Source: Parvibaculum sp. (GTDB lineage: Bacteria > Pseudomonadota > Alphaproteobacteria > Parvibaculales > Parvibaculaceae). From it: DNA of 64,000 bases. The position numbers were made by a program, and so were the translations under genes. How positions within the stretch are numbered: position 1 is the first letter of the stretch; every line of letters starts with the position of its first letter. The notes below the pieces were generated by a model. It had not been told where the DNA came from and searched no databases. It saw only the letters and a list, made by a program, of their open reading frames with translations. Shown here piece after piece: positions 1-64,000 of the stretch. The stretch is from positions 79,849-143,848 of the forward strand of contig JAUSLL010000018.1 of NCBI GenBank assembly GCA_030649335.1, in the 5' to 3' direction.

Positions 1-588
1 TCCGTCGAGGTTGATCAGGGGGAAGACGCGCACCTCGCCCGCAATGCGCAATGCCTCGCGCATCGACGCCAGATGAAACGCGCCATCAAGCTCGTCGCCA
101 TAGAGAAACAACAAATGCGAGATGAGCGCGACATCGAAAGAACCGTCGCCGCACGGCAATTGCGGCAAAGCACCGGCGATATAGCGAGACGCACCATGCA
201 TTGCAAAGTCGGCGAGGAAAAGCTCAAGCGCCGCACGACGACGCTGATGCACGAGCGGCTCCGACCCGTAGAACGCCCAGTTGAAGCGATAGGACGCGGC
301 CCGCATACCCTCGCGCATCGCCTTGGCCGTGTTTTCAAACTGTGACGCAATCGCCTGACCATCAAAGGCATAGATCGGATCAACCGCCGTCACGCTGAAG
401 CCCCGTGCGGGCGCCTCCGCCGCAAATGATGATGGTCCGCCGCCGATATCAAGAAGCCTTGTTCCGACCGGCAAATCGGTCAGCGCAAAATAAGCGTCGT
501 ACTCATCAAGTCGTCGCCCCCACGGCGCGATGCCATCAAGGTCGAATTCCTTGTGGTGCCGCGGTAGGAACGTTTGTGTCTCTGTCAT
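1..588 (-). CDS. class I SAM-dependent methyltransferase, cut by the window edge
   Basis: The reading frame is open from an ATG at 588 to the left edge, so about 196 N-terminal residues are visible and the C-terminus is missing. A glycine-rich SAM-binding motif (LLDIGGGPS) lies near residue 45, followed by an acidic strand end (TAVDP) and a later post-motif segment (SFDVALISHLLFLY), the order seen in Rossmann-fold methyltransferases. The start has a good ribosome site (GGAGAAGAAA). The substrate is unknown. It is the first gene after a tryptophan-type attenuator, so its expression probably tracks charged tRNA-Trp. No tryptophan-pathway motif is visible in the part present. Confidence 0.8.
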   Translation of the reverse strand, partial: MTETQTFLPRHHKEFDLDGIAPWGRRLDEYDAYFALTDLPVGTRLLDIGGGPSSFAAEAPARGFSVTAVDPIYAFDGQAIASQFENTAKAMREGMRAASYRFNWAFYGSEPLVHQRRRAALELFLADFAMHGASRYIAGALPQLPCGDGSFDVALISHLLFLYGDELDGAFHLASMREALRIAGEVRVFPLINLDG

Positions 589-655
589 TTTCTTCTCCGT
601 TCAAATAGCCGGAGACCGCCCATGCCGGAGACGCGCTGTTTTCTGATCGGGACAC

Positions 656-684
656 AAAAAAGCCGCCTCCAAAACGGGGCGGCC
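656..684 (-). terminator. attenuator terminator upstream of the methyltransferase gene
   Basis: On the minus strand GCCGCC..GGCGGC forms a GC-rich hairpin with a TTTT-containing loop, followed directly by six T residues (661-656). Its 5' arm (GGCCGCCC, 684-677) can instead pair with GGGTGGCC (722-715), with one G-U pair, giving an antiterminator. GGTGGCCC can also pair with upstream GGACCACC, which overlaps the tandem Trp codons. These are the 1:2, 2:3 and 3:4 pairings of a classical attenuator. It ends 68 bases before the methyltransferase ATG. Confidence 0.85.
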
Positions 685-723
685 AAACCGGAAAGTCGAT
701 ATGCGACATCGTTGGGCCACCCG

Positions 724-768
724 TCAGGTGGTCCACCACATGCCAAACATGCCGGACTTCGTTGTCAT
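724..768 (-). CDS. 14-residue leader peptide with tandem Trp codons
   Basis: The minus strand encodes MTTKSGMFGMWWTT and then TGA. A GAGG ribosome site lies 9 bases before the ATG; an in-frame ATG at 783 could extend the peptide by five residues. The two adjacent TGG codons (738-733) sit where a stalled ribosome would cover region 1 and free region 2 (722-715) to form the antiterminator. A ribosome that reaches the stop codon would cover region 2 and let the terminator form. This is the logic of trp operon leaders. Confidence 0.8.
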   Translation of the reverse strand: MTTKSGMFGMWWTT

Positions 769-807
769 CAGTCTGATCCTCATCTCAGGCACATCCTGAG
801 GATGCGG

Positions 808-836
808 AAATTACGCCAATCCGACGCGTCTGCCAA
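808..836 (-). promoter_or_regulatory. sigma-70-type promoter for the attenuated transcript
   Basis: On the minus strand TTGGCA (836-831) and TAATTT (813-808) are separated by exactly 17 bases. Transcription would start near 801, at a small hairpin (CTCAGG..CCTGAG, 800-784) just ahead of the leader peptide. Confidence 0.6.
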
Positions 837-1120
837 GAAGGCTGCGACACATGGTCTGACGCGGATGGGGGCAGACGGCAAAAAGCAACGGAAATGCTAT
901 CAATACGCATCGAATTCAGTGGTTTAGCCCGCAATATGTGGGTATTTCCATACCAGAAGGATATTCCCCGACGGGATATCACAACCTGAACGTTATATTG
1001 CGATGCGGTGCACTTTTGTTGGCCGCGTGATGGCATTATATCCTGCGGGACCGTGCAGCCCCCCTGCAGCACCCCCGGTTCGGCCCCCATGCCAAACTCT
1101 ACTTTTGCCCGGAGCACTCC
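837..1120. other. intergenic region between divergent attenuator and efflux operon
   Basis: I see no gene here. A perfect inverted repeat GGTAT-TTCC-ATACC lies at 941-954 and could be an operator for the efflux genes. A weak promoter-like pair (TTGTTG at 1016, TATATC at 1037, spacing 15) precedes the adaptor gene, whose ATG has a GGAG ribosome site. Confidence 0.4.
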
Positions 1121-2254
1121 ATGTTGACGAAACGCATGATCATCATGCTCGCTGTGACAGCATCCATCATCGGCGCGATCTTTCTGTTCCTGTTCGTCAA
1201 GAGCATCTTCATCGGCAAGTTCCTGTCGCAGATGCAGAGCGCCCCGCAAACGGTATCGACCGTCGTGGCAGGTTACGAACAATGGGAACCGACAATCAGC
1301 GCGGTCGGCACGTTGAAGGCCCAGCGCGGCACAGACATCACGCCGCAGCTTTCGGGCATCGTCTCTGAAGTCTCCTTCCAGTCAGACAGCGACGTCAAAG
1401 AAGGTGACCTGCTCATCAGCTTTGCCGCCGAAGACGATATCGCCAAGTTAAAGGCACTCGACTCCTCCGTCGATCTCGCCCGCCTCACCTATAACCGCAG
1501 CCGCGAACTTGTGCGCAGCCGCGCCGTCAGCCAAGCGCAGCTCGACACAGCCACAGCCAATCTGAAGAACGCCGAAGCGCAAGTGGCAGCCCAACAGGCA
1601 CTCGTCGACAAAAAACAAATCCGCGCGCCCTTCGACGGTCACGTCGGCATCCGTCTTGTCGATATCGGCCAGTTCCTGTCTGCCGGTCAGAAGGTCACAA
1701 CATTGCAGGCGCTTGATCCGATCTTCGTGGACTTCACGCTGCCCCAGCGCGAAGTGCGGCTCGCGTCCGTCGGTCAAACCGTCAACATCACGACAGACGC
1801 CTACCCCGGCGAAACTTTCAGCGGCAAAATTCTGGCCCTTGATCCCAAGCTCGACCCTGTGACACGCAACATCGCGGTGCGCGCCGAACTCGCCAATGCG
1901 GATCGCAAATTATTGCCCGGCATGTTTGCTTCCGTTGTCGTGGTGACGGGTCAGACGGAAAAAAAGCTGACGCTGCCGCAAACCGCCATCACCTATAACC
2001 CCTATGGCGAAACTGTTTTCCTCGCCGTCGAGGGCACACCTGATGCCGAAGGCAAAGTTCCGCTCACCGCCCGGCAGAGATTTGTAAAGACCGGCACCAC
2101 ACGCGGCGACCAAGTCGCCATTGTCGAAGGCCTTTCCGAAGGTGACGTCGTTGTCAGTAGCGGCCAGCTCAAAATCAAGAACGACACGCCGCTCGCCATC
2201 AACAATGAAGCGCCACTCCCCAACGACGCTGCGCCCCAGCCGCAGGACCAGTAA
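1121..2254 (+). CDS. RND efflux periplasmic adaptor subunit (HlyD/AcrA family)
   Basis: This is a 377-residue membrane-fusion protein that would link an inner-membrane RND pump to an outer-membrane channel. Residues 6-26 are a hydrophobic N-terminal anchor. A split biotinyl-lipoyl-like domain flanks a helical hairpin (about 105-165, rich in Ala, Gln and Glu), with RAPFDGHVGIRLVDIGQF marking the return into the lipoyl domain, then beta-barrel and membrane-proximal domains. The pump gene begins 6 bases after its stop, so the two are co-transcribed. No outer-membrane TolC-type gene is adjacent. The substrate cannot be told from sequence. Confidence 0.9.
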   Translation: MLTKRMIIMLAVTASIIGAIFLFLFVKSIFIGKFLSQMQSAPQTVSTVVAGYEQWEPTISAVGTLKAQRGTDITPQLSGIVSEVSFQSDSDVKEGDLLISFAAEDDIAKLKALDSSVDLARLTYNRSRELVRSRAVSQAQLDTATANLKNAEAQVAAQQALVDKKQIRAPFDGHVGIRLVDIGQFLSAGQKVTTLQALDPIFVDFTLPQREVRLASVGQTVNITTDAYPGETFSGKILALDPKLDPVTRNIAVRAELANADRKLLPGMFASVVVVTGQTEKKLTLPQTAITYNPYGETVFLAVEGTPDAEGKVPLTARQRFVKTGTTRGDQVAIVEGLSEGDVVVSSGQLKIKNDTPLAINNEAPLPNDAAPQPQDQ

Positions 2255-2260
2255 GCACAC

Positions 2261-5200
2261 ATGAACTTTACAGACATCTTCATTCGCCGACCTGTGCTCG
2301 CCACCGTCGTGAGCTTGCTCATCCTCGTGCTCGGCCTGCGCTCGGTCTCGCTGCTGCCGGTGCTGCAATATCCGCGCACAGAAAACGCTGTGGTAACAGT
2401 GTCCACCACTTACTTCGGCGCGAGTGCCGATCTTGTGGCGGGCTTCATCACGACGCCGCTTGAAAATTCCATCGCTCAGGCCAACGGCATCGATTATATG
2501 AACTCGATCAGCTCGCCGAGCTCGTCGGTCATTCAGGTGCAGATCCGCTTGAACTATGACAGTGCCAAGGCACTGACGGAGATCAACACCCGCGTCAACG
2601 CGGTGCGCAATCAGCTTCCGACCGAAGCACAACAACCGGTCATCACCATCTCTGTCGGTGAAACCATCAACAGCATGTACATCGGCTTTTCGTCGGATGT
2701 GCTCGCCAACAACCAGATCAGCGACTATCTCCTACGCGTCGTCGCGCCAAAACTACAGGCCGTTGAGGGCGTACAACAAACAGAGTTTCTCGGCGAAAAG
2801 CGCTTTGCGCTGCGTGTCTGGATGGACCCCGACAAACTCTCTGCCTATGGCCTGACTGCCACAGACATTCGCACGGCCCTTGCCCGCAACAGCTTTCTGT
2901 CCGCATTGGGCTCGACCAAAGGCCAAATGGTGCAGGTTGATCTCACAGCCTCAACCAGCGCGGCATCGCTCGACGAATTCCGCAACCTGATCGTCAAAAC
3001 CTCCAACGGCGCCTCCGTTCGCCTCGAAGACGTGGCCAATATCACGCTGGGTTCAGAAGACTACGAATCCGCGGGCTATTTCGACGGCAAGCCCTCCGTG
3101 CAAATCGGCATTAAGGTCGCACCGACAGCCAATCTTCTCGACGTGATGAAACGTGTCCGGAAAATTTTTCCCGATATTCAAAAACAGCTGCCCGAAGGCC
3201 TGAACGGCGCCATTGCTTATGACGCCACGAAATTCGTCAATAGCTCGATCAATGAAGTTGTGCGCACGCTCGTTGAAGCCCTCATCATTGTAACGCTTGT
3301 GGTCTTCGCCTTTCTCGGCTCGCCCCGCTCCGTCCTTATCCCGACACTCGCCATTCCGCTGTCCCTCATCGGCGCGTTCAGCTTCATGGTGTTGTTCGGC
3401 TTCTCGATCAATCTTCTGACTCTGTTGGCACTGGTCTTATCCATCGGACTTGTCGTGGACGACGCGATCATCGTCGTCGAAAACGTCAACCGGCATCTGG
3501 AAGCAGGTGAACCACCGGCCAAGGCGGCCAGTATGGCCGCTCGTGAATTGAGCGGCCCGATTATCACCATGACCATCGTGCTGATTGCCGTTTACATCCC
3601 GATCGGCTTCATGGGCGGGCTGACCGGCTCACTCTTCACCGAGTTTGCTTTCACACTTGTCGGTGCCGTGACCATATCTGCCATCGTCGCGCTGACGCTC
3701 TCTCCCATGATGTGCGCGCGCTTTCTGAAACCTCACAATGATCCCGATACGAGCGAATGGGAGAAGCGCCTCGTCAATTTCATCGACGACCGCTTCGAAC
3801 GCCTGCGCAAAGGCTACCTGCGCCTGCTCCATTCGAGCCTCAACGAATTGCCAGTGGTCGCCGTCTTTGCCGGTATTGTCGTCGTCAGCATCTACTTCTT
3901 CTACGGCGCTTCCAAAACCGAACTTGCCCCGCAGGAAGATCAGGGCATCGTCATCGGCTTCATCACCAATGCACCCAATGCAACCTTGGCGCAGCGCCAG
4001 ATCACGGCGGCCAAAGTGTTCAAGACCTATGCGACACATCCGGAAATGGATCATGTGTTTCAGGCCGCAGCCCCCTCGCAATCGGTTGCGGGCCTCGTCA
4101 CCACGCCATGGGAAGAGCGGACTGTCTCGGCAACAGAACTTCAGAACAAATTGCAGGCCGAGCTGAGCCGCATCACGGAAGCACGCGTCGTCATGTTCCA
4201 GCCGCCGCCGCTGCCCGGTGCGCGCGGTCTGCCGGTTTCGCTCGTCATCCAGACAACCGAACCATTCGATCAACTATACGACGTGTCTCAGGACTTGCTG
4301 GCAAAGGTGCAGGCAAGCGGCAAGTTCATTTTCATTGATACGGACCTCAAGTTCGACAAGCCGCAAGCGGAACTCATCATCGACCGTGACAAGGTTGCCC
4401 AGATGGGCCTGACGATGAACGACGTCGGCGCAGCCATGTCGTCGATGCTTGGCGGCGGCTATGTCAATTACTTCAGCCTGTCTGGTCGTTCGTATAAGGT
4501 TATTCCGCAAGTTCAGCAAAAATATCGACTGAACATCGACCAACTTGCAAATTATCACATCCAGACAGCCACCGGCGCATCCGTGCCGCTGTCCACGATT
4601 GCACATTTCGAAACGAAGACCGTTCCGGAAACGCTCAATCATTTTCAGCAGCTGAATGCAGCGACACTTTCCGGCATGCCCACACCCGGCGTTACAACCG
4701 GCGACGCGCTGGCATATATCAGCGACCTTGCGACCAAGACCCTGCCGCAGGGCTATACAATCGACTATGCAGGTCCCTCGCGTCAGTTCATGCAGGAATC
4801 GAGCGCCATCGTCGTGACTTTCTTCTTCGCGCTGATCATCATCTTTCTAACACTGGCCGCGCAGTTTGAAAGTTTCCGCGATCCGATCATCATTCTGATC
4901 ACGGTCCCCATGTCGATCTGCGGTGCCTTGCTGTTCATCGTCACCGGCATCGGCGGCGCGAGCCTCAATATCTACACGCAAGTGGGCCTCGTGACGCTCA
5001 TCGGCCTGATCAGCAAGCACGGCATTCTCATCGTTGAGTTTGCCAATACACTTCAGGAAGAAGGCATGAGCAAACGTGAAGCCATTGAGGAAGCAACGAG
5101 CATCCGTCTGCGTCCGATCCTTATGACGACGGCGGCCATGGTGCTCGGCGTGTTGCCCCTCATTCTGGCCAGCGGCGCAGGTGCAGCTTCGCGTTACAAC

Positions 5201-5350
5201 CTCGGCCTCGTCATCGCGACAGGGTTGGCCATCGGCACATTGTTCACGCTGTTTGTTGTGCCCGCCATGTACCTGATGCTTGCCGAAGAACATTCGGATG
5301 AAGACGAGGAAGACTTCGAAGGAGAAGACGGCACGCTCGCCAACGCCTGA
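2261..5350 (+). CDS. RND multidrug efflux pump, inner-membrane subunit (AcrB/MexB type)
   Basis: At 1029 residues this has the full length of a hydrophobe/amphiphile RND transporter, a proton-driven trimeric exporter with twelve membrane helices and two large periplasmic loops. The TM4 signature GLVVDDAIIVVENV carries the proton-relay aspartates at 400 and 401. The TM10 lysine equivalent is in GLISKHGILIVEF. The C-terminus is strongly acidic (SDEDEEDFEGEDG). It directly follows its adaptor gene. No local TetR- or LysR-type regulator is visible. Confidence 0.95.
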   Translation: MNFTDIFIRRPVLATVVSLLILVLGLRSVSLLPVLQYPRTENAVVTVSTTYFGASADLVAGFITTPLENSIAQANGIDYMNSISSPSSSVIQVQIRLNYDSAKALTEINTRVNAVRNQLPTEAQQPVITISVGETINSMYIGFSSDVLANNQISDYLLRVVAPKLQAVEGVQQTEFLGEKRFALRVWMDPDKLSAYGLTATDIRTALARNSFLSALGSTKGQMVQVDLTASTSAASLDEFRNLIVKTSNGASVRLEDVANITLGSEDYESAGYFDGKPSVQIGIKVAPTANLLDVMKRVRKIFPDIQKQLPEGLNGAIAYDATKFVNSSINEVVRTLVEALIIVTLVVFAFLGSPRSVLIPTLAIPLSLIGAFSFMVLFGFSINLLTLLALVLSIGLVVDDAIIVVENVNRHLEAGEPPAKAASMAARELSGPIITMTIVLIAVYIPIGFMGGLTGSLFTEFAFTLVGAVTISAIVALTLSPMMCARFLKPHNDPDTSEWEKRLVNFIDDRFERLRKGYLRLLHSSLNELPVVAVFAGIVVVSIYFFYGASKTELAPQEDQGIVIGFITNAPNATLAQRQITAAKVFKTYATHPEMDHVFQAAAPSQSVAGLVTTPWEERTVSATELQNKLQAELSRITEARVVMFQPPPLPGARGLPVSLVIQTTEPFDQLYDVSQDLLAKVQASGKFIFIDTDLKFDKPQAELIIDRDKVAQMGLTMNDVGAAMSSMLGGGYVNYFSLSGRSYKVIPQVQQKYRLNIDQLANYHIQTATGASVPLSTIAHFETKTVPETLNHFQQLNAATLSGMPTPGVTTGDALAYISDLATKTLPQGYTIDYAGPSRQFMQESSAIVVTFFFALIIIFLTLAAQFESFRDPIIILITVPMSICGALLFIVTGIGGASLNIYTQVGLVTLIGLISKHGILIVEFANTLQEEGMSKREAIEEATSIRLRPILMTTAAMVLGVLPLILASGAGAASRYNLGLVIATGLAIGTLFTLFVVPAMYLMLAEEHSDEDEEDFEGEDGTLANA

Positions 5351-5394
5351 TCCCGGCTTTTGCAACCATCTCGCGGAAAAGCATCATTTGTGGC

Positions 5395-6654
5395 ATGCTT
5401 TCCGCCATGGACCTCGCTCCGCAAACCGATTTCAGCCTGCGTAAGCCGCTGAAGTTCAATGTCGAAAACGCCGCTTTCAAGCGTGATCCGTTTCCGACAC
5501 TTGGGGCAATGCGTGCGGCCGGTCCGGTCATTCCGATCAAATTCTCCTTCGTCGGCAAGGTCTGGGTTACAACCACACACGCCGCGACCCTTGGCATGGT
5601 CAAGGACAATGAGTTGTTCGTCCAAGAGGGCCGCAACGCTGGCAAAGCCGGTGTCGCGGGCATGACGTGGTGGATGCCAAAATCCATTAAGCTCCTCGCC
5701 AACAATATGCTGCTCAAAGACGAACCGGATCATCGTCGCCTCCGCAAACTTGTCGACCGCGCCTTCCAGCGTCGCGGCGTCATGGACATGCGGGCGGATA
5801 TCGAAGCCCTCGCCGACAAATTGCTCGACGAAATACAACACGAGGCAAGGCCCGATCTGGCTAACGACTATTCCCGTCGCCTGCCATTGGAAGTGATCTG
5901 CGAGTTGCTGGGCATTCCCGATCAGGACCGGAAAATTTTTGGCGAATGGAGCCGGATGACCGCTTCGATCAGCGGGCCTTTTGGCCTGTTGAGAGCCATG
6001 AAACCCCTTTCAAAAATGATCGCCTATGTGCGCGTCCAGATCAACGAATGCCGGTTACATCCGCGCGACGGCCTCATCAGCGAACTTGTGTGCGCAGAGG
6101 ACGAAGGCGAGAAGCTTGATGAAAACGAACTTGTGGCCATGGTCTTGCTGCTCTTGGTCGCAGGCTTCGAAACCACCACTCATCTCATCAACGACAGCAT
6201 CATTGCGCTGGAACAGAACCCCGCGCAAAAGGCTTTCCTGTTAGCCGATCCGGCCGCAAGGATGGAGCGCAGCGTCGAGGAGCTGGCACGCTTCACCACG
6301 CCGGTGCAGTTGACGAAACCACGCTATGTTGCGCGCGACTGCACCTTCTTCGGTCAGCCCCTCAAGCGCGGCGATATCATCATGGCGTTTCTAGCCTCGG
6401 CGAATGCCGATCCTGCAGAGTTCAACAAACCGGATACGCTTGACCTCGAACGCTTTCCCAATCCGCATCTCGTTTTCAGTTCAGGCATTCATTTTTGCCT
6501 CGGCATGCAGCTTGCCCGTGTTGAAACACAAAGCGCGCTGAAGCAGCTCTATGAGCGATTCCCGAATTTGGAAATCATCGAACCGGACAGGCTCGTATGG
6601 ATGGAACGTCTCGGGTTTCGCGGCGTGACCTCGCTCCCCGTGCGCCTGCGTTAG
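5395..6654 (+). CDS. cytochrome P450
   Basis: This 419-residue soluble bacterial P450 has the I-helix oxygen-activation motif (AGFETTTH), the K-helix ExxR (EELAR) and the heme-ligand loop FSSGIHFCLGMQLAR, with Cys368 as proximal ligand. It has no membrane anchor, so it would need a ferredoxin and reductase, neither of which is nearby. Two in-frame ATGs (5395 and 5407) are possible starts and neither has a strong ribosome site. Its stop overlaps that of the converging nitrate operon by 4 bases. The substrate is unknown. Confidence 0.92.
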   Translation: MLSAMDLAPQTDFSLRKPLKFNVENAAFKRDPFPTLGAMRAAGPVIPIKFSFVGKVWVTTTHAATLGMVKDNELFVQEGRNAGKAGVAGMTWWMPKSIKLLANNMLLKDEPDHRRLRKLVDRAFQRRGVMDMRADIEALADKLLDEIQHEARPDLANDYSRRLPLEVICELLGIPDQDRKIFGEWSRMTASISGPFGLLRAMKPLSKMIAYVRVQINECRLHPRDGLISELVCAEDEGEKLDENELVAMVLLLLVAGFETTTHLINDSIIALEQNPAQKAFLLADPAARMERSVEELARFTTPVQLTKPRYVARDCTFFGQPLKRGDIIMAFLASANADPAEFNKPDTLDLERFPNPHLVFSSGIHFCLGMQLARVETQSALKQLYERFPNLEIIEPDRLVWMERLGFRGVTSLPVRLR

Positions 6655-7103
6655 CTCATCAAGCCGAACTCTTTCAGAGCCGGAGCGAAATTGTCATTGC
6701 CATGGGAGGCGCGCGTCAACTTATAGAGGGCAAATCTTTGCAATCGCGTGAGGCGTAACCACGCCCCCCATTCAACAGCATGGATACCGGATGAGATCGC
6801 GAATTCCTGCAATTGGTCCGGCACGCGGGTCGGGCTATCCCACGGCAGGTTCGGTTCGGGCTGCAGATAAACAACGATCTGGCCGGTCTGTGCTTCGATG
6901 AGCGCTATAAGTTCATCGCGAAAGGCTTGAATTTGATCTTCCGTCAAGCAAAGCGTCTGCGCCAGCTCGGCTCTCTTTTCACGTCCGAAACGGCTCCATT
7001 GTTTGAGCGATAGTTTGATGCCGCACTGGTCGAGGTTGAAACGCACGACCATGGGGATGCACCGCATCGTGCCTGCAAAATCCCGTTCGAACTCAAAAAT
7101 CAT
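6651..7103 (-). CDS. nitrate-reductase-associated protein (Nitr_red_assoc family)
   Basis: This 150-residue protein has the conserved opening of the family (FEFERDFAGTMRCIPMVVRF) and the segment CGIKLSLKQWSRF. Members lie in nitrate-assimilation loci and their biochemical role is not established. No signal peptide or membrane segment is seen, so it is probably cytoplasmic. Its ATG overlaps the cobA stop (ATGA), making it the last gene of the eight-gene nitrate operon. The family assignment is from memory of the motif pattern. Confidence 0.75.
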   Translation of the reverse strand: MIFEFERDFAGTMRCIPMVVRFNLDQCGIKLSLKQWSRFGREKRAELAQTLCLTEDQIQAFRDELIALIEAQTGQIVVYLQPEPNLPWDSPTRVPDQLQEFAISSGIHAVEWGAWLRLTRLQRFALYKLTRASHGNDNFAPALKEFGLMS

Positions 7104-7954
7104 GAAGCATTCTCCATCTGCACCTGCGGCGCGTCACTCATCGCGGCGCCTGCATGTTCAAACATGAACGACACGCCGGTCTCCACATCGGCAAACACTT
7201 TGCCGACACCGATCAAAATCGGCTGATCGAGATCAAAGGCGACAATCCCTTTGGCAAGGTCGCGCAGATTGCACAACACGCGTGTTTCGTTTCGCCGTGT
7301 CAGAGCAGAAACGATAACGACCGGTGTGGCAGGCGAAGCGCCTTCGCGTATCAACCGGCGCGATAATTCACCGGACATACGTCCTCCCATATAGAAGATC
7401 GTTGTCGTGCGCGACTGCGCCAACGAGGCCCAATCAAGATCGTCGGGCAATGTGCCTTGCCGGTTGTGAGCAGTGACAAACCGGACCGACTGCGCATGGT
7501 CGCGATGGGTGAGCGACACACCGCAGGTCGCGGCCATGGCGAGCGCCGATGTCACGCCCGGCACAATAGCGACCGCTATGCCTTCGGCCCGCAGCGCCGT
7601 CATTTCCTCTCCGCCGCGACCAAAGATCATCGGATCACCGGACTTCAACCGCACAACATGATGTCCCGCTTTGGCAAGCGTTATCATCGTCGCGTTGATG
7701 TTATCCTGCCGGCAACTCCGGCGACCGCCGCGCTTGCCAACCAGCATTCGGCGCGCTTCTGTGCGCGCGAGCTGCAAAATCTCGTCGGACACAAGGTCGT
7801 CAAACAAAATGACGTCAGCTGACTGCAGGGCGCGCAGCGCCTTGATGGTCAGCAAATCAGGGTCGCCCGTCCCCGCTCCGACCAAAGTCACGCGACCCAC
7901 GCCGCCCTTGGCCGAAAGCATACTTTCATTCGGCAGCGATGACACTATGCGCAT
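7100..7954 (-). CDS. cobA: uroporphyrinogen-III C-methyltransferase (SUMT)
   Basis: This single-domain 284-residue SUMT methylates uroporphyrinogen III at C2 and C7 to precorrin-2, the first step to siroheme. The motifs are VTLVGAGTGDPDLLT (N-terminal P-loop-like), RLKSGDPMIFGRGGEE and VVPGVTSA-like IVPGVTSALA. Siroheme is the prosthetic group of NirB, which explains its place in this operon. A good ribosome site (AAAGGA) supports the ATG at 7954, which overlaps the nasA end by 29 bases. The dehydrogenase/ferrochelatase partner (CysG N-domain) is not fused and not in the window. Confidence 0.93.
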   Translation of the reverse strand: MRIVSSLPNESMLSAKGGVGRVTLVGAGTGDPDLLTIKALRALQSADVILFDDLVSDEILQLARTEARRMLVGKRGGRRSCRQDNINATMITLAKAGHHVVRLKSGDPMIFGRGGEEMTALRAEGIAVAIVPGVTSALAMAATCGVSLTHRDHAQSVRFVTAHNRQGTLPDDLDWASLAQSRTTTIFYMGGRMSGELSRRLIREGASPATPVVIVSALTRRNETRVLCNLRDLAKGIVAFDLDQPILIGVGKVFADVETGVSFMFEHAGAAMSDAPQVQMENAS

Positions 7955-10598
7955 CTATAAGTCCTTTGATTTCTGTCCGGCATGAGCCGCAATTCGTACC
8001 GGCCTTGAGCAAACGTCCGATAGCATCGACATCGCGGCACCCGCCGTTCGTGACGGCGGAGGTGATCTGGTTGACGCCAACCGAGAAACAAGCGCATACC
8101 GTCGCGCCACGATCCGGCTGGTCCGCACCCGCGCGTCCGGCGGCCACACGGTATCTCTCGCCCGCATTGGTGTGATCTTTAGACAGTTGTTCGACAGCCC
8201 ATGAGCGCGAAACAGCGACGGGATGCGCTGAAAGAAAGACAGCGCCGGTCAGCACATCTCCGTCGAAAAAGGCAAACCGGTCGTGCCCCTGATCCCGGTC
8301 GCGATAAGCGAGCACAGGTGCGTCGTCTGATACGCCCACGATGGACCGAGCCAATGCCTCTGCATCATCCGTGCTCTGCACCGACGCCAATTCAACACGC
8401 CAGCCTCCGTCGCATACAGCGCGTGCCCAATAATCTGCCTTGATCCCGTCAGGTCTGGCACGACAAATGGCAAAGCCGTAGAGCTTGGCCGCCAGAGGAC
8501 GAACATGAACGCGTGATGACTTCAAGGCTGGTTGACCCGAAACAGGATCGACCAACGGCGCGACCAGCACGTCCACCCGCGCCGCACTCGCGTGTTCGTC
8601 GGTCCAGTGCACGGGCACAAACACGGCTCCCGTTTGCACGCGGCGCGTCAGCAGCGCCCGCACAAGGATACGACCTTGTGCATTCGCGAGTTCCACCACG
8701 TCAGCGTCGGCTATGCCAAGACGCGTGGCGTCCGCCGGATTGATTTCGACAAAGGGTTCGGCCATATGCGCGGCAAGCCTGTTGCTCTTGCCCGTGCGCG
8801 TCATCGTGTGCCACTGATCACGGATGCGGCCGGTGTTGAGCGTAAAACTCAGATCGCCCGTCGTGTCGCTCACCTCTCCGGCTTTGATCGGGACAAATCT
8901 CGCCTTGCCGTCCGGCGTTGAGAATATGCCGTTGCCATAGATCCGCGATGCGTCCCTTGGTACGCCTTTGCGCCTCGGCCATTGGAAGGGGATAAGGTCG
9001 TCATAGGCGCGTGCCGTAATGTCGGCGTGAGCACCGATGTCCAGCGTTCGGGAGCCGTTATTTTCAAATCCCGTGAGCGACGCATACTCGGCAAAAATTT
9101 CATCCGGTCCCTGATAGGCAAAAGCCTTGTCGAAGCCCATGCGACAAGCGACTTCCGAAACGATCCACCAATCCGGCATCATCTCGCCAACCGGTGGCAG
9201 AAACTTTCTCTGACGTGAGATACGCCGCTCCGAATTGGTGACTGTGCCATCCTTCTCGCCCCAGCCTGTCGCCGGCAGGCGCACACCGGCCACAGCCATT
9301 GTGTCGGTGGTCGCCGAAATATCCGAGACGACAACGAAGGGACATGCCTTGAGAGCAGCCTTAACCGCATCGGCGTCGGGCATAGAGGCTACCGGATTTG
9401 TCGCCATGATCCAGAGCGCCTTGATCTTCCCCTCGCCCACGGCCTGAAACAAGTCAACGGCCTTCAGTCCGGCTTTCTGTGCAATGGCGGGTGATTGCCA
9501 AAAGCGTTGCACGCGATCACGATCGGCGGATTTTTCGAGTTCCATATGGGCGGCAAGCATATTGGCCAGACCACCAACCTCGCGTCCGCCCATGGCATTG
9601 GGTTGACCGGTCACCGAGAACGGCCCGCAACCCGCCTGCCCGACACGGCCCGTCGCCAGATGACAATTGATGATGGCGTTGACTTTATCCGTTCCGCTCG
9701 CCGATTGATTGACGCCCTGACTATAAACCGTCACCACTTTTTTCGTTTCGGCAAAAAGGCGGAAGAAATGTTGCATGTCATCGGTGGAAAGGCCCGTGCG
9801 CTCCAGCAGATGCGCCGCGGTCAGATGACGCGCCACGTCAACGGCATCGGAAAACCCTTCGGTGTGCCGGACGACATAGTCGGTATCGACATAGGCATTA
9901 TTGGCAAGGTAGGCGAGCAACCCGTTGAACAATGCCGTGTCACCGTCTGCCTTGATCGGAAGATGCAAATCCGCAATCTCGGCCGTTGTCGTACGCCGCG
10001 GATCAATGAGCACGATCTTCATTTCCGGTCGGCTGGCCTTGGCCGCAGCAATGCGCTGAAACAATACCGGATGGCACCAGGCGAGATTGGATCCCGTCAG
10101 CACAATGAGATCGGCCTGTTCGAGGTCTTCATAATTGCCGGGCACAACATCCGCACCAAATGCGCGGCGGTGGCCTGCAACACTCGATGCCATGCACAGG
10201 CGCGAATTCGTGTCGATATTGGCCGAACCGATGAAACCCTTCATCAGCTTATTGGCGACGTAATAATCCTCCGTCAGCATCTGACCCGACACATAGAAGG
10301 CGACCGCGTCGGGTCCGTGTTCCTCAATCGTCTTTTTGAACGTGTCAGCGACAAGAGTAAGCGCCTTGTCCCATGAAACGCGTTCTCCGCCGATTTCCGG
10401 ATGCAGAATGCGCCCATCAAGGCATACCGTTTCACCGAGCGCCGATCCTTTGGAGCAGAGCCGTCCAAAATTTGCCGGATGGTCGGGATCGCCCTTGACC
10501 GACACCTCACCTTTCGCATTCATCGAGGCAAGGACGCCGCAACCGACGCCGCAATAAGGGCAGGTTGTCTTGACCGATCCTGTGGCGTCCACCTCCAT
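7926..10598 (-). CDS. nasA: assimilatory nitrate reductase, molybdenum catalytic subunit
   Basis: This 890-residue cytoplasmic bis-MGD enzyme reduces nitrate to nitrite. The N-terminal [4Fe-4S] ligands are Cys13, Cys16, Cys20 and Cys48 (CPYCGVGC..LCSKGS). Molybdopterin oxidoreductase and dinucleotide-binding domains follow (WHTMTRTGKSNRLAAHMAEP). A C-terminal BFD-like [2Fe-2S] module (CACFSVGV..NCGSC, about 835-880) is present, as in Klebsiella-type NasA, so electrons probably enter there. It lies 3 bases after nirD. No separate NasB/NasC electron-transfer flavoprotein gene is in the operon. Confidence 0.95.
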   Translation of the reverse strand: MEVDATGSVKTTCPYCGVGCGVLASMNAKGEVSVKGDPDHPANFGRLCSKGSALGETVCLDGRILHPEIGGERVSWDKALTLVADTFKKTIEEHGPDAVAFYVSGQMLTEDYYVANKLMKGFIGSANIDTNSRLCMASSVAGHRRAFGADVVPGNYEDLEQADLIVLTGSNLAWCHPVLFQRIAAAKASRPEMKIVLIDPRRTTTAEIADLHLPIKADGDTALFNGLLAYLANNAYVDTDYVVRHTEGFSDAVDVARHLTAAHLLERTGLSTDDMQHFFRLFAETKKVVTVYSQGVNQSASGTDKVNAIINCHLATGRVGQAGCGPFSVTGQPNAMGGREVGGLANMLAAHMELEKSADRDRVQRFWQSPAIAQKAGLKAVDLFQAVGEGKIKALWIMATNPVASMPDADAVKAALKACPFVVVSDISATTDTMAVAGVRLPATGWGEKDGTVTNSERRISRQRKFLPPVGEMMPDWWIVSEVACRMGFDKAFAYQGPDEIFAEYASLTGFENNGSRTLDIGAHADITARAYDDLIPFQWPRRKGVPRDASRIYGNGIFSTPDGKARFVPIKAGEVSDTTGDLSFTLNTGRIRDQWHTMTRTGKSNRLAAHMAEPFVEINPADATRLGIADADVVELANAQGRILVRALLTRRVQTGAVFVPVHWTDEHASAARVDVLVAPLVDPVSGQPALKSSRVHVRPLAAKLYGFAICRARPDGIKADYWARAVCDGGWRVELASVQSTDDAEALARSIVGVSDDAPVLAYRDRDQGHDRFAFFDGDVLTGAVFLSAHPVAVSRSWAVEQLSKDHTNAGERYRVAAGRAGADQPDRGATVCACFSVGVNQITSAVTNGGCRDVDAIGRLLKAGTNCGSCRTEIKGLIDAHSVIAAE

Positions 10599-10601
10599 GC
10601 G

Positions 10602-10940
10602 TCAGCGCCCCTCGCCTGAAGGGAACGACAGGAATATGTCATCGCCGTCCAGCCGCACAGGGAACCGTGCGACTTTACCTTCGTCCGCGCCGCAAGCCTC
10701 GCCGGTATCAAGCGCGATCACCCAATTATGCAGCGGGCAGGTCACGCAATCACCGTGGACAATGCCTTGGCTCAACGGGCCGTTTTTATGCGGGCATTTA
10801 TCTTCCAGCGCAAAGACACGATCATCATCCGTCCGGAAAACAGCAATCGTCATATGACCTGCCGCGATCCGGCGAGACCCTTGGCGAGGAATATCGCTCA
10901 ACCCGCCGACACGCACCCAATCCATTGTCATCACGCTCAT
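10602..10940 (-). CDS. nirD: nitrite reductase small subunit, Rieske-like
   Basis: This 112-residue NirD carries a Rieske-type [2Fe-2S] motif (CPHKNGPLSQG and CPLHNWVIAL), which gives Cys-x-His and Cys-x2-His ligands. Many NirD proteins lack these ligands, so this is the cluster-bearing kind. It pairs with NirB in NADH-dependent reduction of nitrite to ammonium. Its ATG overlaps the nirB stop by 4 bases (ATGA), implying translational coupling. Confidence 0.93.
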   Translation of the reverse strand: MSVMTMDWVRVGGLSDIPRQGSRRIAAGHMTIAVFRTDDDRVFALEDKCPHKNGPLSQGIVHGDCVTCPLHNWVIALDTGEACGADEGKVARFPVRLDGDDIFLSFPSGEGR

Positions 10941-13384
10941 TGTGCGGCCTCCAGCGAGATTGTCGCCATGGGCTGGAACTCATGCTTATCCTTGCCCGAC
11001 ACACGCTCGGACCATGGGTCCACCTGAGCGAATTTCTGGGAATAAACAAAGCGGTCAAAATAGGCGCGGCGTTTTTCAACATCACCCATGATCTGTCGGC
11101 GAATTTCCTCAACGCCGACGCGCTTCGTCCACTTATAGATGCGTTCGAGATAGCGGGCCTGCTCGCGATACATCTGCACAAGCGCCACGATATGCTCGAG
11201 CGCCTCGTCCTCCGTCTCCACGTGTCCAAGTATTTCGGTTCCTTTGATGTCGAGACCGGCCGCACCGGCAAAGTGAATGTCAAAACCGGAATCGACGCAG
11301 ACCACGCCCACGTCCTTGCATGTCGCTTCCGAGCAATTGCGCGGACATCCGGAAACAGCCATCTTCACTTTGGCAGGCGTCCACGATCCCCACATGAATT
11401 TCTCGATGCGGATGCCGAGACCGGTCGAGTCCTGCGTGCCGAAGCGGCACCAGTCTGTGCCCACACAGGTCTTCACCGTGCGCAGACCCTTGGCATAAGC
11501 ATGACCGGAGACGAAACCTGCTAGGCCGAGATCCGCCCAGACGGCGGGCAGGTCTTCTTTTGTGATACCCAGCATGTCGATGCGCTGGCCACCGGTTACT
11601 TTGACGGCGGGAATATTGAACTTGTCCACCACGTCGGCGATGGCACGCAATTCCTTGGCACTTGTCATGCCACCCCACATGCGCGGCACGACAGAATAGG
11701 TTCCGTCCTTCTGGATATTGGCGTGTACGCGCTCATTGATAAAGCGCGACTGATAGTCGTCGGCATATTCGCCGGGCCAATTGCAAACGAGATAATAGTT
11801 GAGTGCCGGACGGCACTTGGCGCAGCCGCCGGATGTCGTCCAGTGCAATTCCTGCATGATGGCGGGAATGGTTTTCAGCTCTTTCGCCTTGATCAACCGA
11901 CGCACGTCGTCGTGACCAAGGTCCGTGCAATTGCACATGGGCTGCACAGCGGCGGGGTTATAATCGCCGCCCAGTGACAGGCTCAGCAATTGTTCCACAA
12001 GCCCCGTGCAGCTTCCGCAAGAAGCGGACGCTTTCGTTTGCGCCCTCACGCCGTCGAGCGTCGTAATACCCTTCAATGTGACAGCCGAAGTGATCTGCCC
12101 TTTGCATATGCCGTTGCACCCGCAGATCTCTGCCTCATCCGGCAAGGCTGCAACGGCCGCCATAGGGTCCAGGGCGGCACCGCCCTGATAGGCCTGACCA
12201 AAAATCAACGTGTCGCGCATCTCGGAAATGTCAGTCGCGCTCTTCATCAGATCGAAGAACCATGGTCCGTCGCTCGCCTCGCCATACATGACCGCGCCGA
12301 CCACGCGATCGTCTTTGAGGATAAGTCGCTTGTAAATGCCTGCTGTCGCGTCTCGCAGCACGATTTCCTCGCGGTCGTCACCTTCGGCAAAGTCACCCAC
12401 GGAATAAAGATCGATGCCGGTCACCTTGAGCCGTGTTGCGGTCTGCGACGCCACGAAGTGTTGCGTCGTATCACCTCCCAGATGCGCGGCGGCAACGCCT
12501 GCCATCTGATAAAGCGGCGCGACAAGGCCGTAGCAAGTGCTGTTGATCTCCGCGCATTCACCGAGCGCATAGATGCGTTCATCACTCGTCTGCATCTGAT
12601 CATTGACGACAATGCCGCGATTAACGGTGAGGCCTGCCTCTTTCGCCATTTGCGCGTTTGGCCGGATGCCGACCGCCATCACGACAAGGTCAGCCGGAAT
12701 TTCCGTGCCGTCTTCAAGGCGCACGGCTTCAACCTTGCCGTTGCCTGTGATCTCTTTTGTATTGGCACCTGTGAGAACACGGATGCCGCGATCCTCAAGC
12801 GCCTTCTTCAGCAGATAGCCCGCCGAACTGTCGAGCTGGCGTTCCATCAGCGTCGGCATCAGATGAATGACCGTCACCGTCATGCCCTGCATCTGCAAAC
12901 CGGCGGCAGCTTCAAGACCCAACAAACCGCCACCGATCACGACCGCGTGGCCACGGCCCTTTGCGGCGAGCAGCATGGCATGCACATCGTCGAGGTCGCG
13001 ATAGGTGAGAACACCTGCGAGATTATGGCCGGGCACCGGAATGACAATCGGCACCGAACCTGTAGCGATCACCAGCTTGTCGTAAGGAGCCACTTCGCCA
13101 TGCTCGGAACGCACGGTGCGCTTGGCACGGTCGATCTCGACGACCTTGTGGCTCTTGTAGAGCATGATGCCACGCTCGACGTACCAGCCGTCACCATGAA
13201 TGATGATTTCTTCAAATGCTTTTTCGCCGGAGAGCACCGGCGACAGCAAAATGCGGTCATAATTGACGCGCGATTCCGCATTGAAAATCGTGACCTCATA
13301 TTGATCCGGTGCGATTTCAAACAACCGCTCCAGCATTCTGCCGGGCGCCATGCCATTGCCGATGATGACGAGTTTCTCAGCCAT
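10937..13384 (-). CDS. nirB: NADH-dependent nitrite reductase large subunit
   Basis: This 815-residue siroheme enzyme reduces nitrite to ammonium. In order: FAD/NAD Rossmann domains (start MAEKLVIIGNG, second GGGLLGLEAAAG), BFD-type [2Fe-2S] segments (CGCNGICKG..CGSC and a further CNC..CAKC), the ferredoxin-like half domain, and the siroheme/[4Fe-4S] domain with CVGTDWC and CPRNC. The frame is open 37 codons upstream, but the ATG at 13384 has an AAGGA ribosome site and the expected first residues. It begins 4 bases after the ABC ATPase gene. Confidence 0.95.
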   Translation of the reverse strand: MAEKLVIIGNGMAPGRMLERLFEIAPDQYEVTIFNAESRVNYDRILLSPVLSGEKAFEEIIIHGDGWYVERGIMLYKSHKVVEIDRAKRTVRSEHGEVAPYDKLVIATGSVPIVIPVPGHNLAGVLTYRDLDDVHAMLLAAKGRGHAVVIGGGLLGLEAAAGLQMQGMTVTVIHLMPTLMERQLDSSAGYLLKKALEDRGIRVLTGANTKEITGNGKVEAVRLEDGTEIPADLVVMAVGIRPNAQMAKEAGLTVNRGIVVNDQMQTSDERIYALGECAEINSTCYGLVAPLYQMAGVAAAHLGGDTTQHFVASQTATRLKVTGIDLYSVGDFAEGDDREEIVLRDATAGIYKRLILKDDRVVGAVMYGEASDGPWFFDLMKSATDISEMRDTLIFGQAYQGGAALDPMAAVAALPDEAEICGCNGICKGQITSAVTLKGITTLDGVRAQTKASASCGSCTGLVEQLLSLSLGGDYNPAAVQPMCNCTDLGHDDVRRLIKAKELKTIPAIMQELHWTTSGGCAKCRPALNYYLVCNWPGEYADDYQSRFINERVHANIQKDGTYSVVPRMWGGMTSAKELRAIADVVDKFNIPAVKVTGGQRIDMLGITKEDLPAVWADLGLAGFVSGHAYAKGLRTVKTCVGTDWCRFGTQDSTGLGIRIEKFMWGSWTPAKVKMAVSGCPRNCSEATCKDVGVVCVDSGFDIHFAGAAGLDIKGTEILGHVETEDEALEHIVALVQMYREQARYLERIYKWTKRVGVEEIRRQIMGDVEKRRAYFDRFVYSQKFAQVDPWSERVSGKDKHEFQPMATISLEAAQ

Positions 13385-13388
13385 ATCC

Positions 13389-15149
13389 TTACTCCGCAGC
13401 TTCAATGTCTTTGCCGACAAACGTGTCTGATTTCTGAGCCCGCTTTTGCGTGATGGCTTCAAGCGTTTCTGCCGAGGGGTTGGCACCGCCCTCATAGGCT
13501 TCCAGAAAATCGAGCAGCTCTTCGCGATAGGCGTAATAATCGGGGTGAGCGAGCAAGCTCTTGCGCGAACGCGGACGCGGCAGATCGACTTTCATAATAT
13601 TGCCAATCTTGGCGTTCGGTCCGTTGCTCATCATCACAACGCGGTCGGCCAGCAGGATCGCTTCATCAACGTCATGCGTCACGCAAATCGCCGTCACTTC
13701 GGTGCGCGTCCAGACGTCCATCAGCACGTCCTGCAACTCCCAGCGCGTCAGACTGTCCAACATGCCGAAAGGTTCATCGAGCAAAAGTAGCTTGGGTGAC
13801 AGAGCAAAGGCGCGCGCAATTCCCACACGCTGCTTCATGCCGTTCGACAGATCCGCCGCGCGCTTGTGCATGGCGTCGCCGAGCCCAACGCGATGCAAAT
13901 AATACTCGACGATGTCTTTGCGTTCGGCGGGAGTCGCATTGGGATAAACCCGGTCCACACCCAGAGCCACATTCTCGCGCGCCGTGAGCCAAGGCATCAG
14001 CGATGGTGCCTGAAACACAACAGCGCGGTCGGGACCGGCACCGACAACCTCGTGCCCGTCGAGAATGATGCCGCCCGATGAAATCGAATTCAGCCCCGCG
14101 ATCATCGACATAACAGTGGATTTGCCGCAGCCCGAATGACCGATCAGCGAAATGAATTCGCCGCGCTTCATCTTGAGGTCGAACCCGTCCACCACAGTCA
14201 GCGGACCCTTGGGTGTTGGATAGACTTTGGTAACGCCGGAGAATTCGACATAGCCCTTGGTAATCGGCGAATGAGCCGCGTCCTCATAGGCCTTGGGGAG
14301 TTTGATCTTTGTGTTGTTCAGACGGATCGGCAAAACATCCGGCAGCATCAAGCCGTCGGGAATGCCGCTCACGCGGTCCGCACCCATATCCATCAGATAT
14401 TTGGTGACAGCCGCACGCAACCGGATGAATTCCGCATCATGGTTCATCGCGCCACGTTCGCGCGGGCGCGCGATATTGACGTCAAAGGCAGGGCCGAGAG
14501 ACGCACGCGGTCCGGGCTTCAGCGGAATAATCCGGTCGGCCAGCAGAATGGCTTCATCGACATCATTGGTGATGAGAACGATGGTTCGCTTTTCTTTCTG
14601 CGAAATCTCGGCGAACTCATCTTGCAACTTCGCCCGCGTCAGCGCGTCAAGCGCCGACAGAGGTTCATCAAGCAACAGGATTTCCGGCTGCATGGCAAGC
14701 GCACGGGCAACGGCCACACGCTGGCGCATTCCGCCTGACAACTCGCCGGGACGACGGTCAGCAGCATGGCTGAGCCCCACCATCTCGATATAATGCGTGA
14801 CAAGCTTTGCCCGCTCAGCGCTTGATTTTTTGCGGAAGACACTATCAACGGCCAGCGCGATATTGCCGCGCACCGACAACCAAGGCATCAGCGAATAGGA
14901 CTGGAACACAACGCCGCGCTCCGGCCCCGGACCTTTCACCGGCACACCTTTGAATTTGATCTCGCCGCTGTCGGGATCAATCAGCCCCGCGAGCGCCGAA
15001 ATGAGCGTCGTCTTGCCCGAGCCGGAAAAACCGACAATGGCAATGAACTCGCCCTCCTCGACCGTCAGATTAATGTCTTCCAGCACATCGGTCCGCGACG
15101 CGCCGGAACCGTAGGATTTACAGAGACCATTGATCTCGAGAATACTCAC
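13389..15149 (-). CDS. nitrate/nitrite ABC transporter, two fused ATPase domains
   Basis: This 586-residue protein contains two complete ABC ATPase domains, so one chain supplies both nucleotide-binding domains of the NrtB permease. Domain 1 has Walker [10 protein letters not shown] (40-48), signature LSGGM (137-141), Walker B ILLLDEP and ITNDVDE, where the H-loop His is Asn195. Domain 2 has GHSGCGKST (337-345), signature LSNGM (434-438), LLLLDEP and THDVDE with His492. The two deviations, Asn195 and LSNGM, fall in the same composite ATP site. In cyanobacteria NrtC and NrtD are separate, and NrtC carries a solute-binding domain that is absent here. Confidence 0.9.
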
Positions 15150-15158
15150 TCGTGTCTC

Positions 15159-16232
15159 CTATCGGTTCGCTTGAAAAGTGAACGCCGTCTGCAGCGCGAA
15201 CATGATGCGATCGAGAGCAAAACCAATGACGCCGATGGTCAACACGGCGACCATGATGCGGGCGAGCGAGTTGGACGAACCGTTCTGGAATTCATCCCAG
15301 ACGAATTTTCCAAGTCCCGGATTTTGCGCGAGCATCTCGGCGGCAATCAGCACCATCCAACCGACACTGAGCGACAGGCGCAGGCCGGTGAAAATCAGCG
15401 GCAGAGCCGAAGGCAGCACCAGCTTGCGAATGGTTGTGAAAGTCGAAAGCTGTAACACCTTGCCGACGTTCATCAGATCCTTATCAATCGAGGCGACGCC
15501 CATCGCGGTGTTGATCAGCGTCGGCCAGAGCGAACAGAGCGTCACCGTGACTGCCGAGATCACCAGCGATTTCGGCAAGGCCTCACTGGCATCGACATAA
15601 ACCGCCGAGACAATCATGGTGACAATCGGCAGCCATGCGAGCGGCGACACAGGCTTGAATATCTGGATCAGCGGATTCAATGCACCATTGACGGTACGAC
15701 TGAGGCCGGACGCGATACCCACCGGCACGGCAATGAATGTCGCAATCAGAAAGCCGAGACCGACCGTCTTGAGCGAGGTGAGTATCTGGTCAAGATAGGT
15801 CGGTTGACCTGTGTAATCGTGATGACGCACGCGGTCGGGTTCACCCTGCGCGATGAAGGCCTCATTGCGCTCGGACTGGCGGGTATAGAAGTCCGCCTGC
15901 CGTTGACGGGCCGCCGCATAATCCTGCGCGAGGCTTTCAGCCTGTTCCCACACCTGTACAGGACCAGGGATCGCGCCCAGCGAGGTCGTCACCCGGGGCG
16001 CGAGAACGCCCCAGGCGACGAGGAACAGCGCGATGCCGATCAGCGGCACGAACAGACTTTCACGCAACACCACCATCTGTTCGCGCGGGCTGTCGCCTGC
16101 CGCCATCTTCAGCAATGGCACAATCCAGCCAAAGCCGAGAATGTCGAGCCAGCGGGAGGATTTGTTAAGCGCGGCAAAGAGCTTCTCGCGCTTTGGTCTT
16201 TGTGTTGCACCTGTTTCAGTCAGCATCGCCAT
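15159..16232 (-). CDS. nrtB: nitrate/nitrite ABC transporter permease
   Basis: This 357-residue membrane protein of the NrtB/SsuC type has a hydrophobic segment around residue 70 and a BPD-type permease region from about 170. The cytoplasmic EAA-like loop reads DASEALPKSLVIS..NVGKVLQLS, where the ATPases dock. A long soluble stretch (about 90-160, DYAAARQRQADFYTRQSERN) between the first helix and the core is typical of longer proteobacterial NrtB proteins. It lies between nrtA (42 bases) and the ATPase gene (9 bases). Confidence 0.92.
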   Translation of the reverse strand: MAMLTETGATQRPKREKLFAALNKSSRWLDILGFGWIVPLLKMAAGDSPREQMVVLRESLFVPLIGIALFLVAWGVLAPRVTTSLGAIPGPVQVWEQAESLAQDYAAARQRQADFYTRQSERNEAFIAQGEPDRVRHHDYTGQPTYLDQILTSLKTVGLGFLIATFIAVPVGIASGLSRTVNGALNPLIQIFKPVSPLAWLPIVTMIVSAVYVDASEALPKSLVISAVTVTLCSLWPTLINTAMGVASIDKDLMNVGKVLQLSTFTTIRKLVLPSALPLIFTGLRLSLSVGWMVLIAAEMLAQNPGLGKFVWDEFQNGSSNSLARIMVAVLTIGVIGFALDRIMFALQTAFTFQANR

Positions 16233-16274
16233 GGGGGAGGTCCTTATGTATAGGGCGCGGGAGAATACAGACGT

Positions 16275-17705
16275 TCATTTCGCAACAATCTTTGTGCCGA
16301 CGACCTGCTCTTTGCCCTTCAGGCCGAGCGTGAAGCTGTCGATGTAAGCATTGGGTGTGTGGCCGTCATAAGCGATGCCGTCGATGAAATCGGCCGTCGG
16401 CACTTTGTAGCCATCGCTGGTCCAGGGAAAGTCGTCGCTCTTTGCTTTGCCTTCATCCACCAAAGCGCGCGCGGCTTTGAGGTAGATGTCGGGCCGATAG
16501 ACAGACTTCGCTGTATCCGCATACCAGGCATCGGGCTTGCTTGTGTCGATCTGTCCCCAGCGGCGCATCTGCGTGAGAAACCACACAGCGTCGGAATAAA
16601 AGGGATAGGTCGCATTGTAACGGAAGAAGACGTTGAAATCGGGAATGTCGCGCTTGTCGCCCTTTTCATATTCAAACGTGCCGGTCATCGAATTAGCGAT
16701 CACGACGGCGTCCGCCCCGACATAGTTTGGCTTGGAGAGAATGCGCACGGCCTCAGCGCGGTTCGCGCCGTGGTCAGCGTCGAGCCATTCAGCCGCGCGG
16801 ATCAGGGCCTTGGTGAGCGCGATCACCGTGTTGGGATTCTTCTCGGCAAATTCCGCCGTGATGCCGAAGACTTTTTCGGGATTGTTCTTCCAAATTTCCG
16901 TGTCGGTGATTACCGGCACACCGATACCTTTGAACACAGCCGCCTGGTTCCACGGCTCGCCGACGCAATAGCCGTCAATCGTGCCGGCTTCGAGCGTCGC
17001 GGGCATCTGAGGCGGCGGCGTTACGGAGAGCAGAACATCGGCGCCGATCTTGCCCGATGTGTCACCCGCCGAATAAAGCCCGGGGTTCAATCCGCCAGCG
17101 GCCAGCCAATAGCGCAAATAGTAGTTATGCGTCGAAACCGGAAAGACCATGCCCATGTTGAAGGACTTGCCGTCGGCCTTATATGCCGCCACGACCGGCT
17201 TCAGCGCGCTGGCCGGAATGGGATGTGCAGGCCTTCCGTCCGCCTGCATTTTAATATGCGGCTTCATCGCGTCCCAGACAGCATTCGACACGGTGATGCC
17301 ATTGCCATTCAAGTCCATCGAGAAAGGCGTCACGATATGCGCTTTGGTGCCGAAGCCGATGGTGGCAGCCAGCGGCTGGCCCGCCAGCATATGCGCACCA
17401 TCGAGCTGACCTGTGATGACGCGGTCGAGCAGGACTTTCCAGTTCGCCTGCGCTTCCAGCGTCACAAAAAGACCTTCGTCTTCGAAGAAACCCTTCTCAT
17501 AAGCAATCGCCAGCGGTGCCATATCAGTGAGCTTGATGAAGCCGAGCTTCAATTGCTCTTTTTCGAGGCGCAGCGGTTCAGCCTTCACAGGTGTCGAAAC
17601 AAAAAATCCCGCCGACAGGCTGAGCAACAATGCCGTCGCGCCGAGCAACAGCCCGCGCCGCTTTACCAAAACATTCGACAACTTCCCGCCAAACCTATCG
17701 CTCAT
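16275..17705 (-). CDS. nrtA: nitrate/nitrite-binding protein of the ABC transporter
   Basis: This 476-residue solute-binding protein of the NrtA/CmpA family captures nitrate or nitrite in the periplasm for NrtB. The N-terminus has a twin-arginine-like signal ([20 protein letters not shown]) cleaved near VKAEP. Family segments include [45 protein letters not shown] and YCVGEPWNQ. It is the first gene of the nitrate operon and lies 42 bases downstream of a leader terminator, so its expression depends on read-through. Confidence 0.94.
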
Positions 17706-17747
17706 CGGTTACTCCGCTTCCGCGTCTGCAAGACGCGTTTGAAAAAC

Positions 17748-17808
17748 AAAAAAGCCGCCCGACTGAGACCACCGCCCGTCCAAGGGCGACACTTCAGTTC
17801 GGCGGCTT
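17748..17808 (-). terminator. leader terminator upstream of nrtA, probable NasT antitermination target
   Basis: On the minus strand a long hairpin starts AGCCGCC-GAACTGA, is topped by CGCCC-TTGGAC-GGGCG with a six-base loop, returns through TCAGT-C-GGGCGGCT and ends in TTTTTT (17753-17748). The six-base loop has G at position 4 as in ANTAR target loops, but T rather than A at position 1. A second hairpin (GACCC-ATGAC-GGGTC, 17865-17851) begins about 2 bases after the predicted transcription start. With nasT divergent next door, this is most likely the NasT-controlled attenuator of the operon. Confidence 0.7.
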
Positions 17809-17877
17809 TGCCAACGTGAGCAGCATTCTTCGTTGAACGCGCTTATGCACGACCCGTCATGGGTCTGAAATACACAG

Positions 17878-17893
17878 AGCAGAATTCGTGCCA
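17878..17893 (-). promoter_or_regulatory. sigma-54-type promoter of the nitrate operon
   Basis: The minus strand reads TGGCAC-GAATT-CTGCT, which keeps the -24 GG and -12 GC at the correct spacing for sigma-54. The predicted start near 17867 falls immediately ahead of the leader hairpins. This implies activation by an NtrC-type enhancer protein, though no clear NtrC site could be assigned. An imperfect dyad with TTTGT/ACAAA arms lies about 80-95 bases upstream (17971-17988). Confidence 0.6.
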
Positions 17894-18143
17894 ATCGCTC
17901 TGCCGCATCACATCCGGCGGAAAGCTGCGTCTTTCGGCATCGGACCTGCATCGCCGCGCCGACGGATTGCTTTGTAGCGCTGCACAAATAATAGGCGTCC
18001 AGACAGAAATTTATGCATCGCACCATTTTTCAACGCTCGATAGTCCCTGCCCCGCAGCAATTCGGTTCCGGCCAACACAAACGCCAAATTGACAGGCGCG
18101 AATTCAACGATAGGTTCGGCTTCATAGTGTTCAGGAGGCCAAA

Positions 18144-18725
18144 CTGAAAATTGCTGTTGTTGACGAGAGTGCTGCCCGTGCGGAAGTGATCGCAGAAGGT
18201 CTGCGTGAAGCAGGCCTCACCGATGTGCACCTTCTCGTCGAACGCACCGGCCTCGTCGCGCGTCTGACCTCGCTCGCGCCGGATGTCATTCTCATCAATC
18301 TCGAAAACCCGCGCCGCGACATGCTGGAAGAAAGCTTCACCCTGTCGCGCGCACTGTCGCGCCCGATTGCCATGTTCGTCGATCAGACAGACGAGCGCGC
18401 CATTTCCGAAGCGGTGGATGCCGGCATCTCCGCCTATGTCGTCGATGGCATGCGCAAGGAGCGCATCAAACCCATTCTCGAACTTGCCGTCCGCCGGTTT
18501 CATGCCTTCGCCAGACTTCAGGGCGAATTGGCGGAAGCCAAATCCGCGCTCGCTGAACGCAAAACCGTAGACAAAGCGAAGATGTTGCTGATGAAACGCC
18601 GCAAGATTGACGAAGCGACGGCCTACGCGCTGTTGCGCAAGCAAGCCATGGACAGCGGCCGCCGCATCGCCGATGTCGCCGAAGCCCTGATCTCCGTCGA
18701 AGCCTTGCTCGGAGACCAGACATGA
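18144..18725 (+). CDS. nasT: ANTAR-domain nitrate response antiterminator
   Basis: This 193-residue regulator has a receiver-like N-domain and a C-terminal ANTAR RNA-binding domain (about 130-190: KAKMLLMKRRKIDEATAYAL, LRKQAMD). NasT binds two-hairpin leader RNA and prevents termination when released by NasS. The frame has no ATG, GTG or TTG matching the conserved start; AGGAGG lies 5 bases before CTG at 18144, which begins LKIAVVDES, so CTG is the likely start (otherwise GTG at 18186). The usual phospho-acceptor Asp is Asn52 (VILINLENP), consistent with control by NasS binding rather than phosphorylation. Confidence 0.88.
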   Translation: MKIAVVDESAARAEVIAEGLREAGLTDVHLLVERTGLVARLTSLAPDVILINLENPRRDMLEESFTLSRALSRPIAMFVDQTDERAISEAVDAGISAYVVDGMRKERIKPILELAVRRFHAFARLQGELAEAKSALAERKTVDKAKMLLMKRRKIDEATAYALLRKQAMDSGRRIADVAEALISVEALLGDQT

Positions 18726-19939
18726 CACATTTCAGAATTGGTTTTCTGCCGCTCGTCGATGCTGTCTTGCCGATTGTCGCCCATGAATCCGGCATCGCGC
18801 ACAAACACGGCATCTCCATCGAGATGGTCAAAGACCCGAGCTGGGCCACCGTGCGCGACCGCCTCGTCTATGGCCAGACCGATGCCGCGCATCTCCTCGC
18901 ACCACTCGCCATCGCGACCTCGCTCGGTCTCGACCAGACCAAGACGAGCACACCGCTCGCAGCGCCTTTCATGCTGGGGCTCAACGGTAACGCGATCACT
19001 GTCAGCCCCCGCGTCGCTACCCTGCTCGCCGCCGACCGCAACAGCTTTGCCGATGTAAAACAAACCGGCATGCGACTTGCCGCACTGGCAAAAACATCCG
19101 CCGCCGAAGGTCGCAAATTGCGCCTCGCCGTGGTGCATCGTCATTCAAGCCACAATTACATGTTGCGCTATTGGCTCGCGGCCAGCGGCTGCGATCCGGA
19201 AACCGATGTCGAAATCATTGTTGTGCCGCCGCCCTTCATCGCCGACGCGTTGAAAAGCGGTGAAGTGGATGGTTCATGTGTCGGCGAACCCTGGAGCAGC
19301 GTCGCCGTTGCCCGTGGTGTCGGCCAGATCATTGCCACCACGGCCCAGATATGGAGCCGCGGTGTCGAAAAACTTCTCGCCTTCCGCAAGAGCCTGCTCG
19401 ATGAACGTCGAGACGAGGTGGAAGCACTGTTGCGGGCGCTCCACGAGGCCGGACACTTTGTCTCCGATCCCGCCAACGCGATGAATGTCGCTGACATACT
19501 GGCGCGACCCGCCTACATCGACCAGCCCGCCACCCTCATCGCACGTGCGCTCACAAACCGGCTGGCTCTCACACAGGACGACGCAGAGCAGCCTGTGAGA
19601 GACTTTCTTTTCCTGCATCAGGAAGCAGCCAATTTCCCGTGGCGCAGTCAGGCCATGTGGCTTTATTCCCAGATGGTGCGCTGGGGTCACGCACCGGGCA
19701 CCGACGCAGGCTTTGCCGCTGCCGCGGATGTTTTCCGACCCGACATTTACCGTGCGGCGCTGGAAGGCACAGACGCCGTCATGCCGGGCGCCAGCGCCAA
19801 AGTCGAAGGCGCGATCCGCACCCCGACAGGCGCGTCTACCGTCAGTGGACGTCTTATTCTTGGGCCCGACAGCTTCTTTGACGGGCGCAATTTCGATCCC
19901 GACAAGCCGATGGATTATCTGGCAGCGCAGACACAGTGA
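18722..19939 (+). CDS. nasS: cytoplasmic nitrate sensor, NrtA-like
   Basis: This 405-residue NrtA/CmpA-fold protein lacks a signal peptide, as expected for NasS. NasS sequesters NasT without nitrate and releases it when nitrate or nitrite binds. Shared ligand-domain segments with NrtA include GLNGNAITVS, HSSHNYMLRYWLAASG and GSCVGEPWS. It overlaps nasT by 4 bases (ATGA), so sensor and antiterminator are co-translated. Confidence 0.92.
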   Translation: MTHFRIGFLPLVDAVLPIVAHESGIAHKHGISIEMVKDPSWATVRDRLVYGQTDAAHLLAPLAIATSLGLDQTKTSTPLAAPFMLGLNGNAITVSPRVATLLAADRNSFADVKQTGMRLAALAKTSAAEGRKLRLAVVHRHSSHNYMLRYWLAASGCDPETDVEIIVVPPPFIADALKSGEVDGSCVGEPWSSVAVARGVGQIIATTAQIWSRGVEKLLAFRKSLLDERRDEVEALLRALHEAGHFVSDPANAMNVADILARPAYIDQPATLIARALTNRLALTQDDAEQPVRDFLFLHQEAANFPWRSQAMWLYSQMVRWGHAPGTDAGFAAAADVFRPDIYRAALEGTDAVMPGASAKVEGAIRTPTGASTVSGRLILGPDSFFDGRNFDPDKPMDYLAAQTQ

Positions 19940-20045
19940 CGACTTATTTTTGTTGCGTCGCAAAATTCCCCTTGCGGTGCAACACGATTTTGTGAAACGT
20001 TTATGACGCACAGATAGCAATGTCTGAAACATAGAGGCGGACCAC

Positions 20046-20088
20046 CCCCAATGATGGGGATCATGTCTACCTTCCGGCAATGATGCCG
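20046..20088 (+). promoter_or_regulatory. tandem-hairpin ANTAR (NasT) target in the porin leader
   Basis: Two short hairpins carry the same six-base loop AATGAT: CCCC-AATGAT-GGGG (20046-20059) and CGGC-AATGAT-GCCG (20075-20088), 15 bases apart. A at loop position 1 and G at position 4 in both loops is the known recognition pattern of ANTAR proteins. A terminator follows at 20107 and NasT is encoded just upstream. Another hairpin, CGGTT-TGTATG-AACCG (20096-20111), would take the 5' arm of that terminator and can act as antiterminator. Confidence 0.8.
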
Positions 20089-20106
20089 CCCGAACCGGTT
20101 TGTATG

Positions 20107-20131
20107 AACCGCCGTTCGAGGCGGTTTTTTT
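20107..20131 (+). terminator. intrinsic terminator in the porin leader
   Basis: AACCGCC-GTTCGA-GGCGGTT followed by a T-run (20125-20131) forms a strong rho-independent terminator 82 bases before the porin ATG. Its left arm is shared with the competing hairpin at 20096-20111, so read-through can be switched. Confidence 0.85.
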
Positions 20132-20213
20132 GCGTCCGGTGCATTGATTTGTACCCGGACGAACGAGACCTGCTGCGCGTTTTTCAAATTTTCCTTCTGC
20201 CCCGGGGGCTTCA

Positions 20214-21485
20214 ATGAAGACACATAGACATCAAGATCAGTTCAAATCGGTGAACGCATCTGGACTACTTTCGCACCTTTCCGGTCCAAAGCTGGCCGTA
20301 GGCTTCATCGGCATACTCACAGCCCTGCAAACACCGGCACAGGCGGCAGACCCGGTTTGGACACCGCTTCTCGACGCTCGCCTGCGCTACGAAAATGTCG
20401 ATCAAACCGGCTTTGCCAAAGATGCAGACGCCACCACCGCGCGGTTGCGCGCCGGATTGCAATTCACCAACGGCGATGTGTCGATCCTCGGCGAAGCAGA
20501 AGGCACATTGGCGCTCAGCGAGCGCTACAACAGCACAACCAACGGCAAGACGGCTTATCCCGTTGTTGCAGACCCCGAAAATGCCGAACTCAACCGGTTG
20601 CAAATCCAATACACGGGCATCGACAAAACCACCTTCACGGTCGGCCGCCAGCGCATCAATATCGACGACCAGCGTTTTGTGGGCAGCGTCGGTTGGCGTC
20701 AAAACGAGCAGACATTTGATGCCATCCGCGTCGAGAGCACGGCGCTCGGCCCCCTCAAGGCTGACGTGACATACAGCTGGGCCAACCGCACCATCTTCGG
20801 CTACGACAGCCCTATCCAGTCTATTTCCGGCAGCAATGTGTTTGCCACGCTGAGCGCGGACATCAGCATGGTCACGCTCGAAGGCTTCACCTTCCTTGTT
20901 GATCAGGACGAATTCGGCAGGCGTCAGTTTTCAAGCCAGACATATGGTCTGCGCGCATCAGGCAAATTCGATCTGGCAACCGACACATCTCTTGCGCTCG
21001 CGGCAGGCTATGCAACGCAGGCCGATTGGAAAAACAATCCCAATGACTACAAGGCCGACTACTGGCTAGCCGATGCTTCACTCACCCTCGGCAAGTTCGG
21101 CCTCAACGCGAATTACGAAATTCTCGGCGCAGACACCGGCGCGGCGAACACCAGTTTCCAGACGCCGCTCGCCACTTTGCATAAATTTCAGGGGTGGGCC
21201 GACAAATTCCTGACAACACCCGCCAACGGTATCCGCGATCTTCAGGGTGGTGCGAGTTATGCGCCGGGCAAGATCGGCATTCTCGGGCCGGTCAAATTCG
21301 TGGTGGCTTACCACCAGTTCGACAGCGACATCGGCTCCAGCCATTACGGCAACGAGTGGGATGCCCAGATCGTTATCAAGCCCCGTCCCGACACAACCGT
21401 CATCGCAAAGTTTGCCGACTATAAGTCCGACACGTTTGCGACAGACACGCAGAAAATATGGATAGAGATCGGTTACGCCTTATGA
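20214..21485 (+). CDS. outer-membrane porin, alginate-export-like, probably for nitrate
   Basis: This 423-residue protein has a signal peptide ending near TPAQAAD and alternating amphipathic strands typical of a beta-barrel. Segments such as LRYENVDQTGFAKDADATTARLRAG and FTVGRQRINIDDQRF recall the alginate-export/OprD-like porins; there, FTVGRQRI.LDD.RF is common. It ends YAL rather than in the usual terminal Phe. It is expressed behind a NasT target, so I infer that it admits nitrate or nitrite across the outer membrane. Substrate selectivity is not shown by the sequence. Confidence 0.75.
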   Translation: MKTHRHQDQFKSVNASGLLSHLSGPKLAVGFIGILTALQTPAQAADPVWTPLLDARLRYENVDQTGFAKDADATTARLRAGLQFTNGDVSILGEAEGTLALSERYNSTTNGKTAYPVVADPENAELNRLQIQYTGIDKTTFTVGRQRINIDDQRFVGSVGWRQNEQTFDAIRVESTALGPLKADVTYSWANRTIFGYDSPIQSISGSNVFATLSADISMVTLEGFTFLVDQDEFGRRQFSSQTYGLRASGKFDLATDTSLALAAGYATQADWKNNPNDYKADYWLADASLTLGKFGLNANYEILGADTGAANTSFQTPLATLHKFQGWADKFLTTPANGIRDLQGGASYAPGKIGILGPVKFVVAYHQFDSDIGSSHYGNEWDAQIVIKPRPDTTVIAKFADYKSDTFATDTQKIWIEIGYAL

Positions 21486-21515
21486 CGTTTCCTCACGATA
21501 CGTTGCAATAGCGGG

Positions 21516-21551
21516 CCGGTGCCGGCCCCCAATTGAAAGTTCCGGCACCGG
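21516..21551. terminator. hairpin between converging porin and mobA genes
   Basis: A perfect 10-bp inverted repeat (CCGGTGCCGG and CCGGCACCGG) with a 16-base spacer lies between the two stops. It lacks a clear T-run, so it may end transcription from either side only partly. Confidence 0.5.
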
Positions 21552-21557
21552 TCACCA

Positions 21558-22088
21558 TCACTCATCGTCCAAAAGTCTTTTCAGATCATCCGGCGAATTC
21601 ACATTGTGCAGCGGCAGGGGTTCGGCAATCTTCCTGACCGCGACGTGATCAAGCCAAAGATGAAATGCGCCATTCCCGGCTGATGCGAGATAAGTATCGA
21701 GCGTCCCGCTCAGATGCGCAGGCCAATAGCCGATCAGATGCTGTTCGGCAAAAACTGCAGGCTCTGTCCCCGACAATAATTCAACGAGATTGGCAGGCAG
21801 CGGTAGGACATCGACGGGGACCGTGATCACCGCATCGAACGCATGGTCACTGGCATATGCCAATGCACCGTTCAACCCGCCGAGCGGCCCCATGCCGGCT
21901 TTCGGACGATCATCAACCCGTTCGATATCCCGCCAATTGCGGCCACAAATAACAAGTTGATCGACCTGCTTGGAAAGGATCGCTGTGACATGATCAAGCA
22001 TGGGCACGCCATCAATGATCGCCTCGGCTTTATCTTGGCCAAAACGCCTCGACTGACCGCCCGCCAAAATTGCGCCCAGAACTTTCAT
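21558..22088 (-). CDS. mobA: molybdenum cofactor guanylyltransferase
   Basis: This 176-residue nucleotidyltransferase joins GMP to Mo-molybdopterin to make the guanine dinucleotide cofactor used by NasA. The N-terminal motif is LAGGQSRRFGQDKA, followed by GPLGGLNGAL and the metal-binding VPVDVLPLP. The N-terminus VLGAILAGG and the length fit MobA, which here lacks the C-terminal MobB fusion. Its place beside the nitrate locus fits cofactor supply to nitrate reductase. Confidence 0.92.
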   Translation of the reverse strand: MKVLGAILAGGQSRRFGQDKAEAIIDGVPMLDHVTAILSKQVDQLVICGRNWRDIERVDDRPKAGMGPLGGLNGALAYASDHAFDAVITVPVDVLPLPANLVELLSGTEPAVFAEQHLIGYWPAHLSGTLDTYLASAGNGAFHLWLDHVAVRKIAEPLPLHNVNSPDDLKRLLDDE

Positions 22089-22185
22089 TCCGCACCTTGC
22101 AAATACACAGCAGCAAAGGACCTGCCACTTTGTCCAAGATCATTTTAGCATCGATTATATTGGGCGACCATCGAACGACACGTCG

Positions 22186-22216
22186 CCGCTCCGGCGCGAG
22201 AAACGCACCGGAGCGG
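22186..22216 (-). terminator. hairpin downstream of the DUF3309 gene
   Basis: CCGCTCCGG and CCGGAGCGG are perfect 9-bp arms around a 13-base loop, 16 bases after the DUF3309 stop. No T-run follows, so termination is only suggested. Confidence 0.4.
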
Positions 22217-22231
22217 GCTTGGTTCTATCGG

Positions 22232-22390
22232 TCAGAGACGGCCGAGAAGGAGCAAGACAAGGAGGACGACGAGAACGACACCCAAACCGCCGCTCGGAAA
22301 ATAGCCCCAGTTAGCGCTGTGCGGCCAAGCAGGGATGACGCCGACGAGGGCCAGAATAATTACGATCAGCAGAATTGTACCAAGAGACAT
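22232..22390 (-). CDS. small membrane protein, DUF3309 family
   Basis: This 52-residue protein begins MSLGTILLIVIILALVG, continues through PAWPHSANWGYFPSGG and ends in a second hydrophobic stretch (LGVVLVVLLVLLLLGRL). The two membrane segments around a Trp/Pro/Tyr loop are characteristic of DUF3309. The function is unknown. AGGA lies close upstream of the ATG. It stands between mobA and the large sensor fusion on the same strand, about 70 bases after the latter's stop. Confidence 0.85.
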   Translation of the reverse strand: MSLGTILLIVIILALVGVIPAWPHSANWGYFPSGGLGVVLVVLLVLLLLGRL

Positions 22391-22462
22391 GATCTATTCC
22401 TCAAAATGATTGAGGCACAGAATAAACCGATCCGGTAAATCATCTAAAGGATCGGGAAATAC

Positions 22463-25400
22463 TCACGACTCCGGGTCACCTGCATTGCCGGAGGCCGCAG
22501 CAACGGCCAAACGAGCCAATGCCGGAAGCGACTTCGACCCTGTCTTCTTCATAATCGCGGCTCGATGATTTTCAACCGTTCGCTGACTGATACCGAGATC
22601 TGCCGCAATGTTCTTGCTCGGATGACCCGCCAGAACCATGTCCATGATCTCGCGCTGCCGTGACGTCAGTCCGGCCAAATGATCGACGGCGCTTTGCCGC
22701 CAGACGTGCAGCTTGGTTTCGTCCCGTGACAGTTCCAACGCATGATCGATGCCTGCGATGAGCGCGGGCGCACCAATCGGTTTCTCGATAAAATCGAGGG
22801 CTCCGGCCTTCATTGCTTCCACCACCATCGGCACATCGCTGTTGCCTGTGATCATGATGGCCGGAAGCTGATACCCCAGATCGTTCAACTGACGCAGGAG
22901 ATCGAGCCCGCTCATGCCAGGCAGATAGGCGTCTACCAGCAGACAGGCTTCACCACCGGGGTGGTAGGCATCCAAAAAAGCTTCGCAGGTTGAGAAATCA
23001 ACGACCGTGCGACCGTCATCCTCCAGCACACTGCGAATGGCGCCGCGAATATGAGCGTCATCATCAACAACATAGACAGTGGGCAGCGTGATATCCGAAG
23101 CGGTTGCAGCCGGATTTGGTGTATGCGGGGCGGAAACCACATGCGCAACCGGCAAAAGCCGCAATATCGTCTCAGTCAACTCGCCGAGTTTCACCGGCTT
23201 GTTCAACTGCACGCAATTCTGAAGTGCGATGCTTCGCAACGTACCGGTCGATATGTCGCCGGTCAGAATAATGACGGGGACTTCCCGACGCATCTTGGCG
23301 CGCAGATTGGCCGCCACCTGAAGACCGTCCATTCCGTTCGGCAGATTGTAGTCAGCGAGAAGCAGGTCGGGCCTGATAGCACCGCGATTGACAAGATCAA
23401 GGCCCGCCAGACCGTCTGGCGCACTTGTGACGCGATGACCTTCGCTGATAAGCAGAAGTTCAAGAAGTTCACGCACTTCGGCATCATCCTCAACGACGAG
23501 GATTGTACCGCCACGCTGAATTTCGGCGACCGGCACTTCAACGGCGACCTGCAAAACTTTCTCGGGTTCGACCGCGTCTTCTGCCGGCTCATAAGCCACA
23601 TCAACAGAAAATATCGACCCCCGCCCCAGTTGCGAACTGACGTGAATATTGTGCCCGAGCATTTCGCCGAGGCGACGGACAATCGAAAGACCAAGCCCCA
23701 ACCCGCGGCCACGTTCACGCGCGACATTGTCGAGCTGGTGATACTCTTCAAAGATTGCTTCGTATTCGCCTTCCGGAATGCCGATGCCGGTATCGAGCAC
23801 CTGAACGCTCAGCATGTCCTTGTGGCGACGACAACCCAGCAACACCTTGCCGCTCGCCGTGTATTTCAACGCATTCGACAGCAGATTGCGGATCATCTGA
23901 CCAAGAAGATGCGGATCGCTATGGACCGAAAGACCGCATGACACAACGTGGAACGACAGATCTTGCGCCTCGGCGGTATAGGTGAATTCCTCACGCAGGC
24001 GGTGCAGCAGATCATCGACCGGGAATGTCACCATCTCGGCAGAAACCGTACCCGCCTCGATCTGGTTCAGGTCAAGGAGTGTGTTCAGCATGCTCGACAT
24101 GGCACCCAGCGTGCCATCGAGGCGTGCAACAAGCTTTTGCTCGGCTTCGCCCACCACAGTCTTCGCCAGCAATCCCTGAAGTAAGGCCAGTGTTTGCAAT
24201 GGTTGGCGCAGATCGTGGCTCGCGGCAGCCAGAAACCGCGACTTCGCCATGTTCGCAAGATCGGCTTGTTGTTTCGCGGCTTCCAGCGCCCCCGCGATGC
24301 GCTTGCGATCAGAGATGTCGGTGAAGGTAATAACGACACCCTCGACGCCGTCTTCATGCGTGCGGTACGGCAAGATGCGGCGGATGAACCAGACACCACT
24401 CAACGCTTCGACTTCGCGCTCTATAGGTACAAGCGTTTCCAGCACCATCCGCGCGTCGGTAGGTAGCTCATGGTCGGCCGTCAGTGAATGAAGATCGGCA
24501 AGCGGGCGCCCGATGTCGCCGGGAATGACGTTAAAGAGTGACTTCGTCGCTGGCGTGAAAAACCGGATGTTGAGATGAATGTCGAGAAAAAGTGTCGCGA
24601 CGTCAGTACTGTAAAGGACATTCTGCAGATCGTTGGAGGTCGTGCGCTGGCGTTCAAGTGTTTCCTGCAACTGACTGTTTAGCGCCGTCAGCTCCTCGTT
24701 GAGAGATTGCAGTTCCTCTTGCGACGTCAGCAGTTCCTCGTTGGTCGATTGATATTCTTCGTTGACCGACAAGGCCTCTTCGTTGATGGCCTTCTGGTCT
24801 TCGCTTGAGATTTCAAGATCGCGCATTGCGCCTTGCAGCTCGCCTCTGACGCCATCAAGCTCAAGTTCGAGTTCGGAAACACGCGAAGCTTCAAGCGGTG
24901 TAACCGGGCGATGAACCGACTGCTCGTGCTTCGGCTCGTCGATGAAACAGACGAGCAGAAGGTCTTCTCCATCGTTCGGCACCGGCTGCACGTCAATGCG
25001 GAAGCGGATGTTGTCGCCGTTATTGTCCACTCTGCCACCTGCGACCACAATGCTCGCATTTTCGCGGATGGCACGCTGGATCGCCGAACGAAGCTTGCTG
25101 GCCAGCCCTTGCCGCGCCATTGAGAGGAGATCATGCGACGGATGACCGGGCGCCACATGCAAATAGCGGTCGATCGGTCCGACCGAGTGCAGGCACTCAT
25201 GCTTGTGATTGATCAACACAGCGGCGGGCGCATAAGTGTCCATCACAAGTCGGCGACAGAGGTCTGCGAACACCGCTTGGCGCGACGGCGCGTGGCCCTG
25301 ACCGGGACGGGCGGGAACCCGCATGCCGCCACCGGCACTCAGCGAAAATCCGAAGTTCTCCAGACGCTCGTCGCCAATCTTGCGATAAATCCGTTCAGCC

Positions 25401-26872
25401 TTGGAGATGACCTTAAAGCGGCCCTCAGTATTGGTAATTGTTTCCGAGCCGCCGAGCAGCAGCGCCCCGCCCTCGCGCAAGGCGAAGTGGAAGATTGAAA
25501 TGGCGCGGGCCTGTGCTTCCGGACGCAGGTAAATCAGAAGGTTGCGGCAGGTCACGAGGTCGAGACGCGAAAACGGCGGATCGACCAATATGTCCTGCAC
25601 GGTAAAGACAACAGCAGCACGCAACTCCGGCGAGACCCTATAGCCCTGCTCCTCCCGCTGAAAAAAGCGGGCAAGTCGTTCAGGCGAAATATCCGCCTCG
25701 ATCGAGTGGGGATAGAGGCCTTCTCTGGCCGTCGCCACCGCATCAGGGTCTACGTCAGACGCAAAAACTTGCAATTTCACGTCATGGTCGGCTGTCGCAA
25801 TTTCCTCGCGAAAAATCATTGCGAGCGAATAAGCTTCCTCGCCCGTACTGCAACCGGCGATCCAGATACGCAAAGGATGGTCCGGTGCCTGCTTGCTCAC
25901 AAGCTCAGGCACGATCCGGTCTGCCATCAGGTCGAACACGGCCCCGTCACGGAAAAAAGAAGTAACGTTGATGAGCAAATCCTGCGAGAGCAATTCCCGC
26001 TCGTCGGCGTCGTGAAGCAGAATGTCGAGATATTGCTCCATATCGCTGATTTCGACCGACGAGAGCGTCATACGTCGTTCAATACGGCGCTTCAGCGTGC
26101 CGCGCTTGTATAGAGTGAAATCATGCGCGGTCTTTTCACGCAGAAGTTCAATGATCTCCGGCACGCGGTCACGCGGCATATCCGGCAATATCTCGCCTTC
26201 CTCTGCAAAGGCCAGCCGCATGCTTCGGCTATGCTCAATCAGTTTCTCAGCGATTTCGTCGACAGGCAGCACATGGTCGGCAAGGCCGGTGATGATGGCA
26301 TTCCGCGGCATCCCGTCATAACCCGCTTCTTTCGGATCCTGCACAATAACGAGACCATTCTTCGCCTTGATCGCCTTCAGTCCGGCGCTGCCGTCTGTGC
26401 CGGTGCCCGACAGCACAACACAAACAGCACGTTTGCCGTATTCATCAGCCATTGAGTGCAACAGGAAGTCGAACGGCAACCGCGCTCCGTGGCGCGCCTT
26501 GGGTTGCGACAGATGGATAGCGCCGCCAAGAACCGACAGGTAGGCACCCGGCGGAATAACGTAAAGATGATCGCGCTCAAGCAGCATGCCGTCCGTTGCC
26601 TGCACCACAGACATCGACGTGAAGGCGGTGAGCAACCCGACCATCATGCTTTCATGGGTCGGATCAAGATGCTGAACGAGAATGAACGCCATGCCTGTAT
26701 TCTTCGGCAAAGCCCGCACCATCTTACGACAGGCATCGAGCCCGCCTGCTGAGGCACCGATGCCGACAATGGCAAAGCCTTCGGATGAGGGCGACTTGCT
26801 GGATGCGGGAATGGCAGGTTTGCCCGCTCGTGCTTTGGCCGGGGCGGCCTGCGGCGGACGATTTGTCGGCAT
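22463..26872 (-). CDS. CheB-CheR-PAS histidine kinase fused to two receivers and a LuxR-type HTH
   Basis: This 1469-residue cytoplasmic fusion starts with a CheB methylesterase (31-225) that retains Ser41, His68 and Asp160. CheR methyltransferase (about 235-500, CSTGEEAYSLAM), a coiled coil rich in Glu/Asn/Gln (about 680-750), PAS, HisKA with His886 (ASHDLRQP), HATPase, receiver 1 (Asp1174), receiver 2 of FixJ type (Asp1314, ITGNSDVPM, EKPIG) and a C-terminal HTH (TSRQREIMDMVLAGHPSKNI) follow. Sensor, methylation-type modules and DNA-binding output are thus one chain. The frame runs 10 codons past the ATG to a TTG; the ATG at 26872 was chosen. The signal and targets are unknown. Confidence 0.88.
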   Translation of the reverse strand: MPTNRPPQAAPAKARAGKPAIPASSKSPSSEGFAIVGIGASAGGLDACRKMVRALPKNTGMAFILVQHLDPTHESMMVGLLTAFTSMSVVQATDGMLLERDHLYVIPPGAYLSVLGGAIHLSQPKARHGARLPFDFLLHSMADEYGKRAVCVVLSGTGTDGSAGLKAIKAKNGLVIVQDPKEAGYDGMPRNAIITGLADHVLPVDEIAEKLIEHSRSMRLAFAEEGEILPDMPRDRVPEIIELLREKTAHDFTLYKRGTLKRRIERRMTLSSVEISDMEQYLDILLHDADERELLSQDLLINVTSFFRDGAVFDLMADRIVPELVSKQAPDHPLRIWIAGCSTGEEAYSLAMIFREEIATADHDVKLQVFASDVDPDAVATAREGLYPHSIEADISPERLARFFQREEQGYRVSPELRAAVVFTVQDILVDPPFSRLDLVTCRNLLIYLRPEAQARAISIFHFALREGGALLLGGSETITNTEGRFKVISKAERIYRKIGDERLENFGFSLSAGGGMRVPARPGQGHAPSRQAVFADLCRRLVMDTYAPAAVLINHKHECLHSVGPIDRYLHVAPGHPSHDLLSMARQGLASKLRSAIQRAIRENASIVVAGGRVDNNGDNIRFRIDVQPVPNDGEDLLLVCFIDEPKHEQSVHRPVTPLEASRVSELELELDGVRGELQGAMRDLEISSEDQKAINEEALSVNEEYQSTNEELLTSQEELQSLNEELTALNSQLQETLERQRTTSNDLQNVLYSTDVATLFLDIHLNIRFFTPATKSLFNVIPGDIGRPLADLHSLTADHELPTDARMVLETLVPIEREVEALSGVWFIRRILPYRTHEDGVEGVVITFTDISDRKRIAGALEAAKQQADLANMAKSRFLAAASHDLRQPLQTLALLQGLLAKTVVGEAEQKLVARLDGTLGAMSSMLNTLLDLNQIEAGTVSAEMVTFPVDDLLHRLREEFTYTAEAQDLSFHVVSCGLSVHSDPHLLGQMIRNLLSNALKYTASGKVLLGCRRHKDMLSVQVLDTGIGIPEGEYEAIFEEYHQLDNVARERGRGLGLGLSIVRRLGEMLGHNIHVSSQLGRGSIFSVDVAYEPAEDAVEPEKVLQVAVEVPVAEIQRGGTILVVEDDAEVRELLELLLISEGHRVTSAPDGLAGLDLVNRGAIRPDLLLADYNLPNGMDGLQVAANLRAKMRREVPVIILTGDISTGTLRSIALQNCVQLNKPVKLGELTETILRLLPVAHVVSAPHTPNPAATASDITLPTVYVVDDDAHIRGAIRSVLEDDGRTVVDFSTCEAFLDAYHPGGEACLLVDAYLPGMSGLDLLRQLNDLGYQLPAIMITGNSDVPMVVEAMKAGALDFIEKPIGAPALIAGIDHALELSRDETKLHVWRQSAVDHLAGLTSRQREIMDMVLAGHPSKNIAADLGISQRTVENHRAAIMKKTGSKSLPALARLAVAAASGNAGDPES

Positions 26873-26998
26873 TTCATTTTTACTCAAGGCACCGCTCACC
26901 AATGGGAGGCGCTTGCGGATGTTACCATCAATTCATGGTGGCAACTAACTTGCCCAATATCGGCCCGTTCTCGCCGCTTTGGACCGCAATCGGGACCG

Positions 26999-27020
26999 CT
27001 GAGTAGTTTCCGATCCTGCC
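26999..27020 (+). repeat. GAGTAG..TTCCG element, copy 1
   Basis: CTGAGTAGTTTCCGATCCTG is the core, 167 bases upstream of the SYLF-protein gene. Three similar 22-bp elements precede other genes of this cluster (29310, 29737, 31271). Confidence 0.5.
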
Positions 27021-27046
27021 AGGCATGAGACATCACGCGTAATGTC

Positions 27047-27072
27047 CACGGAAGATACAGGGGACCAGTTCC
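27047..27072 (-). promoter_or_regulatory. EcfG-like promoter toward the CheB-CheR-kinase gene
   Basis: On the minus strand GGAAC, 17 bases and CGTG resemble the general-stress sigma factor consensus GGAAC-N16/17-CGTT with one mismatch. Its -35 forms half of the dyad GTTCC-N7-GGAAC (27068-27084) shared with a divergent promoter. Confidence 0.4.
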
Positions 27073-27079
27073 GATAAAA

Positions 27080-27104
27080 GGAACGCGGAAGCACCCAACC
27101 CGCT
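27080..27104 (+). promoter_or_regulatory. EcfG-like promoter toward the SYLF-protein gene
   Basis: GGAAC (27080), 16 bases and CGCT (27101) match the EcfG consensus with one mismatch in the -10. The start would lie about 75 bases before the SYLF gene. Apart from these promoter motifs and the repeat, the 26873-27186 gap shows no gene. Confidence 0.4.
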
Positions 27105-27186
27105 CATCTCTATCTCTGCCCGTTTGGCAGACTGTGGCCTCGCCACGGTCAATGCCAAGCCGTAACATTAGAACTGGACCACATAG

Positions 27187-27759
27187 ATGACAAAACTTCG
27201 CAATATTTTTCTCGCCACCTCCCTCTCCGTTGCAACGATGACAGGTGCCATTGCCACAGTCAGCACGTTCAGCAGCGCAAATGCCGCAACGGCAGAAGAC
27301 CTCAACACAGATGCCGATCAGGCATTGGCTAAACTGTACAAATCCAGCCCCCTTGCTGAGCAGATCTCCAAGAAGGCAGTCGCCGTTCTCGTCTTTCCGA
27401 ATGTCGTAAAGGCCGGTCTTGTTTTCGGCGGTGCTTATGGCGAAGGCGTGCTGCAGCAGAACCACAAGGTCGACAGCTACTACAATTCCGTCACGGGCTC
27501 ATGGGGCCTGCAGGCCGGTGCGCAGTCCTACGGCTATGCCGTGTTCCTGATGAACTCCACAGCCGTCAAGTACCTGCATGAATCACATGGCTGGGAAATT
27601 GGCGTCGGCCCGACTGTTGTCATCGTCGACGACGGTATTGCGAAAAACCTCTCGACCTCGACACTCAAAGATGACGCCTACGCCTTCATCTTTGACCAGC
27701 AGGGCCTGATGGCCGGTGTCAGCATCGAAGGCACGAAGATTTCGAAGATCAAACGTTGA
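27187..27759 (+). CDS. secreted SYLF (Ysc84-type) domain protein
   Basis: This 190-residue protein has a cleavable signal peptide ending near SSANAAT, followed by a SYLF/Ysc84 domain: KAVAVLVFPNVVKAGLVFGG, GSWGLQAGAQSYGYAVFLM and a C-terminal FDQQGLMAGVSIEG. SYLF domains bind lipids, and bacterial members are periplasmic with little known function. It opens the plus-strand envelope cluster and has an EcfG-like promoter upstream, so a stress role is plausible but inferred. Confidence 0.88.
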   Translation: MTKLRNIFLATSLSVATMTGAIATVSTFSSANAATAEDLNTDADQALAKLYKSSPLAEQISKKAVAVLVFPNVVKAGLVFGGAYGEGVLQQNHKVDSYYNSVTGSWGLQAGAQSYGYAVFLMNSTAVKYLHESHGWEIGVGPTVVIVDDGIAKNLSTSTLKDDAYAFIFDQQGLMAGVSIEGTKISKIKR

Positions 27760-27782
27760 TCCGATAAGTTTGACCAAACACA

Positions 27783-27820
27783 TTGACCTCGTCCACCCTC
27801 ACACGGGTGGGCGGGGTCAA
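27783..27820 (+). terminator. hairpin after the SYLF gene
   Basis: A near-perfect inverted repeat (TTGACC..CCACCC and GGGTGG..GGTCAA) with a TCACAC loop lies 24 bases after the stop. The following T content is low (GACGTTTC), so it may be a weak terminator or an mRNA-stabilising hairpin. Confidence 0.5.
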
Positions 27821-27906
27821 GACGTTTCGGAACGACCGCAAACCCGATAACCTCAGGTTTCCAGGGAGGTGATACACCCCTCCTCCGTCAGACATCGGAG
27901 CGCCAT

Positions 27907-29292
27907 GTGCTTACAGCCCGCCTCTTTCTCTCGTCTTTCGCCCTGTGCGGCGTAATTGCCTGCGGGACAGTGCCGTCCTATGACGCGTTGATCGAAAAGC
28001 ATGTCAGCTCTACTGACCACCCCAAGATCGCAGGCGCGCACGGTCCACTCAGCACGAGGCAGACCAAAGCCATTCTCGCCCGTCTGCGCGCATCCGACCC
28101 GAATGCCGACATTCTTCAGCGGCATCTCGTGATCGAGCAGAACGTCTCCGGGACCCCGATCGTTGCAGGCAACAGAACGCGCCTGCTTCGTGATGGACGC
28201 GAGACATTCAAAGCCATTTTCACTGCCATTCGCGGCGCTCGCCACCATATCAACCTCGAATACTATATTTTTGAAGACGTCGAGGTTGACGGTGAGCACA
28301 TCGTAGATCTCCTGATCGCCAAGCGTGCGTCAGGCGTTGCAGTCAATATCATCTATGACAGCTACGGATCGGGCCAGACGCCGGCCGAAGTCTTTACAAG
28401 ACTGGCGGACGCCGGCGTCATACTCATGGAATTTCGCCCCCTCAATCCGCTCAAATCCATTTCCGACTACTCGATCAATGATCGTGACCATCGCAAGATC
28501 ATGGTCGTGGACGGCAAGATCGGAATCGTCGGCGGCGTCAATCTGAGCAAAACCTATCAAAGCCGCATACCCGGAGCGAAACCGCCGCCCGGCGGCGCAC
28601 CGGAAACATGGCGTGATACCGATCTCGAAATCCGCGGACCGGCTGTGTCGCAATTGCAGGACTTGTTTCTCCAACATTGGGAACAGCAAAATGGACCGAC
28701 CATGGATAAGGCTCTGTACTATCCGGCCCAACAGGCCATCGGCTATGAGCTCGTCCGTATCATCGGCAGTTCGCCTGACGACCCCATCCCGCGATACTAT
28801 GTGACACTCCTCTCTGCGATGCGCAGTGCGGAGGAAAGCATCTGGATTAGCGCGGCCTATTTCGTGCCGACACCTGACGAAAAAGACGAGTTGATGGAAG
28901 CGGCAGGACGCGGCATCGACGTCCGGTTGCTGCTACCCGCCCACAGCGATTCCCAATTGGTTCTCAGTGTAGGGCAATCGCACTATTCGGCCTTGCTCAA
29001 AGCCGGTATCAAAATCTATGAGCATCAGGACGATATTTTACACTCCAAAACGGCCGTCATTGACGGTGTTTGGAGCGTCGTCGGCTCATCAAACCTTGAT
29101 CCGCGCAGCATCCTTTTCAACGATGAAGTCGATGCCGTGGTGCTGGGTACGTCAACCGGTCGCGCCCTTCAGGAAATGTTCAAGGACGATCAGGCGTCAG
29201 CCAAACAGCTTGACCTCGAATCATGGTCACAGCGCCCGCTTCTGCGGAAATTAAACGAGCTTTATTCGCGTATATGGGAATCGCTGCTCTGA
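27907..29292 (+). CDS. cardiolipin-synthase/phospholipase-D-like lipoprotein
   Basis: This 461-residue protein has two HKD motifs, HRKIMVVDG and HSKTAVIDG, each with a downstream Asn/Gly-rich strand (GGVN, GSSNLD), so both halves of a PLD active site are present. The N-terminus (RLFLSSFALCGVIAC) has a VIAC lipobox, so it is probably a lipoprotein with its catalytic domain in the periplasm, unlike classical ClsA with two N-terminal helices. It starts with GTG behind GGAG. It may make or remodel cardiolipin or related lipids. Substrate not shown. Confidence 0.85.
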   Translation: MLTARLFLSSFALCGVIACGTVPSYDALIEKHVSSTDHPKIAGAHGPLSTRQTKAILARLRASDPNADILQRHLVIEQNVSGTPIVAGNRTRLLRDGRETFKAIFTAIRGARHHINLEYYIFEDVEVDGEHIVDLLIAKRASGVAVNIIYDSYGSGQTPAEVFTRLADAGVILMEFRPLNPLKSISDYSINDRDHRKIMVVDGKIGIVGGVNLSKTYQSRIPGAKPPPGGAPETWRDTDLEIRGPAVSQLQDLFLQHWEQQNGPTMDKALYYPAQQAIGYELVRIIGSSPDDPIPRYYVTLLSAMRSAEESIWISAAYFVPTPDEKDELMEAAGRGIDVRLLLPAHSDSQLVLSVGQSHYSALLKAGIKIYEHQDDILHSKTAVIDGVWSVVGSSNLDPRSILFNDEVDAVVLGTSTGRALQEMFKDDQASAKQLDLESWSQRPLLRKLNELYSRIWESLL

Positions 29293-29309
29293 GTAACTCA
29301 GAATGAACC

Positions 29310-29331
29310 CTGAGTAGTTCCCGAACCTGTC
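29310..29331 (+). repeat. GAGTAG..TTCCG element, copy 2
   Basis: CTGAGTAGTTCCCGAACCTG lies 75 bases upstream of the next small gene. Just before it a perfect palindrome CTGAGTAACTCAG (29289-29301) spans the stop of the phospholipase-like gene and repeats the CTGAGTA core. Confidence 0.5.
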
Positions 29332-29405
29332 CTGAATGCGGGAAATAATGCACGAATGGTGCAATGGCAAAAATTGCCATGCGACCTCAACCTCAGGACA
29401 TCCCT

Positions 29406-29645
29406 ATGAACAACATCGTTATCACCGGCGCAGTCATCGTCTTGTTGGGTATTCTCGGACTAGCTGTTCCGGCATTTACCACCCAATCAACTGAAGACAT
29501 TGCGCAAATCGGCGATCTCAAAATTCAGACCACCGAAAAGACGTCACACAATATCTCACCCTACATCAGCGGCGGCATTGTCGTTCTCGGTCTCCTTGTC
29601 ATGGGCGGCGGAGCGACCCGACGCAACGGACGCACCAATTCTTGA
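29406..29645 (+). CDS. small two-helix membrane protein, DUF3185-like
   Basis: This 79-residue protein has two hydrophobic segments (about 3-22, VITGAVIVLLGILGLAVPAF, and 52-68, GGIVVLGLLVMGGG) around a polar loop with TEDIAQIGDLKIQTTEKTSH. The pattern resembles DUF3185 proteins of unknown function. The ATG at 29406 has AGGA 7 bases upstream; the frame extends 14 codons further but without a site. A terminator follows. Confidence 0.7.
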   Translation: MNNIVITGAVIVLLGILGLAVPAFTTQSTEDIAQIGDLKIQTTEKTSHNISPYISGGIVVLGLLVMGGGATRRNGRTNS

Positions 29646-29669
29646 CAGGTAATTGCTTCTTCGATCCAC

Positions 29670-29699
29670 GCCGCTGCCTCACCCGCAGCGGCATTTTTC
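29670..29699 (+). terminator. rho-independent terminator
   Basis: GCCGCTGC-CTCACCC-GCAGCGGC followed by ATTTTTCTTT ends the transcript of the small membrane-protein gene 25 bases upstream. Confidence 0.85.
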
Positions 29700-29736
29700 T
29701 TTGTACTGAGATGGTGCGAAAAACGTCTTCTCTTTT

Positions 29737-29758
29737 CTGAGTACATTCCGTGCCTGCC
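29737..29758 (+). repeat. GAGTAG..TTCCG element, copy 3
   Basis: CTGAGTACATTCCGTGCCTG lies 134 bases upstream of the next gene and after the preceding terminator, so it is in a promoter region. Confidence 0.5.
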
Positions 29759-29891
29759 GGACAAGCGCACAACAACCTAACGTTCCAATACACCAATGGA
29801 ACCTTCCGTCGCACCGACGCCCAGGAACATCATTGGCATCCGCAGTATTCGTCGAACATCAAACGACGATACTGCCACAGGAGACGAAGCC

Positions 29892-30131
29892 ATGATCAGA
29901 TCAAATAATTGGGACATATCCTTCGCGTCCACAGTCGGCGCCTTCCTCGGCGCGACTTACACACTCATCATGTGTGGCATTTCCAATCTGCTTTCCGTTC
30001 CGTCAATGAGCATTGTTCTGATTGCCATTGTTATCGGTGCGACGTTTGGCGCAGGCATCCTCGGCGGCATTGCCGTTCTTCTCAACTATGTGCGCTCGCT
30101 CGGAACACCTGACATCAAACAAGCAGCTTAA
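29892..30131 (+). CDS. small two-helix membrane protein
   Basis: This 79-residue protein was not recognised. It has two hydrophobic segments (about 15-34, TVGAFLGATYTLIMCGISNL, and 40-65, rich in Ile, Ala and Gly) and a short basic loop after them. The ATG at 29892 follows AGGAG at 8 bases; the open frame upstream lacks a site. It has its own upstream region after a terminator. Confidence 0.65.
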   Translation: MIRSNNWDISFASTVGAFLGATYTLIMCGISNLLSVPSMSIVLIAIVIGATFGAGILGGIAVLLNYVRSLGTPDIKQAA

Positions 30132-30211
30132 CTACTCCTTTTGATTACCATTCATTCGACGTTTATTTTACGGGGATGACTCTGTGTCATCTGCACATTT
30201 AAGGAAAAAAT

Positions 30212-30541
30212 ATGAAGAAAATTATTCGTGCAACGATTGTGATGGTCGGTTTGGCAAGCGCCGGATTGGCAATGACAAGCACCCCTGGTTTAGCTGGCGT
30301 TTCTATCAATCTGGATTTCGGCAGCGTCGCTACCGGTTATCAGGATGGATACTGGGACAACAATCATCATTGGCACAATTGGCGCAGCGACGAAGAAATG
30401 CATCAGTATCGCGCCAAGCACGGACACAAATATAACAATTGGAAGCGCAGCGGAAAGCAAGACCGCGGACACTACAAAGTGCGCGACCGTCGCCATGAAA
30501 CCCGACATGACAATGGACGCCACAATGGTTGGAAACAGTAA
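30212..30541 (+). CDS. secreted histidine-rich small protein
   Basis: This 109-residue protein has a signal peptide (MKKIIRATIVMVGLASAGLA) with cleavage near GLAG. The mature chain is rich in His, Asp, Asn and Trp (WDNNHHWHNW, HQYRAKHGHKY) and in Arg/His at the end (RRHETRHDNGRHNG). AAGGA precedes the ATG. No family was recognised. The His content could bind metal or heme, but that is only a compositional inference. The next gene starts 13 bases after its stop. Confidence 0.75.
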   Translation: MKKIIRATIVMVGLASAGLAMTSTPGLAGVSINLDFGSVATGYQDGYWDNNHHWHNWRSDEEMHQYRAKHGHKYNNWKRSGKQDRGHYKVRDRRHETRHDNGRHNGWKQ

Positions 30542-30554
30542 CCATTCAATTCCA

Positions 30555-31277
30555 ATGATCACGAAAATCCGCTCAGCGGCGATCGTGGTCTGTCTCTCAG
30601 CTTTCGCCGCGTCGGCTCTTCTTGGCGCAGCGAAAGCCGATGACCACACCCGCTACTATCAGGTCGAGCACCCGCGCTATGGCAATATCGGCACCTATGC
30701 CTATTCGATAGATAAGTCGGATGGCGAAGTGCGTACAGAGGCCCAGCTCCGTGTCGCGATCACGGTTATGGGCTTCGTCATATATCGACAGGACGCCGAT
30801 CAGGTCGAAGTCTTCCGCAATGACACACTCGTCTCGTTTCAAAGTGTCACGACAACGAACGGGCAGCAGGCACTCACATATGGCATTGCCAAGGCTGGCC
30901 GTTTCCAGGTGACAACAGCCTCAGGCGTAAGTTCTGCACCGGCACACGTTCTGCCGTCCGATCCGTGGTTGCTTAAACGCGTCGGCACCGGCGTTGTCGT
31001 CTCAACCAAATCAGGCTTGATCGAAGATGTCGAAGTCACCGGCGGCGAGACAGAGATTGTATTGCTCGACGTCGGTCCGGTGTCCACACGCCACTTTCAT
31101 GTGCGTGCCGGAACACAAATCAACAAATGGGAAGTCTGGCTCGATCAATACGGCTCGCCGGTCAAGTTCCGCAGTCTTGAAGATGGAACACCAATCGACT
31201 TCATCCTTTCATCGACCACCGTACCAACATCCGACCTGTTCGGTCTGGCCGGCGGTCCGGTCCGTCAGAACGAGTAG
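30555..31277 (+). CDS. secreted protein, DUF6134/DUF3108-like
   Basis: This 240-residue protein has a signal peptide ending at GAAKAD. The mature chain is beta-rich with YQVEHPRYGNIGTYAYSIDK, LRVAITVMGFVIYRQDADQV and LDQYGSPVKFRSLEDGTPID. This layout resembles periplasmic DUF6134/DUF3108 proteins, whose function is unknown. The start at 30555 was chosen for the signal peptide; an in-frame ATG at 30525 would overlap the preceding gene. It is probably co-transcribed with the His-rich gene. Confidence 0.7.
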   Translation: MITKIRSAAIVVCLSAFAASALLGAAKADDHTRYYQVEHPRYGNIGTYAYSIDKSDGEVRTEAQLRVAITVMGFVIYRQDADQVEVFRNDTLVSFQSVTTTNGQQALTYGIAKAGRFQVTTASGVSSAPAHVLPSDPWLLKRVGTGVVVSTKSGLIEDVEVTGGETEIVLLDVGPVSTRHFHVRAGTQINKWEVWLDQYGSPVKFRSLEDGTPIDFILSSTTVPTSDLFGLAGGPVRQNE

Positions 31278-31292
31278 ATTCCGAACGTTCCC
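31271..31292 (+). repeat. GAGTAG..TTCCG element, copy 4
   Basis: ACGAGTAGATTCCGAACGTT overlaps the stop of the DUF6134-like gene (31275-31277) and lies 138 bases upstream of a small TTG-start gene. It is the most divergent copy. Confidence 0.4.
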
Positions 31293-31355
31293 GCAAATGA
31301 GTGAAAGTGACAATATCTTTGAGGTCACAGCTTGTTCTGATATGTGGCGTGACTA

Positions 31356-31407
31356 GCGAAACTCCCGGACTCAGCCCCCCCTGCCCCCCGCTGTCCGGGA
31401 GTTTCGC
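31356..31407 (+). promoter_or_regulatory. long perfect hairpin with a C-rich loop
   Basis: GCGAAACTCCCGGA (31356-31369) is exactly complementary to TCCGGGAGTTTCGC (31394-31407). The 24-base loop consists mostly of C runs. It has no T-run and ends 23 bases before the next start codon, so it looks more like a leader structure or processing site than a simple terminator. Confidence 0.65.
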
Positions 31408-31429
31408 ACTCATTTGGGAGGCACCGCAT

Positions 31430-31621
31430 TTGGGCCACAACGTCCGCTACACACGTCCTGAAACACGCGCCACTATCGCGCGCATCTTCGTTCCGACGGA
31501 TGAAGAAATGCCGAGGCAAATTCGCCGCTTGAAAATGCTTGGGTATACGATCGTTGACATTGACCCGCCACTTCGTGACCTTAGACCTACACTTGTGAGC
31601 GTCACGGAGATGCGTGGTTGA
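31430..31621 (+). CDS. small conserved-looking protein of unknown function
   Basis: This 63-residue protein would start with TTG behind GGGAGG at 8 bases and ends EMRG. It is basic and soluble with EEMPRQIRRLKMLGYTIVDI in the middle. No family was recognised. Its last codon and stop overlap the TTG start of the AI-2E-type gene (TTGA), suggesting coupled translation. An ATG within the frame near 31508 would give a much shorter product. Confidence 0.55.
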   Translation: MGHNVRYTRPETRATIARIFVPTDEEMPRQIRRLKMLGYTIVDIDPPLRDLRPTLVSVTEMRG

Positions 31622-32754
31622 CATCCGCCCTGCCAAACGAACCCGAAGAAGTCGTCCAGCCTGAATCGCCAGCCCCGGTTCAGCAGCGCACAGTCATACA
31701 ACTTCCCGAAGATATGAAGGTCGTCACGCTGGTCGGGATATTCGGCCTGTTGCTTCTCTTCGCGCTTTATTTCACGAAGGCGATCGTCATGCCGATCGTT
31801 TTCGCCTTTATCCTCTATCTGATGCTGCAACCCGGCATGCGCGTGTTCGCCCGTCTGCACATTCCGAAATTCATAGGTGCACTCGTCATTGTCTCTATGC
31901 TCTTTGGCAGCTTGGGCACGCTCGGCTATACGCTCGTTGATCCGGCCACGAGCTGGATCGCCAAAGCGCCAGAAAGCATATCGCGCCTTGAGCAGCGTCT
32001 CTCATCAGTCAAAAAATCTGTCGCCAATGTTCAGCAAGCCACCAGCAAAGTGGAAAAGATAGCGGCGGGCCCTGCATCGGGTGTCCGCGAGGTGACCGTT
32101 GCCGGACCCAATCTCAGCAGCTTCCTTTTCGACGGCACCATGGCGCTGATCGTCGGCGGCCTTACGACTTTGGTCTTGCTGTATTTTTTGCTGGTGTCAG
32201 GTGATCTCTTCCTGCGCCGCCTCGTCGAAATTATGCCGACGCTCAAAAATAAGAAGCAGGCAGTCGATATCGCGCGCGAAATCGAGAACAATATTTCCGG
32301 CTATCTCGTGACTATCAGTCTGATGAATCTCGCCGTCGGCGTCGCGACCGGCATTGCCGCCTATCTTTGCGGCCTGTCCGATCCGATCCTCTGGGGCGCG
32401 ATGGCCTTCTTGCTGAACTACATCCCGATTCTGGGACCTCTCTTCGGCGTCGCCATCATCTTCTTTGTCGGCATGCTCACCTTTCCCACGATCTGGCAGG
32501 CATTCGTGCCGGCGGGCATTTATCTCGTCATCCATTTTGTCGAGAGCGAAACCGTGACACCCATCCTGCTTGCGCGGCGCTTCGCACTCAATCCGGTGCT
32601 CATCATCGTCGCCATCGTTTTCTGGTACTGGATGTGGGGAACAGCCGGTGCGCTACTGGCTGTGCCGATGCTCGCCGCCTGCAAAATCATCTGCGACCGC
32701 GTCGGCCCCCTCATGGCACTCGGACATTTTCTCGGCAGCGACGCACGCAGCTGA
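31618..32754 (+). CDS. AI-2E transporter family (PerM-like) membrane protein
   Basis: This 378-residue protein has about eight hydrophobic segments and a soluble coiled stretch (EQRLSSVKKSVANVQQATSK) between the N-terminal and C-terminal groups, as in the AI-2E/TqsA/PerM family. The conserved NYIPILGPLFG segment and the HFVESETVTPILLARRFALN motif are present. Members export autoinducer-2 or exchange ions; the substrate here is unknown. It starts with TTG, overlapping the preceding gene, with GGAG 8 bases upstream. Confidence 0.88.
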   Translation: MTSALPNEPEEVVQPESPAPVQQRTVIQLPEDMKVVTLVGIFGLLLLFALYFTKAIVMPIVFAFILYLMLQPGMRVFARLHIPKFIGALVIVSMLFGSLGTLGYTLVDPATSWIAKAPESISRLEQRLSSVKKSVANVQQATSKVEKIAAGPASGVREVTVAGPNLSSFLFDGTMALIVGGLTTLVLLYFLLVSGDLFLRRLVEIMPTLKNKKQAVDIAREIENNISGYLVTISLMNLAVGVATGIAAYLCGLSDPILWGAMAFLLNYIPILGPLFGVAIIFFVGMLTFPTIWQAFVPAGIYLVIHFVESETVTPILLARRFALNPVLIIVAIVFWYWMWGTAGALLAVPMLAACKIICDRVGPLMALGHFLGSDARS

Positions 32755-32841
32755 CGGCGGCCCGATTCACGCGCAAAACTGCGGCCGCGCCAAGAGACGC
32801 GCCACTTATTCTTTTAGTTTCAATAAGTTACGAGGAAGTTT

Positions 32842-32934
32842 TGGCGGAGACGGAGGGATTCGAACCCTCGATACGCCTTGACAGCGTATAACGGTTTAGC
32901 AAACCGTCGCCTTCAGCCACTCGGCCACGTCTCC
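32842..32934 (-). tRNA. tRNA-Ser, anticodon GCT
   Basis: Reading the minus strand from 32934, GGAGACG pairs with CGTCTCC at the 3' end, followed by G and an encoded CCA (32844-32842). The anticodon loop TTGCTAA in a GTT..AAC-closed stem gives GCT for Ser codons AGC/AGT. The long variable arm (TACGC..GCGTA) is typical of tRNA-Ser. The T loop has GTTCGAATC. Confidence 0.97.
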
Positions 32935-33011
32935 GTGCCCCGTGTATGCCCAAGATTAGGCGCGGCATCAAGGGGGAACTCCCTGAAACAGGGGCCGGAA
33001 CCCCTAATTTC

Positions 33012-33872
33012 TCAACCCCGGTAGCGAATGAGCCCTTCTTGGACGACCGAGGCCACCAGCCGGCCGTCACGGGTATAGATGCTGCCCCGGTTAAAACCCC
33101 GCCCGCCGGATGCGCTGGGGCTATCCATGGCATAGAGCATCCATTCGTTCGCCTGAAACGGCTCGTGAAACCACATGGCATGGTCGAGGCTCGCCGATTG
33201 CAATTTGCCCGACAGCCAGCTGACGCCGTGAGGGCGGATGCACGTATCGAGCAATGTCATGTCCGAGGCATAAGCGAGGATGCATTGGTTGAGCGCAATA
33301 TTGCCCTCTTCGATCGGCTTGCGTGCCCGGATCCAGACCAGATGGTTGGCGTCCATCGGCTCGGGATTGATATATTTCTGCGGATTGATCGGACGGATTT
33401 CAATCGGCCGCGGGCGCGCGAAATGCTTGGCGATGCTCTCGGGCAATTGCGCCGCAGCTTCCTTGCGCAACTCGATCTCGTTGGGCAGGTCTTCGGGCAT
33501 CGGCACATCGGGCATGCTCGCCTGATGCTCGAACCCTTTTTCCTGCACCTGAAACGATGCCGCCAGATTGAAAATCTGCTTGCCGTGTTGAATGCCGACG
33601 ACACGGCGCGTGGTAAAACTTTTGCCGTCGCGCGCGCGGTCAACTTCATAAACGATAGGGACTTTGGGATCGCCGGGGCGAATGAAATAAGCGTGCATTG
33701 AATGGCAAACGCGATCTTCCACGGTGCGATAGGCCGCGACAAGCGCCTGCCCAATCACCTGCCCGCCGAACACGCGCTGCCAACTTTCGTCGGGGCTGTG
33801 TCCGCGAAACAGGTTTTCCTCGATCTTTTCGAGATTGAGAATTTGGATCAGGTCTTCAACAGCATCGCTCAT
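33012..33872 (-). CDS. tesB: acyl-CoA thioesterase II
   Basis: This 286-residue double-hotdog thioesterase hydrolyses acyl-CoA to fatty acid and CoA. Family segments are VFGGQVIGQALVAAYRTV, SMHAYFIRPGDP, FTTRRVVGIQHGK and, in the second hotdog, LDHAMWFHEPFQANEWMLY, with the Asp of SLDHAMWFH and the Thr/Gln catalytic residues expected downstream. The open frame runs upstream, but MSDAVEDLIQILNLE at 33872 matches family starts and length. Confidence 0.95.
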   Translation of the reverse strand: MSDAVEDLIQILNLEKIEENLFRGHSPDESWQRVFGGQVIGQALVAAYRTVEDRVCHSMHAYFIRPGDPKVPIVYEVDRARDGKSFTTRRVVGIQHGKQIFNLAASFQVQEKGFEHQASMPDVPMPEDLPNEIELRKEAAAQLPESIAKHFARPRPIEIRPINPQKYINPEPMDANHLVWIRARKPIEEGNIALNQCILAYASDMTLLDTCIRPHGVSWLSGKLQSASLDHAMWFHEPFQANEWMLYAMDSPSASGGRGFNRGSIYTRDGRLVASVVQEGLIRYRG

Positions 33873-33987
33873 GGGGGCCCTCTTTGCTCGCGCCCGCAAC
33901 ATAGGCGCAACCCAAAGACCTGTCACCCCGTCCGCCCGCGCAAATAGAGCGCAGGGGGCGACGCCGTGATCGGCAGAATTGAGTTCG

Positions 33988-34257
33988 TTAGTGCGAAGCG
34001 AGCCACTCACGTGCCTGGCGCTGGGCCTCGGCAACTTCAGCAGCGTCCATTTCGCGCGCCAACTCGGCACGTGAATAACGGGCTGGTTCGCTGCCGCGCA
34101 CCGCTGCCAGATTGAACCACTTATGCGCCGTCACAAGGTCAACTTCGACGCCACGACCCGTCGAATACATCAGGCCCAGATCATAAAGCGCGTCGCACTT
34201 GCCCCCCTCGGCCGCCAGCTCGAAATTTTCGAGCGTTTCAATCTGCACGCGAGCCAT
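33988..34257 (-). CDS. small Sel1-repeat protein
   Basis: This 89-residue protein contains two consecutive Sel1-type helical repeats: CDALYDLGLMYSTGRGVEVD and LVTAHKWFNLAAVRGSEPAR. The end is Ala/Glu/Arg-rich (DAAEVAEAQRQAREW). Sel1 proteins are protein-binding adaptors; no signal peptide is visible, so it is probably cytoplasmic. Its partner is unknown. It is transcribed alone between tesB and a glutathione transferase gene. Confidence 0.85.
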   Translation of the reverse strand: MARVQIETLENFELAAEGGKCDALYDLGLMYSTGRGVEVDLVTAHKWFNLAAVRGSEPARYSRAELAREMDAAEVAEAQRQAREWLASH

Positions 34258-34396
34258 CGGCTCATCTCCTCATCTCGTGGAACGTCTGCCCTCAGGCCCA
34301 AACACGTTTCCACTTGCCCATCCCGCAAGGTCACCCTTGCCCACGGATGAGGATTCCATTGACCCACTAAAAAAATGGTTAATATCCGCAAAGCAT

Positions 34397-34434
34397 ATTT
34401 CCCGCCTCGCCGGAGCACCGGCAAGGCAGGAAAT
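34397..34434. terminator. bidirectional terminator-like hairpin
   Basis: ATTTCCCGCC..GCCGG and CCGGC..GGCAGGAAAT form a long, nearly perfect stem around an AGCA loop, with A/T flanks on both sides. It lies 33 bases after the glutathione transferase stop on the minus strand. Confidence 0.6.
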
Positions 34435-34466
34435 AATGAAACAAGTTCAATGCTTTATGTGAGCCC

Positions 34467-35096
34467 TCAGACCTTGGGCACAGCCATGCCGCGCTGCACC
34501 GCCGGGCGTCCGCCGACGTCAGCAAGCCAGCGACGTACATTCGCGCCATCTCCGACCACATCCGGGTTTGCCGCCGCGATAAGCTCGAAGCCCGGCGCGA
34601 CCCAGGGATAGGTGATCATATCGGCAATTGAATAATCGCCGCCGAGATATGGCGCTTCGCCCAAACGCTTTTCGAGAATGCCCGTCAGGCGTGCGGCTTC
34701 ATTCTGATAGCGCGTAATGGCGTAAGGAATTTTCTCCGGCGCATTCATGAAATGAAAGAGCTGACCGAACATCGGACCGACGCCAGCCATCTGCCACATC
34801 AGCCATTCAAGCACCTTGGCGCGCTGCGCGCCTTTCGGTGCCAAAAACTTGCCGGTCTTTTCAGCCAGATAAATCAGGATCGCGCCTGACTCAAAAACGG
34901 AAAGCGGTCCGCCTTCGGCATCATTATCAACGATGGCGGGGATCCGGTTGTTGGGACTGATCTGCAAAAACGCAGGCGCAAACTGTTCGCTCTTGCCGAT
35001 GTCGACCGGATGCACTGTGTATTCAAGACCACACTCTTCCAGCATGATCGAGACTTTGCGGCCATTCGGCGTCGTCCAGGTGTAAAGATCAATCAT
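34467..35096 (-). CDS. glutathione S-transferase, YfcG/Ure2-like
   Basis: This 209-residue protein has an N-terminal thioredoxin fold beginning MIDLYTWTTPNGRKVSIMLE, with IPAIVD (cis-Pro) and FESGAILIYLAEK (glutathione-binding Glu-Ser), and an alpha-helical C-domain containing YLGGDYSIADMITYPW. The TTPNG start resembles the YfcG/YghU-type enzymes with disulfide reductase activity. The ATG at 35096 follows AAGGAG at 9 bases. A decayed paralogue lies nearby (35676-36169). Confidence 0.93.
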   Translation of the reverse strand: MIDLYTWTTPNGRKVSIMLEECGLEYTVHPVDIGKSEQFAPAFLQISPNNRIPAIVDNDAEGGPLSVFESGAILIYLAEKTGKFLAPKGAQRAKVLEWLMWQMAGVGPMFGQLFHFMNAPEKIPYAITRYQNEAARLTGILEKRLGEAPYLGGDYSIADMITYPWVAPGFELIAAANPDVVGDGANVRRWLADVGGRPAVQRGMAVPKV

Positions 35097-35195
35097 CCCG
35101 TCTTGCTCCTTCATACATGCGCGAAGCCGGTGCAGCGCGTTGAGCGCATATAGGCAAGCGGGGACGGATTCCAATCCCCCGCAGCAAACGGATGC

Positions 35196-35576
35196 TCAAT
35201 AGCTAGCCGTCACTTCGATGTGATGATGACGGTGCAGCTTGCACACATAGGGTTCGATCAGATAGGTGCCGGCAGGCAAGGACAATCCGATCGCCTGCTG
35301 CGGATCAAGAAAACTTGCGACCTGCACACCGGCTTCCGTCTTGATGTCGAAACCATATGTGCCGTCCATCACGCGCGTGATCTTGCCTTCGCTCGGCAGC
35401 ACAAGCTTGTCGCCCCACTCCGACTTGGTGTGAAACTTGTCGTTCATCACGACTGTGTTGGTGGCAACAATCTGACCGGCACCGGCAATGGCCGGATGCA
35501 AAACGAATGCGCCAAGCAAAGCCAGAGATGCCCATTGCGCCAGCCGGCCTTTGTTCGATCTCACCACGGCAAGCAC
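35196..35576 (-). CDS. secreted protein of unknown function
   Basis: This 126-residue protein has a basic N-terminus, a hydrophobic signal segment (WASLALLGAFVLHPAIAGAG) and a short beta-rich mature chain ending KLHRHHHIEVTASY. No family was recognised. It contains a single Cys. The upstream neighbour on this strand is the decayed transferase with its own terminator, so it is transcribed separately. Confidence 0.6.
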   Translation of the reverse strand: MLAVVRSNKGRLAQWASLALLGAFVLHPAIAGAGQIVATNTVVMNDKFHTKSEWGDKLVLPSEGKITRVMDGTYGFDIKTEAGVQVASFLDPQQAIGLSLPAGTYLIEPYVCKLHRHHHIEVTASY

Positions 35577-35596
35577 TCCCGTCTATTCGCTACTGC

Positions 35597-35633
35597 AAAA
35601 AAATCAGCGCGCCCAGTTTCGTGGACGCGCTGA
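35597..35633 (-). terminator. rho-independent terminator after the decayed transferase
   Basis: On the minus strand TCAGCGCG and CGCGCTGA pair around a loop and are followed by seven T residues (35603-35597). It would have ended the transcript of the now broken glutathione transferase gene. Confidence 0.75.
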
Positions 35634-35675
35634 AGCTTAGCAAGTGACGGGCGGGGCCGTAACCCCTGCCCGTCT

Positions 35676-36169
35676 TTAGGTGTGTGTTTGTGCGGTTTGT
35701 CCAAAGAGGACCTTGCGGGCCGCTTTGGCGTCTTTGGTATCGTCCCCGAATGTTCCCTTGCGCCATTCGCGGCCAAGGTTGAAACCCTGTTGGACGGCAT
35801 AACGGGCGCAAACCCGTTCAAACCCGTCCGTGAGGGTGGGAAAGTCTTCGATCTGCTAACTCTGGTTTTTGTATTGAACAATCCAGCGCCAGCAGGCCAT
35901 GTCCGCAATCAAATCGCCTCCGCAGAGATAATCCATACCCTTGAGGCGCATATTCATGGCGCCACGGGGCCGGTTCACATCATTGGTACAACGTTCGACT
36001 GCCTACAGGATTTTTTTGCGCATATTGGCGGAAATGGCGCGATCTTCAGAAAAGACGGCGCGAACTGTTCGCCAATACCGATATTCACCGGCCTTGCCAC
36101 GTAGGGCAGACCGCACTCCTCCAGCATGATCGACACTCTCCAGCCATTTGGAATAGGCCGGTAATACAT
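35676..36169 (-). pseudogene. decayed glutathione S-transferase
   Basis: The 5' part encodes MYYRPIPNGWRVSIMLEECG and EQFAPSFLKIAPF, closely matching the intact neighbour at 34467-35096. The frame then ends in stops. The C-terminal part resumes in another frame with YLCGGDLIADMACWRWIVQY, an in-frame TAG, and IEDFPTLTDGFERVCARYAV to a TAA at 35676. The middle (substrate-domain start) is missing. A deletion, a frameshift and a nonsense change together rule out a functional product. Confidence 0.8.
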
Positions 36170-36297
36170 CTCGATCGGCTTTGACGCGCCCAGCTTCACG
36201 GATAGTTTCTTTACAGAAACCTGCTTGGCTGAACGAACCGTCATAGAGGGGCGCGTGGCCGCCGCACTCCTTGCGGCAGGCCGGCGACTAACAGTCA

Positions 36298-36729
36298 TTA
36301 CTTCTTCGCGGCGGGCTTACGCTTCGCAGCGGGCTTCTTCGCAGCTTTTTTGGCTGCGGGCTTCTTTGCTGCGGCTTTTTTGGCAGCAGGCTTCTTCGCA
36401 GCGGCTTTCTTAGCAGCAGGCTTCTTGACTGCGGCTTTTTTGGCGGCTGGCTTCTTCTTCGCAACTGCCTTCTTGGCGGCTGGCTTCTTAGCAGCTGGCT
36501 TCTTCTTCGCTACTGCCTTTTTGGCGGCGGGCTTCTTGACCGCAGCTTTTTTGACAGCAGGCTTCTTCTTCGCAGCCGGCTTCTTCTTCGCGGCAGGCTT
36601 CTTCTTGGCTGCCGTGGTCTTGGCGGCCAGCTTCTTCACTGCCGGTTTCTTGGCGGCAGCTTTTTTCGCTGCCGGCTTTTTGACCGCTGCCTTTTTGGCG
36701 GCGGGTTTCGCTTTTGCTTTCGTAGCCAT
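36298..36729 (-). CDS. histone H1-like Ala/Lys/Pro repeat protein
   Basis: This 143-residue protein is made almost wholly of [13 protein letters not shown] repeats, highly basic and disordered, like bacterial histone H1-like proteins and the tails of alphaproteobacterial HU. It probably binds DNA or RNA without sequence preference. The ATG at 36729 follows AGGAG. The upstream 50 codons of open frame are the leader region. A similar Lys/Ala/Pro tail ends TopA in this window. Repeat number may vary between strains. Confidence 0.85.
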
Positions 36730-36828
36730 GTTTTCTCTAGCTCCTGATGTGCCGATATTGTCCGGCGACAATCCATTGACTCGCAACACGCACACTCGTT
36801 GCGCCCAAGTACCCCTTAGACGCGTTAA

Positions 36829-36859
36829 ATAATATGAGCGCGCGCGATCACCTCTGCAA
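36829..36859 (-). promoter_or_regulatory. possible promoter of the H1-like gene
   Basis: On the minus strand TTGCAG (36859-36854) and TATTAT (36834-36829) are 19 bases apart, 100 bases before the ATG. The long spacer is suboptimal, as in promoters needing an activator. Confidence 0.35.
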
Positions 36860-36882
36860 CACACTGTTGCAAATTTGTGCAA
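36855..36882. promoter_or_regulatory. overlapping dyads upstream of the H1-like gene
   Basis: TGCAACA-CAC-TGTTGCA (36855-36871) is a perfect dyad and overlaps TTGCA-AATTTG-TGCAA (36867-36882). Three TTGCA/TGCAA half-sites thus sit over the putative -35, as expected for a dimeric regulator. Confidence 0.45.
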
Positions 36883-36948
36883 GCGGTCCCGGCCACTCTC
36901 AGGGAAAAGTGGTTTACAAATCGTTCACCGGAGCGGTGGATTTTTTAG

Positions 36949-38463
36949 TCAGTCGTCGGATGAAGCGCCCAACTTTGCCGCAATAATTTCATTGACGACT
37001 TGCGGATTAGCCTTGCCAGACGTGGATTTCATGACTTGTCCGACAAACCAGCCTGCTAATGCAGGCTTTTCTTTTGCTTGCGCAACTTTATCCGGGTTCG
37101 CCGCCATGATGGCGTCCACAGCGGCCTCAATCGCACCCGTATCTGTCACTTGGCGCAGACCGTCCTTTTCGACGATTTCTGCAGGGTCACGCCCCGTTTT
37201 GTACATCGAATCAAAAACGTCCTTCGCGATTCGACCTGAAATTGTGCCGTCCGTGATGAGATCAACGAGCTCTCCGAGCTGTTTTGGAGACACCGGAGAG
37301 GTCTCAATCGTGTGTCCTTCACGGTTCAACGCACCGTACAAATCACTCGTCATCCAGTTCACCGCAAGCTTGCCATCGCGTCCCGGCTTGCCGCTTTTCA
37401 TCACCGCTTCGTAGTAGTCCGCAGTCGCCGCTTCGCCGACAAGAACGGTCGCGTCATAGGCCGACAGACCATACTCGGACATCAGACGCGCCTTTTTATC
37501 GTCCGGAAGCTCGGGCAAATTCGCCGCAATGCGGTCGATGTCTGCCTGATCGAGAACCAGCGGCAGCAAATCCGGATCGGGGAAGTAGCGATAGTCATGC
37601 GCCTCTTCCTTCGAGCGCATCGACCGCGTTTCACCCGCCTTGGGATCGAAAAGCCGCGTCTCCTGCGTGATCGAACCACCCTCTTCGAGGATTTCGATCT
37701 GGCGACGCGCTTCATATTCGATCGCCTGACCGATGAAGCGGATCGAGTTCACATTCTTGATTTCGCAGCGTGTGCCAAGCTTTTCGCCGGGGCGACGCAC
37801 GGAAACGTTCACGTCCGCACGAAGCGAACCTTCCTCCATATTGCCGTCGCAAGTGCCGAGATAACGAAGGATGGTACGAAGTTTCGTTACATAAGCACGC
37901 GCTTCGTCCGACGAACGCATGTCCGGCTTCGACACAATTTCCATCAGAGCGACGCCCGAACGGTTGAGATCGACGTGGCTGTTGCCGGGTGCAAGATCGT
38001 GGACGCTCTTGCCCGCATCCTGTTCCATATGAAGACGTTCAATGCCGACGGCGATACTGCGACCGCCCGCCAGATCGATGACAACTTCGCCTTCGCCGAC
38101 AATCGGGCTCTTGAACTGCGAAATCTGATAGCCCTGCGGCAGATCGGGATAGAAATAGTTCTTCCGGTCGAACACTGAGTAGGGATTGATCTTGGCGCGT
38201 AAGCCCAGACCCGTCTTCACCGCCTGCTCGACGCAATAACGGTTGATGACCGGCAACATGCCGGGCAATGCGGCGTCAACGAGACTCACCTGCGTGTTCG
38301 GCTCAGCACCGAACTCTGTTGAAGCCCCTGAGAACAATTTGGCCTTCGACGAGATCTGCGCATGCACTTCAAGCCCGAGAATGATCTCCCAGTCGCCTGT
38401 CGTGCCTTTAATCAGGTCTTCGTCGCGCGGATCGCGATGCTGCATGCTGTAAACGACGGTCAT
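36949..38463 (-). CDS. gatB: aspartyl/glutamyl-tRNA(Asn/Gln) amidotransferase subunit B
   Basis: This 504-residue GatB recognises mischarged tRNA and phosphorylates its acyl group for transamidation. The hallmarks are [52 protein letters not shown] and a C-terminal YqeY-like tail ([24 protein letters not shown]). The ATG at 38463 overlaps the gatA stop (ATGA); the frame extends four codons upstream. It is last in gatC-gatA-gatB. Confidence 0.96.
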
Positions 38464-39938
38464 GCTGTCCACCATGTCTTGGGTTCGGCTGTAAATTCAG
38501 CCGCCTGCTCCAGCGCGAAGGCCGCGCGCAGCAATGTTTCTTCGTCAAACGTCTTGCCGATCAGTTGCAGCCCGAGCGGTAGCCCCTCGCTCGACAATCC
38601 GGCGGGCACAGAGATGCCTGGCAGTCCGGCAAGGTTGACCGTCACCGTGAACACGTCATTGAGATACATGGACAGCGGATCAGACGTCTTCTCGCCGATG
38701 CCGAAGGCCGCAGACGGCGCGGTCGGCGTCAGCAACACATCGCAACTGCGATATGCTTCTGCGAAGTCGCGTGCGATCAGCGTGCGCACCTGCTGCGCCT
38801 TCAGATAATAAGCGTCGTAGTAACCGGCAGACAGAACATAGGTGCCGATCAGCACGCGACGACGCACTTCAGCGCCGAAACCGGCAGCGCGTGTCTTCTC
38901 ATACATATCGGTGATGTCTTTGCCTTCGACGCGCAACCCGTAACGCACGCCATCGTAACGCGCGAGGTTCGACGAGGCTTCGGCAGGCGCGACGATGTAA
39001 TAGGTCGGCAGCGCATATTTGGTGTTGGGCAGGCTCACATCGACAATTTCTGCGCCTGCCGCCTTCAGCCACTCAATGCCGCGCGTCCACAGCGCGTCGA
39101 TCTCGGCGTTCATACCATCGACCCGATATTCTTTCGGAATACCGACGCGCAAACCCTTAATGCCTTTGCCGAGCGCGGCTTCATAGTCCGGCACAGGCTG
39201 ATTGACGCTGGTTGAATCCTTTTCATCGTAACCGGCCATCGAGCCGAGCATGATCGCCGCATCGCGCACGTCGCGTGTGATCGGACCGGCCTGATCGAGT
39301 GACGACGCAAACGCCACCACGCCCCAGCGCGAGCAACGGCCATAGGTCGGCTTGATACCAACTGTGCCGGTGAAGGCCGCAGGCTGACGGATGGAGCCGC
39401 CTGTGTCTGTCGCTGTCGCCGCAAGGCAGAGCCGCGCGGAAACGGCCGACGATGAACCACCCGACGATCCACCAGGCACAAGATTGGTCGTGTCGCCATT
39501 GCGACGCCACGGATTGACCACGGGGCCGTAGAAGCTCGTCTCATTGGATGAGCCCATAGCAAACTCGTCATTGTTGAGCTTGCCCAGCATCACCGCGCCA
39601 TCGCGCCAGAGGTTCGACGTCACGGTGGACTCGTAAGGCGGCACAAACCCGTCGAGGATGTGGCTGCACGCCGTTGTCAGCACACCCTTCGTCGCAAAGA
39701 GGTCCTTGATGCCGAGCGGAATGCCTTCCAGCGCTCCGCCCTCGCCCTTAGCGAGCTTCGCGTCGGACGCCTTGGCCATCTCCAGCGCCTTGTCCGCCGT
39801 CACAGTCACATAGGCGTTGAGCGCCTTGCCCGCTTCCATCGCCTTCAGGTAAGCGCCTGTCAGTTCCACCGAAGTGATCTCTTTGGCCTTCAGCGCATCA
39901 CGCGCACCGGCCAATGTCAGCTTTGTCAGGTCACTCAT
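38460..39938 (-). CDS. gatA: aspartyl/glutamyl-tRNA(Asn/Gln) amidotransferase subunit A
   Basis: This 492-residue amidase-signature enzyme releases ammonia from glutamine for the GatCAB complex. The Ser-cisSer-Lys triad lies in [10 protein letters not shown] (Lys) and the signature [15 protein letters not shown] with [13 protein letters not shown]. The start was set at MSDLTKLT (39938); an adjacent ATG at 39941 is equally possible. It overlaps gatC by one base and gatB by four. Confidence 0.96.
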
Positions 39939-40225
39939 CATTCCACCACTCTCGGCACAACATAAAATCCGTCTTCCGATGACGGTGCATTGCCCGTCAC
40001 GTCCTTTTGGTGATTGCCGGAGGTCACAACGTCTTCGCGCATCTTCATGGTCATAGCGACTGCGCTCGTCATCGGCTCGACACCTTGGGTATCGACTTCG
40101 CCCAACATTTCCACCCAATCGAGAATGGTGTTGAGTTCGCCCGCAAGCGCCGGAAGCTCATCTTCCCGGACAGCAATCCGGGCAAGCTTGGCGATGCGCC
40201 GGACCGTGTTCTGATCGACCGACAT
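39938..40225 (-). CDS. gatC: aspartyl/glutamyl-tRNA(Asn/Gln) amidotransferase subunit C
   Basis: This 95-residue GatC wraps between GatA and GatB to stabilise the complex. It begins [17 protein letters not shown] and has [21 protein letters not shown], with the C-terminal YVVPRVVE that enters GatA. It is the first gene of the operon, with an AAGG ribosome site, and diverges from ruvX across a 210-base gap. Confidence 0.95.
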
Positions 40226-40435
40226 ATAGAGTGCCTTTATTTTGGTTCGGAGGGGCGGGCCCAAATCACCGGCGCCCCGTCTAAGGATTCGGCGGAACAT
40301 AACAAAGCTGGGTGCGGTGCCGCAACGATGGTCCACTCTATATATGAGGATATCGCATTGCGCCCGCCCCATACTCCACATATGGTCCGCGCCGAGATAT
40401 CCCTCATATGGGATTAAACCAAGGGAATCCAAGGC

Positions 40436-40906
40436 TTGAGCGGTAACGTGAAGACATTGATAGAGCTGCGTGACGGGCTGTCTCGCGGTCAGAGATGGAT
40501 GGGGCTCGACCTCGGATCGAAGACAATCGGCCTTTCCCTCTCAGATGTTACTTTAACTGTGGCCACGCCGCTGGAAACCATCCGCCGCACCAAATTCGCA
40601 GCCGACGTCGCCCGCCTGCTCGAATTGGCCAAAGAACATGACATCGGCGGCTTCGTCATCGGCCTGCCGATCAATATGGACGGCTCCGAGGGGCCTGCCG
40701 CTCAATCCGCCCGCGCCTTCGCCCGCAATCTCGAAAAGCTCTCGCCCATCCCGCTGACCTTCTGGGACGAACGCATGTCCACCGCCGCCGTCACGCGCAC
40801 GCTGCTCGAAGCAGACGCCAGCCGCGCGCGCCGCGCCGAAGTCGTGGACAAGATGGCCGCCGCCTACATCCTGCAAGGCGCACTGGAACGATTGCGCCGC
40901 CTCTGA
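40436..40906 (+). CDS. ruvX: YqgF/RuvX family pre-16S rRNA nuclease
   Basis: This 156-residue RNase H-like protein has [20 protein letters not shown] (here [16 protein letters not shown]), [15 protein letters not shown] and [11 protein letters not shown], the acidic and surrounding motifs of YqgF/RuvX, which matures 16S rRNA. Starts at TTG (40436) or GTG (40448) are possible; no ATG precedes the conserved core, and the latter has a GAGCGG site 5 bases upstream. Confidence 0.92.
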
Positions 40907-40950
40907 GCCACCTGTATCAAAGCAGTGGAGCACAGCGGAGACAGCGCCAA

Positions 40951-42219
40951 TTGACCGAAACCCCCTATCGCCTGCCCCGCGAACAGCGGCTGCTCCTGCT
41001 GATGGTCGGCAGCTCACTCTTCATCAACAATTACGACCTCGGCATTTTCTCGCTGGCCCTGCCGCAGATTCAAGCCTCTCTCTCCATTCAGGAAGAGAAC
41101 ATCGGCTTCTTCACCGGCATCATCCGCTTCGGCGTGCTGCTCGCCTTCCCGCTGGCCTTCATGGCCGATGTTGTCGGACGCAAACGCCTGCTGATCATCA
41201 CCATCGCCGGCATGACGCTCTCGACCGTGCTGACCGCCTTCGCCCAAACCGATATCCAGTTTCTTATTCTGCAAACACTGGCCCGCTGCTTCGCCTATGC
41301 CGAGGACATGATCTGTTACGTCATCGTCGCCGAAGAGATCGACGCCCGCATGCGCGGCTGGGCACTGGGCCGCCTCGCCGCCATCGGGACACTCGGCTAC
41401 GGCCTCTCTGCACTCCTCTACATGCAGATCGACGTGTTGCCGCACGGCTGGCGTGATTTTTATCTGATCGGTGCGTCAGGTCTCATCGTCATCATCCTCG
41501 CGCGCACCCAGTTGCGTGAAACCAAACGCTTTACCGACCTCCACACCCTTCGTGCCGCCACAACCCGCACCATGATGCAGCACCTTGCGCCGGTCATCTC
41601 TCTGGCCCGTGACTATCCCGGACGCTTCGCCGCCCTTGTCGCAACCACCGCCCCCTTCTCCTTCGGCCTCGCCGCCACCTTCGCCTTCATTTCAAAGTTT
41701 TTGCAGGACACGCACAATTACACACCGGCACAGGTCGGCACGCTGCAGTTCTTCGGCGGCGCCCTCGCCATCCTCGGCTATTTCGTGGCCGGACGTATCA
41801 GCGACCGCGTCGGGCGACGCATGGTCCTCACCTTCACCATTCTCCCCGCCAGCGCCCTCTTCTATGTCTTCTACCTGACGAGCGACCCCTACATTCTGGT
41901 CGCCAGCTGGATCTGCGCCCTGTTCCTCTATTTCGCCGCTGAAGTCACCCTCTCCGCACTCGGTGCCGAACTCTTCCCCACCTCCTACCGCGCGACGTCA
42001 GCCGCCGCCCGTGGCGTCATCAACGTCACCGCGGGCATCGCAGGCCTCGCCGCCGAGAGCGCCATCTTCCCGCTCGTCGGCTCGCACGCCACCGCCATCG
42101 TCATTTTGCTTTCCGTGGCTCCCCTTGCCATCATTCCGGTACTGCTCTTCCTGCCCGAAACCGCCGGACGCAATCTCGAAGAGGTTTCGCCCGAAGTCGA
42201 TCTGACGATTATCAAATGA
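40951..42219 (+). CDS. MFS transporter, sugar-porter-like
   Basis: This 422-residue protein has twelve predicted membrane helices. The motif between helices 2 and 3 (FMADVVGRKRLLII) and its repeat between 8 and 9 (GRISDRVGRRMVL) are MFS signatures. AELFPTSYRATSAAARGVIN and a late PETAGRNLEE match the sugar/organic-acid porter group. It starts with TTG behind GGAG. The substrate is unknown. Confidence 0.9.
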   Translation: MTETPYRLPREQRLLLLMVGSSLFINNYDLGIFSLALPQIQASLSIQEENIGFFTGIIRFGVLLAFPLAFMADVVGRKRLLIITIAGMTLSTVLTAFAQTDIQFLILQTLARCFAYAEDMICYVIVAEEIDARMRGWALGRLAAIGTLGYGLSALLYMQIDVLPHGWRDFYLIGASGLIVIILARTQLRETKRFTDLHTLRAATTRTMMQHLAPVISLARDYPGRFAALVATTAPFSFGLAATFAFISKFLQDTHNYTPAQVGTLQFFGGALAILGYFVAGRISDRVGRRMVLTFTILPASALFYVFYLTSDPYILVASWICALFLYFAAEVTLSALGAELFPTSYRATSAAARGVINVTAGIAGLAAESAIFPLVGSHATAIVILLSVAPLAIIPVLLFLPETAGRNLEEVSPEVDLTIIK

Positions 42220-42228
42220 GGTCCTGAC

Positions 42229-43143
42229 GTGCTCGCCATTCTCACCTCACTTGTTCCCGTCTTCCTCGTCATCGGGCTGGGCTTCGTCCTCAAACGGCGC
42301 GGCTTTCCGGGCGACGAAATCTGGGCACCGCTCGACCAGCTCAATTACTTTGTCCTGTTTCCCGCGCTGCTGCTGCACACGCTGGCCACAGCCGACCTCT
42401 CAAGCTTCGACGTCTGGCCCATGGCCGCCGCACTCGCCACCGGCCAGCTCACAATCATCGTGATCCTCGTCACCATTCAATATTTCCGCAAAATGAACGG
42501 GCCTGAATTCTCAAGCGTCTTTCAGGGCGCGGTGCGCTGGAACACATTCGTAGCGCTCGCTGCCATCGCCTCGCTCTATGGCAAACCCGGCGTCACCATG
42601 GCCGCCGTCGCCGTCGCTGTGCTGGTCCCCATCGCCAACACAAGCTGCGTCATCGCGCTCACCCGTTATGCGCAAAACATGCCGATCCACCCGCTCGTCA
42701 TCGGCAAACAGCTCGCCAAAAACCCGCTGCTCATCGCCTGCGTGGTCGGCATCTTCCTCAACGCCACCGGCATCGGCCTCACACCGTCACTCGCCACCAC
42801 CGCCCAGATCATCGGAGCAGCCTCGCTCACCCTCGGCCTCTTGTCGGTCGGCGCAGGCCTCCGCATCGGCCACATGATCGAAGAAAAAAACGCAGTCCTC
42901 TACACCAGCACGCTCAAACTTCTGCTCATGCCCGTGCTGATGATGGGCGCCTGCATGCTCTTTGGCGTCGAAGGCCTGCCGCGCCTCGTCGTGCTCATCT
43001 GCGCCTCCGTGCCGGGCGCGACATCATCCTATGTGCTGGCCCGCCAGCTTGGCGGCCATGTCGAAATGATGGCCAGCATCATCACCGGCGGCACCATCCT
43101 CGCCGTGATCACCATGCCGCTCATGCTCTGGATATTCGGCTAG
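42229..43143 (+). CDS. AEC family (auxin-efflux-carrier-type) transporter
   Basis: This 304-residue membrane protein has about ten hydrophobic helices. FLVIGLGFVLKRRGF at the start and the two-fold repeat with a Pro/Gly-rich break (SVPGATSSYVLARQLGGH) are typical of the AEC family, which carries organic acids or amino acids. It starts with GTG 9 bases after the MFS gene and converges with the acyl-CoA dehydrogenase gene, whose stop abuts it. Confidence 0.9.
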   Translation: MLAILTSLVPVFLVIGLGFVLKRRGFPGDEIWAPLDQLNYFVLFPALLLHTLATADLSSFDVWPMAAALATGQLTIIVILVTIQYFRKMNGPEFSSVFQGAVRWNTFVALAAIASLYGKPGVTMAAVAVAVLVPIANTSCVIALTRYAQNMPIHPLVIGKQLAKNPLLIACVVGIFLNATGIGLTPSLATTAQIIGAASLTLGLLSVGAGLRIGHMIEEKNAVLYTSTLKLLLMPVLMMGACMLFGVEGLPRLVVLICASVPGATSSYVLARQLGGHVEMMASIITGGTILAVITMPLMLWIFG

Positions 43144-44820
43144 TCACCGCTGAACCGCCGCCCGCTCCAATATCGCCCGCTGATCAACACCAGTAGGCAG
43201 CGTCCCGTAAATATCGCCCCAATCGCGCCCGAGCCGCGTCGCACAAAATGCGTCAGCGACCGCCGACGGCGAATGACGCAACAACACCGCCCCCGCCGCC
43301 AGTTTCGCCATCACTTCCACAATCTGCCGCGACCGCGCTTCGAGCGACGACATATCGGCAAACGCGTCCTTCAGCGCCGACAGCGCCCCGTCATAAGCCC
43401 CGCTCACGCCGCGCGATGCCTCGAACTCCGCAAACACAACACCAAGCGCCTCCGGCTCGCGCGATATGGCGCGCAGCACATCAAGGCACATGACGTTGCC
43501 AGACCCTTCCCAGATCGCATTCACCGGCATCTCCCGATAAATCCGCCCCGCAATCCCTTCCTCGACATAGCCATTGCCGCCGAGGCACTCCATCGCTTCG
43601 TAAGCAAGGTTCGGCGCACGCTTGCACACCCAATATTTCGCCACCGGCGTCATGATGCGTTTGTAAGCCGCCTCCGCCTCGTCGCCCGCCGCCTTGTCAA
43701 AAGCGCGCGCCACACGGAACGACAGCGCCGCCGCCGCTTCGCTTTCCAGCGCGAGATCCGCCAGCACATTCAGCATCAGCGGCTGATCGATCAGCTTCTT
43801 CTGAAACACAGTCCGGTGCGAACAATGATGCACAGCATTGGCCACCGCTGCCCGCATCATTCCCGCCGTCGCCACCGCGCAATCAAGCCGCGTGTAAGTC
43901 GCCATCTCCAGAATATTGCGAATGCCGCGCCCTTCGTCGCCGATCAGCCACGCAGCCGCACCCTGAAACTCAACTTCCGATGATGCATTCGACTTATTGC
44001 CCACCTTGTCCTTCAACCGCTGAATACGGATCGCATTGGGCATCCCGTCCGGCGTAAAACGCGGCATGAGGAAACACGACAACCCGCCCTTCGCCTGTGC
44101 CAGCACAAGAAACGCATCGCACATCGGCGCAGAGAAAAACCACTTGTGCCCCGTGATGCGATATTCGCCGCCCGGTCCGCCCGCACCGACAGCGACCGCC
44201 ACTGTCGTATTGGCGCGCACATCCGTGCCGCCCTGCTTCTCCGTCATCCCCATGCCGAAGGTCACACCCGCCTTATCCGACGCGGGTGCGAATGTCGGGT
44301 CATACTCACGCGACAAAATCCGCGGCACCCATTCGCGTGCGAGATCGGGCTGAAACATCAGCGCCGGCACCGCCGCATTGGTCATGGTGATCGGGCAGCC
44401 GTGGCCGCTCTCGATCTGCGTCATCATATAGGTACCGGCAAGCCGCGCCACGACCGCCCCCGCTTTTGGCGCGCTCCCGTCCGCCAGATAGTCCCATGGC
44501 GAGCCATGCAACCCCTGCTCGACCGACAGCGCCATCAACTGATGATACGAAGGATGAAACTCGACGCGATCGATCCGGTGTCCGAAGCGATCAAAACTTT
44601 TCAACACCGGCAGATAGGCATTAGCCTGCCGCCCGAGATCGATCACTTCCGCCGTACCGATCTTGGCCCCGAACCGCTCAAGCGATGCCTCCGACGCCGC
44701 GCCACCTTCCCGCGCCACCGTCTCGCGCAGCACCTTGTCCGAGCTATAGAGGTTGTAATCCTCCAGCGGCGGCGGCTGATTGAAGACTTCATGCGTGACG
44801 AAATGTGCACTCTCGGTCAT
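43144..44820 (-). CDS. acyl-CoA dehydrogenase, AidB-like
   Basis: This 558-residue flavoprotein has GMGMTEKQGGTDVRANTTVA, ITGHKWFFSAPMCDAFLVLA, RLKDKVGNKSNASSEVEF and YEAMECLGGNGYVEEGIAGR, followed by a C-terminal helical extension. The length and the extra N-terminal domain (VFNQPPPLEDYNLY) match E. coli AidB, an isovaleryl-CoA-dehydrogenase-like protein induced by alkylation damage; activity on substrates is uncertain. It faces a palindromic repeat upstream. Confidence 0.92.
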   Translation of the reverse strand: MTESAHFVTHEVFNQPPPLEDYNLYSSDKVLRETVAREGGAASEASLERFGAKIGTAEVIDLGRQANAYLPVLKSFDRFGHRIDRVEFHPSYHQLMALSVEQGLHGSPWDYLADGSAPKAGAVVARLAGTYMMTQIESGHGCPITMTNAAVPALMFQPDLAREWVPRILSREYDPTFAPASDKAGVTFGMGMTEKQGGTDVRANTTVAVAVGAGGPGGEYRITGHKWFFSAPMCDAFLVLAQAKGGLSCFLMPRFTPDGMPNAIRIQRLKDKVGNKSNASSEVEFQGAAAWLIGDEGRGIRNILEMATYTRLDCAVATAGMMRAAVANAVHHCSHRTVFQKKLIDQPLMLNVLADLALESEAAAALSFRVARAFDKAAGDEAEAAYKRIMTPVAKYWVCKRAPNLAYEAMECLGGNGYVEEGIAGRIYREMPVNAIWEGSGNVMCLDVLRAISREPEALGVVFAEFEASRGVSGAYDGALSALKDAFADMSSLEARSRQIVEVMAKLAAGAVLLRHSPSAVADAFCATRLGRDWGDIYGTLPTGVDQRAILERAAVQR

Positions 44821-44878
44821 GGCGTCCTCCTGAAGCTCTTAACCATGAGCCTAGCACAATCGCCTCCCGTCGCCTTAA

Positions 44879-44985
44879 CCCTCTCCCATAGGGAGAGAGA
44901 GGAGCGAGCAAAGCGAGCGGAGGGTGAGGGTCTTACGGTGGAAAACAGCAAGACCCTCACCCAACCCTCTCCCAGCGGGAGAGGG
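44879..44985. repeat. dispersed palindromic repeat, copy A
   Basis: CCCTCTCCC..GGGAGAG hairpins flank AGCGAGCAAAGCGAGCGGAG and GTGAGGGTCTT..AAGACCCTCAC arms, a repeat type scattered in many proteobacterial genomes. An inverted copy lies at 47931-48038. The 44821-45050 gap holds only this. Confidence 0.85.
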
Positions 44986-45050
44986 CTAATATTTCCCTCA
45001 ACCCAAACACTTGCAGCCCCCACCAATCAGCCCTATACAATGCGGCTTTA

Positions 45051-46019
45051 ATGACAAACGCGGACGCACAGACAGCACCCCTCTTCCCACACCGGCATTT
45101 GCTGGGAATCGAAGGGCTTTCCGCCACCGACATCACCGCTCTCCTCGACCTCGCCGACACCTATGTCGTCCAGAACCGTCAGGTTGACAAAAAGAGCGCA
45201 GCTCTTCGCGGTCGCACCCAGATCAATCTCTTCTTCGAGGCTTCCACCCGCACCCAAAGCTCCTTCGAGCTGGCAGGCAAACGCCTCGGCGCGGACGTGA
45301 TGAACATGTCCGTTTCATCCTCCTCGATCAAAAAAGGCGAGACGCTGGTCGATACAGCCATGACGCTCAACGCCATGCATCCCGACCTCATCATCATCCG
45401 CCACGGTGACTCTGGCGCTGTCGAACTTCTCTCGCAAAAAGTCGGCTGCTCGGTCATCAACGCAGGCGACGGCAGCCACGAACACCCGACACAGGCCCTG
45501 CTCGACGCGCTCACCATCCGCCGTCGCAAAGGCACGCTGGAAGGCATGACAGTCGCCATCTGCGGCGACATCCTGCACAGCCGCGTAGCGCGCTCCAACA
45601 TTCTGCTGCTCAACATCATGGGCGCCCGCGTCCGCGTCGTCGCCCCGCCCACGCTGCTACCCAAAGGCATCGAACGCTTCGGCGTCGAAGTCTTCCACGA
45701 CATGCGCGAAGGTCTCGCAGGCTGCGACATCGTGATGATGCTGCGTTTGCAACTGGAACGTATGTCCGGCTCTTACGTGCCTTCGCAGCGCGAATATTTT
45801 CACTACTACGGGCTCGACTACGAAAAACTCAGTTTCGCCAAACCCGACGCGCTCATCATGCATCCCGGCCCGATGAACCGTGGCGTCGAAATCGACAGTG
45901 CAGTGGCCGACGACATCAACCGCAGCGTCATCCGCGAGCAGGTCGAGATGGGCGTCGCCGTACGCATGGCGGTGCTTGACGCGCTGGCCCGCAACCTGCC
46001 GAACGAGCGCCCGCTATGA
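45051..46019 (+). CDS. pyrB: aspartate carbamoyltransferase catalytic chain
   Basis: This 322-residue ATCase catalyses carbamoyl phosphate plus aspartate to carbamoylaspartate in pyrimidine synthesis. Substrate-binding motifs are [30 protein letters not shown] and [11 protein letters not shown], and [12 protein letters not shown] lies near the end. No PyrI regulatory chain is adjacent. It overlaps the following dihydroorotase-like gene by 4 bases, as in class A/B pyrB-pyrC' operons. Confidence 0.95.
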
Positions 46020-47302
46020 CCGACACCGGCTTCATCAACGCGCGCCTTCTGAACCCCGCCTCCGGCCTCGACGTCACCGGCAATCTGCTGGTCAAAGACG
46101 GCAAGATCGCCGACCTTGGCCCGACGCTGTTCAGCGACACCATTCCCGATGGCATCGAGATCGTGGATTGTCGCGGACAGGTTCTCTGCCCCGGCCTCAT
46201 CGACATGCGCGTCTTCACCGGCGAGCCGGGCGCAGAACACCGCGAAACATTACGCACGGCAAGCCTCGCCGCCGCCGCCGGTGGCGTCACAACCCTCATC
46301 GTCATGCCGAACACCAATCCGGTGATCGACGATGTGGCACTGGTGGACTACATCGAACGCCGAGCCCGCGACACAGCCATCGTCAACATTCATCCGATGG
46401 CCGCGCTCACCAAAGGCCTGAACGGCAAAGAGATGACCGAAATCGGTCTCCTCAAAGATGCCGGTGCCGTGGCCTTCACCGATGGCGACCGCTCGGTCAG
46501 CGACGCGCAGATCATGCGCCGCGCGCTCTCCTATGCCGCCCATTTCAACGCCCTCATCGTTCAGCACGCCGAAGTACCGGAGCTGAGCCACGGCGTGATG
46601 AACGAAAGCGAACTCGCAGGCCGCCTCGGCCTCAGCGGCACGCCAGCGGTTGCCGAAACAATCATGATCGAGCGCGACCTCCGCCTGCTCGAACTCACCG
46701 GTGGCCGTTATCACGTCTCACAAGTTTCATGCGCCGCATCGGTCGAAGTCATCGCACGCGCCCGTCGCCACGGTCAGAAAGTGACCTGCGGCGTGTCAGC
46801 AGCCCATCTGACACTCAACGAAAACGATGTGCAGTCCTACCGCACCTTCTTCAAAATGACACCGCCGCTGCGCTCCGAAGACGACCGCCGCGCCCTCGTC
46901 GCCGGTCTGGCTGACGGCACCATTGACGTCGTCGTCTCGAGCCACGATCCGCAAGACGCTGAAGTCAAACGCCACCCCTTCGCGCAAGCCGCCTTCGGTG
47001 CCATCGGCCTCGAAACGCTTTTGGCTTCCACCCTGTCGCTGGTGCACAACGGCGATCTGCCACTCATGCGCCTGTTGAGCGCCATGACGCACATACCGGC
47101 TGATCTGCTCAACCTGAACACAGGCCGTCTTGCCGCTGGTCTCCCCGCCGATCTCGCCCTCATCGACATCGGCGCGCCGTGGATCGTCAAGGCCGAGGCC
47201 CTGCACTCGATTTCCAAGAACACACCCTTCGATGACCGCCGCCTGCAAGGTCAGGTGTTGCGCACCATCGTCGGTGGACGGACGGTTTACACAAGGGAGT
47301 AG
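46016..47302 (+). CDS. pyrX: dihydroorotase-like protein without metal-ligand motif (PyrC'/PyrX type)
   Basis: This 428-residue amidohydrolase-fold protein is alignable with type I dihydroorotase, but the zinc motif HxH (normally DxHxHLREPG) is [10 protein letters not shown]. The catalytic Asp-His-Ala-Pro-His segment is SSHDPQD. The HVS histidine and a downstream TDGD remain. Catalysis therefore is unlikely; in Pseudomonas a similar PyrC' supports assembly of the ATCase and the active enzyme is elsewhere. Annotation pipelines often call such proteins PyrC. Confidence 0.85.
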
Positions 47303-47306
47303 ATTT

Positions 47307-47915
47307 ATGCGGCTCTATCAGATGCAGGATTCCGGTAATTGCTATAAGCCGAGATTACTGGCTCATCTATTAGGCATAAATCTGGAACTCATAGATGTGG
47401 ACATTCTGAAGGGCGAAAGCCGCACCGCCGACTTCCTCGCCAAAAATCCAAACGGCCGCACCCCGACGCTCGAACTCGACGATGGCCGGTACCTCGCTGA
47501 ATCCAACGCGATACTTTTCTATCTGGCCGAAGGCACACAATTTTGGCCCGACGACCGCCTCGCCCGCGCGCAAGTCCTGCAATGGATGTTCTTCGAGCAA
47601 TACAGCCACGAACCCTACATCGCCGTCGCCCGCTTCTGGAAGGTCATCGCACCCGAATGCCCGCCTGCCATGACAGCGCGCTTCCCCGAATGGCATCAGA
47701 AGGGCAACGCCGCCCTCAGTGTCATGGAAACCCACCTCACCGGTCGGCACTATTTTGTCGATGAGCACTACACCATCGCCGACATCGCCCTTTATGCGTA
47801 CACGCACAAAGCGACAGACGGCGGCTTCGATCTCACCAAATACCCCAACATCCGCCACTGGCTCGCAAAGTTGGAAACCCACCCCCAACATATCAAAATG
47901 GAAACGAGGGTCTAG
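47307..47915 (+). CDS. glutathione S-transferase
   Basis: This 202-residue protein has the N-terminal fold (MRLYQMQDSGNCYKPRLLAH, NPNGRTPTLELDDGRYLAES with a Ser at the glutathione site) and the C-domain (HYFVDEHYTIADIALYAYTH). GGGAG precedes the ATG, 4 bases after the pyrX stop, so it is co-transcribed with pyrB-pyrX. It belongs to another branch than the transferase at 34467 (no TTPNG). The substrate is unknown. Confidence 0.93.
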   Translation: MRLYQMQDSGNCYKPRLLAHLLGINLELIDVDILKGESRTADFLAKNPNGRTPTLELDDGRYLAESNAILFYLAEGTQFWPDDRLARAQVLQWMFFEQYSHEPYIAVARFWKVIAPECPPAMTARFPEWHQKGNAALSVMETHLTGRHYFVDEHYTIADIALYAYTHKATDGGFDLTKYPNIRHWLAKLETHPQHIKMETRV

Positions 47916-47930
47916 CCCTCTCCTTCCTAA

Positions 47931-48038
47931 GCCCTCTCCCGCTGGGAGAGGGTTGGGTGAGGGTCTTCCTGTATTCCGTCGCAAGTCCCTCACCCTCCGC
48001 TCGCTTCGCTCACTCCCCCCTCTCCCATTGGGAGAGGG
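47931..48038. repeat. dispersed palindromic repeat, copy B (inverted)
   Basis: CCCTCTCCCGCTGGGAGAGG, GTGAGGGTCTTCCTG, CCGCTCGCTTCGCTCACT and a final CCCTCTCCC..GGGAGAGGG repeat copy A in opposite orientation. Together they bracket pyrB, pyrX and the glutathione transferase gene. Confidence 0.85.
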
Positions 48039-48106
48039 AAAATGATTTGGCGAAGAACAAAAAGAGAGAGAGGATTACTTCCAACACAAAAATAAATAGT
48101 CCTCAT

Positions 48107-48145
48107 CCTGAGGAGGGCCTCTTGGCCCGTCTCGAAGGATCGCCT
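48107..48145. repeat. second palindromic repeat type, partial
   Basis: CCTCATCCTGAGGAGGGCCT..GTCTCGAAGGAT is a fragment of a repeat common in alphaproteobacteria (CCTCATCCTGAGGAG..CGTCTCGAAGGATG). The rest of the 47916-48375 gap has no gene; a CCTCGAAA..TTTCGAGG hairpin lies at 48238-48264. Confidence 0.65.
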
Positions 48146-48375
48146 AAACATCTCCCCACCCGTGAATATCCCTCCCGCACACCTCAAAAATCACCTCGCC
48201 CCCTCGACATGGAAACACTCGAATTCACACAGGAAAACCTCGAAAATCCGAGTTGATTTCGAGGTGGCGTCGAGCCCGCTCCACCGCCTATCCCCGCTTT
48301 CCCAACAGTCAAAACTCCCCCTAGCATCCCCTTCCTACCCCCGCTAAGATCACTTTGAAACAGGGGACGGAAATA

Positions 48376-49005
48376 ATGCTCAGCGCACTGATTGATACAG
48401 CCAACCTGCCATGGACGCTCGCGGCACTTGCCATCGGCTACCTGCTCGGCTCAATTCCCTTCGGTCTGATCTTCACGCGCATGGCCGGTCTCGGCGACAT
48501 CAGAGACATCGGCTCCGGCAACATCGGCGCAACAAACGCGCTGCGAACCGGCAACAAAAAAGTGGCGGGCGCGACATTCCTGTTTGATGCCGCAAAGGGT
48601 GCTGTTGCTGTTCTGTTGTTCTCTTATCTCGCGCCGTCACTTGAATTGGTTTTGCCCCTCGCCGCGCTCGCCGCCGCCGGTGCCTTCCTCGGCCATTTGT
48701 TTCCGGTCTGGCTGCGCTTCAAGGGTGGCAAAGGCATCTCAACATTCATCGGCATCAATCTCGCCTTGTACTGGCCGGTCGGCCTTTTATTTTGCGCAAC
48801 ATGGCTCGCTGTCGCGGCCCTCTTCCGCTACTCATCGCTCGCTGCTCTCGTCGCAGCCCTCGCAACGCCCGCCTATCTCGCCTTGTTCGGACACTATGAT
48901 TTACTGCCGTTAAGCGTTGCATTGGTCGCAATGATTTACTTCGCGCATCGCGATAACATCACGCGTCTGCTTTCCGGAAATGAGTCGCGCATCGGTTCCA
49001 AATAA
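48376..49005 (+). CDS. plsY: glycerol-3-phosphate acyltransferase, membrane-bound
   Basis: This 209-residue five-helix enzyme uses acyl phosphate to acylate glycerol-3-phosphate in phospholipid synthesis. The motifs are [16 protein letters not shown] and [11 protein letters not shown], with IPFGLIFTR in the first loop. The ATG at 48376 lies after GGGGACGG. Its stop overlaps the dprA start by one base (TAATG), so they are coupled. Confidence 0.95.
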
Positions 49006-50120
49006 TGAAGCGAGGCTTAGACGACGCCGAACGCATGGCGCGACTGCGGCTGGCACGCAGCGCCTTTGTCGGTCCGGCGACATTCCGTGATCTCATGCAG
49101 AACATGCCGGATGCCGTTTCGGCGCTTGACGCGCTGCCGGAACTCGCCCGCCGCGGCAACATCAAAGGCAAATTGCGCATTGCCAGCGAAGACGAAATCG
49201 CAAACGAGACACTGGCACTTGCATCCATCGGCGCAAGACTGATTGTCTTTGGTGATCCGGACTACCCGACACCTCTCGCCATGATCGATCCCCCACCGCC
49301 GGTGATCTCCGTCATGGGCGACATAAAGCTGTTGAGCAAACGCGCGCTTGCCGTTGTCGGCTCGCGCAACGCGTCGGCGGCAGGCGCGAAAATCGCCAGC
49401 GACATTTCGCGCGACCTCGGACAGAACGGATTTGCCATTGTCTCGGGCTTGGCGCGCGGCATCGACGCCGCGGCGCATCGCGCCTCACTCGCCACCGGCA
49501 CCATCGCCGTGCTCGGTGGCGGCATTGATGTCGTATATCCCGCAGAAAATAGAGCACTGCAAAAAGAAATCGGCGAGCGAGGTTTGTTGATCGCCGAAAT
49601 GCCCTTCGGCACCGAACCGCGCGCCAATCTCTTTCCACGTCGGAACCGTCTGATCTCAGGTCTGTCTCTCGGCGTCGTCGTCGTCGAAGCCGCACTGCGT
49701 TCCGGCTCACTCATCACCGCCCGCTTCGCTCTCGAACAAGACCGCGAAGTCTTCGCCGTCCCCGGTTCACCGCTGGACCCCCGCACACGCGGCTCCAACA
49801 GCCTCATCAAACAGGGCGCGCCGCTGGTCGAGAATGCAGAAGATATTCTGGCCGCCATCGACACACCGATGATGCGCCGCTTGCTGGAACCAGCCCCGCG
49901 AGACTACACCGCACCCAAAATCCGCGCCGATGATATTGACGACAGCGCCCGCACGCGCGTTCTCTCCGCCCTCGGACCAACGCCCGTCCTCAAGGACGAG
50001 ATCATCCGCCAAACCGGCCTCCCCGCCGCTGAAGTCGCCGTGATCCTGATCGAACTTGTACTCGCCAACCGCATCAGCCGTGATGCAGGAGATCGCGTCA
50101 GCCTCTTGCCCGAAGACTAA
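49005..50120 (+). CDS. dprA: DNA processing protein DprA (Smf)
   Basis: This 371-residue protein loads RecA on incoming single-stranded DNA. The extended Rossmann fold has VVGSRNASAAGAKIASDI, SGLARGIDAAAHRASLATGT, FPRRNRLISGLS and a final winged-helix domain (PTPVLKDEIIRQTGLPAAEV). No competence cluster is nearby, but the gene is common without it. Confidence 0.95.
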   Translation: MKRGLDDAERMARLRLARSAFVGPATFRDLMQNMPDAVSALDALPELARRGNIKGKLRIASEDEIANETLALASIGARLIVFGDPDYPTPLAMIDPPPPVISVMGDIKLLSKRALAVVGSRNASAAGAKIASDISRDLGQNGFAIVSGLARGIDAAAHRASLATGTIAVLGGGIDVVYPAENRALQKEIGERGLLIAEMPFGTEPRANLFPRRNRLISGLSLGVVVVEAALRSGSLITARFALEQDREVFAVPGSPLDPRTRGSNSLIKQGAPLVENAEDILAAIDTPMMRRLLEPAPRDYTAPKIRADDIDDSARTRVLSALGPTPVLKDEIIRQTGLPAAEVAVILIELVLANRISRDAGDRVSLLPED

Positions 50121-50123
50121 GTA

Positions 50124-50390
50124 TCATTGCCGGGCGGCAGAGCGCCCCTGAGTAAGCAATCGCGCTTCCTCCGCTGCCATCCCGATGAGATAGGCCAGAA
50201 ACTTGTGACGCCGCGTAACAGCAAGCCGACGCGCCGCCACCAGCAATTCAAAAAGATAGATCGCGGATTCGTCTGTTTCACTATCCGCTGAGAGAGCAGC
50301 ATCGGCCTGCAAGGGCGCTGCGGGAGCAATTATGGCCGGAATACTAAGACTTACTGAAACCGCATCTTCTGCAACAGCACTTCGCAACAT
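50124..50390 (-). CDS. conserved-looking small protein of unknown function
   Basis: This 88-residue protein has a disordered Ala/Ser-rich N-half and a helical C-half (SAIYLFELLVAARRLAVTRR, HKFLAYLIGMAAEEARLLTQ) that looks like a compact conserved domain. GGGAG precedes the ATG. It converges with dprA. No family was recognised. Confidence 0.55.
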   Translation of the reverse strand: MLRSAVAEDAVSVSLSIPAIIAPAAPLQADAALSADSETDESAIYLFELLVAARRLAVTRRHKFLAYLIGMAAEEARLLTQGRSAARQ

Positions 50391-50573
50391 GCCTCGCTCC
50401 CCAATCTCGATATCGTCGTGCCTCGAATCAATGACATAGTCAAAAGGATATATACCTAAGACCTATTACACAACTAAAGGTCTACTTAAAGGGTTAGCAA
50501 GCTATGAAAGAGTGCGATGCTCGTGCACCCAATTCAATTTGGAAGGCAAAAGAACGCTGGATTTCTGCCGGAT

Positions 50574-50602
50574 TTGACAGAGACTCGGCTTTTCCTCATG
50601 TT
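50574..50602 (+). promoter_or_regulatory. probable topA promoter
   Basis: TTGACA (50574-50579) and CATGTT (50597-50602) are 17 bases apart, about 110 bases before the topA ATG. The remainder of 50391-50711 shows no gene; a GGTCCC-TC-GGGACC hairpin (around 50650) follows in the leader. Confidence 0.45.
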
Positions 50603-50711
50603 CTGCCTCGGCTGACATGGCCTACGGTGACGCGGAATATCCGCTCGTTGGTCCCTCGGGACCCCTGAAAAAACGCCGTTCCCTGAGATTTTTAGAGAGT
50701 TTGTGCGCTCG

Positions 50712-53459
50712 ATGGACGTCGTCATTGTTGAGTCGCCCTCAAAGGCGAAAACAATCAACAAATACCTTGGCAAAGGCTTCAAGGTGCTCGCTTCCTATGG
50801 TCACGTTCGCGACCTGCCGTCCAAGGATGGCTCGGTCCTCCCGGATGATGATTTCGCCATGGCGTGGGATGTTGATCCGAAATCCCAGAAGCGGCTGAAC
50901 GACATAGCCGACGCCGTAAAAGGCGCGAGCAAACTCATTCTCGCAACTGACCCGGATCGCGAAGGCGAAGCCATCTCGTGGCACGTGCTCGAAGTTCTCA
51001 ATAAAAAGAAGGCCTTAAAGGGCATTCCCGTTGAACGGGTGGTCTTCAATGCGATCACCAAGAACTCTGTCCTCGCAGCGATGGAAAACCCGCGCGCGTT
51101 GGACAAGGAGCTGATCGACGCCTACCTCGCCCGCCGCGCCCTTGATTATCTGGTGGGTTTCACGCTGTCGCCGGTCCTCTGGCGCAAACTGCCGGGCGCG
51201 CGCTCAGCGGGTCGCGTACAATCGGTTGCCCTCAGGCTTATCTGTGAACGCGAACTCGAAATCGAGGCATTCCGTGCAAGGGAATATTGGACGATTGAGG
51301 CCGACCTGAAGACCGCTTCAGGCGCGCCTTTCGTCGCCCGCATCGTCACGCTCGACGGCAAGAAACTCGACAAATTCGATATACCTGACAAGACGACCGC
51401 AGACGACATCGTCAAAAGAATAAAGTCGTCGCACTTCCGCGTGAAGTCGGTCGAAAGCAAACCGACCAAGCGCAACCCCTACCCGCCCTTCACCACTTCG
51501 ACGCTGCAACAGGAAGCCAGCCGCAAGCTCGGCTTCTCGGCAAGCCGCACCATGCAGCTTGCCCAGCGTCTCTATGAAGGCATCGAGCTCGACGGCGAGA
51601 CGACGGGTCTCATTACATACATGCGAACCGACGGCGTGCAGATCGCCGACGAAGCCATCGCTCAGGCCCGCACCGTCATCAACAATGAATTCGGCGAAGC
51701 CTATCTTCCGTCCTCGCCACGCATCTACAAGACGAAAGCCAAGAACGCGCAGGAAGCGCATGAAGCCATTCGTCCCACCGACATGGCCCGTCTGCCTGCC
51801 AAGGTAGCGCGCCTGCTCGACGATGATCAGCGCCGCCTCTACGAACTTATCTGGAACCGCACTGTGGCGAGTCAGATGGAAAGCGTGGCTCTTGAGCGCA
51901 CAACCATCGAGATCGAGGCTGACGAAGAACAGATCGGCCTGCGCGCCACCGGCTCCGTCATCATCTTCGACGGCTTCTTGCGCCTCTATCAGGAAGGCCG
52001 CGACGACGATACAGAAGATGATGAAGACGGCCGCCTGCCGAAAGTTGCCAATGGCGACAAGCTCGGCCTTGCGGACACGCGCGCTGACCAACATTTCACC
52101 GAGCCGCCGCCGCGCTTTTCCGAAGCAACACTCGTCAAACGCATGGAAGAACTCGGCATCGGCCGCCCATCCACCTATGCCTCGACGCTGCAAACACTGC
52201 GCGACCGCACCTATGTCACGATGGACAAGAACAGGTTCATCCCCGACGACAAGGGCCGCCTCGTTACGGCCTTCCTGGAAAACTTCTTCACACGCTACGT
52301 ACAATACGACTTCACCGCCGAACTTGAAGAAAAGCTCGACAAAGTGTCCGCCGGTGAACTCGACTGGAAACAGGTGCTGCGCGAATTTTGGGTGCCGTTC
52401 AAAGCCGAAGTCGGCGAAGCGATGGAACTGCGCATCACCGAAGTTCTCGACCGGCTGAACGAAGTACTCGGCGTCCATGTCTTCCCCGAAAAAGAAGACG
52501 GCAGCGACGCGCGCAAGTGCCCGTCCTGCGACGACGGACGTATTTCGCTTAAAGTCGGACGCTTCGGCGCATTCGTCGGTTGCTCGAACTATCCCGAATG
52601 CCGTTTCACACGCCAGCTCACCGTCGGCGCAAACGGCGAAGGTGCCGACACAGGCGACCGCACCCTCGGTGTTGATCCTGACACAGGCAAGCCTGTGCTC
52701 GTAAAGTCTGGTCGCTTCGGTCCGTACATTCAGTTGGGGGAACCCGAAGACAAGGAGGACAAACCCAAACGCTCCGGCATCCCGAAGGCCTTTGGCGTCA
52801 CGGCCGCTGACATTACATTCGACCAAGCGATGCAGCTTCTGTCGCTACCACGCGAAGTGGGCCTGCACCCTGAAACCGGCTTGATGATCACCGCGGGCCT
52901 CGGCCGCTTCGGTCCCTTCGTGCTGCATGATGGCGCATATGCCAATCTCGATAGCCCCGAAGAGGTCTTCACCGTCGGCATCAACCGCGCTGTGGACGCC
53001 ATTGCTGAAAAGAAAGCCCGTGGTGGCAAACCACGCGGGCCCAAAGCATTGCGTGAACTTGGCAACCATCCCGAAGGCGGCAAGCCCATCCAGATCATGG
53101 ACGGCAAATACGGTCCTTACGTGAAACACGAAAAGACCAATGCGACGCTGCCCAAAGACGCTGAGATCGACAAGGTAACGCTGGAAGAAGCTATAGCCCT
53201 CATCGCAGCGCGCGAAATGCAGACCGGCGGAAAAAGGAAGCCCGCTCGCAAGGTGCCTGCGAAAAAAGCTACGGCCAAGAAGCCCGCCGCCAAAAAACCG
53301 GCAGCGAAAGCGGATGCCGAAGAGAAGTCGGCGAAAGAAACCGCCACAAAAAAGCCAACCCCTAAGAAGCCAACGGCGAAAAAGGCACCTGCGAAAAAAG
53401 CTACAGCCAAGAAGCCAGCTGCCAAAGCCAAACCCCGCACCAAAGCGGCGGCGGACTGA
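50712..53459 (+). CDS. topA: DNA topoisomerase I
   Basis: This 915-residue type IA enzyme relaxes negative supercoils. Toprim residues are in MDVVIVESPSKAKTI and ATDPDREGEAISW, the active-site Tyr in TGLITYMRTDGV, and a zinc ribbon in CPSCDDGRISLKVGRFGAFV with GCSNYPEC. Repeats of the topoisomerase C-domain (VKSGRFGPYIQLGE) and an 80-residue KKPAAKK-type basic tail follow. ATG at 50712 or GTG at 50703 could start it. The rnr start lies 3 bases after the stop. Confidence 0.96.
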   Translation: MDVVIVESPSKAKTINKYLGKGFKVLASYGHVRDLPSKDGSVLPDDDFAMAWDVDPKSQKRLNDIADAVKGASKLILATDPDREGEAISWHVLEVLNKKKALKGIPVERVVFNAITKNSVLAAMENPRALDKELIDAYLARRALDYLVGFTLSPVLWRKLPGARSAGRVQSVALRLICERELEIEAFRAREYWTIEADLKTASGAPFVARIVTLDGKKLDKFDIPDKTTADDIVKRIKSSHFRVKSVESKPTKRNPYPPFTTSTLQQEASRKLGFSASRTMQLAQRLYEGIELDGETTGLITYMRTDGVQIADEAIAQARTVINNEFGEAYLPSSPRIYKTKAKNAQEAHEAIRPTDMARLPAKVARLLDDDQRRLYELIWNRTVASQMESVALERTTIEIEADEEQIGLRATGSVIIFDGFLRLYQEGRDDDTEDDEDGRLPKVANGDKLGLADTRADQHFTEPPPRFSEATLVKRMEELGIGRPSTYASTLQTLRDRTYVTMDKNRFIPDDKGRLVTAFLENFFTRYVQYDFTAELEEKLDKVSAGELDWKQVLREFWVPFKAEVGEAMELRITEVLDRLNEVLGVHVFPEKEDGSDARKCPSCDDGRISLKVGRFGAFVGCSNYPECRFTRQLTVGANGEGADTGDRTLGVDPDTGKPVLVKSGRFGPYIQLGEPEDKEDKPKRSGIPKAFGVTAADITFDQAMQLLSLPREVGLHPETGLMITAGLGRFGPFVLHDGAYANLDSPEEVFTVGINRAVDAIAEKKARGGKPRGPKALRELGNHPEGGKPIQIMDGKYGPYVKHEKTNATLPKDAEIDKVTLEEAIALIAAREMQTGGKRKPARKVPAKKATAKKPAAKKPAAKADAEEKSAKETATKKPTPKKPTAKKAPAKKATAKKPAAKAKPRTKAAAD

Positions 53460-53462
53460 TCC

Positions 53463-55877
53463 GTGAAAGAGCGCAAGCCGTCGAAGAAGACACCGGCCAA
53501 AGCGGATGCCCCGCGTAAGCGGGACCGCGAGCAAGGTCTACCGACGCGCGAGCAGATTCTGGAATTTGTCTCCTCGGCAACGACCGCCATCGGAAAACGC
53601 GAAATCGCTCGCGCCTTCAACGTGAAAGGCGCTGACCGCATTCCGTTGAAACAGATGCTGAAGGCCATGGCCGAAGACGGCCAGTTGGAAAAGCGCGAAA
53701 ACAAGAAGCTCAACCGCGCTGGCGATCTGCCTCCGGTGACAATGCTTGAAATCACTCACCGCGATACAGACGGTGAACTTGTCGCCCGTCCTGTCGATTG
53801 GACCGGCAAGGACGCCCCGCCCCCGATTGTGATATCGCCCGACCTCAAGAAAGCGCGTTCTGCCAAAACGGGAGATGAAGCTCCGGCCGGTGTCGGCGAC
53901 CGTGTGCTTGCGCGCCTTTCCAAAGTGGAAGACGGCGAAGACTCATATGTTTACGAAGCTCGCATCATCCGCCGCGTCGGCAAAGGCGCCGAACAAGTTC
54001 TCGGCCTTTTTCGTTCCGCTTCGGAAGGTGGCCGCATTGTACCCGTGGACAAGCGCGTACGCGACGAATACGAAGTCGCGCGCGACGACACGAACGACGC
54101 CAATGACGGCGACCTTGTGCTTGCCGAAGCCCTGCCCGGCAAACGCTATGGCCTCGCCCGCGCACGCATCAAAGAGACATTCGGCAAATCAAGCGATCCG
54201 AAATCTATCAGCCTGATCGCCATTCACAGTCACGGCATTCCTGACCAATTTCCCGACAGCGTCATCGCGGCGGCTGAAGCCTCCGTTGCGCAAGGCATCG
54301 AAGGCCGGACTGATCTGCGCGACATTCCACTTGTCACCATTGATCCGGCGGACGCGCGCGACCACGACGACGCTGTCTGGGCAACACCCGACACGGATCC
54401 CGCCAACGAAGGCGGCCAAATTGTCATTGTCGCCATTGCCGACGTGGCAGCCTATGTGTTGCCCGCCTCGCCAATGGACCGCGAAGCGCGCAAACGCGGC
54501 AACTCAACTTACTTTCCCGACCGTGTTGTGCCGATGCTGCCCGAGCGCATCTCGACAGACCTTTGCTCGCTGAAAGAAAAAGTGGACCGCGCCTGCCTCG
54601 CGGTACGCATGACCTTCGACAAACACGGCAATAAAAAGTCACATGAATTCATTCGCGGCCTGATGCGATCCGCCGCCCGCCTCACCTATCGCCAGATGCA
54701 GGAGGCAATCGACGGTGCACCTGATGACGCCACAGGTCCGTTGTTGAAACCCGTGCTGCAACCGCTTTGGGGTGCCTATCAGACACTCTGCATCGGACGC
54801 GCAAAGCGCGGGCCGCTCGACCTTGATCTGCCGGAATATAAAGCGGAGATTGATCCGACCGGTCGCATCGCCGCTGTGCATATCGCTGCCAAATATGAAT
54901 CGATGAAGCTCATCGAAGAGTTCATGATTCAGGCAAACGTCTGCGCCGCCGAAACCCTTCAACAAAAAAGTCGCAAACTCGTCTTCCGCATCCACGACCA
55001 GCCATCGCGCGAAAAGCTGATCGCTCTGTCGGAATTTTTGCAGACGCTAGATATTTCCTTTCCCAAAGGTCAGGTCTCCAAACCCGAAGCTTTCAACAAA
55101 ATTTTGCATGATGTGAAAGATCGCGAATATGACCAGATGGTTTCGACCATTGTTCTGCGTTCGCAATCGCAAGCCGTTTATTCACCGGACAATATCGGTC
55201 ACTTCGGCTTGAACCTCCGGCATTATGCGCATTTCACGTCACCCATCCGTCGCTATGCCGACCTGATCGTGCATCGTGCCCTCGTTTCGGTCATTTCCAA
55301 CGATAAAGCGAGTGATGGCCAGTCGACGGAAGAAATTGGTGCGATGGAAGAAATCGCCGAACATATTTCGACAACTGAACGCCGCTCAATGCTGGCGGAA
55401 CGCGACAGCAACGACCGTTTCATTGCGGCATTTCTGGAAAGCCGCATCGGCGCGGAGTTCCCCGGACGCATTTCCGGTGTCACGCGCTTTGGTCTGTTTA
55501 TCAAACTCGAAGAAACGGGTGCAGACGGGCTGGTGCCTATTGCCAATCTCGGTACGGAATTTTTCCACCACGATGAAGGCGCTCACGCTTTGATCGGCGA
55601 ACGCTCCGGTCTCACTTTCCGCCTCGGTGAGCAAGTGAAGGTACGATTGGAAGAAGCGGTCCCCGTGACCGGTGGTTTGCGATTTGAAATGGTCGAAGGC
55701 GGGCGCGAAGGCACTCCCGCTGGCCGCAGAGGATCAGGCAGACCCTCCAGCCGAAACGGCAAATCCACGCCGCATCGTGGTGGCGGCAAGCCAGTGCGCG
55801 ACAAACCCGCAAGCCGTGGCCCCACCCAGCCGCGGAAAAAGGGCAAGGCGAAGCCCGGTCGCTCTCCCAAAAGCTGA
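53463..55877 (+). CDS. rnr: ribonuclease R
   Basis: This 804-residue 3'-5' exonuclease degrades structured RNA. It has an N-terminal helix-turn-helix, cold-shock domains, the RNB catalytic core with DARDHDDAVWA and a final S1 domain (GVTRFGLFIKLEETGADGLV), then a basic, Gly/Arg-rich tail (RRGSGRPSSRNGKSTPHR). The nuclease loop RKRGNSTYFPDRVVPMLPE is present. GTG start. It is transcribed with topA. Confidence 0.95.
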   Translation: MKERKPSKKTPAKADAPRKRDREQGLPTREQILEFVSSATTAIGKREIARAFNVKGADRIPLKQMLKAMAEDGQLEKRENKKLNRAGDLPPVTMLEITHRDTDGELVARPVDWTGKDAPPPIVISPDLKKARSAKTGDEAPAGVGDRVLARLSKVEDGEDSYVYEARIIRRVGKGAEQVLGLFRSASEGGRIVPVDKRVRDEYEVARDDTNDANDGDLVLAEALPGKRYGLARARIKETFGKSSDPKSISLIAIHSHGIPDQFPDSVIAAAEASVAQGIEGRTDLRDIPLVTIDPADARDHDDAVWATPDTDPANEGGQIVIVAIADVAAYVLPASPMDREARKRGNSTYFPDRVVPMLPERISTDLCSLKEKVDRACLAVRMTFDKHGNKKSHEFIRGLMRSAARLTYRQMQEAIDGAPDDATGPLLKPVLQPLWGAYQTLCIGRAKRGPLDLDLPEYKAEIDPTGRIAAVHIAAKYESMKLIEEFMIQANVCAAETLQQKSRKLVFRIHDQPSREKLIALSEFLQTLDISFPKGQVSKPEAFNKILHDVKDREYDQMVSTIVLRSQSQAVYSPDNIGHFGLNLRHYAHFTSPIRRYADLIVHRALVSVISNDKASDGQSTEEIGAMEEIAEHISTTERRSMLAERDSNDRFIAAFLESRIGAEFPGRISGVTRFGLFIKLEETGADGLVPIANLGTEFFHHDEGAHALIGERSGLTFRLGEQVKVRLEEAVPVTGGLRFEMVEGGREGTPAGRRGSGRPSSRNGKSTPHRGGGKPVRDKPASRGPTQPRKKGKAKPGRSPKS

Positions 55878-55980
55878 CCCTGCGGTGCGACAAGTCCGTC
55901 GCGCGGCAACCTGCCACATTCTTTCGATAGCCAAAGAAGTCCCAAATGCGCTGGCACACAAATCGGTTGGCCAAGCGAGC

Positions 55981-56406
55981 ATGAGCGACATTTTGAATAT
56001 CGAAGCGACACATCATTTCAAACCGGAGACTCTCGATACACGCTCGAAATGGCAGTCGATCCGTCGTGGCCTGATGATGCGTTGTCCGGCCTGCGGTGAA
56101 GGCCGCTTGTTCGGCAAATATCTCAAAGTGGTGAATGCTTGCGACCATTGCGGCGAAGAAATGTTTCATCACGAAGCCGATGATGCGCCGCCCTATTTCA
56201 CGATTCTGCTGGTTGGCCATATCGTCGTGCCCCCGATGCTCGCCATCGAGATGGCATATTTGCCGCCGATCTGGTTTCATCTGACCATCTGGCCCGCATT
56301 GATCGTCGGGCTCTCCCTTGCCGTGTTGCCGCGCATCAAAGGTGCGGTTGTTGGCTTGCAGTGGGCCGCACGTATGCATGGATTCGGCGACCAAAACGCC
56401 GACTGA
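55981..56406 (+). CDS. DUF983 family membrane protein
   Basis: This 141-residue protein starts at MSDILNIEATHHF and has two CxxC pairs, RGLMMRCPACGEGRLFGKYL and NACDHCGEEMFHHEADDAPP, then two membrane segments. The role of DUF983 proteins is unknown; the cysteines suggest metal or redox. It follows rnr at about 100 bases. Confidence 0.9.
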   Translation: MSDILNIEATHHFKPETLDTRSKWQSIRRGLMMRCPACGEGRLFGKYLKVVNACDHCGEEMFHHEADDAPPYFTILLVGHIVVPPMLAIEMAYLPPIWFHLTIWPALIVGLSLAVLPRIKGAVVGLQWAARMHGFGDQNAD

Positions 56407-56508
56407 ACCACCCCGGCTTTCTTCATCTGAATACCCGCGTCTGGACACCGACGCGGCGCACGGGCATCCTGCCTTCATAAGAAAATTGAAGATCCGGGAT
56501 GAAATCAC

Positions 56509-57285
56509 ATGACAGTAGCCAACGGCACATCAATCGCAGCCTTTGATACGAAACAATCACGCGAGCAAGAGTTCCGCGAAGCCTCTGTGGGACGCGCCGT
56601 GCGCCCCCGTGATGCGGCAACGCTCATCCTCGTGCGCAATGATGGGGCAAGCCCGCAAGTGCTGATGGGCCAGCGCCACGCCAACCATAAATTTATGCCC
56701 AACAAATTTGTCTTTCCAGGCGGGCGTGTCGATCCGGCAGACAGCCGCGTACGCCCCGCTGAAGATTTGCGCGATGACGTCGCACGCCTGCTAATGGATC
56801 GAATGCGTGGCACACCGACAATCGGTCGTGCCCGTGCACTCGCCATGGCCGCCATCCGCGAGACATTCGAAGAAACGGGATTGGCCGTGGGTCGCGTCAT
56901 CGATGCACCACAGCGCAGTAAGCATAAAGACTGGGGTGCTTATTTTGATCTCGGCGTGTCGCCTGCGCTCGGCGCGCTTGATTTTGTTGCCCGCGCCATC
57001 ACTCCGCCCTATCGCACCCGCCGGTTTGATACGCGTTTCTTCATCGCCGATGCCACGCAGATTCACGGCGATCCGTCGGAAGTCAAGGGTTCAGGTGAAT
57101 TGCAGGGCCTGCACTGGATCACCACTCAGGACGCCCAGGGACTCGATTTGCCCAACATCACGCGCACCATTTTGGCAGAGATAGATGATCGTCTGAGGTT
57201 GAATTCAGTTGCGCAACGCGCGAGGCCCGTGCCCTTCATCCACTTTCGCAAAAATCAGGCGATCCGCGACAGCCTGAGCGTTTGA
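56509..57285 (+). CDS. NUDIX hydrolase
   Basis: This 258-residue protein has the NUDIX motif FVFPGGRVDP.. (with an extended spacer) and RETFEETGL, the residues that bind the metal and activate water. It lies head-to-tail with a paralogue; both share RPRDAATLI or RPRDAASLV, VLMGQRHA or VLMGRRHA and FVFPGG. The substrate is unknown. The following gene overlaps by 4 bases. Confidence 0.9.
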   Translation: MTVANGTSIAAFDTKQSREQEFREASVGRAVRPRDAATLILVRNDGASPQVLMGQRHANHKFMPNKFVFPGGRVDPADSRVRPAEDLRDDVARLLMDRMRGTPTIGRARALAMAAIRETFEETGLAVGRVIDAPQRSKHKDWGAYFDLGVSPALGALDFVARAITPPYRTRRFDTRFFIADATQIHGDPSEVKGSGELQGLHWITTQDAQGLDLPNITRTILAEIDDRLRLNSVAQRARPVPFIHFRKNQAIRDSLSV

Positions 57286-57962
57286 TGACTCAGATGAGCG
57301 ATACACCGGCCAGGACCGTGCGGCCGCGCGATGCCGCGAGCCTCGTCATTGTCGATACGAGTGGTGCTGAACCGCGCGTACTGATGGGCCGACGCCACGC
57401 GAAGATGAAATTTATCCCGGATGCCTTTGTCTTTCCCGGTGGCAAACTTGACCCCGACGACATGCACGCGCTACCGGCAACACAACTGCGCGATGCAGCG
57501 CATTTTGGCTCGCCCGCCAAGGCACGCGGCCTTGCTATGGCCGCCGTGCGCGAGACATTCGAGGAAACAGGACTCATCCTGGCGAGGCCCGGTGATGTGG
57601 GCGCGTTGAGCGGTAAAGGTTGGGAGGATTTTCGTCGTGACGGGATTGCGCCGAATCTCGCAGTCATGAGCGGTCTTGCGCGCGCCATCACACCACGCCA
57701 AAGCCCGATCCGTTTTCACGCCCGCTTCTTTGCAACAACAGCAGACAATCTCAGCGGCACGCTGAAAGGCAGCGGCGAATTGGAAGACCTCGACTGGTAT
57801 CCGATTTCAGCGGCGCTGAAACTGCCGGTGATCGACGTCACTGAATTTGTGCTGACGGAAGTGCGCGCTATCCACGCCGATGGGGTGACGCGCGCCGGCG
57901 CACCGCTCTATAGCTATCGCAACAACAAGCCCGTCGTCCGTAGTCAGGTGAATACGCGATGA
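57282..57962 (+). CDS. NUDIX hydrolase, paralogue
   Basis: This 226-residue protein is the second of two adjacent NUDIX genes (FVFPGGKLDPDD, AAVRETFEETGLILA). It lacks the longer insert of its neighbour. Its start overlaps the preceding stop and its stop overlaps the MFS start (ATGA), so three genes are translationally coupled. Substrate not predictable; nucleoside diphosphate derivatives are typical. Confidence 0.9.
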   Translation: MMTQMSDTPARTVRPRDAASLVIVDTSGAEPRVLMGRRHAKMKFIPDAFVFPGGKLDPDDMHALPATQLRDAAHFGSPAKARGLAMAAVRETFEETGLILARPGDVGALSGKGWEDFRRDGIAPNLAVMSGLARAITPRQSPIRFHARFFATTADNLSGTLKGSGELEDLDWYPISAALKLPVIDVTEFVLTEVRAIHADGVTRAGAPLYSYRNNKPVVRSQVNTR

Positions 57963-59131
57963 ACGAGCATGCCATTTCGGTCAGTGATAGGCGTCGCGGC
58001 ATTGTGAGTGCCATTGCAAGCCTCACAGCAGTCGCCATGGGCCTCGGCGCTTCGCTGCCGCTACTGGCGTTGGAACTCGACCGGCAAGGCGTGTCGCCCT
58101 TCCTCAACGGACTGAGCGCCACTTCGGCGGCCGTCGGCGGATTGTTGGTCACTCCCTTTCTGCCAAAGCTCATTCAGTTGCTTGGCACGCGGCGTTTGCT
58201 GCTGACGGCCTTGTGGCTATCGATCGGCTGCCTGATGGCCTGCTACGCGCTGCCCAATGTTTGGATGTGGTTCCCGATCCGCTTCATGAACGGCGCAGCG
58301 CTGGTCATTCTGTTCGTGCTCAGCGAGACGCTTATCAACCAACTCGCTGAAGAAGCAACACGCGGTCGCCTGATCGGGCTATATGCGACGGTGCTCTCCA
58401 TCGGCTTTGCCATTGGCCCTGCCATATTGGTCAGCGTCGGTGGCGTCGGGCTCACGCCCTATCTCATCATTGCGGTGCTCATGGCGCTCGCCAGTATTCC
58501 GATCTGGCTTGCCGGTCCGGCCATGTCGCATTTTTCGTCCCATGACGGGCCACGCCACAGCGTGCTCGCCTTCATCCGCATTGTGCCAACCGTCACCTTC
58601 GCCGCTTTCACCTTTGGGGCGTTGGAGCAGGGCACCCTCACATTGATGCCCATCTACGGCATTCGCGTGGGCTTGAGCGAACAGACAGCGGCACTGGTGC
58701 TGTCAGCTTTCGCGGCAGGCAACATTGTCAGTCAGATTCCACTCGGCTTCCTCGCCGACCGTTTCGACCGTCGCCTGTTGCTCATCATCTGCGCCCTCGT
58801 CGGCGCGGTGGCCATTGCCATGCTACCACTGGTACAGGGCACGATTTTGGTCATGCCGGTGATCTTCATATTCGGCGGAGTGACCAGCGGCCTCTATACG
58901 GTCGGCCTGACGCTTCTCGGCCAACGGATCAAAGGATCAGACCTTGCTGCTGCCAATGCCGCCTTCGTCATGATGTATAATTTCGGCGGTCTGGCAGGCC
59001 CTGCCATTGGCGGCGTCGCCATGCAGTTGATCCCGCCCCACGGGTTGCCTCTGGCTTTTTCTGTGATGACACTGTCTTTTGCAGGCGTCGCCGGATGGCG
59101 CTATTTCATGCTCAAAAATGCGGCCAAATAG
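57959..59131 (+). CDS. MFS transporter
   Basis: This 390-residue protein has about twelve hydrophobic helices and an MFS signature (GFLADRFDRRLLLIICALVG). FMNGAALVILFVLSETLINQ and GRLIGLYATVLSIGFAIGPA match the YcaD-like subgroup. The substrate is unknown, but translational coupling to two NUDIX genes suggests a linked function, perhaps export or uptake of their product. Confidence 0.88.
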   Translation: MNEHAISVSDRRRGIVSAIASLTAVAMGLGASLPLLALELDRQGVSPFLNGLSATSAAVGGLLVTPFLPKLIQLLGTRRLLLTALWLSIGCLMACYALPNVWMWFPIRFMNGAALVILFVLSETLINQLAEEATRGRLIGLYATVLSIGFAIGPAILVSVGGVGLTPYLIIAVLMALASIPIWLAGPAMSHFSSHDGPRHSVLAFIRIVPTVTFAAFTFGALEQGTLTLMPIYGIRVGLSEQTAALVLSAFAAGNIVSQIPLGFLADRFDRRLLLIICALVGAVAIAMLPLVQGTILVMPVIFIFGGVTSGLYTVGLTLLGQRIKGSDLAAANAAFVMMYNFGGLAGPAIGGVAMQLIPPHGLPLAFSVMTLSFAGVAGWRYFMLKNAAK

Positions 59132-59271
59132 CCCTATTTCCTGTCAAATCGAGGCTGTGCTTGACTTAGCCGGTGGCCTGAGTAGTCTGCGCCCAAATTG
59201 CCCCTTGGAGGGGTTCAACAGATTCTAAGCGCGCACGCCACGCTGCCCGCTCAACCTGAGGATTTCGCAAC

Positions 59272-59439
59272 ATGGCGAAGCCAGCATCGATCAAGATCAA
59301 ACTCGAAAGCTCCGCGGGCACGGGCTATTTCTACGTGACCAAAAAGAACTCGCGCACGATGACTGAAAAATTCGTCATCAAAAAATACGACCCCGTTGCG
59401 CGCAAGCACGTCGAATTCAAAGAAACAAAGATCAAATAA
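59272..59439 (+). CDS. rpmG: 50S ribosomal protein L33
   Basis: This 55-residue protein begins [20 protein letters not shown] and has [19 protein letters not shown], the alphaproteobacterial L33 type without the Cys pairs of the zinc form. A GAGG site lies upstream and a terminator follows. It is monocistronic. Confidence 0.97.
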
Positions 59440-59466
59440 GCCTGCGCTCAATGCAGCTTTATGCAA

Positions 59467-59495
59467 AAGGCCGGTCCATCAGGACCGGCCTTTTT
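59467..59495 (+). terminator. rpmG rho-independent terminator
   Basis: AAGGCCGGTCC-ATCA-GGACCGGCCTT followed by TTT ends the rpmG transcript 28 bases after its stop. Confidence 0.92.
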
Positions 59496-59523
59496 GCTTA
59501 GGTGCATGGCAGAGAAAAAGGGT

Positions 59524-59584
59524 GGTCGGTCGGACTCATTGGCTTTTCAGAGGAGGCCACTCCACCACCACGTTCCGACCGACC
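59524..59584. ncRNA. possible structured RNA between rpmG and pleD
   Basis: Arms GGTCGGTCGGA (59524-59534) and TCCGACCGACC (59574-59584) pair perfectly over a 39-base loop that contains a smaller GGCTTTTCAGAGGAGGCC-like hairpin. No reading frame here looks real. Whether it is transcribed is not shown. Confidence 0.35.
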
Positions 59585-59774
59585 GTGCCTCACGGACCCA
59601 GGAGATGCGGCGGACCTGAGCACCCCGCGAGGACACACATCGCTGCCTCAAACCTGTATCCGTTCACCCCCCAGCAAAGGGAAACAGGCGTGACAGCGAA
59701 ACTTGGAACGTAATTCCTAGCATTACGACTGTCCCAAATAAAGTCACATCATAGATACACCCCATAAAGGTTTG

Positions 59775-59800
59775 ATTAACCATGAATTTTTATGGTTAAT
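59775..59800. promoter_or_regulatory. inverted pair of TTAACCAT half-sites
   Basis: ATTAACCAT-GAATTTTT-ATGGTTAAT is a perfect dyad. TTAACCAT is a known CtrA half-site in Caulobacter. It lies between two converging genes, where no promoter is expected. The 59496-59894 gap otherwise has a hairpin GAGATGTT-TTG-AACATCTC (59869-59887) just after the pleD stop. Confidence 0.45.
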
Positions 59801-59894
59801 GGACACAACTAAAGCGCGATTTCACATAAAGATGAAATAGCGTTTATCTATAAAATTCAATGAATTGAGAGATGTTTTGAACATCTCATGCGAG

Positions 59895-61265
59895 TTAAGC
59901 CGCTTCTGCGACCACCCGGTTGCGGCCGTCGCGTTTGGCGCGGTAGAGCGCCGCGTCGGCGCGCTCGAGCACCTTCTCACCGGTATCACCAGCCGCCTCG
60001 ACCACACCAATACCGATGCTGACCGTCACGTTAAGTTCGAGCGTGTCCTCGACCTTGAAGGGGATTTCACCGATGCGCTGGCGCAAACGTTCGGCGACCA
60101 TCATCGCGTAGGACAGATCCGTATCGGGCATGACGACAACAAACTCTTCGCCACCCATCCGGCAAGCGAGATCCACACCGCGCACGTTCTGGGAGATGCG
60201 CTGCGCAAATTCCTTGAGCACCGTGTCACCGGCCGCATGTCCGTGCGTGTCATTGACCGATTTGAAAAAATCGATGTCGAAAATCAAAATCGAAACCGGC
60301 TTGTGGTTTTGAAGTCCGTCCTGAACCATGGCCGCCAGATGGCTTTCCATATAGCGACGGTTATAGAGACCGGTCAGACTATCTGTAATGGCGAGCTCAA
60401 GTCCCTGCTGGAACTTGTCGCGCAGATAATCCTGAAAGCGTTTGCGGCGAAGCTGGGTCCGGCAACGGGCGACAAGCTCGTTGCGATCCACAGGACGCAC
60501 AAGGTAGTCGTTCACACCCATGTCGAGCGCGCGGACAAGACGCGGCGTGTCGCCCTCCTCCACAATCGCGAGCAAGGGCGTCTGGCGTGTCGACTCGAGC
60601 GAGCGCAGCTGAGAGCAAAGTCGCAGACCATCGTAGTCGGAGAGTGTCAGACTGACGATCAGCAAGTCATAATCACCGATGGCTGCAAGCTGCGCCATTT
60701 CATCCGGCGTTTCGGCGACTGTCACCGTATGCTCGATCGAAAGCGCTTCGCACATACGCTTCAGCGATGTCGGACGATCATCAATAATCAAAGCGCGGCC
60801 AGGTTCGGTCATCAGCATCCGCTCGGTGCTGGTGCCCACAAGCGCGCCGATACGCTGACCGGTCGCTTCACGCATACGCAATTCGTCCGTGACCATTTTC
60901 AGGCGCACAAGACTTTTAACACGGGCGAACAAGGCCAGATCATTGACAGGTTTTGTCAGAAAATCGTCGGCGCCGGCTTCCAGGCCCTGAACACGGTCCT
61001 TTGATTGATCAAGCGCAGTTACCATGACGATTGGAATATGTTCGGTCGCGGGCGCAGCCTTCAGTCGGCGGCAGACCTCGAACCCGTCCATACCGGGCAT
61101 CATCACATCAAGCAGGATGATGTCGGGCAATTCGCGGGTGGCGATTTCAATGGCTTCCGGCCCGGATGCCGCCTTGAGCACACCAAAATATTCGGCGGTC
61201 AACTTGGCGTCCAACAGCTTCAGATTAGCCGGAACGTCATCGACTATAAGTACGCGTGCCGTCAC
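59895..61265 (-). CDS. pleD: PleD diguanylate cyclase response regulator
   Basis: This 456-residue REC-REC-GGDEF protein makes cyclic di-GMP at the pole during cell differentiation. Receiver 1 has Asp53 (LLDVMMPGMDG). Receiver 2 is degenerate: Ser205 stands in place of the acceptor Asp, as for the adaptor receiver of Caulobacter PleD. The cyclase site is GGEEF (371-375) with the inhibitory I-site RGVD (362-365). It follows divK by 12 bases in the same operon. Confidence 0.96.
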   Translation of the reverse strand: MTARVLIVDDVPANLKLLDAKLTAEYFGVLKAASGPEAIEIATRELPDIILLDVMMPGMDGFEVCRRLKAAPATEHIPIVMVTALDQSKDRVQGLEAGADDFLTKPVNDLALFARVKSLVRLKMVTDELRMREATGQRIGALVGTSTERMLMTEPGRALIIDDRPTSLKRMCEALSIEHTVTVAETPDEMAQLAAIGDYDLLIVSLTLSDYDGLRLCSQLRSLESTRQTPLLAIVEEGDTPRLVRALDMGVNDYLVRPVDRNELVARCRTQLRRKRFQDYLRDKFQQGLELAITDSLTGLYNRRYMESHLAAMVQDGLQNHKPVSILIFDIDFFKSVNDTHGHAAGDTVLKEFAQRISQNVRGVDLACRMGGEEFVVVMPDTDLSYAMMVAERLRQRIGEIPFKVEDTLELNVTVSIGIGVVEAAGDTGEKVLERADAALYRAKRDGRNRVVAEAA

Positions 61266-61277
61266 TGGTGTATCCTC

Positions 61278-61643
61278 TCAGCGAAGAAAGCGCTGAACGG
61301 TCTCAAGGAATTGCGTTACCGAAATGGGCTTGGAGATATATGCCTCGCAGCCCCCTTCACGAATTTTCTCTTCGTCGCCCTTCATCGCAAATGCGGTGAC
61401 GGCGACAACGGGGATCGAACGCAGGCTGTCGTCTTCCTTGATCCATTTTGTGACTTCAAGACCGGACACTTCCGGTAGCTGAATGTCCATGAGGATCAGG
61501 TCAGGACGATTTTTGCGAGCAATCTCAAGCGCCTCGATGCCATCGCGCGTTTGCAACGTTTCGTATCCATGAGCGTCCAAAAGATCATGGAAAAGCTTCA
61601 TATTGAGCTCGTTATCTTCGACGATCAGCACTTTTTTGGTCAT
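61278..61643 (-). CDS. divK: DivK single-domain response regulator
   Basis: This 121-residue receiver has Asp53 ([13 protein letters not shown]), the conserved Thr/Ala ([12 protein letters not shown]) and Lys (YISKPI). The N-terminus [20 protein letters not shown] matches DivK, which controls CtrA through DivL and CckA. The ATG at 61643 has GGAG 10 bases upstream; other ATGs at 61652 and 61667 are badly spaced. It is first in divK-pleD. Confidence 0.95.
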
Positions 61644-61762
61644 CGCATCCATGCTCCAGAACTCCACTTGTTGCCGAGTCCGTCCGGCGCGCTATTAAGA
61701 CTGCTAAGATCGGGCAAAAGGATGATTCCCAAGCCCGTTGCGCCTATATCACTCCAATATCG

Positions 61763-61777
61763 TTAACTAAGTCTTTA
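61763..61777 (-). promoter_or_regulatory. CtrA-like box upstream of divK
   Basis: The plus strand reads TTAA-CTAAGTC-TTTA, one mismatch from the CtrA consensus TTAA-N7-TTAA, 120 bases before the divK start. CtrA regulates divK in Caulobacter, so the site makes sense. Confidence 0.45.
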
Positions 61778-61914
61778 TTCCGCCCGCCCGACCGGTCCTA
61801 TTCTGCGCAAAACCGGCCTATGCTTAATGGGATATGTGGAAATTGACCTTTTTGCGGCCCGCACACCGGAATTGGCCTGCTAAGAATGCCAAAAAGAAGT
61901 GACCAACACATAAA

Positions 61915-62208
61915 ATGTCAGGCCCGTTGATGAAACCAGATCAGGCTGAACTGATCGCCATTCAGGCTCTCGGGCACATCGCTGCCGAAGAAGACTTACT
62001 TTTCGCCTTTTTCGACATGACGGGCCTTTCGCCGGACGATCTACGTGCGCGGGCGAGCGAACCGGAAATTCTGGGCGGCGTGCTCGATTTCATCCTTATG
62101 GATGATCAGCGCCTGCTCGCCTTTTGCGAAACAGCACAAATACGCCCGGAACTGCCCGGGATCGCCCGCAAGATTCTGCCCGGCGGTGAAGAGGTACACT
62201 GGACATGA
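61915..62208 (+). CDS. DUF3572 family protein
   Basis: This 97-residue helical protein matches the alphaproteobacterial DUF3572 pattern (AELIAIQALGHIAAEEDLLF, FFDMTGLSPDDLRARA, LGGVLDFILMDD). The function is unknown. It overlaps the HAD gene start by 4 bases and diverges from divK, a common arrangement in related genomes. Confidence 0.88.
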   Translation: MSGPLMKPDQAELIAIQALGHIAAEEDLLFAFFDMTGLSPDDLRARASEPEILGGVLDFILMDDQRLLAFCETAQIRPELPGIARKILPGGEEVHWT

Positions 62209-62921
62209 ATACGACGACGCCACCGACCGCCGCCAATTTCTTCAATCAGGACCCGCTCGCGCTCGACCCCGATGTCGTGCCGCAGATCGAAGCCTTGAGC
62301 CTCGTGCGTGGTCGCCCGCTGATCGTGACCGATTGCGACGAAGTGCTGATGCAATTTCTGGTCGGATTGGAAACCTATATCGAAACGCAAGGCCTGTGGC
62401 TCGACCTGAAGAGCTATGCACTGACCGGCAACATCAAACGGCGCGACACCAACGAGCCGCTCGCACCTGCCGACATGCCGGCGCTGATGCAAAACTTCTT
62501 TGCCGCCTCGACCGGATCGCTTCTGCCAGTCGCGGGTGCGGCCGACGCCCTGAAATCGCTTTCAGTCCGAGCCCAAATCGTCGTGCTCACTAATATACCA
62601 GTCATCGAAAAAGACGCCCGCACGCGCAATCTCGCCGACACGAACATGCCCTACCCTGTTGTTGCGAACAAAGGCCTAAAGGGCGGTGCCGTCAAAATGC
62701 TCGCCGATATGGTCGATGCACCGACTTTCTTTCTCGACGATATTCCACACAACATCGCCTCTGTCGCCAAGGCTCATGACGCCTGTCACCGGTTGCACTT
62801 CATTGCCGACAAGCGCCTCGCCAAATTAATGGGGCAAGCACCCGACAGCCATTTTCACACGAGCGAATGGCATGAAGCCCACGCCTATATTTCCGAACGC
62901 CTCGACGCGTCGGGCTTCTGA
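62205..62921 (+). CDS. HAD-superfamily hydrolase
   Basis: This 238-residue protein has motif I as IVTDCDEVLMQF (Asp nucleophile plus Asp), motif II in VVLTNIP, a Lys in VANKGLKGGAVK and acidic motif IV FFLDDIPHN. Substrate unknown. ATGA overlap with the DUF3572 gene indicates coupled translation. Confidence 0.87.
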   Translation: MNTTTPPTAANFFNQDPLALDPDVVPQIEALSLVRGRPLIVTDCDEVLMQFLVGLETYIETQGLWLDLKSYALTGNIKRRDTNEPLAPADMPALMQNFFAASTGSLLPVAGAADALKSLSVRAQIVVLTNIPVIEKDARTRNLADTNMPYPVVANKGLKGGAVKMLADMVDAPTFFLDDIPHNIASVAKAHDACHRLHFIADKRLAKLMGQAPDSHFHTSEWHEAHAYISERLDASGF

Positions 62922-62926
62922 ATAAA

Positions 62927-63853
62927 ATGACCATGCGGATCGGCATAGACCTCGGCGGCACAAAAATCGAAGGCATCGCGCTGCGCAATGACGGCTACGA
63001 AATCGCGCGTCTGCGCGTGCCGGCACCACGCGGCAACTATAACGAAACCATCGACGCGATTTGCTCGTTGGTCGGAAAACTCGAATCAGAGGCAGGACAG
63101 ACAGGAACGGTAGGCATCGGCACGCCGGGTGCGCTCTCCCCCGCCACCGGTCGCATCAAAAATGCCAATAGCACCTGGATCAACGAGATGCCCTTCGATG
63201 TAGATATTGCAGCGGCATTGAAACGTCCCGTACGCCTTGCTAATGACGCGGACTGCTTCACTTTGTCTGAATCAACAGATGGCGCAGCAGCGGGCGCACC
63301 ATCCGTATTCGGCGTCATCCTTGGCACGGGTGTCGGCGGTGGCATCACATTTCACGGACATTTGCATCAGGGGCCAAACGCTATCGCAGGCGAATGGGGG
63401 CACAATCCCTTGCCATGGCAACTGCCGGATGAAGTGTCCGGACCGGAATGCTATTGCGGCAAAAAAGGCTGCGTCGAAAGCTGGAACTCCGGTCCGGCTT
63501 TCGAGGCGGAATATCTGCGCTTTGAACGCGAGCACGGTGACCCGAAAACCGAAAGCCTACGTGCCGCAGAAATTGTTGCCGCCGCACGGAGCGGGAACCG
63601 TCCTGCGAAATCAGCTTTGAGGCGTTATGCCGACAGGCTGGCCCGTTCGCTCGCCCATATGATCAACATTCTTGATCCGCATGTGATTGTGCTCGGCGGC
63701 GGCATGTCGAATATAGATGAGCTCTATGTCGAAGTGCCTTCGCGCTGGGGCGCTTATGTTTTCTCGGACCGCGTCGATACAAAACTCGTCGCCAACAAGC
63801 ACGGCGATTCAAGCGGCGTGCGCGGTGCTGCCTGGTTGTGGCCGGATCAATAG
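62927..63853 (+). CDS. ROK-family sugar kinase
   Basis: This 308-residue kinase begins IGIDLGGTKIEGIALR (phosphate-1 motif) and has EWGHNPLPW, the zinc-ligand motif CYCGKKGCVESWNSGPAFE and LDPHVIVLGGGMSN. The pattern is that of fructokinase/N-acetylglucosamine kinase (Mak/NagK) type enzymes in proteobacteria. Exact sugar unknown. It lies 5 bases after the HAD gene. Confidence 0.92.
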   Translation: MTMRIGIDLGGTKIEGIALRNDGYEIARLRVPAPRGNYNETIDAICSLVGKLESEAGQTGTVGIGTPGALSPATGRIKNANSTWINEMPFDVDIAAALKRPVRLANDADCFTLSESTDGAAAGAPSVFGVILGTGVGGGITFHGHLHQGPNAIAGEWGHNPLPWQLPDEVSGPECYCGKKGCVESWNSGPAFEAEYLRFEREHGDPKTESLRAAEIVAAARSGNRPAKSALRRYADRLARSLAHMINILDPHVIVLGGGMSNIDELYVEVPSRWGAYVFSDRVDTKLVANKHGDSSGVRGAAWLWPDQ

Positions 63854-63855
63854 AC

Positions 63856-64000
63856 ATGACACAAACGGGCGAAGGCTCCGACACACAGGATGCGTCGGGA
63901 TTTTGTCGGGATTGCTTTTCGGCTGTTCCCGTCGATGCCAAACGTTGCCCTGCCTGCAAGCGACCTCGCATTGCCCGCCACATCGAAATACACAAACTAA
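63856..64000 (+). CDS. dinB: DNA polymerase IV, N-terminus only
   Basis: The first 48 codons before the window edge encode FCRDCFS..RCPACKRPRIARHI, a zinc-finger-like N-terminal extension found on alphaproteobacterial DNA polymerase IV, where it precedes the HVDCDAFYA catalytic start (not yet reached). The identification rests on this extension alone. Confidence 0.7.
   Translation, partial: MTQTGEGSDTQDASGFCRDCFSAVPVDAKRCPACKRPRIARHIEIHKL

Follow-up and report, generated by a model that had tools for sequence, protein, structure and literature searches.

The leader element at 656..836

The 64-kb stretch of Parvibaculum sp. DNA analyzed here (64,000 nucleotides, referred to below as the window) carries on its minus strand, at positions 656..836, a compact element with the parts of a transcription attenuator; all positions given for it are on that strand. 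It begins with promoter-like boxes read from the sequence, a -35 box TTGGCA (831..836) and a -10 box TAATTT (808..813; TAGATT-like in its own genus), separated by 17 bases. A Shine-Dalgarno sequence GAGGA (777..781), recognized in the sequence and by comparison of loci, precedes a leader ORF of 14 codons, MTTKSGMFGMWWTT, which runs from an ATG at 768 to a TGA stop at 724 (724..768) and is assigned from its sequence and conservation. Two adjacent Trp codons, TGG TGG (733..738), are the putative control codons.

Around and behind these codons lie four regions with mutually exclusive pairings. Region 2, GGGTGGCC (715..722), can pair through its GGTGG with region 1, CCACC (727..731), or alternatively over 8 bp with region 3, GGCCGCCC (677..684). 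The latter, assigned by comparison and identity, is both the antiterminator partner of region 2 and the 5′ arm of an intrinsic terminator, whose 3′ arm is region 4, GGCGGC (662..667; placed by folding and helix search). The terminator hairpin GCCGCC/GGCGGC thus spans 683-662, and a run of six T (656..661) stands behind it. The fold of the free full 141-nt RNA consists of 1:2 plus 3:4. A leader ORF with adjacent Trp codons, together with three mutually exclusive pairings and a T-run terminator, had been described at this place by an earlier sequence-only reading, and the promoter pair with its 17-base spacing, the 14-codon leader and the Trp codons were all confirmed on the sequence.

A terminator and a short ORF might be chance neighbors with no regulation between them, and the fold gives this idea something to rest on: compared with shuffled sequences the 141-nt leader RNA has no excess stability (z-score -1.03; 32 of 200 shuffles equally stable). 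A scan of the window counted 10 short ORFs that contain TGGTGG in frame, where 200 simulated first-order Markov sequences have a mean of 3.5. The element at 656..836 is the only one of these with a terminator behind it, and the same 200 sequences give a mean of 0.055 for that combination. This simulation and the conservation across loci described below, which is the stronger test of the element, make mere coincidence exceedingly unlikely.

We also note two other features of the window. A membrane fusion protein gene followed by a transporter gene, together an RND-type efflux pair (1121-5350, plus strand; identified by eye from the translations), runs divergently from the attenuator promoter, and an EcpR1 (Atu_C6, RF02500) sRNA matches at 59519-59635 (minus strand) with 91 bits.

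The methyltransferase gene

The gene behind the leader begins with a start codon at 588, downstream of the terminator, and fills positions 1..588 of the minus strand; its 3′ end lies outside the window, and the complete gene of 238 aa is found at L002:13721-14437. The 196 aa inside the window match Pfam Methyltransf_11 (PF08241) with 23.7 bits, above the curated cut-off of 21.2, and the AlphaFold structure model (pLDDT 92.7) has the matching fold, so this is a class I SAM-dependent methyltransferase (MT below); the sequence-only reading had likewise named a SAM-dependent methyltransferase. An NCBIfam scan of the same 196 of 238 aa matched no family, the scans made of this part matched no rRNA methyltransferase family, and a PDB sequence search found no relative at E up to 0.1. 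Structure searches with the model (Foldseek, VIA-align) returned many different class I methyltransferases with tied Z, and from these generic matches nothing was gained about the substrate.

An operon extending to the left of position 1 had also been envisaged. This idea is rejected: MT ends at L002:13721 and the next gene, alpha/beta-hydrolase-like as named by eye, is convergent, so that the transcription unit is a single gene. The Pfam and NCBIfam scans and the full ORF agree with the earlier statement that the target is neither trpE nor another gene of the usual regulon, MT being no gene for tryptophan biosynthesis, uptake or tRNA charging.

The MT family is broad. We matched 98 relatives and kept 79 loci, and the family is also present in Verrucomicrobiota, Gemmatimonadota, Nitrospirota, Cyanobacteriota and haloarchaea. 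A scan of 10 neighbor genes around distant MT relatives found no common theme and no tryptophan gene. Of the Nitrospirota copies, L084, L093 and L098 adjoin Cys/Met PLP enzymes, and L092 and L093 adjoin a further methyltransferase; two Latescibacterota copies adjoin a redoxin, and one cyanobacterial copy adjoins an RlmL-like gene.

Conservation of the leader in Parvibaculaceae

MT is encoded in 27 of 40 genomes of the family, 24 of 27 in its own genus and 3 of 13 in other genera. A search for the leader before these orthologous genes, which the sequence-only reading had proposed, found it in all 27 loci, with Trp-Trp in 26 and Trp-Arg in one. Nor did the codons or pairings prove to be unconserved, the outcome named beforehand as speaking against the idea. 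Mean pairwise identity over the 27 loci is 0.99 for the Trp codons, 0.79 for regions 1-2 and 0.94 for region 3. Leader codons 1-10 and the spacer each have 0.43, and the flanks 0.31-0.35. Typical leader peptides are MTISHVTNGAWWTT, MNAMAFAMRNWWTT and MIEPTRVNSVWWTT, and five loci (L008, L009, L012, L014 and L020) have a later stop, reading on past WWTT.

The Trp-Arg exception (L025; named record L049) reads TGG CGG. A single T to C change turns its second Trp codon into Arg; apart from this base its leader of 102 bases matches that of L026 exactly, and the change may be either decay or an assembly error.

A -35 box was found by pattern (TTGGCA or TTGGCG) in 23 of the 24 own-genus loci, and a TA-initial hexamer follows exactly 17 nt past it in 22 of these 23, the exception being L008 with TGGATT. 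The one locus missed by the -35 pattern, L015, reads TTGGCA-17-TAGATT by eye. Conservation of the promoter-like boxes is shown in this way for the own-genus loci. The T-run in the 24 own-genus loci has 4 T in 16, 5 in six and 6 in two.

The named leader-bearing relatives are largely the family genomes over again, with the same leader contig coordinates in, for example, G012/G014 and Parvibaculum indicum/P. sedimenti or G038 and Tepidicaulis marinus, and for this reason they were kept out of the counts. They also place Parvibaculum within the window's own genus.

Pairings, spacing and predicted folding

We searched for the best ungapped helix, with G-U allowed and in windows of our own choosing, in the 27 family MT loci, in the more distant MT locus L059 and in a trpS locus, L142 (both described below). 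Every one of the 29 loci (28 MT loci plus L142) can form the three helices, with 5-9 bp for 1:2, 5-9 bp for 2:3 and 7-10 bp for 3:4, which bears out the three pairings claimed for the window. In 23 of the 24 own-genus loci the 2:3 helix is the 8-bp GGGTGGCC/GGCCGCCC, and in L008 it has 5 bp. Two loci, L029 and L030, have an A to G change in region 1 together with a U to C change in region 2, and region 2 there still pairs with both of its partners.

The spacing is narrowly kept. Counted from base 1 of the leading Trp codon, the 2:3 helix starts after 15 or 16 nt in the 27 family loci, 18 in L059 and 20 in L142, and the leader stop codon lies at an offset of 12, 15 or 27. A ribosome covers about 15 nt past the first base of its P-site codon. 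With this footprint, a ribosome at either Trp codon would cover region 1 and reach just to the border of region 2, whereas region 2 would be covered by a ribosome at the stop codon; the measured distances fit such an arrangement, in line with the earlier statement that the geometry suits ribosome stalling. The spacing is thus that of an attenuator, a ribosome stalled at Trp being predicted to mask region 1 only and a ribosome at the stop to mask region 2.

Folding of the RNA up to region 3 points the same way in most respects. With a ribosome placed at the second Trp codon, region 2 makes at least 5 pairs with the region 3 arm in all 28 MT leaders, with free energies at 30°C of -15.6 to -29.5 kcal/mol. 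With the ribosome at the stop codon these are -3.0 to -12.4 kcal/mol, and 14 of 28 leaders still have at least 5 predicted pairs into the arm, which was bounded loosely and includes bases upstream of region 3. When no ribosome is placed, folding up to region 3 mostly favors 2:3 over 1:2, with at least 5 1:2 pairs in 5 of 28 leaders. A protective 1:2 hairpin in untranslated RNA is therefore unsure and we do not claim one.

Specificity of the leader

A covariance model was built from the 27 family leaders, so its matches at those loci are its own training set. In the 40 family genomes the 27 MT leaders score 42-104 bits, as follows from the way the model was built, and no other place exceeds 35.6 bits. 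The maximum in the 13 genomes that lack MT is 31.4 bits, so these hold nothing comparable to the leader. Sixteen weaker matches in the family look like plain terminators; 15 have no WW in any frame, and the other, L206, has TGGTGG in one frame and by eye is not a leader.

Among 289 genomes of the class, 24 have a match at E 0.001, the matches outside the family including L142. When 26 loci of the class (22 in other families, 4 in Parvibaculaceae) were screened for short ATG-started ORFs with WW, only L142 had one. The model is narrow: the attenuator before trpE in G004, described below, was not among its matches. A search of 385 class genomes with a pattern of the compact layout gave 5 matches. 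Two of them, G011 (MT) and G220 (trpS), are real, and the other three fall within genes; since the reversed control pattern gave 10 matches, this search is no survey.

Similar leaders before other genes and other methyltransferases

The locus L142, in genome G220 of another alphaproteobacterial family, has a compact WW attenuator at 1501-1590 (minus strand) with the leader peptide MVNRPHLPAFIWWRSF, followed by a stop. It forms the same three helices as the MT leaders and was outside the training set of the covariance model. The gene behind it, at 445-1452, is trpS, a tryptophan--tRNA ligase by NCBIfam TIGR00233 (230.5 bits, cut-off 176.75). The device, which turned up here unsought, thus occurs before a true tryptophan gene as well.

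Leaders before trpE were scanned separately. In all, 29 of 30 loci could be placed, and one has a WW leader: L189:1270-1370 (plus strand) in G004, a genome of a sister genus that lacks MT. Its leader, MNVRERLMMYWWRN and a stop, ends in MMYWWRN* and has a GC hairpin and T-run of its own; as a whole it is built differently from the MT leaders. The other five trpE loci fetched from the genus of G004 have no WW attenuator (four by scan, one by eye), and in the window's own genus no WW leader was found within 500 bases of trpE (22 loci, from 22 of 27 genomes).

These leaders bear on whether the element senses tryptophan or, more generally, slowed translation (for example under antibiotics), in which case MT would be a stress gene. 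Leader peptides can sense inhibitors, and in S. meliloti peTrpL is tied to tetracycline resistance (PMC7298713). Against such a role, what stays invariant in the MT leaders is the pair of Trp codons and their distance from region 2. Drug-dependent stalling would need the N-terminal peptide of the leader, which is variable here. Moreover, trpS is preceded by a leader of this layout, and trpE by one of different build. We consider it very improbable that the leader mainly senses translation in general, and return to a response to tryptophan tRNA as the preferred reading.

Among the 79 named MT loci, WW leaders of this layout occur only in the Parvibaculaceae-type loci and in L059, most of the outside relatives having none. 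L059, from a Rhodovibrionaceae MAG and likewise outside the training set of the covariance model, has a Trp-Trp leader, MPSLSPIARFWWTPF and a stop, of the same layout before an MT that is 47% identical; this MT follows F0 ATP synthase genes (atpF) and has ccrM- and rnhB-like genes next to it, all gene names being assigned by eye from translated sequence. On the MT tree of 78 rows the WW label needs three changes, forced by well-supported branches: one for the Parvibaculaceae group, one for the Trp-Arg copy and one for L059, which stands separately. From the sequences this distribution fits two recruitments, or one old recruitment with losses.

A further leader, in L063 (identical to L254 over 600 bases), lies 160 to 51 bases before a 53% identical MT whose branch is next to the Parvibaculaceae MTs. 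It encodes MTSVQRLSREFYWFA and a stop, with Phe-Tyr-Trp-Phe (FYWF) as control codons; the stop lies in the loop of an 8-bp 1:2 hairpin (by eye), and GGGCCGCC...GGCGGCC and TTCTTC follow. This speaks for a layout that keeps codons and not the base sequence TGGTGG. The same locus speaks to a leader like that of TnaC, in which free tryptophan and the nascent peptide together stall the ribosome, a comparison invited by the short peptide and its Trp residues close to the C-terminal end. TnaC requires specific distant residues, whereas here WW and mostly the next Thr are kept, and in L063/L254 WW is replaced by FYWF; we give stalling of the TnaC kind practically no weight beside control by Trp codons.

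The remaining alphaproteobacterial MT relatives that were fetched (L197-L200, L256-L261) have no WW leader. Where MT relatives lack the family leader, the region before the gene was searched for terminators, and 14 of 65 rows have a hairpin (some loci appear twice), and among these 65 rows a leader of this layout is present only in L063/L254 and in L255, which is the L059 locus. None of the WW short ORFs seen before L075, L076, L086, L094 and L101 has this layout. As a side observation, the region from about 290 to 100 bases ahead of the MT in L094 (an Opitutaceae MAG; MT 41% identical) has a GTG-started ORF of 33 codons with three adjacent Trp codons, a AAGGCCCGG stretch able to compete for a GC-rich terminator, and TTTTT; this could be another Trp attenuator or chance.

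Comparison with known attenuators

Like rhizobial trpL (rnTrpL; RF02552 RcsR1), the element has a 14-codon leader, adjacent Trp codons near the stop and a GC-rich terminator; the Rfam RF02552 consensus contains UGG UGG UGG GCU CGC UAA. In S. meliloti trpE(G) is controlled by attenuation with a 14-aa leader peptide, and the trpL RNA starts at the ATG of the leader (PMC7298713). The two differ in target, trpE(G) there and MT here, and in their start signals, the RNA start being at the ATG in S. meliloti and a GAGGA preceding the ATG here.

The RF02552 model gives 28.6 bits at the window's element (gathering score 60), the better of two matches in its own genome, and none of the 40 family genomes reaches the gathering score. 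In G016 a relative's leader scores 40.7 bits and a place with no WW leader 38 bits, and of 14 control genomes 8 have a match to the model when E values up to 1 are allowed. For these last two reasons an RF02552 score alone is no proof of homology.

The resemblance to RcsR1 raises another reading, that the product of interest is the terminated RNA itself (predicted at about 145 nt), acting in trans like rnTrpL/RcsR1 of S. meliloti. Besides the sub-threshold score here there is one of 38.5 bits in L018, and a review places the transcription of RcsR1 at the position that also gives the trpL attenuator RNA rnTrpL (PMC7143759). On the other side, the spacer between regions 2 and 3 is not conserved (0.46 in the genus), and family genomes without MT have nothing comparable. 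We regard it as quite unlikely that a trans-acting RNA is the main product; it could be a second role beside attenuation, which we continue to prefer.

The enterobacterial trp leader (RF00513) shares Trp codons, competing hairpins and a terminator with the element, and so the same logic. Unlike it, the window's leader has its stop directly behind region 1 and another target gene, and the RF00513 Trp_leader model has no match at the window, at or above its gathering score or otherwise. Candidate trpS attenuators (Streptomyces trpS2; PMC1262725) are likewise cases of Trp attenuation outside the biosynthetic operon, and they differ in that their target is an aminoacyl-tRNA synthetase, an obvious tryptophan gene. 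A stalling leader ahead of a methyltransferase gene is also what the erm-type leaders are. Those leaders sense macrolides through the nascent peptide, and unlike their targets MT, scanned over 196 of its 238 aa, has no match to an rRNA methyltransferase family.

From its sequence features we file the element as a putative Trp attenuator of the rhizobial trpL working type and as a member of neither Rfam family. The kind of device is known, and MT as its target is new. Our literature search, in which most subscription journals were not covered, found no report of this element and no paper containing both 'Parvibaculum' and 'attenuator'.

Proposed mechanism and biological meaning

The promoter-like boxes, leader ORF, Trp codons, pairings, terminator, spacing and conservation are established by sequence and comparison. 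On this basis the element is very probably a ribosome-mediated transcription attenuator before a lone MT gene, with read-through only when charged tryptophan tRNA is short. Under such a shortage the ribosome would halt at the Trp codons and cover region 1 (CCACC), leaving region 2 free to pair with region 3; the terminator 3:4 would then be blocked and the MT gene read. When tryptophan is plentiful the ribosome would reach the nearby stop codon and cover region 2, and 3:4 would end transcription. Several observations weigh against attenuation: the Trp-Arg locus L025, the z-score of -1.03, the unsure 1:2 hairpin, the 14 of 28 leaders with predicted pairs into the arm when the ribosome is at the stop, the T-run, which in 16 of the 24 own-genus loci is no longer than 4 T, the scarcity of such leaders among MT relatives outside the family, and a target gene with no shown link to tryptophan.

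The target of the predicted control lies outside the usual regulon. A Trp-codon attenuator stands on MT at two unlinked genomic places, in Parvibaculaceae and behind atpF in the Rhodovibrionaceae MAG, and the window's genus has the trp-type attenuator on MT and not on trpE (22 trpE loci). More tentatively, and with somewhat less than even confidence, we propose that starvation for tryptophan (or an aromatic amino acid) switches on methylation and that the MT family is a new enzyme of the tryptophan regulon. As part of the main reading, MT is predicted to be of use to cells starved for tryptophan or aromatics, its substrate most likely being a small molecule.

In the textbook cases, Trp attenuators control tryptophan genes. 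The clear one described here is set before the gene of a lone enzyme that has no known tie to tryptophan, and it is found in most of a genus and beyond it. The comparison also shows an attenuator changing its target gene and its control codons (WW, FYWF) with its geometry kept. The predicted regulation of such an enzyme thereby provides a handle on the function of an uncharacterized methyltransferase family.
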